Shown here: positions 1-64,000 of the stretch, piece by piece
Layout of the letters: each line of letters begins with the position of its first letter
Numbering within the stretch: the first letter of the stretch is position 1
Assembly (NCBI RefSeq): GCF_963678835.1
Contig: NZ_OY787469.1
Coordinates: 1,426,001 to 1,490,000, forward strand
Reading direction: 5' to 3'
Source: an uncultured Desulfuromonas sp.
GTDB lineage: Bacteria; Desulfobacterota; Desulfuromonadia; Desulfuromonadales; Desulfuromonadaceae
DNA: 64,000 nt
Made by a program: the position numbers and the translations under genes
Notes under the pieces: model-generated
Told to the model about the DNA's origin: nothing
The model's input: the letters and a program-made list of their open reading frames with translations, nothing else
Database searches by the model: none

Positions 1-340
1 GATCAAAGTCAAGGTCGCCGGGTTTCGTCCCGGCAGCCGACATACTTTTGATTGGCCGCTCAAAAGGATGCAAAAACCAGCTGAACACCTCCTGACCCTC
101 AGATTAACCGACACTGAGTCTGTTTCCGATGTGCGTTACGGATTCGGCTCGCCGCCCTTTAGGTCGGCGAATCGTGCAACTCATCTCCTGTGGCGTAAAA
201 CGGTGATAACAATCTTAAGTCGCGCTTTATCTCTGGTGTGGCACCGATCAAACGGGCGGGACGGTGCCCGCCCTGCAGTCGTGTGTCATTGAGTAGCCAA
301 GCTCTTCCGTTCAGCAGCGTCGAGTGTAGAGAGCGTTGTC
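1..340 (-). repeat. Truncated copy of the ~582-bp interspersed repeat
   Basis: The reverse complement of this stretch matches the repeat units at 44199-46250, including the hairpins built on GCCGGG/CCCGGC, CCTTTTGA/TCAAAAGG and GGGCGG/CCGCCC. It is closest to the first unit of that array (44199-44573): both share the variant linking CGTAACGCACATCGG to CAGACTCAGTG, which the other three units lack. It is cut by the window start and fades near 340. Short open frames inside it recur only because the repeat recurs, so I treat it as noncoding. Confidence 0.85.
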
Positions 341-379
341 GTTGATTGGACGATATAAGAGGACAGATCTGCCAGCAGC

Positions 380-3097
380 CTACTGGAAAAATTGTTTCTC
401 GAAGAATTCTGCCGTACAGGGTTTCCCGTAAAAGTAACCCTGCACCTGCTGACAGCGATGTTGTTTGAGAAAGTCGACCTGGGCCTGCTCTTCCACCCCT
501 TCAGCGATTACCTCCATGTTGAGGTTGCGTCCAAGAGAGATGATGGAGGCGGCGATGGCGACATCATCGGAATCACCGGGGATATCTTTGACAAATGAGC
601 GGTCGATTTTAAGGTAGCGCGCCGGGAAATTTTTGACATAGCTCAGTGAGGAGTAGCCGGTGCCGAAGTCGTCAATGGCAATGCTGACGCCCAATGCGGT
701 GAGCTGTGTCATGATGGCAATGGCGGATGTGGTATCGCTCATAACGGCATTTTCGGTGACCTCCAGAGTCAGACATTCCGCAGGCAGTCCGGTGTTGTTC
801 AGAACGTCTTTCACCCGTTGAACCAGTTTCTGGTCTTTGGCGAACTGGTTGGATGAGAGGTTTACGGACATTTTGAAATTATGGCCACTCTGTTCGCGCC
901 ATTGATTGGCCTGTCGGCAGGCGGCCTTGAGAACCCAGTGGTCAATTTGAGTGATCAGGCCCGACTCTTCGGCAATGGGGATGAATTCATCCGGATACAC
1001 CAGTTGACCTTCCGGTTTCTGCCAGCGGATCAAGGCCTCTGCACCAACGACCTGCTCGTTTTCCAGATCCACCTGTGGCTGATAAAACAGGACGAACTCA
1101 TTATGGTGTAGAGCGTCACTGAGCCGGGATTCGAGTTCAATTCTCTGCATGATGGTTTCTTGCATGGCGGTGGTAAACAGTTGGTAACCGTTTTTGCCTG
1201 CCTCCTTGGCACGGTACATGGCAATGTCGGCATTTTTGATTAAATCTTCCGGGGTGTCGGCATCATTGGGGAACACTGTGACCCCCATACTGACATTCAC
1301 CGTGTAGTCGCGCCCTGACAGGGAGTGTGGCAGCTCCAGATGTTTGAGGATCCGTCGACACAGGACCGTGATGTCGTGCGGGTCCTCAATCTCGGGCATG
1401 AGAATGATAAATTCATCACCGCCAAGTCGAGCGGTGGTATCTTCCTGGCGTGTGCAACTGAGCAGACGTTCGCTGATCTGCTGAAGAAGTTTGTCGCCAT
1501 AATGGTGGCCGAGCGAGTCGTTGATATTTTTAAAGTTGTCGATGTCGAGATAGATGATAGCCAGTTTGGTGGCATGCTGCCGAGCATGGGCAACCGCAAC
1601 ACTTAACCGGTCATGAAACAGTTTGCGATTGGGAAGGCAGGTTAAGGCGTCATGATAGGCCTGATGCTCAAGCTTTTCCTCGCTGCGTTTGATTTCCGAA
1701 ATATCGTGAAAAATCGCCACGTAATGGCTGGGTACTCCGGCAGAATTGGTACAGCGTGAGATGGAGACATTTAACGGATAGACTTCGCCGTTTTTTCGCC
1801 GGTTCCACACTTCTCCTTCCCACCGTCCTCCTTCGGTCAGCCCCTGCCACATCTGTTGATAGAATGTGGGGCCATGATGATCCGATTTGAAAATACGCGG
1901 AGTTTCGCCGATCAGTTCTTCGCGGCGGTAACCCGACATGGCTTCACAGGCCGGGTTGACCTGTTCAATGATGCCGTCAAGGTTGGTGATGACAATGCCT
2001 TCAACGGCATTGTCAAATACGCTCGAAGACAACAACAGCTGTTTTTCTGATTCTTTGCGCTGATGGTCAAGGTCAACAATGGAATGACCAAGAATATTGA
2101 ATTCGGAAACCAGAGTCGATTTGTAGCGGACTGGTTCCGTATTGCGAAATGCGGCTTCAGTTATTTGCAGTACAGTATTCAGAGAGCGCTTGGTCAGGTA
2201 GCGAAAGATAATGATGACACCACTGGCGGAAATCAACGTGGCGAAAAAGACCGAGAGAATACCCTGACGTAACGATTCGTTGAGTTGTGCGAGCAGATCG
2301 CCGGAGAGTTTCTGGGTTACCAGCAGCTCGCTGCTCTGATTGTTGATGGTCAGCCGGCTGTTCACATAGAAAAAATCACCGTGTTGCCGGGGTAATCCTT
2401 CCGGGACGAATTTGTCTCCAGAGTGAAGCGGGGCCATTGCGCTTCTGTCATGGCCTAACACCGGCTGATTGTTCCACTGCAGGCTGATGGCTTCAGCCGT
2501 GATCCGTTGTTCAAGTTCTTGCAGCAACGCCAGGTTGTCATTGACCACAGTGGCGGCGTAAATGGTACCGATGATTTTGCCTGATGACAGGGCGGTAATT
2601 TTTTCCTGCTGCTTGAGGAGCACTGTATCGGTTTCAGTGCAGTATGTCAGTCCGGGCGGATTGGTCGTTAGCGTATGCTGGAGTTGCGGTGATGCAAAAA
2701 AAGGCGATGTGACGTCAATCGTTGTGCCGTCGTTCAGCTTTAAACAGAGCAGGTCGAGCGCTCCGCCGGGGTCCCGTTCATAAAATGCCATCAGGCTGCG
2801 GGTGATGGCTTGGTGGCTGGCCACAGGGTTAGATTCTGAATCGAGTTTGGCCACGATCTGGGAGGCATTTTTTAAAGCCGTATCCAGTGTTTTGACGTGT
2901 TGTTCAAGCACCGCCTCAATCATGCGCTGATTGTGACGGGCGTTTTTGCGGATTTCGACGACAACTGTTTTGCGATTGTCCAGATAGCTGTACCCGGACA
3001 GGAGAACAATAAATAACACCGCAAACAAAAAGGCGATGGCCATCAGGTACGTGGTCATCTTCAGTGGGCGGGGGCGAAAGATGTAAAAAGGGTTCAT
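380..3097 (-). CDS. Membrane GGDEF-EAL c-di-GMP enzyme with LuxQ-like periplasmic sensor
   Basis: 905 residues. A membrane segment at about 16-38, a periplasmic domain at about 39-280, a second membrane segment at about 281-300, PAS (367-475), GGDEF (480-640) and EAL (660-900). GGDEF is intact at 559-563 with an RxxD inhibitory site at 550-553. EAL is intact at 687-689, with the DDFGTGYSS loop after it, so both synthesis and hydrolysis of c-di-GMP are possible. The periplasmic stretch at 171-200 (SSGKIIGT then VVNDNLALLQEL) and that at 100-120 (FYERD then LDLLCLKL) resemble the periplasmic domain of Vibrio LuxQ as I recall it. The start overlaps the stop of the upstream LuxP-like gene in an ATGA, which points to coupled translation. 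Inferred role: binds the LuxP-like protein and sets c-di-GMP level. Domain calls are firm; the LuxQ relation is from memory. Confidence 0.9.
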   Translation of the reverse strand: MNPFYIFRPRPLKMTTYLMAIAFLFAVLFIVLLSGYSYLDNRKTVVVEIRKNARHNQRMIEAVLEQHVKTLDTALKNASQIVAKLDSESNPVASHQAITRSLMAFYERDPGGALDLLCLKLNDGTTIDVTSPFFASPQLQHTLTTNPPGLTYCTETDTVLLKQQEKITALSSGKIIGTIYAATVVNDNLALLQELEQRITAEAISLQWNNQPVLGHDRSAMAPLHSGDKFVPEGLPRQHGDFFYVNSRLTINNQSSELLVTQKLSGDLLAQLNESLRQGILSVFFATLISASGVIIIFRYLTKRSLNTVLQITEAAFRNTEPVRYKSTLVSEFNILGHSIVDLDHQRKESEKQLLLSSSVFDNAVEGIVITNLDGIIEQVNPACEAMSGYRREELIGETPRIFKSDHHGPTFYQQMWQGLTEGGRWEGEVWNRRKNGEVYPLNVSISRCTNSAGVPSHYVAIFHDISEIKRSEEKLEHQAYHDALTCLPNRKLFHDRLSVAVAHARQHATKLAIIYLDIDNFKNINDSLGHHYGDKLLQQISERLLSCTRQEDTTARLGGDEFIILMPEIEDPHDITVLCRRILKHLELPHSLSGRDYTVNVSMGVTVFPNDADTPEDLIKNADIAMYRAKEAGKNGYQLFTTAMQETIMQRIELESRLSDALHHNEFVLFYQPQVDLENEQVVGAEALIRWQKPEGQLVYPDEFIPIAEESGLITQIDHWVLKAACRQANQWREQSGHNFKMSVNLSSNQFAKDQKLVQRVKDVLNNTGLPAECLTLEVTENAVMSDTTSAIAIMTQLTALGVSIAIDDFGTGYSSLSYVKNFPARYLKIDRSFVKDIPGDSDDVAIAASIISLGRNLNMEVIAEGVEEQAQVDFLKQHRCQQVQGYFYGKPCTAEFFEKQFFQ

Positions 3098-4149
3098 TGC
3101 GCCTCCGAGTAGCGAAACGCCTGTTTCTTGAGATCCTCAATCTGACACAAGTTTGCGGCGGAGAGAAGTTTCATATTCCCGCAGAATAGCTGAGGAATCT
3201 GTTGCTGTCGATCTTCAAGTACAAATTTAATCGCTTCGGCAATGGAAACGCCGCTATCGTCGTTCATGCGCATCACCGTTAACGCAAGGTCGCCTTGTTG
3301 CAGTGCTTCGAGTTCCTTATCTCCTCCTCCCCAGCCATTGATGGAGATGGCTTTTTTTCGGCCGAGATCTTTCAGTGCCCGGCTGGTGTTTAATGCGATA
3401 TCCGTCGTGGTGCAAAAAATGAAGTCCACCTGGTTGTCGCTGTTAATGATGTCGCTGGCGGCCTGATAAATTCTGTTCGGTGTCTGGTCGGTAAAAAACT
3501 CCACCACGGGCAGCGAAGCGTGGCGATCCTTCGCAACCTGAAGAAACCCTTGTGTTCTGAGTTTGCTAACCTGACCACGGGTGCCACAGATGATGGCATA
3601 ACGTGCGTCATTGCCGTAGGTGTCAAACAGATGGGTTGCCAGCAACCGTGAGCCTTCTTCATGGTCGAAGCCGGTGTACAGCAGTGGCGGATAGTCCTGC
3701 CACTGGCTGTTGGGGATGGTCTGGTTCGCGACAATGATTTTCGGCGTACCACGATAAAGAACGCGGCCCAGTAACTTTCTGATGCGGGGGGAATCAATGT
3801 TGATCACCAGAAAATCCGGTTTTAGCTTTAATGCTTCGGCCAGTTGGTGTTCCTGGAGTCGGGTTTGACGCGGTTGGCTTGAAAAATGGGTCCATTTATA
3901 ACGAATGTTCAGTTCTTTAAGGCGTGCCGTCATGCTAACCAGGTTACGTCGCCAGTAATCGGACGCTTGTTGGTCTGGATAAATGGTGATGATTTTTACC
4001 GGCTTATGGAGACCCCCCTGAAAAATGACCGGGGCTGTTGCAACGCTTTGCGAGAACGCCAAAGCGTCAGCCGCCTGGGCTGTACAGGTGAGGTTCCACA
4101 GCAACAGTAGTATCAGAATTGTTTTTATGGCAGGAAGTCTTCGATCCAT
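3094..4149 (-). CDS. luxP: LuxP-like periplasmic AI-2-binding protein
   Basis: 351 residues with an N-terminal signal peptide (hydrophobic 9-20, cleavage near AQA-AD at 26). The body is a periplasmic sugar-binding-protein fold that matches Vibrio LuxP closely by memory: YPDQQASDYW, a GFDHEEGSRLLAT stretch, NGWGGG, TVMRMNDD, and the C-terminus KKQAFRYS. Residues equivalent to the recalled LuxP contacts for AI-2 are all present: Gln61, Ser63, Trp66, Asn142, Arg198, Thr249, Asp250, Trp273, Arg294, at a constant offset of 16-17 from LuxP numbering. I chose the ATG at 4149 because longer starts lie inside the hairpin at 4240-4296. A weak promoter (TTCATT, 18 bp, TATAAC) lies at 4196-4225. It is the first gene of a two-gene unit with the GGDEF-EAL protein. 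Confidence 0.88.
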   Translation of the reverse strand: MDRRLPAIKTILILLLLWNLTCTAQAADALAFSQSVATAPVIFQGGLHKPVKIITIYPDQQASDYWRRNLVSMTARLKELNIRYKWTHFSSQPRQTRLQEHQLAEALKLKPDFLVINIDSPRIRKLLGRVLYRGTPKIIVANQTIPNSQWQDYPPLLYTGFDHEEGSRLLATHLFDTYGNDARYAIICGTRGQVSKLRTQGFLQVAKDRHASLPVVEFFTDQTPNRIYQAASDIINSDNQVDFIFCTTTDIALNTSRALKDLGRKKAISINGWGGGDKELEALQQGDLALTVMRMNDDSGVSIAEAIKFVLEDRQQQIPQLFCGNMKLLSAANLCQIEDLKKQAFRYSEAQ

Positions 4150-4239
4150 CCACCAGATTGTAGCTTGATCAATGAAGAAAAAAAAGAGAAAAAGAGTTAT
4201 AGATAAGGAAAGCCTATTTAATGAATTTGTGTTTTCGAG

Positions 4240-4296
4240 CCAGCACAATCCATCGCGGGGCCGATTGCTATGTCGGCCCGCGATGGATTGTGCTGG
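4240..4296 (-). terminator. Long hairpin after the octaheme cytochrome gene
   Basis: A 24-bp stem (CCAGCACAATCCATCGCGG and beyond) with one bulged G and an 8-nt loop begins two bases after the cytochrome stop codon on the minus strand. No clear U-run follows, so it may act as an mRNA 3' stabiliser or a Rho-assisted terminator separating the cytochrome gene from luxP. Confidence 0.65.
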
Positions 4297-4298
4297 GG

Positions 4299-5813
4299 CT
4301 ATTTCTTTTCCTGCCCGGCGCGCAGGAATTTCAGATAATCAGCCATTTCCTGCAGATTTTTTGCCTGGGTCCAGCGTCCATCGGCAAATACCCCGTAATC
4401 AACACCACCCATCGCTGTGGCAAAACGGACCGAGTTGCCGAAGAACAGCCACTGCTCGATCCACTTTATTTCGATCGCTTCATCAAACGGGTTGGCTCCC
4501 TGGGGAAGGCCTTGGGCCAGACCTTCTTCCCAGGCGGTGTTGAGAACCTTGGTTGCCTGAAGTGTCATATGATTTGACGTTTCAATGGCGCGATCCAGGC
4601 GGTCAAAGTGGCCATTCACCCATTGCTGTGCATGGCAACCTGAGCAGACGTTTTTCATGTTGGTGGTGCGCACCGCCATCTCGTCAGCAGAGATCAGGGC
4701 AGATGTTACCGGTTCGCCGCTCAGCTCAGTCGGCAGAGTCAGGCCAGCTTTGTTGACAATGGTGGAGGTGTCGGCGTGGATGGGGTGCGGGTGCGCATAA
4801 GGCAGACCGAAAATACGCCACGGCAACCGGTCGGTCATGCGGTGGGAACGTTTGGCAAGCAGCTCTCCATCGCTGTTGACCAGTTCACTGACATGGCAGG
4901 CCGCACAGGTCGGAGCGGTAAAGTCTTCACCGACGGTCCAGGGAACGGCTTTGTAATCCCAGTATTTGTCGACGGATTTCTGAATATTGCCGTGGACGCT
5001 GACGGAATAGACTTTATACGCCGGGACATCCGGGCCTTTGTGGCATTCGGCACAGGTGTAGGGTTTGCGCGCGACTTCAATCGAAAATTGATGACGCATA
5101 TGGCAGGAGGCACAGGCCCCTTTGCTGCCATCCGGGTTGATGCGGCCAACCCCGGCATTGGGCCAGTTGCTTAACGTCGGGAAGTCCATTTCCCCCATAT
5201 CGGTTTCACGCGATTCGCTGCCGGTTACTTGAACAATGGTACCGTGACAGGCCAGACAGGAGTCGGCGTTGCTCATGTCATCAGCGCCTTCATGATGAAA
5301 GCTGGCTCCGTTGAAGGTGGCGAGACCATTGGTATTATCGACCATCACCTTATAAACGGGATTATCCATCAGGTTGGCATATGCCTGGGACATCAGGTTG
5401 TGGGAGAAGTCTTCCACTTCCACCGGATGGCAGGTGGCACAATCACTCGGGGAGACCACGGTGTGAATGACGAAACCATTGTGTTCAAAACGGTCTTTTT
5501 CGTGCTGGTCCGCATTCATGGTATGACATTCGGCGCAACCGATCACCACTGTGCGAAGCGTTTCGTCAACTTGGGATGTTGACATGCGTCGTTCGATCTC
5601 CGGCAAGGCAAAAGCGTCTTGTGGTGTCGTGTGAGAGTGACGGCTTTTTTGCCAGTCCGCAACGATCCCCGGTGTCACGGTGGTGTGGCAGTCGAGACAT
5701 TCCTGAGTGTTGTCACTGATAACACCCTGTTCAGCAAACGTTGTTGTGGTGGTTACCACAACCAGCAGCACTACCAGTATGATTGTGTAACGCGATCCTA
5801 ACAGATGATTCAT
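4299..5813 (-). CDS. Octaheme cytochrome c, hydroxylamine oxidoreductase-like
   Basis: 504 residues with an N-terminal signal or anchor segment (10-27). Eight CxxCH heme-binding motifs start at Cys39, 93, 125, 186, 234, 254, 303 and 390. The stretch around hemes 5-6 (CHMRHQFSIEVARKPYTC, then GPD and HGN) follows the pattern of the HAO/octaheme family. Such proteins oxidise or reduce nitrogen compounds (hydroxylamine, nitrite) in the periplasm; in anaerobic delta-proteobacteria a reductive role is more likely, which is inference. I cannot tell whether the crosslinking tyrosine of ammonia-oxidiser HAO is present. Start chosen at 5813 because a strong GGGAGGGG ribosome site precedes it. ResB/CcsB further along would supply heme attachment. 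Monocistronic. Confidence 0.88.
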   Translation of the reverse strand: MNHLLGSRYTIILVVLLVVVTTTTTFAEQGVISDNTQECLDCHTTVTPGIVADWQKSRHSHTTPQDAFALPEIERRMSTSQVDETLRTVVIGCAECHTMNADQHEKDRFEHNGFVIHTVVSPSDCATCHPVEVEDFSHNLMSQAYANLMDNPVYKVMVDNTNGLATFNGASFHHEGADDMSNADSCLACHGTIVQVTGSESRETDMGEMDFPTLSNWPNAGVGRINPDGSKGACASCHMRHQFSIEVARKPYTCAECHKGPDVPAYKVYSVSVHGNIQKSVDKYWDYKAVPWTVGEDFTAPTCAACHVSELVNSDGELLAKRSHRMTDRLPWRIFGLPYAHPHPIHADTSTIVNKAGLTLPTELSGEPVTSALISADEMAVRTTNMKNVCSGCHAQQWVNGHFDRLDRAIETSNHMTLQATKVLNTAWEEGLAQGLPQGANPFDEAIEIKWIEQWLFFGNSVRFATAMGGVDYGVFADGRWTQAKNLQEMADYLKFLRAGQEKK

Positions 5814-6055
5814 GATCCCCTCCCTATACAGGTTATAAAAATTAATAAAAGAACACGTCACCCCTTTGAGTTTTGTGTTTTCTTTAATATATAGGGGTCG
5901 GGCGTGGGAAGGAAGGTCAAAAATGAATCTAATTTTCCCGTTTTAGAATGTCTAAAGTGGGTCTTGTCAGCATAAATTGGTCTGCTAAGCTGTAACATGG
6001 TCAATTTGTTTTCGTTTATATGCTCAGACCTCTGTGATGTGGAGTCTTTTTGCCT

Positions 6056-8254
6056 ATGTTGTCTTTCTTTCGTCGCCAGATTTCGCTAAAGGTTGTGTTA
6101 CCGCTGATTGCGGTGTTGGCGGTGCTGATGGTTGTTTTTGGTGTTTATGTTGTCCGCGAACGCACCCAGGCTGTTGAACGTCTTCTGCTGACGAAAGCGC
6201 GCAATCTGGTTCTGGTGGGGGCGACAACCATGGAGATGCTTCTTACCGAAGCGGTTAAAAACGGCGAATTGACCCATGACGAATTGTTTGATACCGCTTA
6301 TCAGCCGATTACGGAAGGACCTTTGTCCGGCACCGATCCGCCTAAGTTTCATACCCGCTATGATCGCTATTTTGATAACCACTTTCAGGAGCTGTTTGAT
6401 CGCTTTGCCATGGAAGACCCTTCGGTGGTGTTTGCCCTTCTGGCTGACCGCAATGGCTATGTGCCGACCCACAACCAACGTTATTCGCAACCTCTCACCG
6501 GTGACGTGATCCATGACCGCAATAATAATCGCACCAAGCGGATTTTCGACGATCCGGTGGGATTGAAAGCGGTGCGCTTTCTCGGCAATGACCAGCAATC
6601 GGTGTTGCGGCAAATCTATGAGCGCGACACCGGAGAAGTGATGTGGGATCTTTCCGCGCCGGTGATTGTTGACGGACAGCATTGGGGCGCGTTTCGCCTG
6701 GGTTTGTTATTGGCGGAGACGGAACACTCCATTATCCGCATGCGTAAAACGATCTTTATCTCAACGCTGCTGATGTTGCTGGTGTCGTCTTTGACTATTG
6801 TGCTGGTGGTGCGGCGCATTCTGCAACCGTTGTTGAGTATGACCCAGAGTGTTGAGCACCTTGCCGATGGCAAGATTTATCAGGGGTTCCAGATGGATTC
6901 CAATGATGAGATCGGCAAGCTGATCAAGGCGTTTAACAAAATGTCGAGCCAGTTGCAGCAAACAACCGTGTCGCGCGATTACTACGATTGCATTGTTGAG
7001 TCGATGCGTGAAGCGATGATGATTATCTCCAGTGAAGGGCTGATTAAGAGCGCCAACCAGTCTACCTGCGCGTTATTGGGTTACAGCTGTGAAGAGTTGG
7101 TGGACCAACCGGTCGAGATGATTTTGCCGAGCAACTGGCAAAAAGGGGCATTCAATATCAACGATTTCAGCAAGCCCACTCTGCTGATGGATAAGAAAGA
7201 TCGGGGATGTTTCTTTCTTATCGCCAAAAGCGGAAAAAAAATAGCGGTTTCTCTGTCAAGCTCGCCAATGCTGGATGATGACGGCGGTGTCTTGTCGTTA
7301 ATCTGGGTCGCTCAGGACATTACGCAACGTCGTGAGATGGAGCGCCGTTTGCAACAGGCGTTTGAAGAGTCCTGGGCCATGGCGGAGAATCTTGAGGAGC
7401 AAAATCTTGTCTTATCCAAAAGTCAGCAGAAGCTCGAAGAGGCTTATGCGGAGCTGAAAGCCTCTCAATTGATCATCCTCCAACAGGAAAAGATGGCTTC
7501 AGTCGGTTTGCTGGCTGCCGGTATGGCCCATGAAGTTAACAATCCGATCGGCTTTATCAACAGCAACCTGAATTCGTTGAAAAAATACCTCGAAAAAATG
7601 TTGTCTTTTATTGAAGCTCAGGAAAAGGCATTGAACGAATTTCCCGACAGTGAGGGGAAACAGGAAGTGGCTGTGCTGCGCAAAAAACTCAAACTCGACT
7701 TTTTGCTTGAGGATTGTCGTGAATTGATTGATGAGTCACTCAATGGTGCTGAGCGAGTGCGCAATCTGGTGCAGAATCTGAAAACGTTTTCGCGTGCTGA
7801 TCAGGCCGAAGAGGCCAAAGTTGATTTGAATGATTGCCTGGAGAGCACCATCAGCATTATCTGGAATGAACTGAAATACAAGGTCACTCTCAATCGCGAT
7901 TATGGTGAACTGCCTCTGACCTTGTGTTACGGACAAAAAATGAATCAGGTGTTTATGAATATCCTTGTCAATGCGGCGCATTCCATTGACAAGCAAGGGG
8001 AAATTACCATCAAGACCCGTCATGAAGATGAGCATATCCGTATCTGGATAACCGACACCGGGTGTGGCATTCCTGAAGAGAATCTCAAAAAGATCTTTGA
8101 ACCGTTCTATACCACCAAAGAGGTCGGGACCGGCACAGGTTTGGGCATGAGTATCGCCTATGAAATTATTGAGCAGCACCAAGGCAAAATCTATGTGACC
8201 AGTGAGGTGGGGGTCGGCACCACCTTTATGATTGATCTGCCGGTGGTTGAGTAG
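6056..8254 (+). CDS. Membrane sensor histidine kinase (Cache-like, HAMP, PAS)
   Basis: 732 residues. A membrane segment near 14-32, a periplasmic Cache-like domain up to about 225 with the run HNQRYSQPLTGD and NRTKRIFDDP typical of sensors and chemoreceptors, a second membrane segment at about 230-252, HAMP (255-305), PAS (315-430), a short coiled coil, then the HisKA region with phospho-accepting His492 in GMAHEVNNP and a HATPase domain (NAAHSI, DTGCGIP, GTGTGLGMS). It autophosphorylates and passes phosphate to a response regulator; none is adjacent, so the partner is unknown. ATG at 6056 chosen with GGAG 11 bases upstream; TTG at 6050 is an alternative. Divergent from the cytochrome gene. 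Confidence 0.92.
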   Translation: MLSFFRRQISLKVVLPLIAVLAVLMVVFGVYVVRERTQAVERLLLTKARNLVLVGATTMEMLLTEAVKNGELTHDELFDTAYQPITEGPLSGTDPPKFHTRYDRYFDNHFQELFDRFAMEDPSVVFALLADRNGYVPTHNQRYSQPLTGDVIHDRNNNRTKRIFDDPVGLKAVRFLGNDQQSVLRQIYERDTGEVMWDLSAPVIVDGQHWGAFRLGLLLAETEHSIIRMRKTIFISTLLMLLVSSLTIVLVVRRILQPLLSMTQSVEHLADGKIYQGFQMDSNDEIGKLIKAFNKMSSQLQQTTVSRDYYDCIVESMREAMMIISSEGLIKSANQSTCALLGYSCEELVDQPVEMILPSNWQKGAFNINDFSKPTLLMDKKDRGCFFLIAKSGKKIAVSLSSSPMLDDDGGVLSLIWVAQDITQRREMERRLQQAFEESWAMAENLEEQNLVLSKSQQKLEEAYAELKASQLIILQQEKMASVGLLAAGMAHEVNNPIGFINSNLNSLKKYLEKMLSFIEAQEKALNEFPDSEGKQEVAVLRKKLKLDFLLEDCRELIDESLNGAERVRNLVQNLKTFSRADQAEEAKVDLNDCLESTISIIWNELKYKVTLNRDYGELPLTLCYGQKMNQVFMNILVNAAHSIDKQGEITIKTRHEDEHIRIWITDTGCGIPEENLKKIFEPFYTTKEVGTGTGLGMSIAYEIIEQHQGKIYVTSEVGVGTTFMIDLPVVE

Positions 8255-8285
8255 TTGTTGGCCAGTGACGCTGACTGTGAAAACG

Positions 8286-8324
8286 TAAAAAGCCGGATCG
8301 GGGAGGCCACCGATCCGGCTTTTT
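8286..8324. terminator. Bidirectional intrinsic terminator
   Basis: A perfect stem AAAAAGCCGGATCG / CGATCCGGCTTTTT around a 10-base loop, with A- and T-runs on both sides, so it can stop transcription from the histidine kinase gene and from the opposite strand. Confidence 0.9.
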
Positions 8325-8451
8325 GTGTTTCGTAGGAAGAAAGGAGGTCAATACCTGCCTGCCACAACAGGTTTTGATGGTCATCACTTTAGCAATATCC
8401 GTCGATAAAAAAACACCGTACAACACGCATTTAATTGACTGATATGTCACA

Positions 8452-8483
8452 GGCATCAACTGTGTATATGCACAGTTAATGCC
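8452..8483 (-). terminator. Hairpin after the M48 protease gene
   Basis: GGCATCAACTGTG pairs with CACAGTTAATGCC (one wobble) just beyond the minus-strand stop at 8492. There is no U-run, so its activity as a terminator is uncertain. Confidence 0.5.
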
Positions 8484-8491
8484 TCAAGGGG

Positions 8492-10039
8492 TTACTCAGC
8501 AATGTCGGCCTTGAGAACTTGTGCGCCCAGGGCTTCGCGCTGTTTATCCGTGGTAATCGGGCCGATGCCGGTGGTCAGTGTGCGACTCGCGTCGCGCTCT
8601 ATGATGCCGGCAATGCTGGTCTGAACCCGGCGTAAGCGGGAGCTGTTATCCAAAAACTGAATCTGTACCACCACAGAGTCAACCGGCAGGCCGCTGTTGT
8701 TGGTTAACGCCATCACCAAGTAACCACTGCGGTCCAGTGCCAGGTCGACATCCAGATACTTTTCAGGATGTTCACTCAGATCAAGGCGAACAAAGTCGAG
8801 ACGCGCCTGCTGACCAATCGCAGAGCTGGATTGAGCGGCTGAGGCAAACAGTTGCTTGGCCAGGTTACGGTTGCCACGCTGCAGGGCGAATTGCCCGAGC
8901 GCCGCCTGGGCCGGAGCCGTAGGCAGAAAGGCGTTGCTCTTTTCCAGATCCGCACGAGCTTCATTGGTCCGCCCCAGCTGCTTGTTCGCCAGCCCCCGTT
9001 GCAGGTAGAAATGAAAATAACTGTCATTGCGGGCAATCGCCCGGTCATAATTGATGATGGCATCGTCAAAACGTTGTTGTTTGAAGCGGATGTCGCCGCG
9101 CAACGAGTGGAACAGCGCTTCCGCAGGCTGAAGACGCAGCGCTTTTTCCGCTAATGCCAGGGCCAGAGCCGTGTCGCCATCGGTGAGGGCTTTACGTCCT
9201 TCATCGTAGGCTTGGTACGCTTCGCGGTCAGCCAACAGCGGCGCCATGGCCTGTTGGTAGCTTTTGATGCCAAGGGTGCCTCCTTGAGGCAGGGTTGCTG
9301 CGGTCTGACGGTTGGCATCGACCCGCTCCTGTGACGGGGGATGACTGGCAAACAGACCCGTGAGCCAGTTGCTCTCGCGTCCCTCGGAAAGACGGACAAA
9401 CGTCTGCTGTAGTTTAATTGCCGCACTCGGATCGTAACCGGCCCGCGCCATATAATGCATACCGTAGTAATCGGATTCACGCTCGGCATCACGGCCGTAT
9501 TTCTGGTTGACCAGTTGTGCGGCAACCGATGCGCCACTGGTGGCCAGGGCCGAATATTCGCTGTTTTCTGATGCGATGGAGGCCGCCAGCACCGCTCCCT
9601 GCAGTAACATGCCGCGTTCCATCCCTTTGGCACCGTGGCGGGCGGCGGCATGGACAATCTCATGACCTAAAACCGCGGCGAGTTCGGCTTCGTTGTCCAA
9701 TTCCACCAACAACCCGCGGTTGATGGCAATCTTGCCGCCGGGCAGCGCCCAGGCATTGGGCGTTGAGTCGTTGATCACTTTAAATTCATACGGCAACTGT
9801 CGATCACTGACTGCCGCAAGTTTCTGACCGACCTGCTGTACGTAGCGGGTCACCTGAGGGTGGGTGGTATAATCGCCACCCTGCATTTGTCGACTAGGCT
9901 GATAGTTCTGCACGCCGGTACTGATTTCAGTGGATTCGCCGATCAGAGCGAATTCATTCTTGCCGGTAACCGGATTAACGGCGCAACCTGTCAGTGTGAA
10001 AAGTGCAGCAATCAAAAAAAACGCGATCCAGCGCATCAT
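8492..10039 (-). CDS. M48 family metalloprotease lipoprotein with TPR repeats (BepA-like)
   Basis: 515 residues. An N-terminal lipoprotein signal ends in the lipobox LTGC (Cys19), so it is predicted to be attached to a membrane in the periplasm. The M48 zinc motif HEIVH is at 126-130, and a later RDAERESD segment (183-190) supplies the third ligand. The C-terminal half (about 260-420) holds helical TPR-type repeats, as in BepA/YfgC, which degrades or assembles outer-membrane proteins and LptD. A final domain of about 90 residues is not recognised. AAGGA lies six bases before the ATG. No operon partner. The BepA-type role is by family; the C-terminal extension makes it longer than E. coli BepA. 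Confidence 0.9.
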   Translation of the reverse strand: MMRWIAFFLIAALFTLTGCAVNPVTGKNEFALIGESTEISTGVQNYQPSRQMQGGDYTTHPQVTRYVQQVGQKLAAVSDRQLPYEFKVINDSTPNAWALPGGKIAINRGLLVELDNEAELAAVLGHEIVHAAARHGAKGMERGMLLQGAVLAASIASENSEYSALATSGASVAAQLVNQKYGRDAERESDYYGMHYMARAGYDPSAAIKLQQTFVRLSEGRESNWLTGLFASHPPSQERVDANRQTAATLPQGGTLGIKSYQQAMAPLLADREAYQAYDEGRKALTDGDTALALALAEKALRLQPAEALFHSLRGDIRFKQQRFDDAIINYDRAIARNDSYFHFYLQRGLANKQLGRTNEARADLEKSNAFLPTAPAQAALGQFALQRGNRNLAKQLFASAAQSSSAIGQQARLDFVRLDLSEHPEKYLDVDLALDRSGYLVMALTNNSGLPVDSVVVQIQFLDNSSRLRRVQTSIAGIIERDASRTLTTGIGPITTDKQREALGAQVLKADIAE

Positions 10040-10231
10040 AACGGGTCCTTTGTGAAAAACGAACGATGGCGAGAGGTGATCCCGCTATCGACAAAAGATT
10101 GGAAACTTGTTACAAACAAAGCGTCCTCAAAAAACTCGTGAACCTCAACCGAGGTTTTTAAATTTTTCTACAAATGTTCCCCGCCGTCAAGAGGTCAGGG
10201 GAGAATAAACACTGTCAAGGAGAGAGCACAG

Positions 10232-10957
10232 ATGCGTACCAGTAATCCCATTCTCAAAGAACGTGCCTTTGCCGCAGCAACGACGGATCAGGTCATGACC
10301 ATCCAGGGGGCGGTGAATAAAACCATTGTGTTGTTGGCCCTGTTGGTGATTGGTGCTGGCTGGACCTGGAATCTATTTTACAATCAGGGCCATGAAGCGA
10401 TGATGCCATGGATGATGGGTGGCGTCATCGGCGCGTTTGTCGTTGCAATGATCACGGCTTTTGTTCCCAAGTTCAGTCCGGTTTGTGGTCCTATCTATTC
10501 CGTTTTGGAAGGTTTTGCCCTTGGCGGAATCTCCGCCTTTCTCGAGCAGCGCTATCCGGGGATCGTGATTCAAGCGGTTGGTTTGACGTTTGGCGTGCTG
10601 TTCAGTTTGTTGGTGGTGTACAAATTACGCCTGGTGCGGGTAACGCAAAATTTCCGCAGTGGTGTGCTGGCTGCAACCGGTGGGATTGCCGTTGTTTATC
10701 TGGTCGGCCTTGTCGGGCGCTTCTTTGGCTGGCAAATCCCCTACATTCATGATTCCGGGCCGATTGGAATTGGTTTCAGCGTGGTTGTGGTGGTGATTGC
10801 TGCGCTCAATCTGGTGCTGGATTTTGATTTTATTGAAAAAGGCGATGGTCGGGCTGCCAAATACATGGAGTGGTACGCGGCGTTCGGCCTGATTGTTACC
10901 CTGGCTTGGCTCTATCTGGAGATTTTGCGGCTTTTGTCCAAATTGCGCAGTCGCTAA
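10232..10957 (+). CDS. Bax inhibitor-1/YccA family membrane protein
   Basis: 241 residues with about seven hydrophobic segments and the family pattern: an N-terminal PILKERAFAA, GPIYSVLEGFALGGISAF in the middle, and a C-terminal DFDFIEKG followed by EWYAAFGLIVTLAWLYLEILRL. Members are inner-membrane proteins implicated in calcium leak or in modulating FtsH proteolysis; no enzymatic role is known. AAGGAGAG ribosome site upstream of the ATG. Stands alone between the divergent M48 gene and a small motility-type gene. Confidence 0.9.
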   Translation: MRTSNPILKERAFAAATTDQVMTIQGAVNKTIVLLALLVIGAGWTWNLFYNQGHEAMMPWMMGGVIGAFVVAMITAFVPKFSPVCGPIYSVLEGFALGGISAFLEQRYPGIVIQAVGLTFGVLFSLLVVYKLRLVRVTQNFRSGVLAATGGIAVVYLVGLVGRFFGWQIPYIHDSGPIGIGFSVVVVVIAALNLVLDFDFIEKGDGRAAKYMEWYAAFGLIVTLAWLYLEILRLLSKLRSR

Positions 10958-11090
10958 TTTTTACTGTTTTTTTTATTAAGTAATTGCGCCGTTTTGCCGA
11001 CTTTGTTATCTCCACCCTTTGACAAAGGGCTTCTGCAGGAGTACTCTTTTTATAACAACAGTAAAACAAGGCTGGTGTCAGGAGGGTGTC

Positions 11091-11285
11091 ATGGATGTCA
11101 ACGCAACAAATACGGCTACCGGCGGTTTGGCGATACTGAATCGAGCCAACGATCAGCCCAAACTGGCGATCGAGGTTCTGGAAAAATCGATTGAAGGGAC
11201 CAGTCAAATGAAGGTCGATGAGAGTGCGCAGGCCGAAATGGCCGCTTTCACCGGCAAAGGGCAACGAATCAACATAACAGCTTAA
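11091..11285 (+). CDS. Small YjfB-like putative motility protein
   Basis: 64 residues, soluble, alanine-rich, with no cysteine and no membrane segment. It fits the short YjfB/putative-motility family (N-terminal DVNATNTA, a central LEKSIEG and a C-terminal GKGQRINITA), whose members are often near flagellar genes in other bacteria; none are nearby here. GGAGG precedes the ATG by five bases and an intrinsic terminator follows, so it is probably its own transcript. The function is not established for the family. Confidence 0.72.
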   Translation: MDVNATNTATGGLAILNRANDQPKLAIEVLEKSIEGTSQMKVDESAQAEMAAFTGKGQRINITA

Positions 11286-11305
11286 CCACTAACCCTTTCG
11301 TTTTG

Positions 11306-11333
11306 GCCCCGTACTTGGTACGGGGCTTTTTTT
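11306..11333 (+). terminator. Intrinsic terminator
   Basis: GCCCCGTAC / GTACGGGGC stem with a 3-base loop followed by seven T, 20 bases after the stop of the small motility-type gene. Confidence 0.95.
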
Positions 11334-11496
11334 ATGCCTGTTTGATGGAGGGATGCCCAAAAATTGGGAAAAAGGTTGTGAGAGAGGAGCGCGATTTGTT
11401 TTAATAGTTTTAATGTTGATGAATTGCTTTCAACCGTTTTTTCGAAAACGGCTGTTATGCATCGATGATTTTTTTTGGCGATGAAATGGGGTGCCG

Positions 11497-13317
11497 ATGT
11501 TTTTTTCCTCCCTGTCACGCAGAGTCCGTCTCTGGCTGCGAACGGTTCAAGGTGGTACCGGGTTTCGTCTGTTACTACTGTCGGCGCTGGTGGGAGCCGT
11601 GGCCGGGTGTGGTGCCCTGGCGTTTTATTTTGCTACCAATGCTGTCGATCATTACCTTCTTGGTCAGACGGCGCATTTTCATCCTCCTGTTGAAGGGCAT
11701 CTGGCCACTAAAAATATGATGCCTGTCAATTCGTTGCAGATGGATGTTTCCTGGCTGTTGTATCTGATGCCGATGTTCGGTGGCTTGATCAGTGGCTGGT
11801 TGGTGTATCGTTATGCACCGGAGGCGGAGGGGCATGGCACCGATGGTGCTTTGGAGGCGTTTCATCGCTGCGGCGGTCAAATTCGTGGCCGAGTGCCACT
11901 GGTTAAAACCTTGGCCTCTATTGCGACAATCGGTACCGGGGGATCGGCTGGCCGCGAAGGGCCCATTGCCCAGATCGGGGCCGGATTCGGATCGTTTGTT
12001 GCCACTCGGCTGGGGTTGACGGTGTCCACCCGGCGGATACTGCTGCTGGCCGGTATGGCCGGAGGGATTGGCGCCACCTTTCGTTCACCTCTTGGGGGAG
12101 CCCTGTTCGCCGTTGAGGTGCTTTACCGCGATCCTGAATTTGAGCATGAAGGGCTGATCCCGTCGATCATCTCGTCGATCACGGCCTATTCTCTGTTTGG
12201 CGCTGTTACCGGCTGGGAGCCGTTACTGGCGACACCTCACTTTAAATTTGAGCATCCCGGGGAGTTGATTCTCTACTGTGCTCTGGGGCTTGTATGTGCG
12301 GCGTTTGGTGCGGGCTATGTCAAGGTTTTCTATGGCTTGCGCGACTACTTTAAGCGGTTGAAGTGCCCGGCCTGGCTGAAGCCGGCACTTGGCGGTCTGT
12401 TGCTCGGTGGTCTGGCCATGATGGTTCCTCAGGTCTTGGGTTCCGGTTATGGTTGGGTGCAGGCGGCGCTGTATGGAAAGATGGCTCTGTCGGTGATGCT
12501 GATTGTGGCCGTCGCCAAGATCGTTGCCACCAGTCTGACTATCTCCTCAGGAGGTTCCGGCGGCGTGTTTGCCCCCAGCCTGGTGATCGGTGCGATGTTG
12601 GGTGGTGCTTTTGGTGCCTTGTCTGAGCAGTTGTTTCCGGCATTGACGCAGGACCCACAGGCCTATGTGCTGGTGGGCATGGCCGGTTTTTTTGCCGGCG
12701 TGGCCAATGCGCCGATCGCCACGTTGATTATGGTCAGCGAGTTGACTGGAAATTACGGTTTGCTGGCCCCATTAATGCTGGTGTGTGTGGTGGCAATGAT
12801 TGCGATGCGCCGCAGTGGGATCTATGAAAAGCAGGTCAATGGTCGGATTGATTCCCCGGCTCATTTTGGCGACTTTGTCATTGACGTCCTCGAAGGTTCA
12901 CGCGTCGGCGAGTTGGAAAATAAGGGACGTGAAGCCACGTTAATTCCCGTTGGCATGACCCTGCCGGATGTGTTGCAGGCCATTTCGACGGCTAAAAGCG
13001 CCTATTTCCCGGTGGTCGATGACGATGACCGCATGTTGGGAATCTTTTCACTCAACGATATCCGTCGTATTCTCAATGAGGAGATTCCTCCGGGGCTGGT
13101 CGTTGCCGGAGATATGGCGACACGCCAGGTGATTTATGCGACACCGGACGAAGCGTTGACCGGAGTGATGAAAAAAATTACCTCGCGCAATCTCGAAGAG
13201 ATCCCCGTGGTCAACAGTGCTGAACCCGATCGGGTGCTGTACATGTTGTCGCGGCGCTCAGTGTTGGCGTATTACGCCGAACAGGTGGAAAAAACGCGGG
13301 GGCAATATCAACAATAA
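11497..13317 (+). CDS. ClC-family chloride channel/transporter with CBS pair
   Basis: 606 residues. The membrane part (about 22-440) carries the ClC signatures GHGTDGALE (112-120), GREGP (152-156, with gating glutamate Glu154) and GGSGGVFAP; the C-terminal part (about 465-595) is a tandem CBS nucleotide-sensing pair. The segment matching the internal proton glutamate of ClC-ec1 reads AVEVLY, so that glutamate appears to be valine, as in channel-type ClCs. It moves chloride or a similar anion across the inner membrane. ATG at 11497 or GTG at 11491 are both possible. It precedes a small leader frame and a DksA-like gene with a tight gap, perhaps cotranscribed. Confidence 0.92.
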   Translation: MFFSSLSRRVRLWLRTVQGGTGFRLLLLSALVGAVAGCGALAFYFATNAVDHYLLGQTAHFHPPVEGHLATKNMMPVNSLQMDVSWLLYLMPMFGGLISGWLVYRYAPEAEGHGTDGALEAFHRCGGQIRGRVPLVKTLASIATIGTGGSAGREGPIAQIGAGFGSFVATRLGLTVSTRRILLLAGMAGGIGATFRSPLGGALFAVEVLYRDPEFEHEGLIPSIISSITAYSLFGAVTGWEPLLATPHFKFEHPGELILYCALGLVCAAFGAGYVKVFYGLRDYFKRLKCPAWLKPALGGLLLGGLAMMVPQVLGSGYGWVQAALYGKMALSVMLIVAVAKIVATSLTISSGGSGGVFAPSLVIGAMLGGAFGALSEQLFPALTQDPQAYVLVGMAGFFAGVANAPIATLIMVSELTGNYGLLAPLMLVCVVAMIAMRRSGIYEKQVNGRIDSPAHFGDFVIDVLEGSRVGELENKGREATLIPVGMTLPDVLQAISTAKSAYFPVVDDDDRMLGIFSLNDIRRILNEEIPPGLVVAGDMATRQVIYATPDEALTGVMKKITSRNLEEIPVVNSAEPDRVLYMLSRRSVLAYYAEQVEKTRGQYQQ

Positions 13318-13333
13318 CGCAAGGAGATAAATC

Positions 13334-13420
13334 GTGGACTGTTTGAGCAGGAAACAAGGGCTGTTGTACGGGATGATGGTATCCGCAGGTTGTATTATCG
13401 CCGGCCCTCTCCATGAATAA
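13334..13420 (+). CDS. 28-residue leader peptide overlapping the DksA-like gene
   Basis: A GTG start with a strong AAGGAG eight bases upstream opens a 28-codon frame (VDCLSRKQGLLYGMM, ending GPLHE). Its TAA (13418-13420) overlaps the start of the DksA-like gene, whose own upstream sequence has no ribosome site. This arrangement suggests that translating the leader delivers ribosomes to the next gene. The peptide has a short hydrophobic core. Not recognised as a known family; it could also be a decayed N-terminus. Confidence 0.5.
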   Translation: MDCLSRKQGLLYGMMVSAGCIIAGPLHE

Positions 13421-13664
13421 ATCACAGCGACAACGGATTAAGCGGCGGATTGAAGCTCAATTGACATGCTTTGATAGCCAGACTCGGCAGGGACAGTTAT
13501 CGCGTGGCGACCTGTTGCGCAGTTTTCGTTTACGCAGTGCCTTGGCCCGCGTTGACAGCGAAGGCTTTGGCCGCTGTCTACGCTGTGAACAGCCGCTTGA
13601 TTTCGACCTGTTGCAAAACCATCCTGAACGGATGATCTGTGATGAGTGCCTGAACCGATCCTGA
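13413..13664 (+). CDS. Small DksA/TraR-type zinc-finger protein
   Basis: 83 residues: a helical N-terminal half and a C4 zinc finger of the DksA/TraR type (Cys55, Cys58, Cys76, Cys79; spacing 2-17-2). It is much shorter than DksA (about 150) and lacks the long coiled-coil tip, so it is closer to TraR/YbiI-like proteins that bind the RNA polymerase secondary channel; that role is inferred from the family. The ATG at 13413 has no good ribosome site of its own and lies inside the end of the leader frame. A strong terminator follows. Confidence 0.85.
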   Translation: MNKSQRQRIKRRIEAQLTCFDSQTRQGQLSRGDLLRSFRLRSALARVDSEGFGRCLRCEQPLDFDLLQNHPERMICDECLNRS

Positions 13665-13683
13665 CAGGCTCAAGCTCTCACGT

Positions 13684-13721
13684 AAAAAGCCCCTCCTGCC
13701 TTGATTGCAGGAGGGGCTTTT
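13684..13721. terminator. Bidirectional intrinsic terminator
   Basis: Stem AAAAGCCCCTCCTGC / GCAGGAGGGGCTTTT around a seven-base loop, ending the ClC/DksA-like transcript. Confidence 0.95.
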
Positions 13722-13733
13722 GTGTTTTAGCCG

Positions 13734-13840
13734 GATGGTGAAAAGGTTTTTCAACGGCGATTTCCGCCTTCTCTAAAAATCAAGGATTTGAAAAACGGTT
13801 CTTGATTTTTCTCGCCCATCCATGGGTTCCACAGACAGAT
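13734..13840 (-). repeat. Degenerate copy of the CTAGCAGG-ended repeat
   Basis: The stretch with GCGATTTCCGCCTT, CTTGATTTTTCTCGCCC and ATCCATGGGTTCCACAG matches the reverse complement of the element at 19549-19708, but the ends are eroded. The rest of the gap to 14003 holds nothing I recognise. Confidence 0.7.
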
Positions 13841-14003
13841 TCCTTGTGTTCAAAAAACGCGACGATCCCTTTTGAATCGCGTTGCCTGCGTTTAAAAATT
13901 TGTACAATCTCTGGGGTTGTTCTAGCGAAAGGCTTTATTTTTCAGCATGTTGCCTGTTGGCTCTGTTCTTGCTCAACAGAATGGCGGTTTGTCTCTCTCT
14001 GTC

Positions 14004-14036
14004 ATGCGTAATGTGCTGTTGATCACGCATTTTTTG
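14004..14036 (+). terminator. Terminator-like hairpin ahead of the LTA-synthase-type gene
   Basis: ATGCGT pairs with ACGCAT across a 15-base spacer and is followed by six to seven T, ending just before the ribosome site of the next gene. The stem is short; it could be an attenuator or chance. Confidence 0.35.
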
Positions 14037-14053
14037 CGAAGGAGTTTTTTGCT

Positions 14054-16111
14054 GTGCCATCCTTGCTGAAATTTTTCCCTTTCCCTCGCTACAATAGCCG
14101 TTTTGTCCTGTTAACCCGCTTGTTGCAACTTCTGTTGGTGGTGTTTTTTCTGTTACGCCTCTATCTGACTTGGGTCAGTTGGGTGGATATCCCTAAATCG
14201 CCAGTGACCTTGCTGTTGATTTTTGGCGGTGGTCTCGTACAGGATCTGGCTTTTTCGCTCTTTGCCATTCTGCCTGCGGCCTTGCTGTTGCTGGTGATCC
14301 CGCAACGTTTGTTGGCGTCGCGCCCACTCACTCTGCTCAGCCGTCTGGTCGTGTTCTTCAGCATGACGGGGCTGGCGTTTGTGGTTGCGGCGGAAGTGCT
14401 TTTCTGGCAGGAGTTTTCCACCCGTTTTAACTTTATCGCTGTCGATTATCTGATTTATCGTCGCGAAGTAACACAAAATATCTATGAATCTTATTCGATG
14501 GCGATTGTTGTTGCGTCCTTGGTGGTCGCCTCATTGATTCTGTTTAAAGTGCTGTCCGCTCCTTTGAAATGCTCCCTGGCAGCGACGGAACCCTTCAGCC
14601 GCCGCCTCACCCGGTTCTCCGGCCTGGTGATTCTGGCTGTTATTGTCGGGGTAACCTCGCCGCATGGTCTCGTCAAACGTTCGACCAATAACTATGTCAA
14701 TGAACTTGCCACCAACGGGCCGTATCAGTTTGTGGCGGCTTTTCGTAACAATACCCTCAACTACCGAACTTTTTACCACCTTGGCGACGACAAAGCTCTG
14801 TCACAACTGTTGCGCCAGCAATTACGTGTCACTTCACCGGCGCACAATTTATACGATATTGCTCGAACGGTTGACGTTGACCGCCAAGCTCATCCCCTCA
14901 ATGTGATTCTGGTGACGGTGGAAAGCCTCAGTGCGAAATATCTCGACAATTTGCCGGATTCTTCCCCACGCTACCAGGGGCGGACCCCGTTTTTGGATCG
15001 GTTGGCGACCCAAAGTTTGTTCTTTACCAATCTCTATGCGACCGGCACCCGTACCACCCGCGGACTGGAAGCCATTACCCTGTCGCTACCACCCACGCCT
15101 GGTCGTTCTCTGGTCAAGCGACCCGATAACGGTCCTTTTTACAGCCTTGGCGGTGTGCTGAAGCAGCATGGCTACGACACAGCGTTTTTGTATGGTGGTC
15201 GTGGTTTTTTTGACAATATGAATGCGTTTTTTTCCGGCAATGGTTACCGAATTGTTGACGAAGGGGATTTTTCAGACAATGAAATCACCTTTAAAAATGC
15301 CTGGGGAGTTTGTGATGAAGACCTCTTTGCCAAAACCCTCCAACAGGCGGACGAGGCGTCCGGCGAGCATCGCCCATTTTTCTTTCACGTGATGACCACC
15401 AGCAATCATCGTCCTTATACCTATCCCGACGGAGAAATTGATATCCCTTCGGGGACGGGGCGTGAAGGGGCGGTGCGCTATACGGATTATGCTTTGGAAC
15501 AATTTTTCAGCAACGCCCGTCACCGCGACTGGTTTGACGATACGATCTTCGTCGTGGTTGCCGATCACTGTGCCGGAAGCGCCGGCAAGGTTGGCCTGCC
15601 CATCGCCCGTTACCATATCCCGCTGTTTATTTATGCTCCGAGCCATATTGCCGCGGCACGCTACACGAAGCTTGCCAGCCAGATCGATCTGGCTCCGACC
15701 CTGCTTGGTTTGCTTGGGATCGATTATACCAGTCACTTTTTTGGCGAAAATGTTCTGGCACCGGGATATCAGCCGCGAGCACTTATCGGCAACTATCAGA
15801 AATTGGGCCTTTACCGCAACAATCGGCTGGTGATTCTTGAGCCGCAACAGGTGATCTCGCAGATTGACGATCCCTGGCACAGTGACTCTCTTGAACAGGG
15901 CGATCCGCACGCCGCAGATGTTGAGCTCACCGAAGCTTATTATCAGGGGGCAGATTATCTGATTCACCACAATTTGCACCACCTTGACCATACACCACGG
16001 CCGATCCCGTCGCGACGATCAACAGCCCGGAGCGCATCCGTTTCGAAGTCGAATCTAAACGGGCTGCTGGGTCATCTGTTATTCAAGGCGGTCTGTTGCG
16101 GCAAAAAGTGA
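14054..16111 (+). CDS. LTA synthase-family phosphoglycerol transferase/sulfatase
   Basis: 685 residues. Five membrane segments in the first 205 residues are followed by a periplasmic sulfatase-fold domain (about 280-590). Metal and catalytic features of the LtaS/OpgB type are visible: NVILVTVES (Glu290), TGTRTTRG with likely nucleophile Thr334, and VVADHCAG later. Family members transfer phosphoglycerol from lipids to glycans (lipoteichoic acid or periplasmic glucans) or modify lipid A; in a Gram-negative cell a glucan or lipid substrate is more likely. The start is GTG with AAGGAG nine bases upstream. Monogenic, ended by a shared terminator. The substrate is not determined by the sequence. 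Confidence 0.88.
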   Translation: MPSLLKFFPFPRYNSRFVLLTRLLQLLLVVFFLLRLYLTWVSWVDIPKSPVTLLLIFGGGLVQDLAFSLFAILPAALLLLVIPQRLLASRPLTLLSRLVVFFSMTGLAFVVAAEVLFWQEFSTRFNFIAVDYLIYRREVTQNIYESYSMAIVVASLVVASLILFKVLSAPLKCSLAATEPFSRRLTRFSGLVILAVIVGVTSPHGLVKRSTNNYVNELATNGPYQFVAAFRNNTLNYRTFYHLGDDKALSQLLRQQLRVTSPAHNLYDIARTVDVDRQAHPLNVILVTVESLSAKYLDNLPDSSPRYQGRTPFLDRLATQSLFFTNLYATGTRTTRGLEAITLSLPPTPGRSLVKRPDNGPFYSLGGVLKQHGYDTAFLYGGRGFFDNMNAFFSGNGYRIVDEGDFSDNEITFKNAWGVCDEDLFAKTLQQADEASGEHRPFFFHVMTTSNHRPYTYPDGEIDIPSGTGREGAVRYTDYALEQFFSNARHRDWFDDTIFVVVADHCAGSAGKVGLPIARYHIPLFIYAPSHIAAARYTKLASQIDLAPTLLGLLGIDYTSHFFGENVLAPGYQPRALIGNYQKLGLYRNNRLVILEPQQVISQIDDPWHSDSLEQGDPHAADVELTEAYYQGADYLIHHNLHHLDHTPRPIPSRRSTARSASVSKSNLNGLLGHLLFKAVCCGKK

Positions 16112-16330
16112 CGTCCGGAATCTTCACAGGTTCTCTGCCAACACCAAGAACTGAAGCTGTCTTCAGCCTGATCCGGGTAACTTTAACGCCGCGGCCCTGC
16201 CACACCCATGGCGTTGCAGTCTATTGCCGGTGCTGAAGTGCGACTTGAGCATCTGTGATTGTGTTGCCGTGAAGAGCTGGTCGTGGGCAAACAAAACTCC
16301 CGGTCCGGTGCTTTGTCGTTTTTTTTTAAC
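16112..16330. other. Intergenic region, nothing recognised
   Basis: Between the LTA-synthase-type gene and the shared terminator I see no gene, repeat or clear RNA motif. Confidence 0.6.
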
Positions 16331-16370
16331 AGGAAAGCCCCTGTCGTTAGTTGGCGACAGGGGCTTTCCT
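16331..16370. terminator. Bidirectional terminator between convergent genes
   Basis: AGGAAAGCCCCTGTCG pairs perfectly with CGACAGGGGCTTTCCT over an eight-base loop; a run of T lies on the left. It serves the plus-strand LTA-synthase-type gene and the minus-strand thiC. Confidence 0.9.
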
Positions 16371-16423
16371 GGTTGATGCAGACACGGTTTTGTGTCTTAT
16401 GGACACATTGAAAAAACTGTGAT

Positions 16424-17731
16424 TTAGCTGGCCTTCTTGTCCAGTTCCTCGCGGCGCTCGTCCATCACTTTGACGGCGCACAGATCGCCGCACATGGTGC
16501 AGGCACCGTGCTCGTCGGCGGCCTTGTTGGACTCACGGCGTTCACGGGCTTTAACCGGATCGAGTGACAGCTCAAACTGTTTTTCCCAATCAAGATCCTT
16601 ACGTGCCTGAGCCATGGCGTGGTCTTTTTCAATCGCGCCGGGAACCTGCTTGACGATATCTGCAGCGTGAGCGGCAATGCGGCTGGCGATAACCCCTTCA
16701 TGAACATCCTGAACGTTGGGCAGGCACAGGTGCTCGCTGGGGGTGACATAACACAAAAAGTCGGCACCCGAGGAGGCGGCAAGGGCACCACCAATGGCGC
16801 AGGTGATGTGGTCGTAACCGGCGGCGAGGTCGGTAACCAAGGGGCCGAGGACGTAAAACGGTGCGCCGTGACACACCTGTTTCTGCAGCTCGATGTTGGC
16901 TTTGACCTGATCCAGGGGCACATGGCCGGGGCCTTCGATCATCACCTGAATACCGGCATCCCAGGCGCGGTTGGTCAATTCGCCGAGGATCAGCAGCTCC
17001 TGAATCTGGGCACGGTCTGTTGCATCGTGCAGACAGCCGGGGCGGAAGCCGTCACCGAGTGACAGCACGGCATCGTAAGGACGTACCAGTTCAAGCAAAC
17101 GATCAAAATGCTCATACAGTGGGTTTTCCGCTTTGTTGAACGCCATCCATTTGGCCGTGAACGAACCGCCACGCGAGACAACATCCATCATACGGCCTTC
17201 GCGATCCATCCGGTCAAGGGTGATCTGGGTGACACCGCAGTGAACGGTGATGAAATCAACGCCATCGTCGAGGTGTTTCTTGATGCCGTCAAAGATTTCG
17301 TCCACGGTCATCTGAACCATGGCTTTTTTCTTTTTTGCAATGGTGTCAACCGCGGCCTGGTACAGCGGAACGCTGCCGATGCATGCGTCGGTTTCGGCAA
17401 TGATGGCAGCGCGGATTTCGTCAATGGGACCGCCGGTGGACAGATCCATCAGAGCATGGGCTCCTGCAGCAACAGCGACGCGCGCTTTTTCCATTTCGTT
17501 GTCGATGCTGGTGTCGTCTTTACTGGTGCCGATATTGGCATTGACCTTGGTACTCAGGCCTTTGCCGACGGCAAGAGGCTTGCCGTTCTTGCGTTTGACA
17601 TTATGGCAAATGCAGGCGGTGCCTTCAGCGACGCGGGCGCGCAGCCATTCCGCGTCAACCCCTTCAATCTCGGCAGCCTGGCGCAGCGTGTCTGTAATGA
17701 TGCCCTGACGGGCGGATTCCATAAGAGTCAT
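16424..17731 (-). CDS. thiC: Phosphomethylpyrimidine synthase ThiC
   Basis: 435 residues. Radical-SAM enzyme converting aminoimidazole ribotide to the HMP-phosphate half of thiamine. The C-terminal cluster motif CTMCGDLC (CxxCxxxxC) is present, along with the family runs NANIGTS, GTACICHN, DLSTGG, TVHCGVT, SRGGS, DAVLSLGDG and EGPGHVP. It is the short form found in many anaerobes, lacking the N-terminal extension of E. coli ThiC (about 630). GAGGA lies nine bases before the ATG. It follows the thiE-thiD fusion by 28 bp in one riboswitch-led operon. Confidence 0.97.
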   Translation of the reverse strand: MTLMESARQGIITDTLRQAAEIEGVDAEWLRARVAEGTACICHNVKRKNGKPLAVGKGLSTKVNANIGTSKDDTSIDNEMEKARVAVAAGAHALMDLSTGGPIDEIRAAIIAETDACIGSVPLYQAAVDTIAKKKKAMVQMTVDEIFDGIKKHLDDGVDFITVHCGVTQITLDRMDREGRMMDVVSRGGSFTAKWMAFNKAENPLYEHFDRLLELVRPYDAVLSLGDGFRPGCLHDATDRAQIQELLILGELTNRAWDAGIQVMIEGPGHVPLDQVKANIELQKQVCHGAPFYVLGPLVTDLAAGYDHITCAIGGALAASSGADFLCYVTPSEHLCLPNVQDVHEGVIASRIAAHAADIVKQVPGAIEKDHAMAQARKDLDWEKQFELSLDPVKARERRESNKAADEHGACTMCGDLCAVKVMDERREELDKKAS

Positions 17732-17759
17732 AGTGTGTCCTCACATAAATGGCGTTGGT

Positions 17760-19214
17760 TCAGCGATCACCAACGAGGGTCAATGCAGCAGTATAATGAT
17801 TTACCGGGCCATGACCGTGGCCGATGTGCGGCGCGTCGGCAATGGCGTTGGTAATAAATTGTTTGGCCTGTGTCACGGCCTGCGGTAAGGCAACGCCCTG
17901 GGCCAGCAACGTGGCAATAACGGAGGCGGTGGTACAACCGGTACCATGAGTGTGGGGCGTGTCGATCCGCTGGCCCGGCAGGGTGATGGTGGTGGTGCCG
18001 TATTGGAGGAGGTCAACCGGGTCTCCTTCAAGGTGACCACCTTTAACCAGCACATTGCGCGCACCCATGGTTTGCAGGGTTTGGGCCGCCTGCGCCATAT
18101 CGGCGATGCTGGTGATCGACAGTCCGGTCAAGGTTTCGGCTTCCGGGATGTTGGGCGTCAGCAGGTATGCCTGAGGGAGCAGATCGCGGATAAAGGTGTC
18201 AATGGCCGCTTGCTGTAACAGGGCAGAGCCGCCCTTGGCGATCATTACCGGATCGATGACACACAGAGTGCCATAGCTGCGAAAGCGCTCGGCCACAGCC
18301 GCGATGATTTCGGCGCTGTAAAGCATGCCGGTTTTGATGACATCGGTGCCGATATCCGTCATAACCGCGTCCAACTGTTGTTGGATAAATTCCACCGGGG
18401 GGGCGTGGATTGCGGTTACGCCAAGAGTGTTCTGGGCGGTGAGGGCAGTGAGCACGCTGCTGCCGTAACTGCCGAGCAGGGTGATGGCTTTGAGATCAGC
18501 CTGAATCCCGGCGCCGCCACCGCTGTCCGATCCGGCCACGGTCAGCACCCGACCATGGGGCAGGGGCTGGTTGCGCTGAAATTGCAGGGCCAGTTCGCGG
18601 CTGGCTACCTCGGGGTGCGTATCGGACATGATGGCGGAAACAACCGCAGCACTGTCGGCACCTGCGGCAAGCACGTCAGGCAGGCGGGCGGCAGTGATGC
18701 CGCCGATGGCGACAACCGGCACTGAGACGCCTGCGGCGATGGTTTTTAAATCATCAAGGCCGATATGGACGGCATCCTGCTTGGTGCCGGTGGGGTAGAC
18801 ACTGCCGACACCGATGTAGTCGGCTCCGTCTTGCTCGGCCTGGCGGGCCAGTTCAAGGGTCTGAGTGGACACGCCGATGATGGCCTTGTCGCCAAGCAGT
18901 TGACGTGCTTCGCGAATATGACCATCGGACTGTCCAAGATGAACACCATCAGCACAGACCTCGGCAGCCAGACGGGCGCTGTCGTTGATGATAAACAGGG
19001 CCTGAAACGCATGACACAGGGTTCTGAGCTTTTGGGCCAGTTGTCGTTGCTCATTCAGTGGACGGATTTTGTCCCGGTATTGGACAATGCGTGCGCCGCC
19101 ACGCAGCGCCAGTTCAACGTTTTCAAGCAAAACGTTTTCCGGGCTGTCGTCGGTGATCAGGTAAACGCCGCGCAAAGGGATGTGTTGTGGTGTTGTCTGT
19201 AGTGATGAAGTCAT
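17760..19214 (-). CDS. thiED: ThiE-ThiD fusion: thiamine-phosphate synthase and HMP(-P) kinase
   Basis: 484 residues. The N-terminal half (about 12-213) is ThiE: GVYLITDD, RIVQYRDK, DGVHLGQSD, GVGSVYPTGTK, VAIGGI. The C-terminal half (about 220-484) is ThiD: LTVAGSDSGGGAGIQADLK, TALTAQNT, VIDPVM and GTGCTTAS. One chain thus makes HMP-pyrophosphate and joins it to the thiazole, next to thiC that makes HMP-phosphate. The ATG at 19214 directly abuts a terminator U-run and has no ribosome site; longer starts would run through the riboswitch. First gene of the operon. Confidence 0.96.
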   Translation of the reverse strand: MTSSLQTTPQHIPLRGVYLITDDSPENVLLENVELALRGGARIVQYRDKIRPLNEQRQLAQKLRTLCHAFQALFIINDSARLAAEVCADGVHLGQSDGHIREARQLLGDKAIIGVSTQTLELARQAEQDGADYIGVGSVYPTGTKQDAVHIGLDDLKTIAAGVSVPVVAIGGITAARLPDVLAAGADSAAVVSAIMSDTHPEVASRELALQFQRNQPLPHGRVLTVAGSDSGGGAGIQADLKAITLLGSYGSSVLTALTAQNTLGVTAIHAPPVEFIQQQLDAVMTDIGTDVIKTGMLYSAEIIAAVAERFRSYGTLCVIDPVMIAKGGSALLQQAAIDTFIRDLLPQAYLLTPNIPEAETLTGLSITSIADMAQAAQTLQTMGARNVLVKGGHLEGDPVDLLQYGTTTITLPGQRIDTPHTHGTGCTTASVIATLLAQGVALPQAVTQAKQFITNAIADAPHIGHGHGPVNHYTAALTLVGDR

Positions 19215-19243
19215 AAAAAAACCGCAGCCGGATAGGGCGCGGT
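19215..19243 (-). terminator. Intrinsic terminator of the TPP riboswitch expression platform
   Basis: On the minus strand ACCGCGCC pairs with GGC-T-GCGGT over CTATCC and is followed by seven T ending immediately before the thiED ATG. With the riboswitch just upstream this is the likely off-state. Confidence 0.8.
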
Positions 19244-19261
19244 CAAACACCAAAAAGGTGT

Positions 19262-19360
19262 TGTCAGGTCGCTTCCCTACGCCGGTATCATCCGGATCAG
19301 GTTCCAAGGGTCGCTCCGATCTAACAGAGCTCTCAGTGAATCACTCCCCCAGCAGCCATC
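19262..19360 (-). promoter_or_regulatory. TPP riboswitch (THI element)
   Basis: Minus-strand sequence shows the conserved parts in order: GGGGGAGT, CTGAGAG, ACCCTTGGAACCTGATC, CCGGATGATACCGG and CGTAGGGAAG. It lies between the promoter at 19399-19427 and the terminator before thiED, and should reduce expression of thiED-thiC when thiamine pyrophosphate is abundant. Confidence 0.97.
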
Positions 19361-19398
19361 TTCGTTGTGTTTATCAAACCTTGTTCGTATCGGGTTTG

Positions 19399-19427
19399 AG
19401 CCTAGTGGATTCGTATACTCCTGTCAA
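19399..19427 (-). promoter_or_regulatory. Sigma-70-type promoter of the thiamine operon
   Basis: TTGACA, 17-bp spacer, TAGGCT on the minus strand, placed about 40 bp upstream of the riboswitch. Confidence 0.7.
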
Positions 19428-19548
19428 TGCCTTCTTTAGCCGGATGTTTCGCCGATGTTATTGTGGTGTTAATCACATAAAACGCAACTGAGCTTGCCCT
19501 TTTGTGACGCATGAATAAAATTAGCGCTTTGCGTGCTATAATGCGTGT

Positions 19549-19708
19549 CTAGCAGGCTGTTGAAAAACAGCCTGTGAAGCCCATGGACGGGCGACAAAAA
19601 TCAAGGACATGTTTTCAAGTGCTTGATTTTGTGAGCAAGACGGAAATCGCATTTTCGGCTTGCGTCGTTGAAAAGGCCCCGGATGGGACTTTTTCAACAC
19701 CCTGCTAG
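19549..19708. repeat. 160-bp MITE-like element with CTAGCAGG ends
   Basis: Both ends carry the inverted repeat CTAGCAGG(C/G)TGTTGAAAAA. CTAG on each side may be a target duplication. The interior is not coding; the open frame on the minus strand across it has no ribosome site and codon content unlike the neighbours. A decayed second copy lies at 13734-13840. Probably a nonautonomous mobile element; no transposase is in the window. Confidence 0.75.
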
Positions 19709-19709
19709 T

Positions 19710-19800
19710 ACTCTGACAAGACGAAATCTTCGGGTCTGGCTTCGCAACGTAGTGGGAACGGCTCGATGCTGCGGCATGCACTCGAATTTTTAATATTAAT
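19710..19800 (+). repeat. Left direct repeat flanking the PAS-GGDEF-EAL gene
   Basis: ACTCTGACAAGACGAAATC, then TTCGGGTCTGGCTTCGC, and further on CACTCGAATTTTTAATATT. Matches the copy at 22150-22230 with an internal length difference. Unknown nature. Confidence 0.65.
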
Positions 19801-19959
19801 AGAGCATAAGATTGTTTTTCATTGTGTCCGTTATTTAGATTAGTGTAGTGTTGGCTGGTGGCTATATATACATATAGCGTTTTTATTACCTCCCCATGCC
19901 ATATCTCGTGGTTGTGGTTTTCTCCACTCTGAACAGGGTGGTTCTCACTGGAGGGCAAG

Positions 19960-21996
19960 GTGCAATACGCAGATCTGTTAGAGAATAGTAACGATCTGAT
20001 TCAGGTCGTTGGCTTTGACGGCCGTATTATCTATGTGAATCGCATGTGGCAGGAAACTCTGGGGTATGGCAATGATGACCTGGCACAAGTGAATTTCTTT
20101 GACCTGTTGCATGCGGATTTCCATTGTGACTGCCAGGACCGTATTCAGCGGCTGATGTCCGGTGAGACGGTTCCGCGTTTTGAGGTGGAATACAAAACAC
20201 GCTACGGCCATAAGATTATTGCCGAAGGCAGTATCTCTTTGTATAAGGAAAACGGAGAACCCTGTGGGATTCAGGGATTCTTTCGTGACATCACCGCACG
20301 TAAAGAGACAGAAAAAGCGCTGCAGACATCTGAAGAACGCTTTCGGACGATTTATGAATCGTCCGTGGCCGGTATCGCTATGCTGGCTCCTGATGGTCAT
20401 TTTCTTCAGGCCAATTCCGCATTCTGCAATTTTCTCGGTTACAGCGAGGAGGAGTTGCTGCAGTTGAAAATCACTGATGTCACCCATCCGGAGGATATCA
20501 AAGATACCTTAAGCCGGCGTAATATCGCCTGCGCCAACCGCCTTCACTCCATTGTTTGTGAAAAACGCTATATCCGCAAAGACGGCAGTGTGTTCTGGGC
20601 TCAGCTCTCCTCAACCTGGTTTTTTGATGACAATGGCAATCCACTCTATACGGTGCCGGTGATTCAGGATATCACCCGCCGCAAAGAGGCCGAACAGCGG
20701 ATTCGTGAATTGGCTTATTACGACAGCCTGACCGGATTGGCCAATCGGACGCTGTTCAATGATCGCCTGGATCAGGTGATGGCCCGCTCGCGGCGTCGTC
20801 AGAGTCGTTTTGCCCTGATGTTCCTTGATCTCGACCGCTTTAAAGGGGTCAACGACACACTCGGTCATGCTGTAGGTGACGCGATGTTGCGCCAGGCGGC
20901 CGAGCGCTTGACCAGCTGTCTGCGTGAAAATGATACGGTGGCCCGCCTGGGCGGGGATGAATTTGTCATTATCCTTTCCGATTATAAGGGGGATGCCAAT
21001 CTGCCGCGCGTTGCCGACAAAATTCTCAAATCACTCTCGAGTCCCTTTGACCTGGGAGTCCGGGAAGTGTACAGCTCGACCAGCATTGGGATCGCCATCT
21101 ATCCAGAGGATGGTGATGAAGCGACCGATCTGTTGCGTCATGCGGATATGGCCATGTACGCGGCGAAAGAGTCCGGTGGCGATACGTTCCGTTTCTATTC
21201 TTCTGAAATGAATGCCCGTGCCGTGTCGCGTATGGATATGGAAGCCAATCTGCGCCGCGCCTTGGAACAGGAAGAGTTTTTCATCGAGTACCAGCCGCAG
21301 ATCGATTTGATCACCAACAAAGTGGCCGGTGTTGAGGCGCTGCTGCGCTGGCAACACCCGCAGTTGGGCGTGATTCCACCAACCCAGTTTATTGGCTTGG
21401 CGGAAGAAACTAATCTGATCTTGCCGTTGGGCGAATGGGTGATGCAGCGGGTGTTCGAGCAATGTGTCATGTGGAAGCGGGAGGGCTACCTGCCGTTCCG
21501 GGTCGGCATCAATGTTTCCGGGCGCCAATTTGCCCAACCGGATTTTGTGGATATGGTCTGCCGATTACTCGATGAGACCGGTGCGGCTCCCGAGTTGTTG
21601 GAATTTGAGATCACCGAAAGTGTGGTGATGAAGGATGTCGATGCCGCGGTGCTGACCCTCGAAGCCCTTAAAAAGCTGGGGATCAACATGGCGATTGATG
21701 ATTTCGGCACCGGTTACTCGTCGTTGAGTTGTTTGAAACATCTGCCATTGAATCGGTTGAAGATCGATAAATCATTTATCTCCGATCTGCAGGATAATGC
21801 CGATGACCGGGCGATTGTCGAGGCGACCATTGCCATGGCCAAGCGTCTGGATCTCGGTGTGACCGCCGAAGGAGTCGAGACCGAAGGGCAGTATGGTTTT
21901 GTGCAGAAGCGGGAGTGTGACGAAGTGCAGGGGTTCTATTTCAGTCGTCCTCTGTCTCCCAGCGAAGTGGCGGATACCTGGTTGATCAAACGCTAG
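19960..21996 (+). CDS. PAS-PAS-GGDEF-EAL c-di-GMP signalling protein
   Basis: 678 residues, no membrane segment, so cytoplasmic. Two PAS domains (about 1-120 and 125-245), GGDEF (about 255-410) with the intact motif RLGGDEF and an RENDxxxxx inhibitory site, and EAL (about 425-675) with VEALLRW and DDFGTGYSS. Both diguanylate cyclase and phosphodiesterase activities are possible. The start is GTG with GGAGGG just upstream. Flanked on both sides by related repeats (19710-19800 and 22150-22230), which may mean it arrived or was moved as a unit. No partner gene next to it. Confidence 0.92.
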   Translation: MQYADLLENSNDLIQVVGFDGRIIYVNRMWQETLGYGNDDLAQVNFFDLLHADFHCDCQDRIQRLMSGETVPRFEVEYKTRYGHKIIAEGSISLYKENGEPCGIQGFFRDITARKETEKALQTSEERFRTIYESSVAGIAMLAPDGHFLQANSAFCNFLGYSEEELLQLKITDVTHPEDIKDTLSRRNIACANRLHSIVCEKRYIRKDGSVFWAQLSSTWFFDDNGNPLYTVPVIQDITRRKEAEQRIRELAYYDSLTGLANRTLFNDRLDQVMARSRRRQSRFALMFLDLDRFKGVNDTLGHAVGDAMLRQAAERLTSCLRENDTVARLGGDEFVIILSDYKGDANLPRVADKILKSLSSPFDLGVREVYSSTSIGIAIYPEDGDEATDLLRHADMAMYAAKESGGDTFRFYSSEMNARAVSRMDMEANLRRALEQEEFFIEYQPQIDLITNKVAGVEALLRWQHPQLGVIPPTQFIGLAEETNLILPLGEWVMQRVFEQCVMWKREGYLPFRVGINVSGRQFAQPDFVDMVCRLLDETGAAPELLEFEITESVVMKDVDAAVLTLEALKKLGINMAIDDFGTGYSSLSCLKHLPLNRLKIDKSFISDLQDNADDRAIVEATIAMAKRLDLGVTAEGVETEGQYGFVQKRECDEVQGFYFSRPLSPSEVADTWLIKR

Positions 21997-22149
21997 CACT
22001 TCAGCCTAATTGGAATTGTCTATTGTCGGAGCAGCTTCAGTCGCGAATTCCCGTCATGAAAAGGATCAATGACCAGAACACTTCGCGAATAGATTCGTTC
22101 CTACAGGGGGGAGCACTCCGATGACAAAATTGACTGTGTTCAGGTACTC

Positions 22150-22230
22150 GTGCTCTGACAATACGAAATCTTCGGGTCTGGCTTCGCCCCGCACCATTCA
22201 CTCGAATTTTTAGCATTGACAAAGCACTGA
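22150..22230 (+). repeat. Right direct repeat flanking the PAS-GGDEF-EAL gene
   Basis: Starts GTGCTCTGACAATACGAAATC and continues TTCGGGTCTGGCTTCGCC, then CACTCGAATTTTTAGCATT, like the copy at 19710-19800. Confidence 0.65.
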
Positions 22231-22309
22231 TATCTTCTACGCGTTTTCTTTGAATTTTCAGCCATTTTGTTGCTGCCAAGATGTGTTGGCACTGGACAGA
22301 TCTTAAGTC

Positions 22310-22403
22310 TCGCCGAGACGGCCGCACGCGTTCTTTGGCCCGGTAAAGCTCTTTACAGCGCGTGTGCGGCGTGGTAAAACCGCTTCATCGGACTTCAGTT
22401 CAG
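22310..22403 (+). other. Structured intergenic segment, possible small RNA
   Basis: GTCTCGCCGAGAC forms a small palindrome, GCCGCACGCG pairs with CGCGTGTGCGGC (bulged) over about 30 bases, and an intrinsic terminator follows at 22404-22430. There is no open frame. It may be a short noncoding RNA or the 3' end of the preceding transcript. No family recognised. Confidence 0.35.
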
Positions 22404-22432
22404 AAACAGGTCGCCATAGCGGCCTGTTTTCA
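22404..22432 (+). terminator. Intrinsic terminator upstream of alr
   Basis: AAACAGGTCGC pairs with GCGGCCTGTTT (one G-U) over a four-base loop, followed by T-rich sequence. Confidence 0.75.
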
Positions 22433-22482
22433 TTTCTTGCTTAGTACACGCAACTCTTTTTTTTACATCATCGCTGGTCGTT

Positions 22483-23598
22483 ATGAAAACCTATCGCCCG
22501 ACTCACGTTGCTATTGATCTGGATGCCCTGCGGCACAATTACCAGGTGTTGCGCAAAGCCATGCGCCCTGACTGGCGCATGCTTGCCGTGGTTAAAGCCG
22601 ATGCTTATGGTCATGGCGCCGTTCCCTTGGCTCGCACTCTGGAAGAGGCTGGTGCCGATCTGTTTGGTGTCGCCATTATTGAAGAGGGCCTGGAGTTGCG
22701 CGCTGCGGGCATTTCCCGGCCAATCCTTATGCTGGGTGGACCGTGCCCCGGTCAGGAGTCTGCGGTCATTGAACACGACCTGCATGTGGCCGTTTTTGAA
22801 ATAGAGCAATTGAAGCGCCTTGAACAGGCGGCTCAGCAGGCGGGGAAAAGCTGTTTCTGCCATCTCAAAATTGACAGCGGCATGGGACGCCTTGGTGTTC
22901 GCGATGAACAGCTTGATGAGGTGCTTCGTTTTTTTCTCGCCTCTGAGACGTTGCAACTTGTCGGTATTATGACCCATTTTGCTCTGGCCGACTGTCCTGA
23001 CCATCCTCTGACCGCGCAGCAGCAGGCACATTTCAAGCGTGCGCTGGCCAAGGTGCGCGATGCCGGTCTCACTTTGGAATATATCCACTCCTCCAACAGT
23101 GCCGCCATCTTCAGCGATGTCAACGGTGGCTGCAATCTGGTTCGCCCGGGGATTGCGTTGTACGGTGGTCAGCCGTTCGAGGATCGTACGCTGCCGTTGG
23201 AGCCGGTGATGGCCCTTCGGACCGAAATTGCCCACCTGAAACAGTTGACGACCGGCAGTGGGGTTTCCTACGGACACCGTTTTATTGCCCAGCGTCCAAC
23301 GTTGATCGCGGCGATTCCTGTTGGTTATGCCGATGGCTATAATCGTCTGTTGTCCAATTGTGGCACGGCTCTGATTCGCGGTCAGAAGGTTGCTGTTGCC
23401 GGAACCGTATGCATGGATTGGACTCTGCTTGATGTCACCGATGTTGCCAATGTCCAATGCGGTGATCGTGTCACCTTGTTGGGCTGTGATGGCGACGAAT
23501 GTGTTCTTGCGGAGCAGTGGGCGGAAAAAGTTGGTACAATCAGCTATGAGGTGTTCTGTCAGATCAGTAAACGGGTGCCTCGCCATTATCAGCCTTAA
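22483..23598 (+). CDS. alr: Alanine racemase
   Basis: 371 residues. PLP-dependent enzyme converting L- to D-alanine for peptidoglycan. The PLP lysine is Lys38 in VVKADAYGHG and the second catalytic base is Tyr263 in SGVSYGHRF; HSSNSAA, RPGIALYG and CMDW are also present. Full length for the family. It provides the substrate for ddl in the dcw cluster far downstream. The following ASKHA gene starts 63 bp later and could be cotranscribed. Confidence 0.97.
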   Translation: MKTYRPTHVAIDLDALRHNYQVLRKAMRPDWRMLAVVKADAYGHGAVPLARTLEEAGADLFGVAIIEEGLELRAAGISRPILMLGGPCPGQESAVIEHDLHVAVFEIEQLKRLEQAAQQAGKSCFCHLKIDSGMGRLGVRDEQLDEVLRFFLASETLQLVGIMTHFALADCPDHPLTAQQQAHFKRALAKVRDAGLTLEYIHSSNSAAIFSDVNGGCNLVRPGIALYGGQPFEDRTLPLEPVMALRTEIAHLKQLTTGSGVSYGHRFIAQRPTLIAAIPVGYADGYNRLLSNCGTALIRGQKVAVAGTVCMDWTLLDVTDVANVQCGDRVTLLGCDGDECVLAEQWAEKVGTISYEVFCQISKRVPRHYQP

Positions 23599-23660
23599 CG
23601 ATCCGAACGGGATTTTTTCAACGCTCTGGTTATCCTTCATCCCTGCAGCGGGAGTTGATT

Positions 23661-24911
23661 ATGTCATCGTCTCTGTCTTTGGCTCTCGACCTTGGAACCA
23701 CCACCCTGTGTGGTCGTCTGCTTGATGGCGAGGGCCGGGTGATGGCCGAGCAGACGCTGTTTAATCCCCAGATTGCATTCGGCAGCGATGTGATCCGCCG
23801 CCTTGAAGTTGCCCACGATGGCGGAGGCGAAGCGCTGGCCCGGGCGTTATTAGATGGCATTGACCAGGTTACTGACCTGCTACTTCAGCAGACCGGGGCT
23901 TCACGTCAGAATATTGTTCATGCCGCCGCTGCCGGTAATTCCGCCATCAGCTTGTTGCTACAGCAACAACCGGTGGATTCCCTGCTTTTCCCCCCCCATC
24001 GCCCAGCTCAGAAAACCGGTGTCTGCCTCCCCTTGGCTGACCTTCCGGTGCCGCTTTATCTGTTTCCTCTGGTCAGTGGGTATGTTGGTGGCGACCTGGT
24101 GGCGGTGTTGTACAATCATCCCAATCCCGCGCCCGGGACTTTTTTTATTGATGTCGGTACCAATGGCGAGATGGCCCTCTATACCGGCACGCAGTGGTGG
24201 GTCAGTTCCGTTGCGGCGGGGCCGGCTTTTGAAGGGGGCAATATCGCCAGTGGCATGCCCGCCGGACCGGGGGCGATCTGCCGGGTTGGGTTAGAAGATG
24301 ATCGGTTGGCATGGCAGACCTGTGATGGTGGCCGACCGGTGGGATTGTGCGGCAGCGGGCTGATCGAGTTGATTGCCGTGGCACGGCGTGGTGGCCTGAT
24401 TGATACGCATGGAACCATTGTTGATGCCGATGAGGTTGAAACCAACCTGATGCGCTACCTCGTTACGGTGGAGGGTCAGGTCGCCCTGCAGCTGTATCGC
24501 GATGCACAGCACCGCGTTCTGGTGACTCAGGAGGATATTCGCCATTTTCAATTGGCCAAAGCTGCAGTGCATGCCGGAGCCGAATGTTTGTTGGCTCGTG
24601 CGCAGATGACAGTTAGTGAATTGAACGCGGTGGTCGTGACCGGGGCATTGGGCTTTTCCCTGGCGGTGGATTGTCTCAGAACCGTGGGGTTGCTGCCTGC
24701 GGCCATGATCGACAAAGTGGTCTTTGAGCAGGGGGGAGTGCTTAACGGTTTGGCCCGTTATCTGTGCCGGGAAAGAGACGATGACGATGTGGAGGCGTTG
24801 GCGCGGCGTCTGCGCCCTTATCCGTTGTCCGGCACGCCCCATTTCGAACGCGCATTCGTTGCGGCGATGGATTTCCCCTCTTTGCCAAACGCGGTGGCGC
24901 AAAATGGTTGA
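23661..24911 (+). CDS. ASKHA-domain protein related to corrinoid-protein reductive activators, lacking the ferredoxin domain
   Basis: 416 residues. It begins directly with the ATPase-like phosphate loop LALDLGTTTLCGRLLD, then NPQIAFGSDVI, AAGNSAI, the central FIDVGTNGEMALYTG and a GPAFEGGNIASGMPAGPGAI run, matching the C-terminal domain of RACo-type activators of corrinoid methyltransferases (DUF4445). Those proteins normally have an N-terminal 2Fe-2S ferredoxin domain, which is absent here. ATG at 23661 with GGGAG six bases upstream. It may work with a separate ferredoxin; its substrate is unknown. Directly follows alr. Confidence 0.75.
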   Translation: MSSSLSLALDLGTTTLCGRLLDGEGRVMAEQTLFNPQIAFGSDVIRRLEVAHDGGGEALARALLDGIDQVTDLLLQQTGASRQNIVHAAAAGNSAISLLLQQQPVDSLLFPPHRPAQKTGVCLPLADLPVPLYLFPLVSGYVGGDLVAVLYNHPNPAPGTFFIDVGTNGEMALYTGTQWWVSSVAAGPAFEGGNIASGMPAGPGAICRVGLEDDRLAWQTCDGGRPVGLCGSGLIELIAVARRGGLIDTHGTIVDADEVETNLMRYLVTVEGQVALQLYRDAQHRVLVTQEDIRHFQLAKAAVHAGAECLLARAQMTVSELNAVVVTGALGFSLAVDCLRTVGLLPAAMIDKVVFEQGGVLNGLARYLCRERDDDDVEALARRLRPYPLSGTPHFERAFVAAMDFPSLPNAVAQNG

Positions 24912-25160
24912 CTACCGTGCGTGCCATTGAAATGAATATTTAAATTAATGAGTTAGCAGAGCTTTTCCTGGTGGGCGGCGTGGGTGGTCATTTCTAATCG
25001 CCGAATAAGCCGGATGTCCAACGGCGCTCTTTCAGGGAATTTTCACTTGTATCTTCGAGCGGAACCGCGTAGAAATAGGCGTTCTAAAAGGATAAATTTT
25101 ACTAGCGGCTCCAAGTATCGTGTTGCTTAATCTGTTTTTTGTTTTGTGAAAGGAAGAATC

Positions 25161-26726
25161 ATGGCCGTGATCAAACGTGCTCTTGTCAGCGTTTCCGACA
25201 AAACCGGTGTTGTCGACTTTGCCCGGGAACTCAGTTCGTATGGTGTTGAAATCCTCTCAACCGGCGGAACCGCCAAGTTGTTACGTGAAGAGGGGCTGAA
25301 CGTCAAGGATGTTTCCGATTATACCGGGTTTCCCGAAATGCTCGACGGTCGGGTGAAAACACTGCACCCCAAGGTGCATGGCGGCCTGCTTGGCTTGCGT
25401 GACAATGAAGAGCATGTGGCAAAGATGGCGGAGCACGGCATTGAACCGATCGATATGGTCGTGGTGAATCTCTACCCGTTTGAGGCCACGGTGGCCAAAC
25501 CGGATTGTACACTGGTGGACGCCATTGAAAATATTGATATTGGCGGTCCGACCATGCTGCGTAGTGCCGCAAAAAACAACCGTTTTGTCACTGTCGTTGT
25601 GAACCATGCCGACTATGCCACGGTGCTTGATGAGATGCGTCAGAATGGGGGGGCTGTTTCCGAACAGACCAATTTCAAGCTGGCGGTCAAGGTGTATCAG
25701 CACACGGCAGCCTATGATGGTGCCATTTCCAACTGGCTGGGCAACCGTGTTGAGGAAGAGGTTACCACCTTCCCCAGCGCATTGACGTTGCAATTTCAGC
25801 AGAGCCAGGTGATGCGATACGGTGAAAACCCCCATCAGAATGCGGCATTTTATGTTGAAAAGAATGTGGCCGAAGCGTCCATTGCCACGGCCAAGCAGTT
25901 GCAGGGCAAGGCGTTGTCCTATAACAATATCGGTGACACCGATGCCGCACTGGAGTGCGTCAAGCAGTTCAACGATGGCCCGGCCTGTGTCATTGTCAAG
26001 CACGCCAATCCCTGTGGTGTGGCTGTTGGCAAGACTGCGCTGGAAGCTTATGAGCGTGCGTTCAGCACCGATCCTGAGTCGGCCTTTGGTGGTATCATCG
26101 CCCTGAACTGCGCCCTGGATGGTGAAACCGCCAAAGCAATTGTTGATCGTCAGTTTGTCGAGGTGATCATTGCCCCGACAGTGAGTGCTGAAGCCATCGA
26201 AATCGTCAAGGCCAAGAAAAATGTCCGTCTGCTTGAGTGTGGTCAGTGGCCGGAAACTCCGGCGGATCGTTTCGAGTACAAGCGCGTCAATGGTGGCCTG
26301 CTGGTGCAGGATGCTGATCATGCCTTGTACGGTGATCTCAAGGTCGTGACCAAGCGTCAGCCGACCGAGCAGGAGATGAAAGATCTGCTGTTCACCTGGC
26401 GGGTGGCGAAATTCGTCAAGTCAAATGCCATTGTTTATGGCAAGGACGCGATGACCATCGGTGTTGGAGCCGGTCAGATGAGCCGTGTCAACTCGGCGCG
26501 CATTGCCGCCATCAAGGCCGATCATGCCGGACTTGATGTTAAGGGCTCGGCCATGGCCTCTGATGCCTTCTTCCCGTTTCGTGACGGGCTGGACAATGCG
26601 GCGGCCGTTGGTGTTACCGCGGTGATCCAGCCGGGTGGTTCGATCCGTGATGAAGAAGTCATTGCCGCGGCGAATGAGCATGGTATTGCCATGGTGTTCA
26701 CCGGCATGCGTCATTTCCGTCACTAA
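25161..26726 (+). CDS. purH: Bifunctional AICAR transformylase/IMP cyclohydrolase
   Basis: 521 residues. Catalyses the last two steps of de novo IMP synthesis. The N-terminal IMP cyclohydrolase part (1-190) shows [19 protein letters not shown] and [16 protein letters not shown]; the C-terminal transformylase part shows [26 protein letters not shown] and [11 protein letters not shown] at 25161 is preceded by AAGGAAG; a GTG 15 bases upstream is less likely. The 250-bp gap ahead holds nothing recognised. purD and purE follow on the same strand. Confidence 0.98.
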
Positions 26727-26743
26727 TTTTATTATTCAGTAAT

Positions 26744-26775
26744 GACCTCCGGAGGGGTAGCCCTTCCGGAGGTCT
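26744..26775 (+). terminator. Hairpin between purH and purD
   Basis: GACCTCCGGAGGGG pairs with CCCTTCCGGAGGTC (one mismatch). No U-run follows, so it may only partly separate purH from purD. Confidence 0.5.
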
Positions 26776-26862
26776 CATGTCTCGGGCTCCCGTCGTCGGG
26801 GGCCCAAGTGGTATTTAGGACCCGAGAAAATCGGGCGATAAAACACAAAGGATTGGATCGTT

Positions 26863-28134
26863 ATGAAAATTCTCGTCGTTGGTGGGGGCGGTCGTGAACA
26901 CGCTCTGGTGTGGAAAATAGCCCAATCTCCTCTGGTTGAAAAAGTTTACTGCGCACCGGGGAACCCCGGTATGAAGGAACTGGCCGAAACTGTGCATTTG
27001 GCGGTTGATAATATCGACGGCCTGTGTGATTTTGCCATAAAAGAACAGATTGATCTGACGGTTGTCGGGCCGGAGTTGCCACTGACGCTGGGAATTGTCG
27101 ATCGCTTCAAAGCGCAGGGCCTGGCGATCTTTGGACCCAGTAAAGCAGCCGCCCAGATTGAGGGCAGCAAGGGGTTCTCCAAGGACCTGATGGCCAAATA
27201 CGGGATCAAGACGGCGGCCTACGAATCGTTTACCGATCGCGATGCGGCCGCGGCTTATATTCGTCGGCAAGGCGCTCCTATTGTGGTTAAAGTCGATGGC
27301 CTGGCTGCCGGCAAGGGTGTGATCCTGGCGCAGAACGAAGACGAAGCCATTGCTGCCGTGGACGACATCCTGGTGAAAAAGACTTTTGGCGATGCCGGCG
27401 ATGCCGTGGTCGTGGAAGAGTTTCTGACTGGCGAAGAAGCGTCCTTCTTTGCGTTTACCGATGGAAAAAATATCCTGCCTTTGGCGTCGTCTCAGGACCA
27501 CAAACAGATTTTTGATGGCGATAAAGGCCCCAATACCGGCGGTATGGGAGCGTACTCCCCGGCTCCGGTTGTTACGGACGCGCTGTATCAGCGTATTGTC
27601 GATGAAGTGGTCCAACCCACTATTGATGGTATGGCTGCCGAAGGCTGTCCGTACTGCGGTATCTTGTTTGTCGGCCTGATGATTGAAAACGACGACTTTA
27701 AAGTGCTCGAATTTAACGCCCGTTTCGGCGACCCCGAGTGTCAGCCGCTGTTGTCGCGGATGAAATCGGATGTGGTTCCTGTGCTGCTTGATTGTGCGCG
27801 TGGCGAACTGACCACCAAGGCGCTGGAATGGTATGACCGTGCCGCGGTGTGTGTGGTTCTGGCGGCCGGTGGTTATCCCGCCAGCTACAGCAAGGGCGAT
27901 GTGATCGAAGGAATCGACGCCGCCAATGCCGTTGATGGTGTTCGGGTGTTCCATGCCGGCACTGCGGAACAGGATGGCCGAATTGTCACTGCTGGTGGCC
28001 GAGTGCTCGGTGTGACTGGCTGGGGCGAGACCGTTGCGGTGGCCATTGATAAAGCGTATGAAGGTGCAGACAAGATTCAGTGGAACGGCATGCAGATGCG
28101 CCGTGATATCGGCAAGAAAGCCCTGAACCGATAA
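26863..28134 (+). CDS. purD: Phosphoribosylamine-glycine ligase
   Basis: 423 residues, ATP-grasp enzyme making glycinamide ribotide in purine synthesis. Visible family runs: VGGGGREHAL at the N-terminus, KVDGLAAGKGVI, EEFLTGEEASFFAF, NTGGMGAYSPAP and EFNARFGDPECQ. Full length. AAAGGATTGG lies before the ATG. purE begins 34 bp after the stop, so the two are likely cotranscribed. Confidence 0.98.
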   Translation: MKILVVGGGGREHALVWKIAQSPLVEKVYCAPGNPGMKELAETVHLAVDNIDGLCDFAIKEQIDLTVVGPELPLTLGIVDRFKAQGLAIFGPSKAAAQIEGSKGFSKDLMAKYGIKTAAYESFTDRDAAAAYIRRQGAPIVVKVDGLAAGKGVILAQNEDEAIAAVDDILVKKTFGDAGDAVVVEEFLTGEEASFFAFTDGKNILPLASSQDHKQIFDGDKGPNTGGMGAYSPAPVVTDALYQRIVDEVVQPTIDGMAAEGCPYCGILFVGLMIENDDFKVLEFNARFGDPECQPLLSRMKSDVVPVLLDCARGELTTKALEWYDRAAVCVVLAAGGYPASYSKGDVIEGIDAANAVDGVRVFHAGTAEQDGRIVTAGGRVLGVTGWGETVAVAIDKAYEGADKIQWNGMQMRRDIGKKALNR

Positions 28135-28168
28135 CAGCGACATTTCTGATAAAAGGATTAACAGATCT

Positions 28169-28687
28169 ATGAAGCAACAACCCGCCATTGGTATTTTGAT
28201 GGGCAGTGATTCCGACTACGAAGTGATGGTCGAGGCTGCCAAGGTTCTCAAAGCGTTTGATGTCCCTTTTGAGATGATCGTCAGCAGTGCCCACCGTTCA
28301 CCAGAGCGCACTGCCGACTATGCGTCAACGGCGACTTCACGTGGTATCAAAGCGTTGATCGTTGGTGCCGGTGCCGCCGCGCACCTGGCCGGAGTGATCG
28401 CTTCGGAAACCACTCTGCCGATCATCGGTGTGCCCATCGACAGTTCAGCGCTCAAGGGGATGGATGCGTTGCTGGCTACGGTTCAGATGCCGGGGGGCAT
28501 TCCCGTGGCAACCATGGCTATTGGCAAAGCCGGCGCCAAGAATGCCGGGATTTTCGCTGTTCAGCTGTTAGCTCTGTCCGACAGCGCTCTGGCGGAAAAA
28601 CTGGTCACGTCACGCCAGCAGATGGCTCAGGGTGTGGCGGATAAGAGTGACAAACTGCAGCAGCGCCTTGCCGCTGACGGGCTGTAA
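28169..28687 (+). CDS. purE: N5-carboxyaminoimidazole ribonucleotide mutase
   Basis: 172 residues, class I PurE, converting N5-CAIR to CAIR in purine synthesis. Motifs GILMGSDSDYEVM, SSAHRSPERT, GAGAAAHLAGV and PIIGVPI are intact. AAAGGATT lies about ten bases before the ATG. A partner PurK is not in the window. The next gene (resB) starts 62 bp later with its own strong ribosome site. Confidence 0.97.
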   Translation: MKQQPAIGILMGSDSDYEVMVEAAKVLKAFDVPFEMIVSSAHRSPERTADYASTATSRGIKALIVGAGAAAHLAGVIASETTLPIIGVPIDSSALKGMDALLATVQMPGGIPVATMAIGKAGAKNAGIFAVQLLALSDSALAEKLVTSRQQMAQGVADKSDKLQQRLAADGL

Positions 28688-28749
28688 CTATTCAGCCCCT
28701 CCATAGGCGATTTATTTTTGCCCTTTTCATAACGTAAAGGAGACACGAC

Positions 28750-30114
28750 TTGAGTGTAAAGCAGCGTGGCTTTTTCGGCAGGTTGTGGGACTTTTTCTGT
28801 TCCCTCAAACTGACCATTTTTATTCTGATTGCCCTGGCAATTACCTCGATCATCGGTACGGTGATCCAACAGAATCTGTCCCGTCAGGAATATCTGCGGG
28901 TGTTCAGTGAAGACACCTATCGGGTGCTGGACAGCCTGCAGTTTTTTGATATGTACCACTCCTGGTGGTTTATCGGTTTGTTGCTGCTGTTTTGTGTCAA
29001 CCTGACCTGTTGCTCCATTAAACGTCTGCCGCGGGTGTGGCGTCTGGTGCATAACCCCTCCGTGACGCCCAGTGAACAGATGCTCAAAGCGTTCTCCAAC
29101 GTCGATGAGAAGCTGGTCAAGGGGGATCTGCCGACATTGATTGAGCGTATGAAAGCGTTTGTCGGTGCTGAGTTTGCTACGGCGCAGGTGAATGAAAAGG
29201 ACGGCAGCACGTATCTGTATGCTGAAAAAGCCAAATACGCCCGCTTTGGTGTCTATGTTACCCACCTGTCGATCCTGATTATTTTTCTTGGTGCGATTAT
29301 CGGCAACCTCTACGGCTATAAGGCGTTTGTCAATATCCCCGAAGGGGGTGAGTCGGACCGGGTTTGGATGCGTAACGGTCAGACTTCGATTCCTCTCGGT
29401 TTCTCAGTGCGTTGTGAAGACTTTTCCGTAGAGTTTTACGGCAATTCACAACGGCCCAAAGAGTACGAAAGTATCCTGACGGTCATCGATCAAGGTGAGA
29501 CGGTGATCGAAAACCGTCACATTGAGGTCAATGATCCCTTAAGTTATAAAGGGATCACCTTCTACCAGTCGAGCTATGGTCCGGCCGGTGATGAAGTGAT
29601 CTCCATCAAGGTCAAGGTTCGTGGTGAGGATAAGGCGGACGCTTTTTCCCTGCATCGGGGCCAATTGGTCGAGTTGCCCAGCGGAGATCGCCTGCGTATT
29701 GCCGATTTTACTCCCATGTTTCGCAATTTTGGCCCTGCTGCACGTCTCGAAGTGCTGCCCAAAGACGGTGAAGCACGTGTGGTGACTCTCTTCAAAAACT
29801 TCCCCAAATTCGATGAAGAGCGCGGCGGTGATTATATTTTCAGTCTGGTTGATTTTGACCAGTTATACTATACCGGTTTGCAGGTCACCAAAGACCCTGG
29901 TGTCTGGGTGGTCTGGCTGGGTTGTACCCTGATGATTGTCGGTTGTCTGGTGGCATTTTTCATTTCCCACCGTCGTGTGTGGGTGGTGCTGACTCCTCAA
30001 GATAACGGCAAAATTGGTGTGCGTCTGGTCGGTTCAGCGCATCGCAATCAACCGGCCTTTGAACTGTACTTCGACGAATTAAAAAAGAAATTTCGTGACG
30101 AGCTTTCTGCGTAA
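28750..30114 (+). CDS. resB: Cytochrome c biogenesis protein ResB (Ccs1)
   Basis: 454 residues. Inner-membrane half of the System II heme lyase that attaches heme to periplasmic apocytochromes. Three membrane segments near the N-terminus (about 15-35, 72-93, 167-188), a large periplasmic domain and a last membrane segment at about 389-410. Family runs SLKLTIFILI, SWWFIGLLLLF and YKGITFYQSSYG are present. The start is TTG with AAAGGAGA upstream; there is no in-frame ATG near. It sits just ahead of ccsB, its usual partner. Substrates would include the octaheme cytochrome at 4299-5813. Confidence 0.93.
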   Translation: MSVKQRGFFGRLWDFFCSLKLTIFILIALAITSIIGTVIQQNLSRQEYLRVFSEDTYRVLDSLQFFDMYHSWWFIGLLLLFCVNLTCCSIKRLPRVWRLVHNPSVTPSEQMLKAFSNVDEKLVKGDLPTLIERMKAFVGAEFATAQVNEKDGSTYLYAEKAKYARFGVYVTHLSILIIFLGAIIGNLYGYKAFVNIPEGGESDRVWMRNGQTSIPLGFSVRCEDFSVEFYGNSQRPKEYESILTVIDQGETVIENRHIEVNDPLSYKGITFYQSSYGPAGDEVISIKVKVRGEDKADAFSLHRGQLVELPSGDRLRIADFTPMFRNFGPAARLEVLPKDGEARVVTLFKNFPKFDEERGGDYIFSLVDFDQLYYTGLQVTKDPGVWVVWLGCTLMIVGCLVAFFISHRRVWVVLTPQDNGKIGVRLVGSAHRNQPAFELYFDELKKKFRDELSA

Positions 30115-30141
30115 CCCGTAGTCACGAGGAGGATTAAATTT

Positions 30142-30996
30142 ATGACAAGTGGTCAGTTGTTCAATATGGTAACCATTGGCTATTTTGCTGCCATGGTGCT
30201 GTTCATCGCTTATCTGGCAACCCGTAGTGATATGGTGGCGAAACTGGCCACGCTGTTGTCGCTGGCCGGGTTCGTTGTTCAGACATGCGCCATTGGCTTG
30301 CGCTGGTATGAGACCTATCAGATTCCCGGTGGTGCCGGTTATGCGCCGCTGTCCAATCTGTATGAGTCGGTGGTGTTCTTTTCCTGGACGATTTTGCTGA
30401 TTTATCTGTTGATTGATTGGAAATACACGCAGCGTTCCGTCGGAGCGTTTGTTTTGCCGTTTGCTTTTCTGGCTATGACCTGGGCGCAGTTGCGCCTTGA
30501 TTCCACCATCTCACCGCTGGTTCCCGCGTTGCAGAGTAACTGGCTGACCTATCATGTTATCACCTGTTTTCTCGGTTATGCCGCTTTTGCCGTGGCCTGC
30601 GGTGTGTCGATCATGTATTTGATCAAAGTGGGCAAGGAGTCTCCGGATTCGGATGCGCCGGCCGGTGGTATTGTCAGTTTGTTTCCCAGTGCCAAGATTC
30701 TTGATGACCTCAACTACAAGGCCATCATGATCGGTTTTCCTCTGCTGTCCCTGGGGATCATCACCGGGGCGGCCTGGGCCAACTATGCCTGGGGTACTTA
30801 CTGGAGCTGGGACCCCAAGGAGACCTGGAGTCTGATTGTCTGGTTTATTTACGCTGCGTTCCTGCATGCCCGTATTACCCGAGGTTGGGCCGGTCGCAAG
30901 GCGGCGATTCTGTCGATTGTTGGTTTTGCCGCAACAATTTTCTGCTATCTTGGCGTCAATCTGTTGCTGGCCGGACTTCACTCCTACGGTTCGTAA
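30142..30996 (+). CDS. ccsB: Cytochrome c biogenesis protein CcsB/CcsA (heme handling)
   Basis: 284 residues with about eight membrane segments. The WWD-type heme motif WGTYWSWDPKETWSL lies at about 215-230. Together with ResB it exports heme and ligates it to CxxCH motifs. GAGGAGG lies upstream of the ATG. It ends the resB-ccsB unit, followed 25 bp later by a strong terminator. Confidence 0.95.
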   Translation: MTSGQLFNMVTIGYFAAMVLFIAYLATRSDMVAKLATLLSLAGFVVQTCAIGLRWYETYQIPGGAGYAPLSNLYESVVFFSWTILLIYLLIDWKYTQRSVGAFVLPFAFLAMTWAQLRLDSTISPLVPALQSNWLTYHVITCFLGYAAFAVACGVSIMYLIKVGKESPDSDAPAGGIVSLFPSAKILDDLNYKAIMIGFPLLSLGIITGAAWANYAWGTYWSWDPKETWSLIVWFIYAAFLHARITRGWAGRKAAILSIVGFAATIFCYLGVNLLLAGLHSYGS

Positions 30997-31021
30997 CCGT
31001 TGGCAATACAGTGATTCACAA

Positions 31022-31050
31022 GGAGAGCGGTGTGCCGCTCTCCTTTTTTT
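31022..31050 (+). terminator. Intrinsic terminator after ccsB
   Basis: GGAGAGCGG / CCGCTCTCC stem with a four-base loop and seven T. It also excludes upstream starts for the next gene. Confidence 0.95.
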
Positions 31051-31065
31051 ATCTTGGATTTTCCG

Positions 31066-31848
31066 ATGACCCACCTGGCTTTGGCTGACAATGAAACCCT
31101 GGATCGACTTGATGGTCTCGGTGTGGACATCATTCAGCACCGCGATGGCTACCGCTTCTCCATTGATCCGGTGCTACTGACTGATTTCTGCCGACCGCGT
31201 CAGCGCGAGCGGGTTGTTGATCTTGGCTGTGGCAGTGCCGTGATGGCCCTGATTCTGGCGCGCGCTTTTCCGTCGCTGTCCGTGGTTGGACTGGAGTTGC
31301 AATCAGCTCAGGTGGCACGCGCTCGTAAGAGTGTCGTTCTGAACGGCCTGGAAGATCGGATAAACGTTCAGCAGTCCGATGTGCGAGAGGTGCCGACGGC
31401 ATGGCATGGCGATTTTGATCTGGTTGTGTGCAACCCGCCGTTTCGTCCTCTGGGCCAAGGACGTTGTTCGCAGGGCGATGAGCGGGCGCTTTCACGTCAC
31501 GAAGTCTCCGGTGGATTGGATGCGTTTGTACGGGCGTCAGCCGTGCTGCTCAAGCACGGTGGTCGTCTGGCCATGGTTCACCTGGCCGAGCGCAGTGCGG
31601 AACTGATGGCCGCTCTAAGTTGCCACGGCCTTGCCGTCAAGCGGTTGCGTTATGTCCACAGCCGTCAGGGGAGCCCCGCGCGACTTGTTCTGATCGAAGG
31701 GCGCAAGGGCGGTCAGCCCGGTGTTACCATTGACGCGCCACTTTATTTGTATCGTGACCGGGAGTCGAAGTCGCCCGCAACCGGGCAGCGTGATCGCTAT
31801 AGTGAGGAAGTGGAGCAGATCTATGCGGGGCGCATGCGTTCAGGATGA
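31066..31848 (+). CDS. tRNA1(Val) A37 N6-methyltransferase-type enzyme
   Basis: 260 residues. SAM-dependent Rossmann methyltransferase with motif I VVDLGCGSAVMAL and the N6-adenine signature NPPF in LVVCNPPFRPLG, plus the N-terminal RDGYRFSIDPVLL typical of TrmN6/YfiC. It probably methylates tRNA; exact target inferred from the family. ATG at 31066 chosen because the terminator ends at 31050. The 3' end overlaps the convergent dciA-like gene by nine bases. Confidence 0.87.
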   Translation: MTHLALADNETLDRLDGLGVDIIQHRDGYRFSIDPVLLTDFCRPRQRERVVDLGCGSAVMALILARAFPSLSVVGLELQSAQVARARKSVVLNGLEDRINVQQSDVREVPTAWHGDFDLVVCNPPFRPLGQGRCSQGDERALSRHEVSGGLDAFVRASAVLLKHGGRLAMVHLAERSAELMAALSCHGLAVKRLRYVHSRQGSPARLVLIEGRKGGQPGVTIDAPLYLYRDRESKSPATGQRDRYSEEVEQIYAGRMRSG

Positions 31849-32331
31849 TTTGCGGCGTGCCTTGTCGAGTTGGCGTTGGTGGGTGAAAAAGTCAACCATG
31901 GCCTGACGCGTTTCATCGTCGTCGATGGCGGCGACAAGCTGCGCAATTTCTTGTCGTTCTGATGCATCAAGTTCGGGGAGGGGCACTCTTTCTGTGGCTT
32001 TGCTTTCCAGCTGGGCCGGTTTGCCGCGGCGGAAAAACATGTCTTTGATCGGTTTGTCACCCAATTCGGTGTTAAGCCGTTCCAGTAGCCGGGGTTTGAG
32101 GAGCTGCAGCTGTTGCATCCACACCGGATGGCTGACGCGCACTTCAAGGATGTCGTCACGAATACGTAGTGGGCTGGCCTGGGCGGCGATCTGTGGACCG
32201 ACACATTCTTTCCAGATTAACCACACCCGGTGTTGGTCGATCTTATCGGCGATGCCGAGCTGGGTAAACAGCCCTTCAATGATGTTGCGAGCCGCAGACG
32301 GGGCTTTTTTGCCGGAAGATCGTTTCGCCAT
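31840..32331 (-). CDS. DciA-like DUF721 protein
   Basis: 163 residues. The DUF721 core (about 15-105) includes a conserved tryptophan region (HRVWLIWKECVGPQIAAQASPLRI) and LEVRVSHPVWMQQL. DciA loads the replicative helicase in most bacteria lacking DnaC; this is the family role, not shown here. The C-terminal third is charged and probably flexible. It begins three bases after the stop of the small membrane protein and its 3' end overlaps the convergent methyltransferase gene. Confidence 0.8.
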   Translation of the reverse strand: MAKRSSGKKAPSAARNIIEGLFTQLGIADKIDQHRVWLIWKECVGPQIAAQASPLRIRDDILEVRVSHPVWMQQLQLLKPRLLERLNTELGDKPIKDMFFRRGKPAQLESKATERVPLPELDASERQEIAQLVAAIDDDETRQAMVDFFTHQRQLDKARRKSS

Positions 32332-32334
32332 GGG

Positions 32335-32592
32335 TTAGATGCGGTCCGCTCGTTTACGCAGGCGTCCTCCCACCAGTTGTCCGATAACGGCACAACTCAG
32401 GGTGAAGGGAATGACACGCCAGCTGAATCCGTAATGGTGGCGCAGGGTAAAAAGAAACGGGATCGACAGGTGGATATACAACATCCATAATGCGGAGCGC
32501 TTTGCCACGCCCTGGCGCAGATAGCCCAGCGGAATATTGCTGAACAGGGCAACGCTGAGCAGGATTGTCATTGAGCTGGTTGTTTCGGTCAT
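32335..32592 (-). CDS. Small membrane protein of unknown function
   Basis: 85 residues from the ATG at 32592, with about three hydrophobic segments (10-24, 37-52, 60-75) and a basic C-terminus (GGRLRKRADRI). Not recognised as a named family. A TTG at 32661 would add a further 23 hydrophobic residues, so the true start is unclear. It is three bases upstream of the dciA-like gene and is probably cotranscribed with it. Confidence 0.6.
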   Translation of the reverse strand: MTETTSSMTILLSVALFSNIPLGYLRQGVAKRSALWMLYIHLSIPFLFTLRHHYGFSWRVIPFTLSCAVIGQLVGGRLRKRADRI

Positions 32593-32684
32593 CGCAGTGC
32601 CTGAAAAAAAGGAAAAAACAATTACTAGGGCCACCATAGCCAGTTGTGGCGAGACTGTCAATTTAAGTCAAAAGGTTTGCGTTT

Positions 32685-32957
32685 ATGAAAATGGTCGAGA
32701 AGCATCACCGACTGATAATTTTTAATTCCATCCACCGGGTGATGCTGGCGGAGATACGTCTTCAGGAGAAGTTTGAAATTCTTCTTATCCCTGTGCCACG
32801 GGCGCTGTCAAGCGATTGCGGTATGGTGATTCGCTTTGATCATAAGGATCAGGAAGACATTGTTCTGTTACTCACCCAGCTTGGCTTGAAGCCGTTCACC
32901 ATCTATGCGCCGCAACACGAAGCGGACACCTTTGTTGAGGTCGGTGAATTTTCTTGA
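32685..32957 (+). CDS. DUF3343 protein (putative Se/S carrier-like)
   Basis: 90 residues, soluble, alpha-beta. It matches DUF3343 by its N-terminal LIIFNSIHRVMLAE, the IPVPRALSSDCGMVIRF run with a single conserved cysteine, and a C-terminal VEVG. Family members are suspected sulfur or selenium carriers; no function is proven. AAAAGG precedes the ATG. Its stop codon overlaps the -35 box of the ffh promoter. Confidence 0.82.
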   Translation: MKMVEKHHRLIIFNSIHRVMLAEIRLQEKFEILLIPVPRALSSDCGMVIRFDHKDQEDIVLLLTQLGLKPFTIYAPQHEADTFVEVGEFS

Positions 32958-32982
32958 CAACACTTGACCGGGTAACTATAGT
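32954..32982 (+). promoter_or_regulatory. Sigma-70-type promoter of the ffh-rplS operon
   Basis: TTGACA, 17-bp spacer, TATAGT. The -35 box includes the TGA stop of the DUF3343 gene, and ffh starts 37 bp after the -10 box. Confidence 0.85.
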
Positions 32983-33018
32983 CCACTATTTGCGACTTTA
33001 GCAGACGCAGGGATAGCT

Positions 33019-34374
33019 ATGTTCGATAACCTGACAGATAAATTTGACGCTGTTTTCAAGAAACTCAGTGGCAAGGGCCGCCTGACCGAGAGCCATGTCG
33101 ATGAGGCCATGCGTGAAGTGCGCCTGGTGTTGCTAGAAGCGGATGTCAATTTCAAAGTAGTGAAGGATTTCGTTGCCGCCGTGCGTGAGCGGGCGGTTGG
33201 CACCGATGTGCTCAAAAGCCTGACCCCGGCACAACAGGTCATCAAGATTGTTCGTGATGAACTGGGACGCCTGATGGGCGAGGGCGACAACGCTGAGCTT
33301 GATCTGGCGGCGCAACCTCCGGTGCCGATTATGCTATGTGGTCTGCAGGGGGCGGGTAAAACCACCACCTGTGGTAAGCTGGCTTTGCAGTTGCGTCGTG
33401 ATAAACGCGATCCGCTGCTGGTGCCGGCAGACATCTATCGGCCGGCCGCGATCGAGCAGTTGAAAACTCTGGGTCGCCAACTCGGCGTTGCCGTGTTTGA
33501 TACGCAACCCGGTGACGATCCGGTGTCCATTTGTGAACAGGCGCGTGAGTTTGCCCGCCTTCATGGTCACGACACCCTGATTCTTGATACCGCCGGCCGT
33601 CTGCACATTGACAGCGAGTTGATGGACGAGCTGGGGCGGATCAACGACGCATTGCAACCGCGCGAGATTCTGTTTGTGGCTGACGCCATGACCGGTCAGG
33701 ATGCGGTCAATGTCGTCAAAAGTTTTGACGAGAAGCTCGACATTACCGGTGTGGTTCTTACCAAACTTGATGGTGATGCGCGCGGTGGTGCCGCATTGTC
33801 CGTGCGTGCTGTCACCGGCAAGCCGATCAAGTTTGTCGGTATGGGTGAGAAGATGGACGCCCTTGAGGTGTTCCATCCCGACCGTATGGCCCAGCGGATT
33901 CTCGGCATGGGCGATGTGCTGTCGTTGATCGAAAAGGCCGAAGCGGCCATCGATAAAGACGACGCCGCGCGCATGGAAAAGAAGATGCGCAAGGAGGGCT
34001 TCACGCTGGAAACCTTCCGTGACCAATTACAAATGGTCAAAAAAATGGGTTCTATGGAATCGTTGTTAAAAATGATTCCCGGCGCCGGTAAAGCGATGAA
34101 AAAAGCCGGTGGTATGCAGTTGCCGGATAAAGAACTCAAGCGAATTGAGGCGATTATCGGTTCGATGACACCGGCCGAGCGCAACAATCACAAGATGATC
34201 AATGGGTCACGGCGTCTGCGTATCGCCAAGGGTAGTGGCACCCGCATCCAGGATGTCAATCAGCTGCTCAAGCGCTTTACTGAAGCGCAAAAGATGATGA
34301 AGAAAATGCAAAAGATGGGGCCCAAAGGTCTTAAAGGGCTCATGGGCGGTGGCGGTAACGGCCTGCCCTTTTAA
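33019..34374 (+). CDS. ffh: Signal recognition particle protein Ffh
   Basis: 451 residues: N and G (GTPase) domains with the P-loop GLQGAGKTTTCGKLA and DTAGRL, TKLDGDARGG, then the methionine-rich M domain (about 300-440, for example MMKKMQKMGPKGLKGLMGG) that binds SRP RNA and signal sequences. It targets membrane proteins to FtsY and the translocon. First gene of ffh-rpsP-rimM-trmD-rplS, under the promoter at 32954-32982. Confidence 0.98.
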   Translation: MFDNLTDKFDAVFKKLSGKGRLTESHVDEAMREVRLVLLEADVNFKVVKDFVAAVRERAVGTDVLKSLTPAQQVIKIVRDELGRLMGEGDNAELDLAAQPPVPIMLCGLQGAGKTTTCGKLALQLRRDKRDPLLVPADIYRPAAIEQLKTLGRQLGVAVFDTQPGDDPVSICEQAREFARLHGHDTLILDTAGRLHIDSELMDELGRINDALQPREILFVADAMTGQDAVNVVKSFDEKLDITGVVLTKLDGDARGGAALSVRAVTGKPIKFVGMGEKMDALEVFHPDRMAQRILGMGDVLSLIEKAEAAIDKDDAARMEKKMRKEGFTLETFRDQLQMVKKMGSMESLLKMIPGAGKAMKKAGGMQLPDKELKRIEAIIGSMTPAERNNHKMINGSRRLRIAKGSGTRIQDVNQLLKRFTEAQKMMKKMQKMGPKGLKGLMGGGGNGLPF

Positions 34375-34454
34375 AGGGAGTCTGTTTAGCCCTTAGTCAA
34401 ACGTTTTAAGGTGCCTGATGAGCAGGCATCCATTCATAGAGAGGAACAAGAAAC

Positions 34455-34724
34455 ATGTCCGTAAAAATCAGATTGGCCCGTGGTGGTGCTAAGAAGAAAC
34501 CTTTTTACCAGATTGTTGTCGCGGACGAGCGTTGTCCCCGTGACGGTCGTTACATTGAAAACCTTGGTCAGTTTAATCCCCTCGTTGAGCCGAAAATGGT
34601 GACTCTCAACGAAGAGCGCGCACTGGCTTGGCTGAACAAAGGGGCACAACCCTCTGAAACTGTCCGCCAAATTTTGCGCCAGGAAGGTGTCTGGGAAAAG
34701 TTCACTCAAAAGCCGGTCGCTTAA
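34455..34724 (+). CDS. rpsP: 30S ribosomal protein S16
   Basis: 89 residues. [11 protein letters not shown] at the N-terminus, [32 protein letters not shown] precedes the ATG. In many bacteria a KH-domain gene follows; here rimM comes directly. Confidence 0.98.
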
Positions 34725-34742
34725 GCGCTGGTGGTAAATTCA

Positions 34743-35273
34743 GTGAGCGCAACATCCCAACACCTGTTTCATGCTGGAACAATTATTGGGACCCACGGTC
34801 TGCGTGGGGATATGAAAATACGTCCTGTGACTTCCGGGTCGCAGGCATTGCTTGAAGCAACGCGGGTTGAACTGGTCTGCCGGGACAAGCGCCGTGTTGT
34901 TGCCGATGTGATGAAAAGCTCCTGGCACAAACAGCAGATTCTGCTGGTGCTCAAGGGATTTGAACACATCAACAAAATCGAGTCGTTTGTCGGTGCTGAA
35001 GTCTACATGGCCATGGACGAACTACCCGATTTGGATGAAGACAGCCATTATTGGCATCAGCTGGAAGGTTTACAGGTGGTGGACAAACGGGCTGGAAAAC
35101 TTGGAGTTCTGACATCGCTTTTGGAAACCGGAGCACATGATGTGTATGTTGTTGATGGTCCCCATGGTGAAGTGATGTTTCCGGCAGTGGCCGCTCTGAT
35201 TACAGACATTGATCTGGATCAGGGGGTGATTCAGGTCGATTTGCCGGATGGCTTGGTTGAGATCAACGAATGA
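34743..35273 (+). CDS. rimM: 16S rRNA processing protein RimM
   Basis: 176 residues. N-terminal beta barrel with [20 protein letters not shown] and C-terminal PRC-like domain ending VEINE. It assists 30S head assembly with S19. The start is GTG; 34743 fits the CTGGTGG ahead of it better than the GTG at 34731. Its stop overlaps the trmD start by four bases. Confidence 0.94.
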
Positions 35274-36019
35274 ACTTCGAGGTTGTGACATTATTTCCGG
35301 AGATGTTTGATTCTCCGTTTGCCGGTAGTATTATCGGTAAAGCTGTTGCAAAAGGACTGGTTCAAATCACGGCGCATCCGTTGCGTGATTGGGCCGAAGG
35401 CCGTCATCAGGTCACTGATGATACCCCGTATGGGGGTGGCGATGGAATGGTGATGAAGCCGGAGCCGTTGTGTCGCGCCATCCATAGTCTCAAACAGCAG
35501 CATCCTCAAGCACGTGTGCTGATGATGTCCCCGCAGGGGCAACGGTTTACGCAGCAGCGGGCGGCTCAATTGGCTGAAGAGGAAAGTCTCATTTTTCTCT
35601 GTGGTCGTTATGAAGGGTTCGACGAGCGTGTGCGCAGCTACGTTGATGAGGAATATTCCATCGGTGACTTTGTGTTGACCGGTGGTGAATTACCCGCCAT
35701 GGTGATTATTGATGCTGTGGCACGATTGGTACCTGGGGTTCTGGGGAGTCAGGGCAGTGCCGAAGCGGATTCTTTTTCGGATGGCCTGTTGGAACATCCC
35801 CACTATACGCGCCCGGCTGAATTTGAGGGGCGCAAGGTTCCCGAGGTGCTGTTGTCTGGCGATCATGCACGGATCGCCGCCTGGCGACGCAGCCAGCAGT
35901 TGCTCAGAACACTGCAGCGGCGGCCGGATTTGCTGGAACATGTCTCGTTGACGGAACAGGATCGGGCGGAGTTGGAACAGCACCGCCAGATGTTGCGTCA
36001 GGAGAAAAAAGATAAATAA
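35270..36019 (+). CDS. trmD: tRNA (guanine37-N1)-methyltransferase
   Basis: 249 residues. SPOUT methyltransferase acting on G37 of tRNAs. Family runs: [64 protein letters not shown] and [14 protein letters not shown]. Starts within the rimM stop (ATGA). Confidence 0.98.
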
Positions 36020-36049
36020 CGAATTTGACAGATAAACAAGGAGGCAATG

Positions 36050-36397
36050 ATGAACATTGTTGAACAAATTGGCAACGAGCAGATGAAACAGGATATCCCC
36101 CAATTCAAGGCGGGTGATACTCTGCGCGTTCACGTAAAAATTGTTGAAGGTGACAAACAGCGTATCCAGGTTTTTCAGGGGATGTGCATCAAACGTGTCA
36201 ACCGTGGTATCGGTTCCACCTTTACCGTTCGCAAGATCTCCAGCGGCATGGGCGTTGAGCGGATTTTCCCGCTGCATTCACCGATGCTCGACAAGATCGA
36301 GGTTGTAACGGTAGGCCGCGTACGTCGTGCCAAGCTTTACTACCTGCGTCAACTGCAAGGTAAGGCAGCTCGTATTCGCGAGATCCGTCAGAACTAG
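36050..36397 (+). CDS. rplS: 50S ribosomal protein L19
   Basis: 115 residues. Runs [39 protein letters not shown] and [24 protein letters not shown] lies five bases before this ATG (a second ATG is three bases upstream). Last gene of the operon; a strong terminator follows. Confidence 0.98.
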
Positions 36398-36402
36398 TCC
36401 CG

Positions 36403-36440
36403 AAGCGTCCCGCAGAGCATTGCCCTGCGGGACGCTTTTG
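36403..36440 (+). terminator. Intrinsic terminator after rplS
   Basis: AAGCGTCCCGCAG pairs with CTGCGGGACGCTT over nine bases, then TTT. Confidence 0.92.
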
Positions 36441-36606
36441 GTTCTGCCGGAGTTTTTTGCCAAAAGCTCTCCGCAGCTTTTTCCCCCTGGCTCCCTTTCC
36501 TGGGGATTTATCCTTAGCGGTTTTGCTCCGCCTGCCCTATACTGGTGTCCACTAAGTTATTGAACAGTGAAGACAATGACAGGGTGTTGTGCCAGGGAGT
36601 TGAAAC

Positions 36607-37239
36607 GTGACCTTATCCTTGTTCGATGATGATCTCATCGACCCGACCTATTTTGAACGCCAGTTGCGCCGTCAGGGAACCACTCTGGTGGCCGGTATTG
36701 ATGAGGCTGGACGTGGCCCCTTGGCTGGGCCCGTGGTAGCCGCTGCAGTTATCCTCCCCGAGCACTTTGACCTTCCTGGCCTGACCGACTCAAAAAAACT
36801 CACTGAAAAAAAACGCGAACAGTTGTTTGGTCCCATACGTCAGCAGGCCCTCGCTGTCGGCGTTGGCTTTGCTCATGCCGAAGAGATTGATGAGATCAAT
36901 ATCCTGCAGGCCACAGTACAATCCATGTGCCGGGCCGTTGCGCGCCTTAAAGTGACGCCGCAACACCTGCTGATTGACGGTATCACGCCGTTGCCGTTGT
37001 CCATCGACCAGCAAACCATCAAAAAAGGTGACTCACGCTCGCTTTCTGTGGCGGCGGCTTCAGTCATTGCCAAAGTGGTGCGTGATCGGATGATGAAGGT
37101 GTATGCGCGGCACTATCCTGACTACGGTTTTGAAGGCCATAAAGGTTACGGCAGTGCCCGTCATCGCCAGTTGATCGCTGAGCACGGCCCCTGTCCGCTT
37201 CATCGCAAAACCTTTGGCGGAGTACGGGAGCATCTGTGA
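36607..37239 (+). CDS. rnhB: Ribonuclease HII
   Basis: 210 residues. Cleaves RNA in RNA-DNA hybrids, including single ribonucleotides. AGIDEAGRGPLAGPVVAAAV (catalytic Asp-Glu), LTDSKKLTEKKRE, VAAASVIAKVVRD and the GSARH end are visible. GTG start with GGAG nearby. Overlaps yraN by four bases (GTGA). Confidence 0.97.
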   Translation: MTLSLFDDDLIDPTYFERQLRRQGTTLVAGIDEAGRGPLAGPVVAAAVILPEHFDLPGLTDSKKLTEKKREQLFGPIRQQALAVGVGFAHAEEIDEINILQATVQSMCRAVARLKVTPQHLLIDGITPLPLSIDQQTIKKGDSRSLSVAAASVIAKVVRDRMMKVYARHYPDYGFEGHKGYGSARHRQLIAEHGPCPLHRKTFGGVREHL

Positions 37240-37601
37240 CTCAGCAGCGGTTGACATTGGGCCGCTGGGGAGAACAGCAGGCCGCTGATTATTTGCGCCG
37301 CCGTCTTTACCGGATTGTTACCTGTAACTATCGCTGTCATTACGGTGAGATTGATCTGATTGTCCGACGTGGAAAAATATTGGCTTTTGTTGAGGTGAAA
37401 ACCCGCAAAAGTCGCTGCTATGGAACCCCACAGGAAGCGGTGACACCACGTAAACAGCAGCAGATTATTGCCACGGCCCAGCATTATTTGACAACCCAGC
37501 AACCGTCAACGCAGACGGTGCGATTCGATGTGATTGCCATCAATGTGGATGGCGACAAAACGCAGATTAATCATATTGTTGATGCGTTTGAGCTCCATTG
37601 A
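37236..37601 (+). CDS. yraN: UPF0102/YraN family nuclease-like protein
   Basis: 121 residues. GRWGEQQAADYL, then the restriction-endonuclease-like core YGEIDLIVRRGKILAFVEVKTRKS (Glu, Asp, Glu-x-Lys), and TPRKQQQI. Usually beside rnhB, as here. Biological role unknown. GTG start inside the rnhB stop. Confidence 0.92.
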   Translation: MTQQRLTLGRWGEQQAADYLRRRLYRIVTCNYRCHYGEIDLIVRRGKILAFVEVKTRKSRCYGTPQEAVTPRKQQQIIATAQHYLTTQQPSTQTVRFDVIAINVDGDKTQINHIVDAFELH

Positions 37602-37675
37602 ACCAATGACATTGATCCGTTGCTGAGCCTTACTGGCTTTTTCGCAGCCCGTTAACCATCTCGCAGGAAATGAGT

Positions 37676-39631
37676 ATGAACAAAACACAGATTGCCCGTT
37701 TTGGTTATTTTCGACTGGCCGTGGCGTCGGTTGAACACCGTATCGCCGACCTCGAATTTAATGCTGAACAGATTACATCAGCGTCATTGCGCGCCAAAAA
37801 ACAGGGCTGCCATTGCGTGGTTTTCCCTGAATTGAGTTTGACCGGTTACGGTTGTGGTGACCTGTTTTTTCAGTCTATTTTGCTTGAGCGCACCCGCCAG
37901 GTGTTGGGCGATCTGAAAAAGATGACCCGTCATGAGCAGATGATCCTCATTGTCGGAGCGCCCATTGCTCAAGGGGGGCGCCTGTTCAACTGTGCGGTGG
38001 TAATCAGTGGTGGCGAGATTCTCGGGGTGGTGCCGAAAACCTTTTTGCCCAACACCCAGGAGTTTTATGAAGAACGCTGGTTTTCAGCGGCAGGAGATCG
38101 CACCGCCAATGAGATCTCTTTGTGCGGGGCGATGGTGCCGTTTGGTGATGATCTGTTGTTTCGCCAAAAAGAGTTGCCGGGCTGTGTCATTGGCGTGGAG
38201 ATTTGTGAAGATGGTTGGGTGGCCAATCCGCCCAGTGGTCAGATGGCAGTGGCCGGGGCCACGGTTCTGGTCAATTTGTCGGCCAGCCCGGAAACTCTCG
38301 GTAAACAGGACTATCGGCGTCAGCTGGTGCAGTCGCAGTCGGCCCGGTGTCTGGCGGCCTATGCCTATGCTTCGGCAGGACCTGGCGAGTCGAGCACCGA
38401 TCTGGTGTTTTCCGGTCATTCGCTGATTGCTGAGAACGGCCAACTGCTGGCTGAAACTGAACGGTTCTGTTTTGCCACCCAGTTGGCCATCGGTGATGTG
38501 GATATTGATCGACTGTACAATGAACGCCACAAAAACAACAGTTTTGCCGCCAGTGCTACCCGGAACGTGTACCGCAAAATTGAATTTAATTGCGCGGAAC
38601 ATGCGCATACGCCGTTGCATCGGCCGTTGCCGTGCCATCCGTTTGTGCCAGCCAACCCGAATGAGCGGAATCAGCGCTGTGAAGAGATTTTTGCCCTGCA
38701 GACCACGGCGTTGGCTAAGCGGCTTAACCATATCGGTGTCCGCAATGTGGTGATCGGAATTTCCGGGGGACTGGATTCGACTCTGGCCCTGCTGGTCACG
38801 GTCAAAGCATTTGAAAAGCTTGGCCTCGATATTCAAGGGATCACCGCAGTTACCATGCCCGGTTTCGGCACGACAACACGCACTCGGAGCAACGCTGAGG
38901 CGCTGATTGATCTGTTGGGAGCCCAATGTCGGACTATCTCTATTGATGCAGCGGTGCGCCAGCACTTCAGCGATATCGGTCACGATGAGTCGGTCCACAA
39001 CATTACCTATGAAAACAGCCAGGCGCGTGAACGTACCCAGGTGCTGATGGATATTGCCAATCAGGTGGCCGGTATTGTGATCGGCACCGGCGATCTGTCG
39101 GAGTTGGCCCTGGGCTGGTGTACCTATAATGCCGACCACATGTCCATGTACGGTGTCAATTGCGGGGTGCCGAAAACCCTGGTGCGCTATCTGGTGTCTT
39201 GGTGTGCCCAGACCAGCTTCTGTGGTGAGACTCAGCGGGTTCTGGAAGACATTTGTGCTACGCCGGTGTCGCCGGAATTGCTGCCGCCGAATGATGCCGG
39301 TGAAATCAGTCAGGTTACCGAAGACCATGTCGGTCCCTATGAGCTGCATGATTTCTACCTGTTTCAGGTGGTTCGTCATCAATTTGCACCGCGCAAGGTG
39401 TTCTTCCTTGCTCGTCAGGCCTTTGGTGAGAGCTACGACGATGCCTCTTTGCTGAAATGGTTGCAGGTGTTCTACCGGCGTTTCTTTTCTCAGCAGTTCA
39501 AGCGCTCCTGTTTGCCGGACGGTCCCAAAGTCGGCAGTGTCGCACTCTCGCCGCGGGGCGATTGGCGCATGCCCAGCGATGCCTGCGTACAGTTGTGGCT
39601 GGATGAACTGGAGGACTTGCATGTCGGATAG
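37676..39631 (+). CDS. nadE: Glutamine-dependent NAD+ synthetase
   Basis: 651 residues. N-terminal nitrilase-type glutaminase (about 1-290; [40 protein letters not shown]) feeding ammonia to the C-terminal synthetase with the pyrophosphate loop SGGLDS (363-368) and [12 protein letters not shown]. It makes NAD+ from deamido-NAD+. AGGAA favours the second ATG (37676); 37670 is possible. Overlaps rsmI by 11 bases. Confidence 0.97.
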
Positions 39632-40484
39632 AGTACCTTGCGGGGCACTTTATGTGGTGGCAACGCCCATCGGCAATCTCGAAGATATGACCTTTCGTGC
39701 CATTCGGGTGTTGAAAGAGGTGGTGCTGATTGCGGCCGAGGATACCCGACATAGCCGCCGTTTGTGCACGCACTTCGGCATAGAGACCCCCTTGACCTCA
39801 TGTTTTGAACACAACGAAGCTCGCAAAGGGGACTACCTGATTGAACGGTTGCAGCGTGGCGAAGATATTGCTTTGATCAGCGATGCCGGAACTCCGGCGA
39901 TTTCCGATCCCGGCAGTCTTCTGGTGCAGCGCTGTTGCGAAGCGGGTATCGCCGTCCATCCGGTGCCCGGGCCCAGCGCCTGTGTTGCGGCTCTGTCCAT
40001 GGCCGGGTTGCCGACGGATCACTTCTGCTTTGAAGGTTTCCTGCCGGCCAAACAACATGCACGACGTCAAGCACTGCAATGCTTTGTCACGGAACACCGC
40101 ACCGCGGTGTTTTATGAGGCGCCGCACCGCCTGATCAACTTTCTCGGTGATGCCATTGATGTGTTGGGTGAAGAGCGGCAACTGGTGGTGGTCCGTGAGT
40201 TGACCAAGGTGCATGAGGAGCGGGTTGGCGGAACAGCTCGTGAGGTGCTTGAGCATTTTTCACAGGGCAAAGTGCGTGGCGAGATTGTTGTCTTGTTGGC
40301 TCCGGCCGAGCCGCAGCCCATTGAGGAAAGTGTCGAAGAGTCCTTGCTGCGTGAGTTGCGTAACACCGACCAGCCGCTGAAGGTCGTTACCAAACGGGTC
40401 GCCAAGCTGCATGGCCTCAGCGGCAGTGAGGTCTATGCGCTGGCAGTCGAGCTTAAAGAGCAGGGTCTGATCGACCCTCAGTAG
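39621..40484 (+). CDS. rsmI: 16S rRNA (cytidine1402-2'-O)-methyltransferase
   Basis: 287 residues. Tetrapyrrole-methylase fold with GALYVVATPIGNLEDMTFRA, AEDTRHS, SDAGTPAISDPG and PVPGPSA. Modifies the ribosomal P site. GGAGG lies six bases before the ATG at 39621, inside the end of nadE. Its 3' end overlaps the convergent acyP by seven bases. Confidence 0.97.
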   Translation: MSDRVPCGALYVVATPIGNLEDMTFRAIRVLKEVVLIAAEDTRHSRRLCTHFGIETPLTSCFEHNEARKGDYLIERLQRGEDIALISDAGTPAISDPGSLLVQRCCEAGIAVHPVPGPSACVAALSMAGLPTDHFCFEGFLPAKQHARRQALQCFVTEHRTAVFYEAPHRLINFLGDAIDVLGEERQLVVVRELTKVHEERVGGTAREVLEHFSQGKVRGEIVVLLAPAEPQPIEESVEESLLRELRNTDQPLKVVTKRVAKLHGLSGSEVYALAVELKEQGLIDPQ

Positions 40485-40756
40485 CGAATCGAAAAGCTGC
40501 CGAATTCGCCGGTATGGGCGGACAGGCTCATATTGACCTTGTCGACCTGAGCGTGTGATGGCCCCTGCTGGCAGCAGTTGATCAGATGGCGGATATCGCC
40601 TTCTTCCCCTTCAACCACCACCTCGACATCGCCATCCGCGCAGTTGCGCGCCCAGCCGGTCAAGGCAAAAGCGGTGGCGCTTTGCTGGACGAAATTGCGG
40701 TAGCCCACACCTTGAACCCGTCCTGAAATGCGTAACGTCGCGCGAATCAGATTCAT
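40478..40756 (-). CDS. acyP: Acylphosphatase
   Basis: 92 residues. Hydrolyses acyl phosphates. Motif RISGRVQGVGYRNFV with catalytic Arg, and ALTGWARNCADGDVEVVVEG with catalytic Asn, are intact. Its start overlaps the stop of the ligase gene by four bases, so the two are translated together. Confidence 0.96.
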   Translation of the reverse strand: MNLIRATLRISGRVQGVGYRNFVQQSATAFALTGWARNCADGDVEVVVEGEEGDIRHLINCCQQGPSHAQVDKVNMSLSAHTGEFGSFSIRY

Positions 40757-42732
40757 GACTGCTCCTTGTCTGAAGAAACGGTTGCGCTGATCATGCTAAG
40801 GTACTGCTCTTCCGTGAGAATCGCTACCCCTTTTGCTTCTGCGCCTTTAAGTTTGCTGACCCCGACCTTTTCCCCGGTGACCAGATAGTCTGTTTTTCCC
40901 GTCACTGACGCCCCCACTTTTGCACCGAGTTTCTTGGCTTCGGCCTTCATGTCATCACGGCTGCCTCGGGTCATGGTGCCGGTGAATACCAGTAATTTTC
41001 CGGCAATCGGACTCAAGGCGCCAGTGGCCTGTAACTCGCTGACCAGAGGGGTCCGATGCAGATTGAAGCCCAGGGCCTGTAAGCGATCAAACAGCGGACG
41101 GATACGGACAAACCCTTTAACCACGATTTCCGCTGTCCTCTCAGCAAAACCTTCGATGGCGACAATCTGTTCCTCGCTGAGGTCGAAGATTTCCTCCAGG
41201 CGATGGTGGCCGAGCAACCGTTCGCAGTTACCGCCACCCATGCGAAAGACGCCAAAGGCGGCGAGAAAGCGCCAGTCCTCTATGACTTCATGGCGACTGC
41301 GTTGCAGTTCGTTGACCAGGTTTTCCGACTGTTTTGGGCCGAAGCCCATCCCTTCAAGCTGATCAGCCTGTAGGCCGTACACCGCATCGATGGTGCGGAT
41401 ATTGTTGGTATACAGTTTTTCGATGGTCGCCGGACCAAAGCCGTCGATGTTGCCTAAGGTGCGGAAAAAATGCTCAATTGTGTGGCTGATCTGCGCCGGA
41501 CAACCGGTGTTGTTGGGACAGTACAGGTAGTCGCTGTCCCAGAACAGCTCCGTATCGCAACTGGGGCAGGAGGCCGGGATCTGCGGTTCAACCGCCTTGA
41601 CCACGTCAATGATCTTGGGGATCACTTCGCCGCTGCGGGTTAGCTCGATGACGGCATCGGGCCCGATCCCCTTGTCACGGACCATGCCGTAATGATGAGC
41701 GGTAGCGCGTTGGATCAGGGCACCGCTGAGCCGGGTCGGTTCCACTTCGGCCACAGGGTTGACCCGCCCGGAGCGCGATGTCTGTGGCACTACCTGAAGA
41801 ACTTTAACCTCAGCTTTTTCCTGATTCTGTTTGTAGGCGATCTGCCAGCGATGATGATGGCGGGTCGCGCCCATGTAGGTTTTTAGTTCGTCATCGGTGA
41901 TCTCGATGACAATGCCATCCATGTCGTAATCCAAACTAGCGCGCAGTTCATGGTTGAGGTCTGTCACGGATGGGATCAGATCTTCTGTGGTTCGCGCACG
42001 GTTCGGCAGGGTCGAGAACGGGTAGAAAACCACCGCCTGGTCGGCAAGGGCCTGTTCTACGGCGGGCTCCAACGCCTTTTCTTTGACAACACTGGCCTGA
42101 AAATTACGTGGATTTTCATAGTCCTGAGCCAAGTTGGCGTCGAAGTAGCTGCGCTGAACAACAATCTCACCTGCGCCCAATCCGCGTGGGTGGTTATCGG
42201 CGACCACTAGCCCACGGTCAAATGCGCGAGTGATATCGGTGCCACGGCGTCCGTCGCCACGGGTGTAAAGGCGCTCACCGTCATCATAAGCAGCAAAGCC
42301 ATCCAGTTTAGGGGTGATGCGAAATTCAAGCCCTGCGGGGTCGCGGCCAATTTCCTTTGCCGCTTTGTGGATGCGTTTCAACCAATCGCCTAATTCTTTG
42401 TCCGTGTAGGCTTTTTCCGTCGACAACATGCGTGTCGGGAGCTCAACGGTTTTGCCTGTGAACTCCGGTTCCGGTTCAACGGTGTGAAGAAACGGATGGT
42501 CGGGTTGGCGTTTTTTCAGCTCAGCCAGGGCGATATGGTCGTAATCATGGTCGGAGATTAATGGTTGACCTTCGCGGTAGAAGCTGTTGGCGATGGTCAG
42601 GAACTCAACCAGCTGATCGTCATCCAATTGGTTGACTGTGTGGGGTTGTTGCTGCAGGTTGAACAGGTGTTGCAGGCTCAAGTGCTCAAAAGTGAGCTGG
42701 TTCAGGGCGTCTTTTTGGGCTTGTGTCAGCAT
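40753..42732 (-). CDS. ligA: Divergent NAD-dependent DNA ligase (LigA-like)
   Basis: 659 residues. The LigA order is kept: a short Ia region (ISDHDYDHIAL), adenylation domain with Lys142 in PKLDGF, TRGDGRRGTDIT, OB fold ending SGEVIPKI, a four-cysteine zinc site (CX2CX12CX5C), helix-hairpin-helix repeats and a BRCT domain (LVFTGTMTRGSRDDM). Several standard motifs are altered: MLSTEKAY replaces MLSLDNAF, and the segment after KLDG is shorter. It joins nicks in DNA using NAD. It may be a second ligase rather than the housekeeping one; this cannot be told here. No clear ribosome site before the ATG at 42732. Confidence 0.88.
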   Translation of the reverse strand: MLTQAQKDALNQLTFEHLSLQHLFNLQQQPHTVNQLDDDQLVEFLTIANSFYREGQPLISDHDYDHIALAELKKRQPDHPFLHTVEPEPEFTGKTVELPTRMLSTEKAYTDKELGDWLKRIHKAAKEIGRDPAGLEFRITPKLDGFAAYDDGERLYTRGDGRRGTDITRAFDRGLVVADNHPRGLGAGEIVVQRSYFDANLAQDYENPRNFQASVVKEKALEPAVEQALADQAVVFYPFSTLPNRARTTEDLIPSVTDLNHELRASLDYDMDGIVIEITDDELKTYMGATRHHHRWQIAYKQNQEKAEVKVLQVVPQTSRSGRVNPVAEVEPTRLSGALIQRATAHHYGMVRDKGIGPDAVIELTRSGEVIPKIIDVVKAVEPQIPASCPSCDTELFWDSDYLYCPNNTGCPAQISHTIEHFFRTLGNIDGFGPATIEKLYTNNIRTIDAVYGLQADQLEGMGFGPKQSENLVNELQRSRHEVIEDWRFLAAFGVFRMGGGNCERLLGHHRLEEIFDLSEEQIVAIEGFAERTAEIVVKGFVRIRPLFDRLQALGFNLHRTPLVSELQATGALSPIAGKLLVFTGTMTRGSRDDMKAEAKKLGAKVGASVTGKTDYLVTGEKVGVSKLKGAEAKGVAILTEEQYLSMISATVSSDKEQS

Positions 42733-42924
42733 GTAGTTGTGATCGTCTAAAAGGGTTGGTTGAGTGAACTTTGTTGTGGGTGAATTTACCGATATTGTTG
42801 AGGTTCGTCTGACGTATGTCAATTGTTTTTCCCGCAGGGCTGAGCTAAGATGCTTCACGGAGATGTATCCTGCACATTTTGATGGAATGAAAGTGCCCGC
42901 CAAAAGGGCCAATATGGGGAAAAT

Positions 42925-44178
42925 ATGACGGAAGACCAGTGGTATCGCCTGCTGACGATGGGCGTTTTGTTTATCATATCCGCGTTCTTTTCAGGTTCGG
43001 AGACGGCTCTGTTGGCCATTGACCGGTTGCGGGTTAAATACCTGGTGGAAAAAAAGCGCCGTGGTGCGCAGGAGTTGGAAAAGCTGCTCGACAATCCTGA
43101 ATGGTTGCTGGGCGGCATTCTGGTGGGTAACAACCTGGTCAATATTGCCTTGTCGGTCTTTGCCACCACCTTTTTCGTTGAACTTTATGGGGACTATGGT
43201 GATCTGTTAACCATTCTTGTGCTCACGCCGCTGCTGCTGATTGTATCCGAGGTGTGTCCCAAAACCTATGCCGCTCGCCGTGCCGAACAGGTGTCGTTTC
43301 GAGTATTACGCCCCATCCGGGGGGTTCTGTGGATTTTGGCACCGGTGATTTGGTTGGTCACCGGTCTGTCCAGCTTGGTAACCCGGCTGTTTAAGGTGGA
43401 TTCTTCAGCCAGCATCCTGTCGGCGGATGAGATTAAAACCATGATTGCCATTGGCGCCAAATCGGGCACCCTGGCGGGTGAACAGCGTCGCATGCTCGAC
43501 GGCGTGTTTGAGTTGTCGCAACTGCGGGTGCGCGACCTGATGATACCGCGGACTGAAGTTGCGGGTGTCGAGGTGGAGGCGCCGTTTCAGGAGTTGCTCG
43601 ACGAGGTCAAGCGCTCCACCCATTCACGTTTTCCCGTGTATAAAGATACCCTCGACAACATCATGGGCGTGATCCACTCCAAGGATGTGTTGCGGTTTGT
43701 CGATTGTCCGCATAACTTCAACATGCGCGAGGTGATGCGGCGTCCCTACTTTGTCCCTGAAGCCAAGCAAGTCGAAGCATTATTGCTGGCATTTCGCCGC
43801 CGTCGCATCCATCTGGCCGTGGTGCTGGACGAATACGGTGGTGTGGAGGGGATTGTCACTCTGGAAGATGTATTGGAAGAGATCGTCGGCGAGATCCGTG
43901 ATGAGTATGATCAGGAAGAATCCGGTATCACCCCGATCACGCCGCAGCGTTTTCTGGTGGAGGGTGGTGTCGGTTTGCGTCAGGTTAATCGTCATGTCGG
44001 ACTGCATTTGTCGGAAGAGGATGCTACCACGTTAGCGGGGTTGATGTTGCGTTGTCTCGGACAAATTCCTCAGGAGGGCGATCAGTGTGATATCGGTGGC
44101 GTAACGTTGATTGCTCGAAAGGTGGACCAGCGGCGCATTGATCAGATTGAGCTCTGTTTGCCTTCTTTGGAAGAATGA
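42925..44178 (+). CDS. CNNM/CorC-type transporter (DUF21-CBS-CorC)
   Basis: 417 residues. DUF21 membrane domain (about 1-180; SAFFSGSETALLAIDR), a CBS pair (about 205-325; RDLMIPRTEV, LDEYGGVEGIVTLEDVLEEIVGEI) and a CorC/HlyC C-terminal domain (about 335-415). Members are linked to magnesium or cobalt efflux; others are annotated as hemolysins. GGGGAAA precedes the ATG. The repeat array starts 20 bp after its stop. Confidence 0.92.
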   Translation: MTEDQWYRLLTMGVLFIISAFFSGSETALLAIDRLRVKYLVEKKRRGAQELEKLLDNPEWLLGGILVGNNLVNIALSVFATTFFVELYGDYGDLLTILVLTPLLLIVSEVCPKTYAARRAEQVSFRVLRPIRGVLWILAPVIWLVTGLSSLVTRLFKVDSSASILSADEIKTMIAIGAKSGTLAGEQRRMLDGVFELSQLRVRDLMIPRTEVAGVEVEAPFQELLDEVKRSTHSRFPVYKDTLDNIMGVIHSKDVLRFVDCPHNFNMREVMRRPYFVPEAKQVEALLLAFRRRRIHLAVVLDEYGGVEGIVTLEDVLEEIVGEIRDEYDQEESGITPITPQRFLVEGGVGLRQVNRHVGLHLSEEDATTLAGLMLRCLGQIPQEGDQCDIGGVTLIARKVDQRRIDQIELCLPSLEE

Positions 44179-44198
44179 TGGTTTCTTGATTCTGTGTG

Positions 44199-44573
44199 GT
44201 TCGTCATTCTCAACTGATCGCGCTAACGTTCATTGCGTTCGGTGCTGCTGAACGGGAGGCTTGGGTGCTCAATTACACTCTGACGCAAGGGCGGGCACCG
44301 TCCCGCCCGTTTGATCGGTACCACACCTGAGATAGGGCGCGACTTAAGATTGTTATCACCGTTTTACGCCACAGGCGATGCGTTGCACGATTCGCCGACC
44401 TAAAGGGCGGCGAGCCGAATCCGTAACGCACATCGGAAACAGACTCAGTGTCGGTTAATCTGAGGGTCAGGAGGTGTTCAGCTGGTTTTTGCATACTTTT
44501 GAGCGGCCAATCAAAAGGATGTCGGCTGCCGGGACGAAACCCGGCGACCTTGACTTTGAACTTGATCTTTAAT
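44199..44573 (+). repeat. Array unit 1, internally deleted
   Basis: 375 bp. Lacks the first ~200 bp of the unit (from the GGTACCCAC marker to near GTTCGGCGCTGCTGAACGGG) but keeps the 71-bp module. Closest to the inverted copy at 1-340. Confidence 0.85.
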
Positions 44574-45082
44574 GGTTCGTCATTTGGAGCTGATCGCGCT
44601 GGCGAACATCATCCGTTCGCGATGTTGGTACCCACGTGACGCGGGCTTCCGCGCCCGCACTTCGGGGCACTTTTGCGTCGACAAAAGTACCGCAAAATCG
44701 ACTCCCGTCATTGCGCCCTTACGGGTTCCCTCTCTGCGTTCACTAACACCGCGATGTCGGCAAAACTCGCTGACGCTCAAACAGGTTGCCGACGACCATC
44801 GCGGTGACCGTTCTCTTCGTTCGGCGCTGCTGAACGGGAGAGCTTGGCTGCTGAATAACACACGACTGCAGGGCGGGCACCGTCCCGCCCGCTTGATCGG
44901 TACCACACCAGAGATAGAGCGCGACTTAAGATTGTTATCACGGTTTTGCGCCAAAGATGATGCGTTGTACGATTCGCCGACCTAAAGGGCGGCGAGCCGA
45001 ATCCGTGAAGCATAACGGAAACAGACACATTGTCGGCTGCCGGGACGAAACCCGGCGACCTTGACTCTGACCTTGACCTTCA
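44574..45082 (+). repeat. Array unit 2, lacking a 71-bp module
   Basis: About 509 bp. At 45032 TGTCGG runs straight into CTGCCGGG, where other units have 71 more bases between two TGTCGG sequences. Confidence 0.9.
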
Positions 45083-45665
45083 GTGGTTCGAAATCCGAAA
45101 CGAATCGCACCGGCGAACTTCATCCGTTCACAATGATGGTACCCACGTGACGCGGGCTTCCGCGCCCGCACTTCGGGGCACTTTTGCGTCGACAAAAGTA
45201 CCGCAAAATCGACTCCCGTCATTGCGCCCTTACGGGTTCCCTCTCTGCGTTCACTTACACCGCGATGTCGGCAAAACTCGCTGACGCTCAAACAGGTTGC
45301 CGACGACCATCGGGATGACCGTTCTCTTCGTTCGGCGCTGCTGAACGGGAGGGCTTGGCTGCTGAATAACACACGACTGCAGGGCGGGCACCGTCCCGCC
45401 CGTTTGATCGGGGCCCCGGAAGAAATAAAGTGCAGCTTCAATTGGTTACCAACGTTTTACACCAAAGATGATGATTTGCACGATTCGTCGACCAAAAGGG
45501 CGGCGAGCCGAATCCGTGAAGCATAACGGAAACAAACTCATTGTCGGTTAATCTGAGGGCCAGGAGGTGTTCAGCCGGTTTTTGCATCCTTTTGAGCGGC
45601 CAGTCAAAAGGATGTCGGCTGCCGGGACGAAACCCGGCGACCTTGACTTTGATCTTGATCTTCAG
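45083..45665 (+). repeat. Array unit 3, full length
   Basis: About 583 bp, containing all modules. Confidence 0.9.
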
Positions 45666-46250
45666 TGGTTTGCAACTTGAAACGAATCGCACCAGCGAAC
45701 TTCATCCGTTCGCGAAGGTGGTACCCACATGACGCGGGCTTCCGCGCCCGCACGTCGGGGCACTTTTGCGTCGACAAAAGTACCGCAAAATCGACTCCCG
45801 TCATTGCGCCCTTACGGGTTCCCTCTCTGCGTTCACTAACACCGCGATGTCGGCAAAACTCGCTGACGCTCAAACAGGTTGCCGACGACCATCGCGGTGA
45901 CCGTTCTCTTCGTTCGGCGCTGCTGAACGGGAGAGCTTGGCTGCTTAATAACACACGACTGCAGGGCGGGCACCGTCCCACCCGTTTGATCGGTGCCACG
46001 CAAGAAATAGAAAGAGGCGCAAAATCGTTATCACGGTTTTACGCCAAAGCTGACGAAGAGTAAGATTCGCCGACCTAAAGGGCGGCGAGCCGAATCCGTG
46101 AAGCATAACGGAAACAGATACATTGTCGGTTGCTCTGAGGGCCAGGAGGTGTTCAGCCGGTTTTTGCAATCCTTTTGAGCGGCCAGTCAAAAGGATGTCA
46201 GATGCCGAGACGAAACCCGGCGGTTTTGATCTTGGGCTTGATTTTTTGTG
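45666..46250 (+). repeat. Array unit 4, full length
   Basis: About 585 bp, more diverged in its last 100 bp; ends at the unit boundary. Confidence 0.88.
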
Positions 46251-46294
46251 GTTGGCTCATCACATTCTTAAAAAGAAGATGAGCCTTTGGGCTG

Positions 46295-46327
46295 AAACAC
46301 CACTTGATAGGGCGGTGTTTTTTTACG
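46295..46327 (+). terminator. Intrinsic terminator between repeat array and mraZ promoter
   Basis: AAACACC pairs with GGTGTTT over 12 bases, followed by T-rich sequence. It isolates mraZ from transcription through the array. Confidence 0.75.
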
Positions 46328-46449
46328 TCTTTTTTCTGTCGAAATCCCGTCTTTCTCCGCCGAAACTGCATTCTTTTTCAGACTGTTTTCCTCGAAAAAT
46401 CAACTATTAGCACCCAGTGTCAAACTTTTTATAAAAAACTTTGAATTTC

Positions 46450-46478
46450 TTGACAGTGTTGTAGTGAGGGGGTATATT
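46450..46478 (+). promoter_or_regulatory. Sigma-70-type promoter of the dcw cluster
   Basis: TTGACA, 17-bp spacer, TATATT; about 50 bp before the mraZ ATG. MraZ usually represses its own promoter; G-rich direct repeats between promoter and start (GTGTGGAAAC, GGGAC, AAGGGG) could be its sites but I did not establish a pattern. Confidence 0.85.
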
Positions 46479-46528
46479 TTGCCCTGTATGTGTAAAAAGG
46501 TGTGGAAACGGGACACAAAAGGGGCGTT

Positions 46529-46972
46529 ATGAGTTTTTCCGGGACATTCTTCAACAACATCGATCCGAAAGGACGTTTGAGCATCCCCGCCAAAATGCGT
46601 GGACTGCTGGCGGACGTCTACGGCGATGAAGAGTTGGTGGTGACCCGGCGTAAAGATGCCCTGGTAGCATACCCCACATCGGAATGGACCAAAATCAAAG
46701 CGCGGGTGGATGCCATGCCCAATGGTGACGCTAAGGACCTCATTTACCGTAACCGGATCAGTCCCGCGATTGACTGTGGGTTTGACCGTCAGGGACGCAT
46801 TGCCATTCCGCCGTCACTGCGCAGTTTGGCGATGTTTGAAAAAGAGATCGTTGTCGTCGGCATGGCCAACAAAATCGAATTGTGGAGCCAGGCTCGTTTC
46901 AACGAACAAATGCAGGAATCTGAGGCTCAGCTTGAAACCCTGAAAGCCGAACTCGGCGATCTGGGCTTCTAA
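46529..46972 (+). CDS. mraZ: Transcriptional regulator MraZ
   Basis: 147 residues with two SpoVT/AbrB-type DNA-binding repeats, each with DxxGR (DPKGRLSIPAKMR near 12 and DRQGRIAIPPSLR near 88). Forms a ring that binds repeats in its own promoter and tunes the division and wall operon. ATG at 46529 chosen, with AAAAGGGG upstream. Its TAA overlaps the rsmH ATG by one base. Confidence 0.96.
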   Translation: MSFSGTFFNNIDPKGRLSIPAKMRGLLADVYGDEELVVTRRKDALVAYPTSEWTKIKARVDAMPNGDAKDLIYRNRISPAIDCGFDRQGRIAIPPSLRSLAMFEKEIVVVGMANKIELWSQARFNEQMQESEAQLETLKAELGDLGF

Positions 46973-47928
46973 TGGCTGATAACGATTTTGTCCATCTGTC
47001 GGTACTGCCGACAGAAACCCTGGAGTTGCTTGATCTTCATGCCGGTGACACGGTGCTTGATGGCACCCTGGGAGGAGCAGGTCATTCCCGCCTGATTCTC
47101 GAAGCTACAGCGCCAAACGGTGTGTTGATCGGTCTGGATCGTGATCATGATGCTTTGGCGAATGGTGCTGAAGTTCTGGCTGCATATGGAGACCGGGTCA
47201 TCTTACGCCACGCCAATTTCGCTGATGCGGATCGGGTGGTTGAAGAGCTGGGGCTCGACGGATTAAACGGTATGCTGCTCGATCTCGGTGTTTCCTCCTA
47301 TCAGTTGGATCAGGCCGAGCGGGGATTTTCGTTCCGGGCGGATGCCCCACTGGATATGCGCATGGACCAGCAGGGTGACGAAACCGCCGCCGATGTTGTG
47401 AATACCGCAACGGTGGAAGAGCTGACCTTGGTTTTTAAAAAATATGGTGAGGAACGTTGGGCCGGAAGAATTGCCCGGCGCATTGAGCGGACCCGCCAGC
47501 AGACACCGATCACCACAACGTTTCAATTGGCCGAACTGGTCAAGGAGACGGTGCCCGGTGGACGGGTTCCGGCGCGAATCCATCCGGCGACCCGGGTGTT
47601 TCAGGCGTTGCGGATTCGGGTGAACGATGAACTGGACAGTGTTGCCAAAGGCGTTGAGCAGGGCATCAGTCTGCTGAAACCCGGCGGGGTTCTGGCGGTG
47701 ATCAGTTTTCATTCGCTTGAAGACCGGATTGTTAAAAATATTTTCAGACATCGTGCTTCACCGTGTGTGTGCCCACCGCGGCTGCCGATGTGTGCATGTG
47801 GCAAGAAAGCCGACGTCGAAGTGTTGACGCGGCGAGGCGTTCGCGCCGGCGAGGCGGAGATTGCGGAGAATCCCCGTTCACGCAGCGCAGTTTTACGAGC
47901 GGTTCGTCGTCTGGATGTCGCTGGATAG
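46972..47928 (+). CDS. rsmH: 16S rRNA (cytosine1402-N4)-methyltransferase
   Basis: 318 residues. VHLSVLPTETLELL, DGTLGGAGHS, GLDRDHDAL, LLDLGVSSYQLDQAERGFSF, HPATRVFQALRI and SFHSLEDRIVK are intact. Works on the same nucleotide as RsmI encoded at 39621-40484. Second gene of the cluster. Confidence 0.98.
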   Translation: MADNDFVHLSVLPTETLELLDLHAGDTVLDGTLGGAGHSRLILEATAPNGVLIGLDRDHDALANGAEVLAAYGDRVILRHANFADADRVVEELGLDGLNGMLLDLGVSSYQLDQAERGFSFRADAPLDMRMDQQGDETAADVVNTATVEELTLVFKKYGEERWAGRIARRIERTRQQTPITTTFQLAELVKETVPGGRVPARIHPATRVFQALRIRVNDELDSVAKGVEQGISLLKPGGVLAVISFHSLEDRIVKNIFRHRASPCVCPPRLPMCACGKKADVEVLTRRGVRAGEAEIAENPRSRSAVLRAVRRLDVAG

Positions 47929-47938
47929 GGAGTAGACC

Positions 47939-48244
47939 ATGATTGATATTGCCTGGCCAAGAAGTGGAGTGAGCGTCACCCGCCCCAGAGTGTCGACGGT
48001 TCTGGCGGCGATTGCCATTCTCATGGTTGTCGGAGTATTCCATGTCTGGTTGCGGATGGAAGTAACACGCTGTGAGTACGAGGTGTCGACGTTGGAAAAG
48101 AATATTCGTGCCGAGGAGTACGAGTTCAAGACACTGGAAGTTGCTTTGGGCAAGCTGACCAACCCCCGACAATTGCAGAGAGTTGCCACCTCTCGTCTGG
48201 GATTGCACGAACCACAAGCCAACCAGGTTGTTACTGTTAAGTAG
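47939..48244 (+). CDS. ftsL: Cell division protein FtsL
   Basis: 101 residues. Cytoplasmic N-terminus, one membrane segment (about 22-40), then a periplasmic coiled coil (about 42-80) and a basic tail, the layout of FtsL, which joins FtsB and FtsQ in the divisome. Position between rsmH and ftsI supports the call; sequence similarity in this family is low. Confidence 0.85.
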   Translation: MIDIAWPRSGVSVTRPRVSTVLAAIAILMVVGVFHVWLRMEVTRCEYEVSTLEKNIRAEEYEFKTLEVALGKLTNPRQLQRVATSRLGLHEPQANQVVTVK

Positions 48245-48262
48245 GGAGTAAGGAGTAGGGAG
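48242..48262 (+). promoter_or_regulatory. Three tandem ribosome-binding heptamers
   Basis: TAGGGAG, TAAGGAG, TAGGGAG in direct succession right before the ATG at 48263. The first contains the ftsL stop codon. The middle one is at usual spacing. Confidence 0.8.
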
Positions 48263-48553
48263 ATGAACAGAGACTACGCGGAAAAGCAGGATTTGTGGGC
48301 AGAGATGAGTGAGTTGTGGACTGTACGACAGAGTCGCAAGCGCAAGGCGCGTCTTGGTGTGATGGCAGCAGCTTCTGTGCTGATTATGGCCGGAGTGTTT
48401 GTCTACAATGTTTCCACGACATCTCAGGATCCGATGTATATGCAGGTTCAGGGGAACCAGTTGGGCATGGAGAAGTCCGTCAACGCATCGTCCGCACCGG
48501 ACGTCGACCAGCGGGAAAAGCGCGTTGAGTTCACGGAAACGCTCTCTATCTGA
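48263..48553 (+). CDS. Small single-pass membrane protein in the dcw cluster
   Basis: 96 residues, not recognised. A charged N-terminus (1-31, with WAEMSELW and RQSRKRKAR), one membrane segment (about 32-50) and a short periplasmic tail rich in polar residues. The layout resembles FtsL/FtsB-type divisome proteins but without an obvious coiled coil. It has an exceptional ribosome site and its end overlaps the likely ftsI start by 29 bases. Real expression is likely given the signal. Confidence 0.75.
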   Translation: MNRDYAEKQDLWAEMSELWTVRQSRKRKARLGVMAAASVLIMAGVFVYNVSTTSQDPMYMQVQGNQLGMEKSVNASSAPDVDQREKRVEFTETLSI

Positions 48554-50627
48554 TAACGCTCCCCGACGTAAACCAGCACATCCACATCAGGAAGCCAAAG
48601 CGGTTCGCCGCCGGATCCTTTTGGTGGGCGGCTGTTTTGTCGCCGTTTTTTTTATGCTTCTGGGGCGTGCCTTCTATCTGCAGGTATGGACTGCGGAGCA
48701 ATGGCAGAAGCGTGCCTCCAGTCAGCACACGAAAACCATCTCTCTTACACCCCAGCGTGGTGCGATCTATGACCGCAATGGGGAGCCTCTGGCGATCAGT
48801 CTTGAAGCTGATTCCGTCTATGTCAATCCGACTGAAACCAGAAAGCTGTTAAAAGAACAGCGGCAACGGTTGGCGAAAAATCCCGATTCTGATGAAATAC
48901 CCTATTCGTATGACCTGATTGCCAAAAAACTTGCAAAGATTCTCTCTTTGAAGCCGGTGGTCATTCGGGGCAAGCTGGAACGGGACAAAAAGTTTATCTG
49001 GATCAAGCGACGGATTTCCGCCAAAGAAAGCCAGCTGCTTGATGGGCTGTCGTTGCCGGGCATTCATACCATTAAAGAGCATGTGCGCTCTTATCCTCAG
49101 GGACGGGTGGCTGGCCAGGTGTTGGGGTTTTCCGGAACGGATAATGAAGGATTGGAGGGGGTCGAGCGGCGTTACAACGGCCTGGTTGCCGGAGACGGCA
49201 GCTATCTGACGGTTCAGGCCGATGGTGGACGACGCGGGATTGGCAGTGGCCAGCAGGTGTTCAAAGGGCGTCAAGGCAAGGATCTGTATCTGACCATTGA
49301 CACCCAATTGCAGTTTATTATTGAAAAAGAATTGCAGGCCGCCGTCAAAGAGGCCAACGCCCGCGCGGGCAGCGCCATCATGATGGACCCGTACACCGGT
49401 GAGATTCTCGCCATGTCGAGTGTGCCTGATTATGATCCCAATCATTTTCGGCGCTCGCGGGCCGCAGCGCGCCGCAACCGGGTGGTGTGCGACACGTTTG
49501 AACCGGGGTCGACGTTTAAACTTTTTTTGCTGGCATCGGCCCTTGATTCAGGGACGATCTCAACCAAAGCCGTTATCGACTGTGGTCATGGTGCCTATAA
49601 GGTCGGTGGTAAAGTCATTCATGACCATCGCGCCATGGGCCGCTTGACGGTGAGCGATGTGCTTAAGTACAGCTCCAATATCGGCTGTGCCAAAATTGCC
49701 CAGAAGCTGGGCAAAGAGACGTTTTACAAGTATCTGCGCTCATTTGGTTTTGGTGAGCGTACCGGCATCGACTTTGATGGCGAAGGCAGCGGAATTTTAC
49801 GTCCACCACAACGCTGGTTTGAGATTGACCTGGCGGCCATCTCCTTTGGTCAGGGGGTGACGGCAACGGCTCTGCAACTGGTAACGGCGGCAAGTGCCAT
49901 TGTCAATGGCGGAGAATTGATGCATCCCTATCTGGTGCGCCGGATTCGTGATGCCCGCAATGATGTTGTTGAGGATCAAAAACCGGTGGCAGTACGGCGG
50001 GTGATCGGTCGAGATGTTGCTCTGGCGATGCGCAACATGATGGTTACGGTCACTGATGCCGACGGCACCGGTTCGCGGGCGCAGGTGCCGGGATTTGAAG
50101 TGGGGGGTAAAACCGGTACCGCCCAAAAGGTGGACCCGGTGACCGGGACCTATTCCGTCGATAAACGGGTCTCGTCGTTCATCGGCTTTGCCCCGGCCCG
50201 CGATCCGCAGATTGTCGTGCTGGTGACGTTGGATGAGCCGGAGGGTAAAGCGTACGGAGGTTTGCTGGCGGCTCCGGTGTTTTCCCGCATTGTCGAACAA
50301 TCGCTGCAGTATCTGCATGTCCCGGCGACGCGGTCCGTGGTGGCCAAAGAGGATGTGCCGCAGGTTGAAGCGCCGATCGAGATTCCCCATGTGCCGGTGC
50401 TGATGTCCGAACAGGTGGATCGGGTGGTTGGTGTCAAAGTGATGCCGGATTGTCGCGGTCTTACGGCCCGGCAGATTCTCGAATTGATGGAAAACAGCGG
50501 ATTGAACATCAAGATTATCGGCGAAGGGCGCGTCGTCAATCAATCGCCTCGTCCCGGATCGGCCATTTCCGCGAAAGTGGCCACATGGGTTCGTTTGCAA
50601 TCTCCAGAGCAGGAGGGGAACCAATGA
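48525..50627 (+). CDS. ftsI: Septal peptidoglycan transpeptidase FtsI (PBP3) with C-terminal PASTA domain
   Basis: 700 residues from a TTG at 48525 (GGGAAAAG upstream); no suitable ATG is near and the earlier ATG would give a low-complexity arginine-rich leader. One membrane segment (about 30-48), PBP dimerisation domain with RGAIYDRNGEPLA, and the transpeptidase with SxxK (Ser329-Lys332), SSN in YSSNIGCAKIA, and Lys529-Thr-Gly in GGKTGTAQK. The last ~65 residues form one PASTA domain. It crosslinks septal wall. Confidence 0.93.
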   Translation: MSSRKRSLSDNAPRRKPAHPHQEAKAVRRRILLVGGCFVAVFFMLLGRAFYLQVWTAEQWQKRASSQHTKTISLTPQRGAIYDRNGEPLAISLEADSVYVNPTETRKLLKEQRQRLAKNPDSDEIPYSYDLIAKKLAKILSLKPVVIRGKLERDKKFIWIKRRISAKESQLLDGLSLPGIHTIKEHVRSYPQGRVAGQVLGFSGTDNEGLEGVERRYNGLVAGDGSYLTVQADGGRRGIGSGQQVFKGRQGKDLYLTIDTQLQFIIEKELQAAVKEANARAGSAIMMDPYTGEILAMSSVPDYDPNHFRRSRAAARRNRVVCDTFEPGSTFKLFLLASALDSGTISTKAVIDCGHGAYKVGGKVIHDHRAMGRLTVSDVLKYSSNIGCAKIAQKLGKETFYKYLRSFGFGERTGIDFDGEGSGILRPPQRWFEIDLAAISFGQGVTATALQLVTAASAIVNGGELMHPYLVRRIRDARNDVVEDQKPVAVRRVIGRDVALAMRNMMVTVTDADGTGSRAQVPGFEVGGKTGTAQKVDPVTGTYSVDKRVSSFIGFAPARDPQIVVLVTLDEPEGKAYGGLLAAPVFSRIVEQSLQYLHVPATRSVVAKEDVPQVEAPIEIPHVPVLMSEQVDRVVGVKVMPDCRGLTARQILELMENSGLNIKIIGEGRVVNQSPRPGSAISAKVATWVRLQSPEQEGNQ

Positions 50628-52150
50628 AGTTATCGCAAGTCATTGCTGATGTCACTTCACAGGGGGAGTTGTCCGCCGACGTTGAAATTACCCATCTGGC
50701 CTACGATTCGCGCTGTGTTCAGCCCGGAACGCTGTTTTTTGCCTTACGCGGTGTGCTGGTGGATGGACACGATTATGCTAAAAGTGCTGTTGATAAAGGG
50801 GCCGTGGCCGTTGTGGTGGAACAGCCCGTTGATTTGCCCGACGAGATTGTTCAGGTGGTGGTTAAAGACAGCCGTTACGCCATGGCCCGTTGTGCCGCAT
50901 GTTTTTACGGTTATCCCGCACAGGGGATGCTGATCGTCGGTGTTACCGGAACCAATGGCAAAACCACCATGACCTATCTGCTCGAATCGATTCTTAAACA
51001 GGCCGGTTATACACCTGCCGTGGTGGGTACCATCAGTAATCGCATGGGAGACGATGCCGCGGAGGCGGAACATACCACGCCTGAGTCGCTGGATCTGCAA
51101 CGTATTCTTGCCGAGTTTAAATCTCAAGGCGCGGATGCCCTGGTGATTGAAGTCTCCTCACATGCTCTGATGCAGAGTCGGGTGGTGGGGTTGACCTTTG
51201 ATGTGGCGGTGTTTACCAACCTCACCCCGGAACATCTCGATTACCACAAAAACATGGAAAGTTATTTTGCGGCAAAAACCCGCTTGTTCAAAGAGCCGCA
51301 GACCTACGGTGATTTTACTGCGGTTATCAACAGCGATGATCCCTACGGAGCCAAGCTGGTGCGGGAACTGAATGAACCGCTCAGTGTCGGTATGCATCGC
51401 GGTGCAGATGTTCGGGTTTGTGATGTCGAACAGACCATGCAAGGAACCGTTGCGACCATGGAGACGCCGCAGGGGGAAATCACTGTGCGCTCGCCTCTGG
51501 TCGGGCCGTTTAATCTGGAGAATCTGTTGTGTGCCGTTGGCGCCGGATTGGTCTTGGGCTTGCCTGTCGCGACAATTGAACAGGGGCTGGCAGCGGCGAA
51601 TCGCGTACCGGGACGCTTGGAACCGGTGGAAAATGATCTTGGCGCTTTGATTGTTGTCGACTATGCCCACACGGGTGACGCCCTGGCCAAAGCTCTGGAG
51701 GCGATGGCGGCACTGAAACCACAACGCATGATCACCGTATTTGGCTGTGGTGGTGATCGCGATACGCTCAAGCGTCCTGCCATGGGCGAAGTGGCGGGCC
51801 GCCATTCTGATCTGAGTATTGTCACCTCAGATAATCCCCGTACCGAAAATCCAGCCAAGATCATTGACGATATCAAGGTCGGTATTGAGCGGATCTGCCC
51901 TCATATGGCCATGGACGGTGATCCGGATGCTGTTGGTAAGTGTTATGTGGTGATCGAAGATCGTCATGACGCCATTGTGTATGCCGTCAATCAGTTACGG
52001 ACTGGTGATCTGTTGCTGATCGCCGGAAAAGGTCATGAAGATTATCAGGTGGTCGGCACGCAAAAAATTCACTTTGATGACCGCGAGCAAGTGCGCCAGG
52101 CCTTAGAGCAGCGTGCCCGTCGGGAGGATGGCTATGAATCTGACCAGTGA
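50624..52150 (+). CDS. murE: UDP-MurNAc-tripeptide synthetase
   Basis: 508 residues. Adds the third amino acid to the wall precursor. ATP loop GVTGTNGKTTMTYLLES, and DNPR in TSDNPRTENP, the signature for meso-diaminopimelate. AGGAGGGG precedes the ATG; four-base overlap with ftsI. Confidence 0.98.
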   Translation: MKLSQVIADVTSQGELSADVEITHLAYDSRCVQPGTLFFALRGVLVDGHDYAKSAVDKGAVAVVVEQPVDLPDEIVQVVVKDSRYAMARCAACFYGYPAQGMLIVGVTGTNGKTTMTYLLESILKQAGYTPAVVGTISNRMGDDAAEAEHTTPESLDLQRILAEFKSQGADALVIEVSSHALMQSRVVGLTFDVAVFTNLTPEHLDYHKNMESYFAAKTRLFKEPQTYGDFTAVINSDDPYGAKLVRELNEPLSVGMHRGADVRVCDVEQTMQGTVATMETPQGEITVRSPLVGPFNLENLLCAVGAGLVLGLPVATIEQGLAAANRVPGRLEPVENDLGALIVVDYAHTGDALAKALEAMAALKPQRMITVFGCGGDRDTLKRPAMGEVAGRHSDLSIVTSDNPRTENPAKIIDDIKVGIERICPHMAMDGDPDAVGKCYVVIEDRHDAIVYAVNQLRTGDLLLIAGKGHEDYQVVGTQKIHFDDREQVRQALEQRARREDGYESDQ

Positions 52151-53504
52151 TCAGGTGGCGACCATTGTCGGAGGCCGTCGTCTTTCTGCGGCAACCGACC
52201 CGCAGATCAGCGGTCTGTCCACCGATAGCCGTACTCTGCAGTCCGGGGATCTGTTTGTACCTCTAAGGGGCCCTAATTACGATGGCCACGACTATCTGCG
52301 TCAGGCTGTCGAGCACGGAGCCGCAGCCTGTTTGAGCGAAGAAGTGGTCGGTGGTTTGCCGGTGCCGGTGATTCAAGTGACGGATACTCTGCAGGCGTTG
52401 GGTGAACTGGCACGGACGATCCGCAGCGGCTTCGACGGGCCGGTGTTGGCCATCACCGGTACGACCGGGAAAACGTCCACCAAAGAGATGCTTTCATCGA
52501 TTCTCGCTCAGGGCAGTGACGGTTTAAAGACCGAGGGGAATTTTAATAATCTTATCGGTTTGCCGCTGACGCTGGCCCGCCTCAGTGATGAACACCGCTG
52601 GATGGTGTTGGAGCTGGGCATGAGTCAACATGGCGAAATCGAACGGTTGACCGAAATTGCTCAGCCCGATGTGGCCCTGATTACCAATGTCGGCGCCGGA
52701 CATCTGGCCGGGGTTGGCAATATTGAGGGCGTTGCGCGTGCCAAAGGGGAGCTGTTTTCCGGGTTGAAAGCCGGGGCCACTGTGGTGGTCAATCGCGATG
52801 ATGCCCTGATCGCCGCATTGCCGGTTCCGGCCGGTGTTCGGATGATCGACTTCTCCCTCACGGACCATGCCCAGGTGCAGGCAACGGCAATTGACAGTGG
52901 CCAGCAGGCAAGTTTCACGTTGCATATCGGCGAGAATAAGGTGCGGGTGCAATTACCGTTACCCGGCCGCCATCAAGTCTATAATGCTCTGGCTGCGGCG
53001 GCTGCGGCTCACGCAGTGGGGTGTTCATTGGAGCAGATTGCCGCCGGTCTCGGTTGTGTCAAAATGGCTGCCGGCCGACTCGAAGTACGCTCCTTGCCGC
53101 AAGGGGCGACGGTTTTGGATGACAGCTACAATGCCAACCCGCAGTCGATGCAGGCCGCGCTGAATGTGTTGGGTGATTGGCCGTGTCAGGGCGTGAAGAT
53201 CGCTGTGCTTGGCGATATGCTCGAATTGGGTGACGTCTCGCAAGCCTGTCACGAAGAACTGGGCCGTCTGGCGGCTCAGCGTGCCGATCAAGTGCTGTGT
53301 TACGGCGATTGGGCTGCCGCTGTTCTTAACGGGGTGGTTGCGCAGGGTGGCCAGGGTGTTCTTTGCACCAGCCATGATGAGATCGTTGCCTGGATGGAGC
53401 GGCAGATTCGTGAAGACGATTGCATTTTAGTTAAAGGATCGCGGGGAATGCGCATGGAGAAAGTCGTTCATGCACTGTTGGCTCAGGATGAGTCGAACGA
53501 GTAA
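52134..53504 (+). CDS. murF: UDP-MurNAc-pentapeptide synthetase
   Basis: 456 residues. Adds D-Ala-D-Ala. ATP loop [34 protein letters not shown] and [11 protein letters not shown] are present. GGGAGG lies before the ATG at 52134, which is inside the end of murE. Confidence 0.98.
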
Positions 53505-53539
53505 GATCACTGTCGGGCGGAGGCCTGTCGGGAGGAAAC

Positions 53540-54616
53540 ATGCTGTACCATCTGCTTTATCCGTTACATAGTGAGTTTTCCGCGCTCTATGTGTTTCGCT
53601 TTATCACCTTTCGCACAATTTACGCGACCATCACTGCACTGGTGTTGTCGTTTTTGCTCGGTCCGTGGGTGATTGAGCGTTTGAGCTCATTGCAGATTGG
53701 GCAGACCATTCGCAAAGTCGGCCCTGAATCGCATTTCAAAAAAGAGGGCACACCCACCATGGGTGGCACGTTAATTCTCATTGCCATTGTATTGCCCACC
53801 CTGTTGTGGGCGGATCTGCGGAATGGGTACGTGTGGGTGGCGTTGCTGGTAACGGTGGGCTATGGCGCCATCGGTTTTATCGACGACTACAAAAAAGTCA
53901 AACTGAAGAGTAGTGACGGTCTGTCTGCTCGCCATAAAATGCTTGGCCAATTAATGATTGCCGGGCTGGCCGGTTATTTGTTGTTTACGGTGACACCGTT
54001 TGAACCGGTGTTAACGGTCCCGTTTTTCAAAGGTTTTCAGCCGAACATCGGGTTGTTTTACATCCCATTGATTCTGCTGGTGGTGGTGGGGAGCGGCAAT
54101 GCCGTCAACCTGACCGACGGTCTAGACGGTCTGGCCATTGGGCCGATGATCAGTGCTTCGAGTGCGTATCTGCTGTTTGCCTATCTGGCTGGTAATGCCA
54201 AACTGTCATCCTATCTGCAGATCGGTGGCGTGCCCGGTGCCGGGGAATTGTCGATCATGTGCGGAGCCATGGTGGGTGCCGGGTTGGGTTTTTTATGGTT
54301 TAACACCTATCCGGCCCAAGTGTTTATGGGCGATGTCGGCAGCTTGTCACTGGGCGGAGCTCTGGGTATTATCGCCATCATTGTTAAACAGGAGCTGGTG
54401 CTGGTGATTGTCGGCGGCATCTTTGTCGTTGAGGCGCTGTCAGTGATTGTTCAAGTGATGTCGTTTCGGTTGTTGGGCCGCCGGGTTTTTCGTATGGCTC
54501 CGATCCATCACCATTTTGAACTCAAAGGCTGGCCTGAACCGAAGATTATCGTGCGATTCTGGATCATTAGTATTGTTCTGGCCCTGGTAGCGCTGTCGAC
54601 CTTAAAACTGAGATAG
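53540..54616 (+). CDS. mraY: Phospho-MurNAc-pentapeptide transferase
   Basis: 358 residues, about ten membrane segments. Makes lipid I on undecaprenyl phosphate. [42 protein letters not shown] and the [11 protein letters not shown] end are intact. GGGAGG upstream. Confidence 0.98.
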
Positions 54617-54617
54617 T

Positions 54618-55964
54618 ATGACGAATGTAGCCGGAAAAAAAATCGTGGTGATGGGGGCCGGTCTCAGTGGTCTTGCGGTATGCCGCCATGCGATCTCTGT
54701 CGGTGCCTGCGTGACCTTAAGTGACCGACGCAATGCTGAGCAGATTCCAGGTCTTGATGCGCTGGATGACCGGGTGCAACGCGATTTTGGAGGTCACGAT
54801 GACGCCTTGTTTCGCCGAGCGGATCTGATTGTCATCAGTCCTGGTGTTCCATTGACCGTGCCGGTGCTGGCTGAGGCCTTGGAGCGCGGAACTCCGGTAT
54901 GGGGAGAGGTGGAATACGCTTCTCGCCACCTGACGGCGCCGATCATCGCCATTACCGGTACCAACGGCAAGTCGACCACCACTGAGCTGGTGGGGCAGAT
55001 GCTGCGTGGCTGCGGTAAACGGGTGTTTGTCGGCGGTAATATCGGTGTGCCGCTGATTGAGGCGGCAGGACAGGACGTTGATTACGTGGTTGCGGAACTG
55101 TCGTCGTTTCAGTTGGAAACCATCGACCGGTTTCATCCACGCTATGCGTTGCTGCTCAATGTGTCGGTGGATCATCTTGACCGTTATCCGGACATGGCGG
55201 CCTATGTGGCGGCCAAACAGGCGATCTTTTGCAATCAGACTGCTGACGATGTCGCGGTGCTCAATGGCGAAGATGAGCAAGTGCTGGCCATGGCGTCCCA
55301 CATCGCCAGTCGCACAGTGACCTTTTCGTCGCAACGGCTGTTGGATCAGGGGATCAGTTTTGATCAGGGCATGATCCACTGGCGTAACGGCGATGAGCAG
55401 CATTGCTTCAAGGTCGGCGACCTTGCGTTGTCGGGGCTGCATAATATTGAAAATGTCATGGCGGCACTGGTGCCGGTGTTACTGGAAGGGTGTCATCCGC
55501 AACAGGCTTGGCAGGCGGCGTGTCAGTTTTCTGGTCTGCCGCACCGCATGGTGCTGGTACGCACCCTCGACGGTGTCCGGTGGTACAACGATTCCAAAGG
55601 CACCAACCTCGGCAGTGTTGAAAAAAGTGTCGGTGGTTTGTCGGCCCCGGTGACCTTGATTGCCGGTGGCAAAGACAAAGGCGGTGATTACCGCGAAATA
55701 CGCTCCGCCTTGCAGGATCGAATCACCGCATTGGTGTTGATCGGACAGGCTGCGGACCTGATGCAACAGGCGTGGGGCGATCTTTGCCCGGTTTATCGGG
55801 CGGAGTCCATGGAGCAGGCCGTTGACGTGGCGCATAAGGTGACGCCGTCGCCGGGGCAGGTGGTGTTGTCGCCCGGATGTTCAAGTTTTGACATGTTCAA
55901 AAGTTTCGAAGAACGTGGTGAGCGATTCAGCGAGGCGGTGCTGGCTCTGCATGGGAAAGAATAA
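54618..55964 (+). CDS. murD: UDP-MurNAc-L-alanine:D-glutamate ligase
   Basis: 448 residues. ATP loop AITGTNGKSTTTELV; N-terminal Rossmann-like VVMGAGLSGLAV; VAELSSFQLETI; WYNDSKGTN; SPGCSSFDMFKSFEERGERF at the C-terminus. Starts one base after the mraY stop. Confidence 0.98.
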   Translation: MTNVAGKKIVVMGAGLSGLAVCRHAISVGACVTLSDRRNAEQIPGLDALDDRVQRDFGGHDDALFRRADLIVISPGVPLTVPVLAEALERGTPVWGEVEYASRHLTAPIIAITGTNGKSTTTELVGQMLRGCGKRVFVGGNIGVPLIEAAGQDVDYVVAELSSFQLETIDRFHPRYALLLNVSVDHLDRYPDMAAYVAAKQAIFCNQTADDVAVLNGEDEQVLAMASHIASRTVTFSSQRLLDQGISFDQGMIHWRNGDEQHCFKVGDLALSGLHNIENVMAALVPVLLEGCHPQQAWQAACQFSGLPHRMVLVRTLDGVRWYNDSKGTNLGSVEKSVGGLSAPVTLIAGGKDKGGDYREIRSALQDRITALVLIGQAADLMQQAWGDLCPVYRAESMEQAVDVAHKVTPSPGQVVLSPGCSSFDMFKSFEERGERFSEAVLALHGKE

Positions 55965-55967
55965 ACC

Positions 55968-57071
55968 ATGGTCAAACGCGAGTATGACAACACGATTTTG
56001 ATTCTCACCGTGGCTCTGGCCTGCTTCGGGGTGATGATGGTCTACTCCGCCTCGTCGATGATGGCGCTGAAAGTTCATGATGACGGGTTCTATTTTCTGA
56101 AACGGCAGGGCGTGTTTGCCCTGTTGGGCTTTGCCACCCTGGCCATCACCATGCGCATTGATTATCACTGGTGGCGCAAGCTGGCCGTGCCGTTGTTGTT
56201 GCTGTGCACGCTGCTGCTGGCGGCGGTGTTTATCCCCGGTGTCGGCGCGAAAGCCGGTGGTGCTTACCGCTGGATTCGCATGCCCGGTTTTACCTTTCAG
56301 CCGTCGGAAGCGGCCAAACTGGCGCTGATCTTTTACCTGGCCCACTCGGCGACGAAAAAGGAAGACCGGCTCAAGGATTTTCGTTACGGCTTTGTGCCTT
56401 ACATGATGGTGCTGTTGATGTTGATCGGCCTGATGCTGGCTCAGCGCGATCTGGGTGGCTCAGCCACGATGGCGGCGGTCACCGGCAGTATGCTGCTGGT
56501 CGCGGGGACACGCTGGCGCTATCTGGTCTCCAGCGTGATCGTTGCCATGCCGACCCTGGTGTATTTCATCATGCAGGAGGAGTATCGGCGCAAACGGATC
56601 ATGGCGTTCTGGGATCCCTGGCAGGACCCATTTGACACGGGGTTTCAAGTGATTCAGAGCCAGATGGGGTTCGGTCTGGGCGGTTTGATGGGGCAAGGAC
56701 TCGGCGAGGGCAAACAGAAGCTGTTTTACCTGCCCGAAGCGCACACCGATTTTATCTTCTCCATCATTGGTGAGGAGATGGGCTATGTCACCGTGGCGCT
56801 GATCATCACCATGTACTTGGTGGTGGTTTTACTCGGCTTGCGGGTGGCGTATCAGGCACCCGATGGATTCGGACGACTGACGGCGTTCGGCATCAGTATT
56901 TTGTTTGGGCTGCAGGCGTTTGCCAATATGGGCGTCGCCATGTCCATGCTGCCCAATAAAGGGCTGGCGTTGCCGCTGATCTCTTATGGCGGAACCAGCC
57001 TGCTGTGCACGCTGTTTTCGATTGGGGTGCTGTTGAATATTTCCAGCCAAACGGTAAGGAGCCCATCATGA
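55968..57071 (+). CDS. ftsW: Lipid II glycosyltransferase/divisome protein FtsW
   Basis: 367 residues, about ten membrane segments of the SEDS family. Runs FQPSEAAKLALIFYLA, QRDLGGS, GLGEGKQKLFYLPEAHTDFIF and LPLISYGGTSL. Polymerises septal glycan with FtsI. Its stop overlaps murG. Confidence 0.97.
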   Translation: MVKREYDNTILILTVALACFGVMMVYSASSMMALKVHDDGFYFLKRQGVFALLGFATLAITMRIDYHWWRKLAVPLLLLCTLLLAAVFIPGVGAKAGGAYRWIRMPGFTFQPSEAAKLALIFYLAHSATKKEDRLKDFRYGFVPYMMVLLMLIGLMLAQRDLGGSATMAAVTGSMLLVAGTRWRYLVSSVIVAMPTLVYFIMQEEYRRKRIMAFWDPWQDPFDTGFQVIQSQMGFGLGGLMGQGLGEGKQKLFYLPEAHTDFIFSIIGEEMGYVTVALIITMYLVVVLLGLRVAYQAPDGFGRLTAFGISILFGLQAFANMGVAMSMLPNKGLALPLISYGGTSLLCTLFSIGVLLNISSQTVRSPS

Positions 57072-58150
57072 ATATTCTGATTGCCGGGGGGGGAACCGGA
57101 GGGCATGTGTTTCCGGCTCTGGCTATTGCCCGGCGGGCCATGGCGCTGGATACGGCCAACGAAATTCTGTTTGTCGGCACCCGGCAGGGGATTGAAGCCC
57201 GAGTGGTGGAACCGGCGGGGTTTGACATCGACTATGTTGATTTTAGTGGCTTTGCCGGTAAAAGCGTTTGGCAGAAAGCCTGCGTCATGGCCAAGCTGGT
57301 GTCGAGTACCCGGGAAGCCTTGGAGATTTTGGGCGACTTCAATGCCGATGTGGTGATCGGTGTTGGCGGCTATGCCTCGTTGCCGATGCTGGTGGCTGCC
57401 GGGCTGAAACGGATTCCGGTGGTATTGCATGAGCAGAACGCCTGGCCGGGACTGGCCAATCGGCTGGCCGCACGCTGGGCCAAACGCGTGTGCATATCGA
57501 TGGCCGATGTGGCCCAGCACTTCCACGGTCGTCCGGTGGTGTTGACCGGTAATCCAGTGCGTCAGGAGTTATTCAGTTGTCGCGCCTGGCGTGGCGACCA
57601 CCCCAGCCTGCTGATCTTTGGCGGCAGCCAAGGCGCTCGGGCGATTAATCAGGCGATAGTGGAGGCCCTGCCGCTGCTTAAACAGGCACTGCCTGAGCTG
57701 ACCATTGTTCATCAGACCGGAGAGGCGGCTTTGCCCGATATGGTTGCCGCTTATAATGACCGTAATTTTGACCAGGTGACCTTGCTGCCGTTTATCGACG
57801 ACATGGCCGCAGCGTACCGCGACAGTCAGCTGGTGTTGTGTCGTTCCGGTGCCACCACAGTCGCAGAATTGGCCGCTTGCGGACGTCCGGCGCTGTTGGT
57901 GCCTTTTCCCCAGGCTGCAGCCGATCATCAAACCTGCAATGCCCGGGTGCTCGCCGAACGCGATGCGGCGGTTCTGTTGCCGCAGGATCACTTGACGCCA
58001 CAGCGGCTGGCCGATGAATTGATTACCCTGTTTCGTGATCCGCAACGTCTGGCCGACATGGGGCGTCAGGCGAAAATGCTTGCGGCCAAAGGTGCTGCCG
58101 ATCTGATCCTTAACGAGTGTCGTCACGTGGCACGGAAACGGACGAAATAA
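57068..58150 (+). CDS. murG: Lipid II synthase (GlcNAc transferase) MurG
   Basis: 360 residues. [69 protein letters not shown] at 57068 with AAGGAG upstream, inside the end of ftsW. Confidence 0.98.
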
Positions 58151-59520
58151 TGTACGGAAAAATTAAACGAATTCATTTTGTCGGTATCGGCGGTATCGGC
58201 ATGAGCGGTATTGCCGAGGTGTTGCTTAACCTGGGGTATGACGTGTCCGGCTCGGATCTGCGTGCCAGTGAACTGACCCGTCGTCTGGAATCTCTTGGTG
58301 GCCGGGTCAGCTACGGTCATGCCGCAGAGAATGTTCAGGAGGCTCAAGTGGTGGTAACCAGTACCGCCGTGTCCTCGGACAACCCCGAAGTGGTGGAAGC
58401 CCATCGTCTGCTGGTGCCGGTGATTCCGCGTGCCGAGATGCTTGCTGAGCTGATGCGCCTTAAATACGGTATTGCCGTTGCCGGGACCCATGGCAAAACC
58501 ACCACAACCAGCATGGTGGCAACGTTGTTGTCCCATGGCGGCATTGACCCGACTGCCGTCGTTGGTGGCCGTCTTAACGCTCTGGGGTCAAACGCAAAAC
58601 TCGGCCAGGGGGAGTTCATGGTGGTCGAGGCCGATGAGTCCGACGGCTCATTTCTTAAACTGACACCGACCATTGCCGTGGTGACCAATATTGATGAAGA
58701 TCACCTCGACTACTATTCCGGCATGGATGAGATCCGCGGTGTGTTTCTCGACTTTATCAACAAAATCCCGTTTTACGGGCTGGCCGTGTTGTGTCTTGAC
58801 GATGCCAATATTCAGACGCTGTTACCTCAGGTTCAGAAGCGTTATGTGACCTACGGGTTAACGCCGCAGGCGGATTTCAGTGCCACGGAGATTGAACACC
58901 GTGCCGGTGGCACCGAATTTACCGTCCATTTTCGCCAGGAAAAACTCGGTCGCATTCGTCTGGAGATGCCTGGTCGCCACAATGTGCTCAATGCCTTGGC
59001 GTCCTTGGCGGTCGCCCGTGAACTCGATGTATCGATGAAGACCATCTGCGAAGGATTTGAGTCGTTTGCCGGAGTGCAACGGCGCTTCCAGATCAAGCTG
59101 GATGACGAAGTGATGGTGGTAGATGATTACGGCCATCATCCGGCCGAAATCAAGGCAACACTCTCCGCCGCCCGCAATGGCTGGGATCGACGGGTGGTGG
59201 TGATTTTTCAGCCGCATCGTTACAGTCGCACCCAAGCACTGTTTGATGACTTTGTCACGGCCTTCTATCAGGCCGATGTGTTGCTGGTGATGGATGTGTA
59301 TGCTGCCAGTGAAGTCCCGATCGAAGGGGTGTGCGGCGAAGATCTGGCCAAGGCGATCACCGATCATGGCCACCGTCAGGTGACCTTTTGCAACAGCGAA
59401 GAAGCTGTTGTTGAGCAGGTGCTTAAAGTGCTCAAGCCGGACGATATTGTCATTACGCTAGGGGCCGGTTCTGTGTGGAAAGTGGGCGAAACCCTGATTG
59501 AGCATCTGACCTGTGTATGA
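58150..59520 (+). CDS. murC: UDP-MurNAc-L-alanine ligase
   Basis: 456 residues. [20 protein letters not shown] loop [39 protein letters not shown]. Starts on the last base of the murG stop codon. Confidence 0.98.
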
Positions 59521-60446
59521 GTAACGACTGGCGCACCGTGTTACGGCAGAGCCTTTGCGGCGACTGCCTGTTTGATGAACCTCTGGCGCCGCTGACCACG
59601 TGGAAAGTGGGTGGGGCGGCCCAGTGCCTAGTTCGTCCACGGCACGAGGAGGACCTGAAGGTCCTTTCTGCCGTGATTCAAGACGCGGGTGTGCCCTGGT
59701 GGGTGCTTGGTGGTGGCAGTAATGTGTTGATCTCGGATCAGGGGCTGCCCGGAGTGGTGATTCAGCTCAGCCACCTGTCTCAGATCGAAAAGCAGCCAGA
59801 GCAACGTCTCAGCGTTGGAGGCGGCTGTTCTCTGGCGGAACTGGTGCGTACCACCGTTGAGCAGGGGCTTGGTGGTCTTGAAGCTCTGGCTGGTATCCCC
59901 GGTAGCGTCGGTGGTGCCGTGTCCGGCAATGCCGGCGCCGCAGACCAGCAGATTGGCCAGCGTGTTGTCGATGCCCGGGTGTGGACTCCGCTGGAGCATC
60001 ACGATGTCACAACCTGGTCGGCAGAGCAGTGTGACTTTGGCTACCGCCACAGTGCGTTGATTCCAGACCATGTTGTGATCAACGTGACATTGCAACTCGA
60101 CCATTGCTCTGTCGAAACATTACGTGCGCGACGCAGTGAAGTGCTGGCGCACCGTCGCCAGGCGCACAATGTTGGCGGTCCTAATGCCGGGTCGGTGTTT
60201 CGTAATCCGCCGGGACAACAGGCTTGGCGCCTGATCGATGACTGCGGTATGCGCGCTGTTCAGGTTGGAAAAGCACAGGTTTCATCGCAACATGCCAATT
60301 TTATTGTAAATACTGGCGGTGCAACAGCCGAAGAGATCTATCAATTGATCCATAAGGTGCTGCACGCTGTAGCGCGACACCATGGTGTGTCATTGCAACC
60401 GGAAGTACGCCTGCTGGGGTCGTTTGGAGAAGTGGATGAAGGATAA
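59517..60446 (+). CDS. murB: UDP-N-acetylenolpyruvoylglucosamine reductase
   Basis: 309 residues. FAD-binding [42 protein letters not shown], and NAGSVFRNP with the catalytic serine, plus a C-terminal EVRLLG. ATGA overlap with murC, 11-base overlap with ddl. Confidence 0.98.
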
Positions 60447-61353
60447 GCAACAACGAATCGGTGTGATCATGGGCGGCACGTCAGCAGAGCGCGAGGTGTC
60501 GTTGCGAACCGGGGCGGCCATTGTCAAGGCCCTGGCGGAGTGCGGTTACACGGTGGTCGCGATTGATGCCGACAAAAATTTACCGGCTCGCTTGATTGAC
60601 GAACGGATTGAGGTTGCGTTTCTTGCGGTCCATGGTCGTTACGGCGAAGACGGCACCATTCAAGGCCTGTTGGAACTGATGCAGATTCCTTACACCGGTA
60701 GCGGTGTGCTGGCATCGGCGCTGGCGATTGATAAAGCGGTAACGAAACGGATGGTTGCCCAAGACGGTGTGCCGACACCGTCCGCAACACTGGTGGATGA
60801 AACCAGTGTTATTGATGACATTGTTCGGCAGTGTGGCCATTTCCCGCAGGTGGTCAAGCCGGTGCGTGAAGGTTCGACGCTCGGGATCGCCATTGCCAAC
60901 AATGCGGATGAACTGAAACAGGCCATTGCTCAGGCGCGTGACTATGATCGACGGGTTCTGGTTGAAGACTATATTGATGGTCGCGAAGTGACCGTGGCGG
61001 TGATGAACGGCCGCGCTCTGTCCATTATTGAAATAGTGCCGGAATCCGGTTTTTATGATTACACCGCAAAATATACCGTCGGCAAGACCCGCTATCTGGT
61101 GCCGGCACCGTTGCCTGAATCGCAGTATCAAGCCATTCAAAAGGCCGCTGTCACCAGTTATGCCAGCTTGGGATGCCGTGGTGCTGCCCGAGTCGATTTT
61201 ATGGTGACTGACGACAATTTTTACTTTCTTGAAGTCAATACCATCCCGGGAATGACAGAAACCAGCTTGCTACCCAAGGCAGCAGCTGATTGCGGTATGG
61301 TTTTTGCAAAACTGGTAGAGGAAATTCTCGACGACGCGTCTCTGGACCGCTAA
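60436..61353 (+). CDS. ddl: D-alanine-D-alanine ligase
   Basis: 305 residues, ATP-grasp. GVIMGGTSAEREVSL, LAVHGRYGEDGTIQGLLE, PYTGSGVLASALAIDK, VKPVREGSTLGI and EVNTIPGMTETSL are intact. Uses D-Ala from alr. ATG at 60436 chosen as the start preceding the conserved N-terminus. Confidence 0.98.
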   Translation: MKDKQQRIGVIMGGTSAEREVSLRTGAAIVKALAECGYTVVAIDADKNLPARLIDERIEVAFLAVHGRYGEDGTIQGLLELMQIPYTGSGVLASALAIDKAVTKRMVAQDGVPTPSATLVDETSVIDDIVRQCGHFPQVVKPVREGSTLGIAIANNADELKQAIAQARDYDRRVLVEDYIDGREVTVAVMNGRALSIIEIVPESGFYDYTAKYTVGKTRYLVPAPLPESQYQAIQKAAVTSYASLGCRGAARVDFMVTDDNFYFLEVNTIPGMTETSLLPKAAADCGMVFAKLVEEILDDASLDR

Positions 61354-61392
61354 CGGGCCGCAGCTGGTTGGGGAGACTGAGGATATTTCCTG

Positions 61393-62223
61393 ATGCGGGA
61401 TATGAAGCCGACCAAAGGCAAGCGTGCCAGAGATAATGTTCGAGTTCGACCGGCGCGAGAATGGAAAAAGGTGTTTACCCGCCTGTTGCACGGGATTCTG
61501 ATTCTGTGCTGCACGGTGTTAATCGTCAGTGGCGCAACCCTGCTGATGAATCTGGTCAGTAATTCGGACCATTTTCGGGTGGAAACCATCGAAGTGGTTG
61601 GCAATCGTAAACTGACCGACCAGGATGTCATTGCTCTGTCGGATATTCGACAGGGCGTGAGAACTTTTGACTTAGACCTGGAGATTATCGGTCAGAAGCT
61701 GGCGGAAAACGACTGGATCCATGATGCGGTGGTTGAACGAAAGCTGCCGCGCGGCATTGTTATCCGGCTGCGCGAACGTGAAACGGTGTTTATTATCAAC
61801 CTCGACTATCTGTTTTACGTCGACCGCAGCGGCGAGATTTTCAAGGTCTTGCGCGCCGGTGATCCGTTGAATTATCCACTGGTTTCGGGAATGGATCGTC
61901 AGCAACTTCTCGATGAACCGGACAAGAGCCGTGAGCAGTTGCAGCAGGTGGCGACTTTGATTGATCAGCTTGATCAGCGCAAGGTGTTTGATTTACAGGA
62001 TGTGTCGCAAATCAAGATCGACACGAACGAAGGGCTGATCCTCTATACCGGCTTGTACGGTGTGCCGATTAAAATAGGTTGGAAAGACTATGCCGATAAA
62101 CTGGATCGGCTTGAAAAGATCTATCCAGAACTTGAGCCCCGCCTGGCGCGGTTGAGTTACATCAATCTCAATGTTCCGGATAAGGTCATCGTTAAGAAGA
62201 TGACCGGTCAGACTATATTATGA
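61393..62223 (+). CDS. ftsQ: Cell division protein FtsQ
   Basis: 276 residues. Basic cytoplasmic N-terminus, one membrane segment (about 31-53), POTRA domain beginning FRVETIEVVGNRKLTDQDVI, then the FtsQ beta domain. Links FtsL/FtsB to early divisome proteins. The ribosome site is weak. Confidence 0.93.
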   Translation: MRDMKPTKGKRARDNVRVRPAREWKKVFTRLLHGILILCCTVLIVSGATLLMNLVSNSDHFRVETIEVVGNRKLTDQDVIALSDIRQGVRTFDLDLEIIGQKLAENDWIHDAVVERKLPRGIVIRLRERETVFIINLDYLFYVDRSGEIFKVLRAGDPLNYPLVSGMDRQQLLDEPDKSREQLQQVATLIDQLDQRKVFDLQDVSQIKIDTNEGLILYTGLYGVPIKIGWKDYADKLDRLEKIYPELEPRLARLSYINLNVPDKVIVKKMTGQTIL

Positions 62224-62290
62224 TGAAATACCCGCTATCGTATGGAATGCAAACCGAGAGCCCGAGAACTGGGCAGCAGGGAAGGATTGA

Positions 62291-63520
62291 ATGAGCAATC
62301 GTAAGGAAAATCTGATTGTTGGACTGGATATCGGCACAACGAAAATCTGTGCCATTATCGCCAGTATGACGGATTCGGGGTTGGATATTGTCGGTATCGG
62401 GACCAGCGTTTCCCGTGGTTTGCGAAAAGGCGTTGTCATCAACATTGAAAGCACGGTTGATGCGATCAGAAAAGCGTTGCAGGAAGCCGAGTTGATGGCC
62501 GGTTGCGAAATCAATTCGGTGTTTGCCGGCATTGCCGGTGCGCATATTACCGGATTTAACTCGCAGGGCGTCATTGCCATCAAGAACCGCGAAGTGACCA
62601 GTGAAGATATTCAGCGGGTCATTGACGCGGCCAAGGCGATTGCGATTCCCATGGATCGCGAAGTGATCCATGTGATTCCGCAGGAATTTATTATCGACGA
62701 TCAGGATGGCATCAAAGAACCGCTCGGGATGAGTGGTGTGCGTCTGGAGTCGAAAGTGCATATCGTTACCGGTGCGGTGGCCAGTGCGCAGAATATTGTC
62801 AAAAGCTGTAATAAAGCCAGTGTCAATGTGGCGGATATTGTTCTGGAGCCATTGGCATCCTCCGAAGCGGTGTTGTCGGCGGACGAGAAAGAACTCGGTG
62901 TGGCGATTGTCGATATCGGCGGCGGGACCACGGATCTGGCGATTTTCGTCGATGGGGCGATCAAACATACCGCAGTACTGTCGCTGGGCGGTAACCACCT
63001 GACCAACGACATTGCCGTTGGGCTGCGGACACCCATGGCGGAAGCCGAGCGGATTAAACATGCCTACGGCAGCTGCCTGACCAGTGACATCGGCAAGGAC
63101 GAAACCATTGAGGTGCCGTCGGTTGGCGGTCGCGAACCGCGCATTTTATCCCGGCAACTTCTGGCTGAGATCCTTGAGCCGAGGGTCGAGGAGATTTTCA
63201 CTCTTGTTAACCGAGAGATCGTGCGCAGTGGTTTTGAAGATCTGATCGCTTCGGGTGTTGTGATCACCGGCGGGACCAGTATTTTGCCGGGGATGCCGGA
63301 ATTGGCCGAACAGATTTTTAACCTGCCGGTCCGCCGTGGTTTTCCTCAGGGCATTGGCGGTCTAATCGATGTGGTCAACTCACCCATCTATGCCACGGGT
63401 GTTGGCCTGGTGATCTACGGCAGTAAGAATCAGGAGATCAACAATTTCTCCATTGGCCAGGAAAAAGTATTCGACAAAGTGATGCGCCGGATGAAGGAGT
63501 GGTTCGGCGAATTTTTCTAA
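62291..63520 (+). CDS. ftsA: Cell division protein FtsA
   Basis: 409 residues. Actin-like: VGLDIGTTKICAII, HVIPQEF, VDIGGGTTDLAIF, GVVITGGTS. The C-terminal amphipathic helix (MRRMKEWFGEFF) tethers FtsZ filaments to the membrane. AGGGAAGG precedes the ATG. Confidence 0.98.
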   Translation: MSNRKENLIVGLDIGTTKICAIIASMTDSGLDIVGIGTSVSRGLRKGVVINIESTVDAIRKALQEAELMAGCEINSVFAGIAGAHITGFNSQGVIAIKNREVTSEDIQRVIDAAKAIAIPMDREVIHVIPQEFIIDDQDGIKEPLGMSGVRLESKVHIVTGAVASAQNIVKSCNKASVNVADIVLEPLASSEAVLSADEKELGVAIVDIGGGTTDLAIFVDGAIKHTAVLSLGGNHLTNDIAVGLRTPMAEAERIKHAYGSCLTSDIGKDETIEVPSVGGREPRILSRQLLAEILEPRVEEIFTLVNREIVRSGFEDLIASGVVITGGTSILPGMPELAEQIFNLPVRRGFPQGIGGLIDVVNSPIYATGVGLVIYGSKNQEINNFSIGQEKVFDKVMRRMKEWFGEFF

Positions 63521-63611
63521 AAAGTGACCGGAGAACCGGTTCGTGATGGGCGAGACAACTGTTTGCGGAGAACCTCGTTGCCGCCCGTATCATTCACATG
63601 CAGGGGGAGTC

Positions 63612-64000
63612 ATGTTTGAATTTGATGAAACACTAGACCAGACAGCTAAGATCAAGGTAATCGGTGTTGGCGGAGGCGGCAGCAATGTCGTGGATGCCAT
63701 GATTAACGCCCAGATTATCGGGGTTGAATTTATCGTCGCCAACACAGATGCCCAGGCACTTAAACGCAGTGTGGCACCGATGAAGATTCAGCTCGGCACC
63801 AAACTGACCAAAGGTTTGGGTGCCGGAGCCAATCCCGATATTGGCCGTGAAGCGGCCATGGAAGATCGCAGCCGTATCGTTGAGCTGTTGACCGGCGCTG
63901 ACATGGTGTTTGTCGCCTGTGGTCTCGGCGGCGGTACCGGCACCGGCGCCGCTCCGGTGATTGCTGAAGCCGCCAAAGAGGTTGGTGCGTTGACCGTCGG
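63612..64000 (+). CDS. ftsZ: Cell division protein FtsZ, 5' part
   Basis: First ~129 residues; cut by the window end. Tubulin-like GTPase: [26 protein letters not shown] and the nucleotide loop [18 protein letters not shown] precedes the ATG. Polymerises the Z ring with FtsA. Confidence 0.97.

What the first reader, a model, noticed from the sequence alone, without database searches (positions are those of the whole stretch)
380..4149. LuxPQ-like sensing wired directly to a c-di-GMP synthase/hydrolase
The gene translationally coupled (ATGA) to luxP is not a LuxQ kinase but a PAS-GGDEF-EAL protein whose periplasmic region looks like that of LuxQ (the stretch with SSGKIIGT and VVNDNLALLQEL against STGEVLGF and VVLDNNFALMEKL in LuxQ, from memory). 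Both GGDEF and EAL motifs are intact. This would turn a quorum or interspecies signal into c-di-GMP in one step, bypassing LuxU/LuxO. This is the best candidate for an undescribed system in the window; similar pairs may already exist in databases.
Basis: partly seen in the sequence, partly recalled or inferred. Interest (0 to 1): 0.85.

Follow-up and report, generated by a model that had tools for sequence, protein, structure and literature searches.

The report
AI-2-type receptor wired to c-di-GMP enzyme

Summary
Window 3094-4149 (-) encodes a LuxP relative (best solved structures V. harveyi LuxP, E 1e-71). It overlaps by ATGA a 905-residue protein (380-3097, -) with a LuxQ-periplasm domain over Pfam's cut-off, a PAS domain, and intact GGDEF and EAL domains. 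The model of the periplasmic part matches LuxQ best. Nine of nine recalled AI-2 contact residues are kept.

The pair is not a one-off. Of 277 genomes of the class, five of one genus carry LuxP; the same five carry a long LuxQ-periplasm match, always adjacent. Of the 80 nearest LuxP loci returned from public genomes, 22 have a GGDEF-EAL partner (three phyla), 41 a kinase, 1 SpoIIE, 7 no output found, 9 unresolved. LuxQ-type domains also pair with TctC-like binding proteins; the LuxP-linked domains form a separate group whatever their output.

The five Desulfuromonas-type genomes have no luxS match, so if AI-2 is the ligand they only listen. Ligand, docking and c-di-GMP response are inferred, not shown. 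A 2008 paper noticed this operon in D. acetoxidans but called the partner a transcriptional regulator; direct AI-2-to-c-di-GMP receptors and NspS-MbaA are known. Verdict: a new, fairly widespread variant of a known kind.

The parts
3094..4149 (-). luxP-like periplasmic binding protein, 351 aa, signal-peptide-like start (by eye), Peripla_BP_4
   Evidence: Pfam PF13407 79.6 bits; PDB LuxP E 1e-71, next protein 3.6e-9; nine recalled AI-2 contact residues kept
380..3097 (-). membrane protein LuxQ-periplasm - PAS - GGDEF - EAL, 905 aa, predicted c-di-GMP synthase/phosphodiesterase
   Evidence: Pfam; NCBIfam nearest DibA phosphodiesterase over residues 342-898, 679.7 bits, below its cut-off 980; catalytic residues
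2324..2962 (-). LuxQ-periplasm domain (residues 46-258), between two membrane helices (about 17-35 and 280-298 in the close homologues L038 and L039)
   Evidence: PDB profile searches; AF2 model and fold search; hydropathy of homologues
1694..2023 (-). PAS domain (residues 359-468)
1190..1660 (-). GGDEF domain (residues 480-636), motif and I-site intact
419..1126 (-). EAL domain (residues 658-893), catalytic residues intact
3094..3097 (-). ATGA start/stop overlap, the same four letters in all five genomes of the genus that carry the pair
4241..4295 (.). inverted repeat (arms 4241-4264 and 4273-4295, by eye) between the upstream cytochrome gene and luxP; possible end of the upstream transcript
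   Evidence: kept with changes in L039, a gap there in the other three relatives

Best explanation
The two genes make a LuxPQ-like two-protein receptor with a c-di-GMP output. LuxP in the periplasm binds AI-2 or a close chemical relative (inferred from the kept pocket). It docks on the LuxQ-type double-Cache domain of its membrane partner (inferred from homology, gene linkage and the sensor-domain tree). Ligand-driven closure of LuxP changes the dimer and so the balance between the GGDEF cyclase and the EAL phosphodiesterase (inferred). No LuxU/LuxO phosphorelay would be needed. My guess for the sign, at about 55%, is that the ligand breaks a symmetric dimer, lowers cyclase activity and lets the phosphodiesterase win, lowering c-di-GMP. 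Since no luxS was found in this genome, the cell would be a listener to other species rather than a self-signaller.
For: LuxP identity. PF09308 over cut-off and at one place in the genome. LuxQ-only PDB matches up to E 1 from the five own-genus domains (3c30 1.2e-6, 1zhh_B 2.5e-4, 2hj9_C 5.1e-4); LuxQ first from 16 GGDEF-EAL partners without any kinase (7.3e-28, 9.1e-21, 3.4e-17; then Nup188 at 0.85). AF2 model pLDDT 89.2; the five best Z are all LuxQ (16.0-17.4, rmsd 2.9-3.1), next row 13.7 at rmsd 4.8. Co-occurrence: LuxP (E <= 1e-20) in 5 of 277 class genomes, the same five that have a PF09308 match of 174 or more positions, adjacent with ATGA in 5 of 5. Nine recalled AI-2 contacts kept in 26 of 26 LuxPs with a GGDEF-EAL partner and 83 of 84 in all. 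GG, D, E of the cyclase motif and the EAL catalytic set kept in 26 of 26 partners. In the sensor-domain tree 44 LuxP-linked domains (25 GGDEF-EAL, 19 kinase or SpoIIE) are split by a branch with SH-aLRT 100 from 5 TctC-linked ones. Another study reports AI-2 binding by 3 LuxP proteins from Proteobacteria and Deferribacterota (PMC12268683, section 8 read).
Against: No binding, docking or enzyme data for these proteins. The window domain alone matches LuxQ weakly (E 0.014) and identity is 14-16%. The AF2 alignment contained LuxQ rows. The patterns that gathered the loci contain four of the nine contact residues, so only five of nine are an independent count. LuxQ-periplasm does not prove a LuxP partner: in 244 genomes of a gammaproteobacterial order, of 15 PF09308 matches 9 have a LuxP-like gene beside them and 6 do not; of the seven matches there in GGDEF-EAL proteins only one is beside LuxP, and five of the others follow TctC-like genes. 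The domain lacks a Pfam match over cut-off in 2 of 9 GGDEF-EAL partners scanned. Absence of luxS leaves the AI-2 source, and so the ligand, open.
Confidence: 0.74

Rival explanations
1. Same two-protein receptor, but LuxP binds something other than AI-2, such as a sugar or another diol-borate, so it is nutrient sensing wired to c-di-GMP.
For: No luxS in the genome or its four relatives and in 12 of 21 other genomes with a GGDEF-EAL pair. LuxP belongs to the sugar-binding Peripla_BP_4 fold.
Against: Nine recalled AI-2 contacts kept in 26 of 26. In the nearest non-LuxP structure aligned (5xsd) the residues at W273 and R294 differ. LuxP proteins of two phyla reported to bind AI-2 (PMC12268683).
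Confidence: 0.2
2. The GGDEF-EAL protein senses a small molecule directly with its double-Cache domain, and LuxP is a neighbour that serves transport or something else.
For: The fold is a double Cache, and Cache domains of other proteins bind AI-2 directly (PMC7584622, passages seen). PMC12268683 writes of LuxP as serving transport into the cell (passages).
Against: The sensor-domain tree follows the binding protein. The linkage is kept across phyla. No gene lies between the two. The neighbours were not all identified, so a nearby transporter is not excluded; the gene on the far side of the pair in relatives looks like an ABC-type ATPase on the other strand (by eye).
Confidence: 0.1
3. A constitutive c-di-GMP phosphodiesterase that kept a sensor-like domain by descent.
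For: Nearest named relative of the cytoplasmic half is the phosphodiesterase DibA, below its cut-off. Some relatives carry the sensor with no output domain found.
Against: Open frames, overlap and catalytic residues kept in the window and four relatives with 55-87% identical LuxP.
Confidence: 0.04

Closest known systems
LuxPQ of Vibrio (AI-2 receptor)
   Same: LuxP with the same contact residues; LuxQ-type periplasmic domain; luxP directly before its partner gene, ends touching, also in V. harveyi L055
   Different: Output is PAS-GGDEF-EAL, not a hybrid histidine kinase; no luxS match in this genome
NspS-MbaA (polyamine receptor of V. cholerae; also reported from Sinorhizobium, listing)
   Same: Periplasmic binding protein controlling a bifunctional GGDEF-EAL membrane protein (PMC8967002, passages seen)
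   Different: Senses polyamines through another binding-protein family (recalled); in six Vibrionaceae genomes PF09308 matches one place per genome, so MbaA, if present there, is not recognised as LuxQ-periplasm
[not shown]
   Same: AI-2 to c-di-GMP in one protein (PMC9637222 passages; PMC7584622 passages)
   Different: Bind AI-2 directly without LuxP; other sensor-domain families
AsrK-AsrR of Vibrio furnissii
   Same: AI-2 changes c-di-GMP (PMC11796354, abstract and outline seen)
   Different: dCache kinase and a separate regulator with phosphodiesterase activity; no LuxP
Dace_1280-Dace_1279 operon of Desulfuromonas acetoxidans (Rezzonico and Duffy 2008)
   Same: Very probably the same gene pair in the same genus, luxS reported absent (PMC2561040, section 12 read)
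   Different: There the partner is called a putative transcriptional regulator with PAS domains; c-di-GMP, EAL and diguanylate have 0 occurrences in its main text

Membership tests
LuxP AI-2 binding proteins | Closest relative is LuxP rather than other Peripla_BP_4 proteins | tested here: met
   E 1e-71 to LuxP against 3.6e-9 for the next solved protein
LuxP AI-2 binding proteins | AI-2 contact residues Q77 S79 W82 N159 R215 T266 D267 W289 R310 (list and numbers recalled) | tested here: met
   9 of 9 in the window protein
LuxP AI-2 binding proteins | Binds AI-2 | not testable with these tools
   needs protein
LuxQ | LuxQ-periplasm domain PF09308 | tested here: met
   40.8 bits, cut-off 25.7
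LuxQ | Histidine kinase and receiver domains | tested here: not met
   none among the Pfam matches of P0001 up to E 1; GGDEF and EAL instead
LuxPQ complex | LuxP-LuxQ interface | not testable with these tools
   no co-folding offered
NspS-MbaA | Binding protein plus GGDEF-EAL partner encoded together | tested here: met
NspS-MbaA | Binding protein of the polyamine (PotD-like) family | tested here: not met
   only Peripla_BP_4 matched up to E 1
NspS-MbaA | MbaA-type periplasmic domain | not tested
   no MbaA sequence compared
YeaJ/GAPES1 or dCache_1 (CahR) AI-2 receptors | GAPES1 or dCache_1 profile in the periplasmic part | tested here: not met
   neither listed up to E 1; the fold is nevertheless double Cache
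c-di-GMP enzymes (GGDEF-EAL) | intact catalytic residues | tested here: met
   activity itself not testable here

The most novel reading that the evidence does not exclude
The LuxQ-type periplasmic domain is a general docking receptor for periplasmic binding proteins (LuxP, and separately TctC-type proteins), joined to kinases, a SpoIIE phosphatase or GGDEF-EAL enzymes. Its LuxP/c-di-GMP form is a receiver-side AI-2 pathway in at least three phyla, found mostly in genomes without a luxS match (17 of 26 examined), which use it to eavesdrop on AI-2-making neighbours and switch between surface and free life.
Probability: 0.45. Interest if true: 0.78.

Novelty: new variant of a known kind. Interest (0 to 1): 0.62.

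Why it matters
A recent AI-2 survey treats LuxP as a sensor-only or transport protein (PMC12268683, passages and section 8) and so does not follow its output outside vibrios. If the reading is right, many bacteria without luxS read AI-2 through one protein pair straight into c-di-GMP, the main switch between surface and free life (recalled). In this genus, known for using metals and solid surfaces (recalled), the pair sits beside a multihaem cytochrome gene in all five genomes, which makes a link between neighbour sensing and attachment testable.

Tried and rejected
Considered and rejected: a LuxQ kinase missed by annotation (no kinase domain); chance resemblance in the periplasmic part; a pair unique to this genome; a c-di-GMP riboswitch nearby (at Rfam's gathering scores the window holds only a TPP riboswitch). 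The promoter/terminator scan of 3900-6100 found no more than its shuffles. In one search, 47 of 277 genomes match PF09308; the 42 outside the five have matches of about 29-49 profile positions, five of these genomes pass the cut-off (G007, G106, G167, G175, G219), and I did not examine these proteins further. The PDB search with A3 is circular because A3 holds LuxQ rows; replace it. The cytoplasmic-half tree has weak deep branches, some joining long ones, and is not used. Not done: rooting the LuxP tree, coevolution, co-folding, the second structure job.

Counts and dropped rows. One search returned the best 80 of 243 relatives, so its counts lean towards the query. Of the 80: 22 GGDEF-EAL (L042 is the same place as L037; the L079 gene has a stop upstream of its called frame), 41 kinase (in L098, L107 and L115 the kinase lies in a second frame), 1 SpoIIE, 7 no output found (L048, L059, L103 by Pfam; L053, L061, L070, L078 only by phmmer with six query domains), 9 unresolved (L058, L063, L074, L080, L081, L088, L089, L096, L100), recount. 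In one search I labelled L074 as kinase although its kinase part was not seen, and 8 of 84 rows had no label. One search covered 50 of the 80 loci plus four own-genus genomes. The tree used 25 of 26 GGDEF-EAL partners (L079 left out), 19 of 42 kinase or SpoIIE partners, and 5 TctC-linked proteins. A3 used 38 domains, A5 16.
Full report
Observation. On the minus strand, window 3094-4149 encodes a 351-residue periplasmic binding protein and 380-3097 a 905-residue protein; stop and start overlap as ATGA. Pfam gives Peripla_BP_4 for the first, and LuxQ-periplasm (46-258, 40.8 bits, cut-off 25.7), PAS, GGDEF and EAL for the second. The finding's central claim is therefore in the sequence, and the test it proposed (PF09308) is passed. 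PF09308 and the LuxP protein each match one place in the genome; LuxS matches none (where the control rings in 5 of 14 known genomes).

Is it LuxP? Against solved structures the first protein finds V. harveyi LuxP at E 1e-71; the next protein is at 3.6e-9. Identity to V. harveyi LuxP is 41%. The nine AI-2 contact residues I recall from the LuxP structure are kept in the window protein, its four relatives and V. harveyi, in 83 of 84 LuxP proteins examined, and in 26 of 26 with a GGDEF-EAL partner. Q77, S79, W82 and R310 lie inside the patterns used to collect the loci, so the independent part is the other five, which are invariant in the 84.

Distribution. Of 277 genomes of the class, 5, all of one genus, have LuxP at E 1e-20 or better. 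The same five have a PF09308 match of 174 or more positions; 42 others have only short matches, five of them over the cut-off. The two genes share ATGA in 5 of 5. A multihaem cytochrome gene lies upstream in all five. A scan of species genomes with the LuxP alignment found 243 relatives and returned the best 80. Their partners: GGDEF-EAL in 22 (Desulfuromonas, Deferribacterales, Denitrovibrio, Stappia/Labrenzia/Roseibium, Marinobacterium/Neptuniibacter, Zobellella/Oceanisphaera), kinases in 41, SpoIIE in 1, no output domain found in 7, unresolved 9. Of nine GGDEF-EAL partners given to Pfam, seven pass the PF09308 cut-off; L040 is below it and L079 has none in its called frame.

Results that cut the other way. 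In 244 genomes drawn from the order of a Marinobacterium, 13 genomes hold 15 PF09308 matches; 9 have a LuxP-like gene beside them and 6 do not. Of the seven matches in GGDEF-EAL proteins there, only L122 (the same place as L043) is beside LuxP. Five of the other six follow one to three TctC-like binding proteins (TctC confirmed by Pfam in L135 and L141); the gene before L125 was not identified. The LuxQ-type domain with GGDEF-EAL is thus not tied to LuxP alone.

Sensor follows binding protein. On the LuxP tree (quick, 84 rows) the GGDEF-EAL label needs at least 6 changes, 2 forced by well-supported branches; the root is not known. On the sensor-domain tree (quick, 49 rows) 44 LuxP-linked domains, 25 with GGDEF-EAL and 19 with kinase or SpoIIE outputs, are separated by a long branch with SH-aLRT 100 from the 5 TctC-linked domains, although those too carry GGDEF-EAL. 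Marinobacterium and Neptuniibacter domains beside LuxP fall on the LuxP side. The window's sensor lies with the LuxP-linked ones. This is the strongest indirect evidence for docking to LuxP.

Output. The G, G, D and E of the cyclase motif and the EAL catalytic set are kept in 26 of 26 partners, a metal-binding aspartate of the cyclase in 24 of 26; the I-site arginine in 13 and its aspartate in 20 of 26, both present in the window (roles recalled). The cytoplasmic half is nearest to the phosphodiesterase DibA, below that family's cut-off.

Who makes the signal? LuxS has no match in the window's genome or its four relatives, a match in 9 of 21 other genomes with a GGDEF-EAL pair, and in 18 of 29 genomes with other or unresolved partners (several are metagenome assemblies whose completeness is not told). 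In this genus the system would be receiver-only.

Mechanism (inferred). By LuxPQ (recalled), ligand closure of LuxP alters the sensor dimer; by NspS-MbaA, a binding protein can switch a GGDEF-EAL enzyme between synthesis and breakdown (PMC8967002, passages seen). I expect AI-2 to lower c-di-GMP, with little confidence in the sign.

Literature. Rezzonico and Duffy 2008 (PMC2561040, section 12 read) noted the D. acetoxidans pair and one in Neptuniibacter, calling the partners presumed or putative transcriptional regulators with PAS domains. PMC4822843 (passage seen) lists 115 LuxQ-periplasm proteins, 112 HK and 1 GCD. PMC12268683 (passages and section 8) reports AI-2 binding by three LuxPs and treats LuxP as a sensor-only or transport protein. 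In ten searches of the held library I saw no title or abstract start that describes LuxP controlling a GGDEF-EAL partner; one search listed 40 of 186 papers and 10 of 137, and most subscription papers are not held.

Verdict. It is a fairly widespread variant built of known parts, partly noticed before, with ligand, docking and output untested.

Noticed in passing
L135, L136, L137, L141, L142: LuxQ-periplasm GGDEF-EAL proteins preceded by one to three TctC-type binding proteins instead of LuxP; TctC confirmed by Pfam in L135 and L141, by sequence likeness in the rest.
   Followed up: partly
L138 2384-6796, L139 922-5325: A distant LuxP, a partner with only a sub-cut-off LuxQ-periplasm match and no other Pfam match, then a nucleosidase-like gene (Pfam phosphorylase superfamily in L138; likeness to Pfs/MtnN, the step before LuxS, recalled).
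   Followed up: no
L072 7044-9281: LuxP partner with LuxQ-periplasm, PAS and a SpoIIE phosphatase output.
   Followed up: no
L048, L053, L059, L061, L070, L103: In these Oceanimonas and Oceanisphaera loci the LuxP partner stops after the sensor or PAS domains with no output domain found, while L041 (Oceanisphaera arctica) carries GGDEF-EAL.
   Followed up: partly
window 4299-5816 (-): Multihaem cytochrome gene upstream of luxP, kept in the four relatives at 82-94% identity.
   Followed up: partly
window 4150-4220: A pyrimidine-rich block just upstream of luxP looks well kept in the five genomes; possible promoter or leader (by eye).
   Followed up: no
window 6050-8254 (+): HAMP-PAS sensor histidine kinase beside the operon, matched in three of the four relatives (the contig of the fourth ends before it).
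   Followed up: no
window 19257-19360 (-): TPP riboswitch, 67.8 bits.
   Followed up: no
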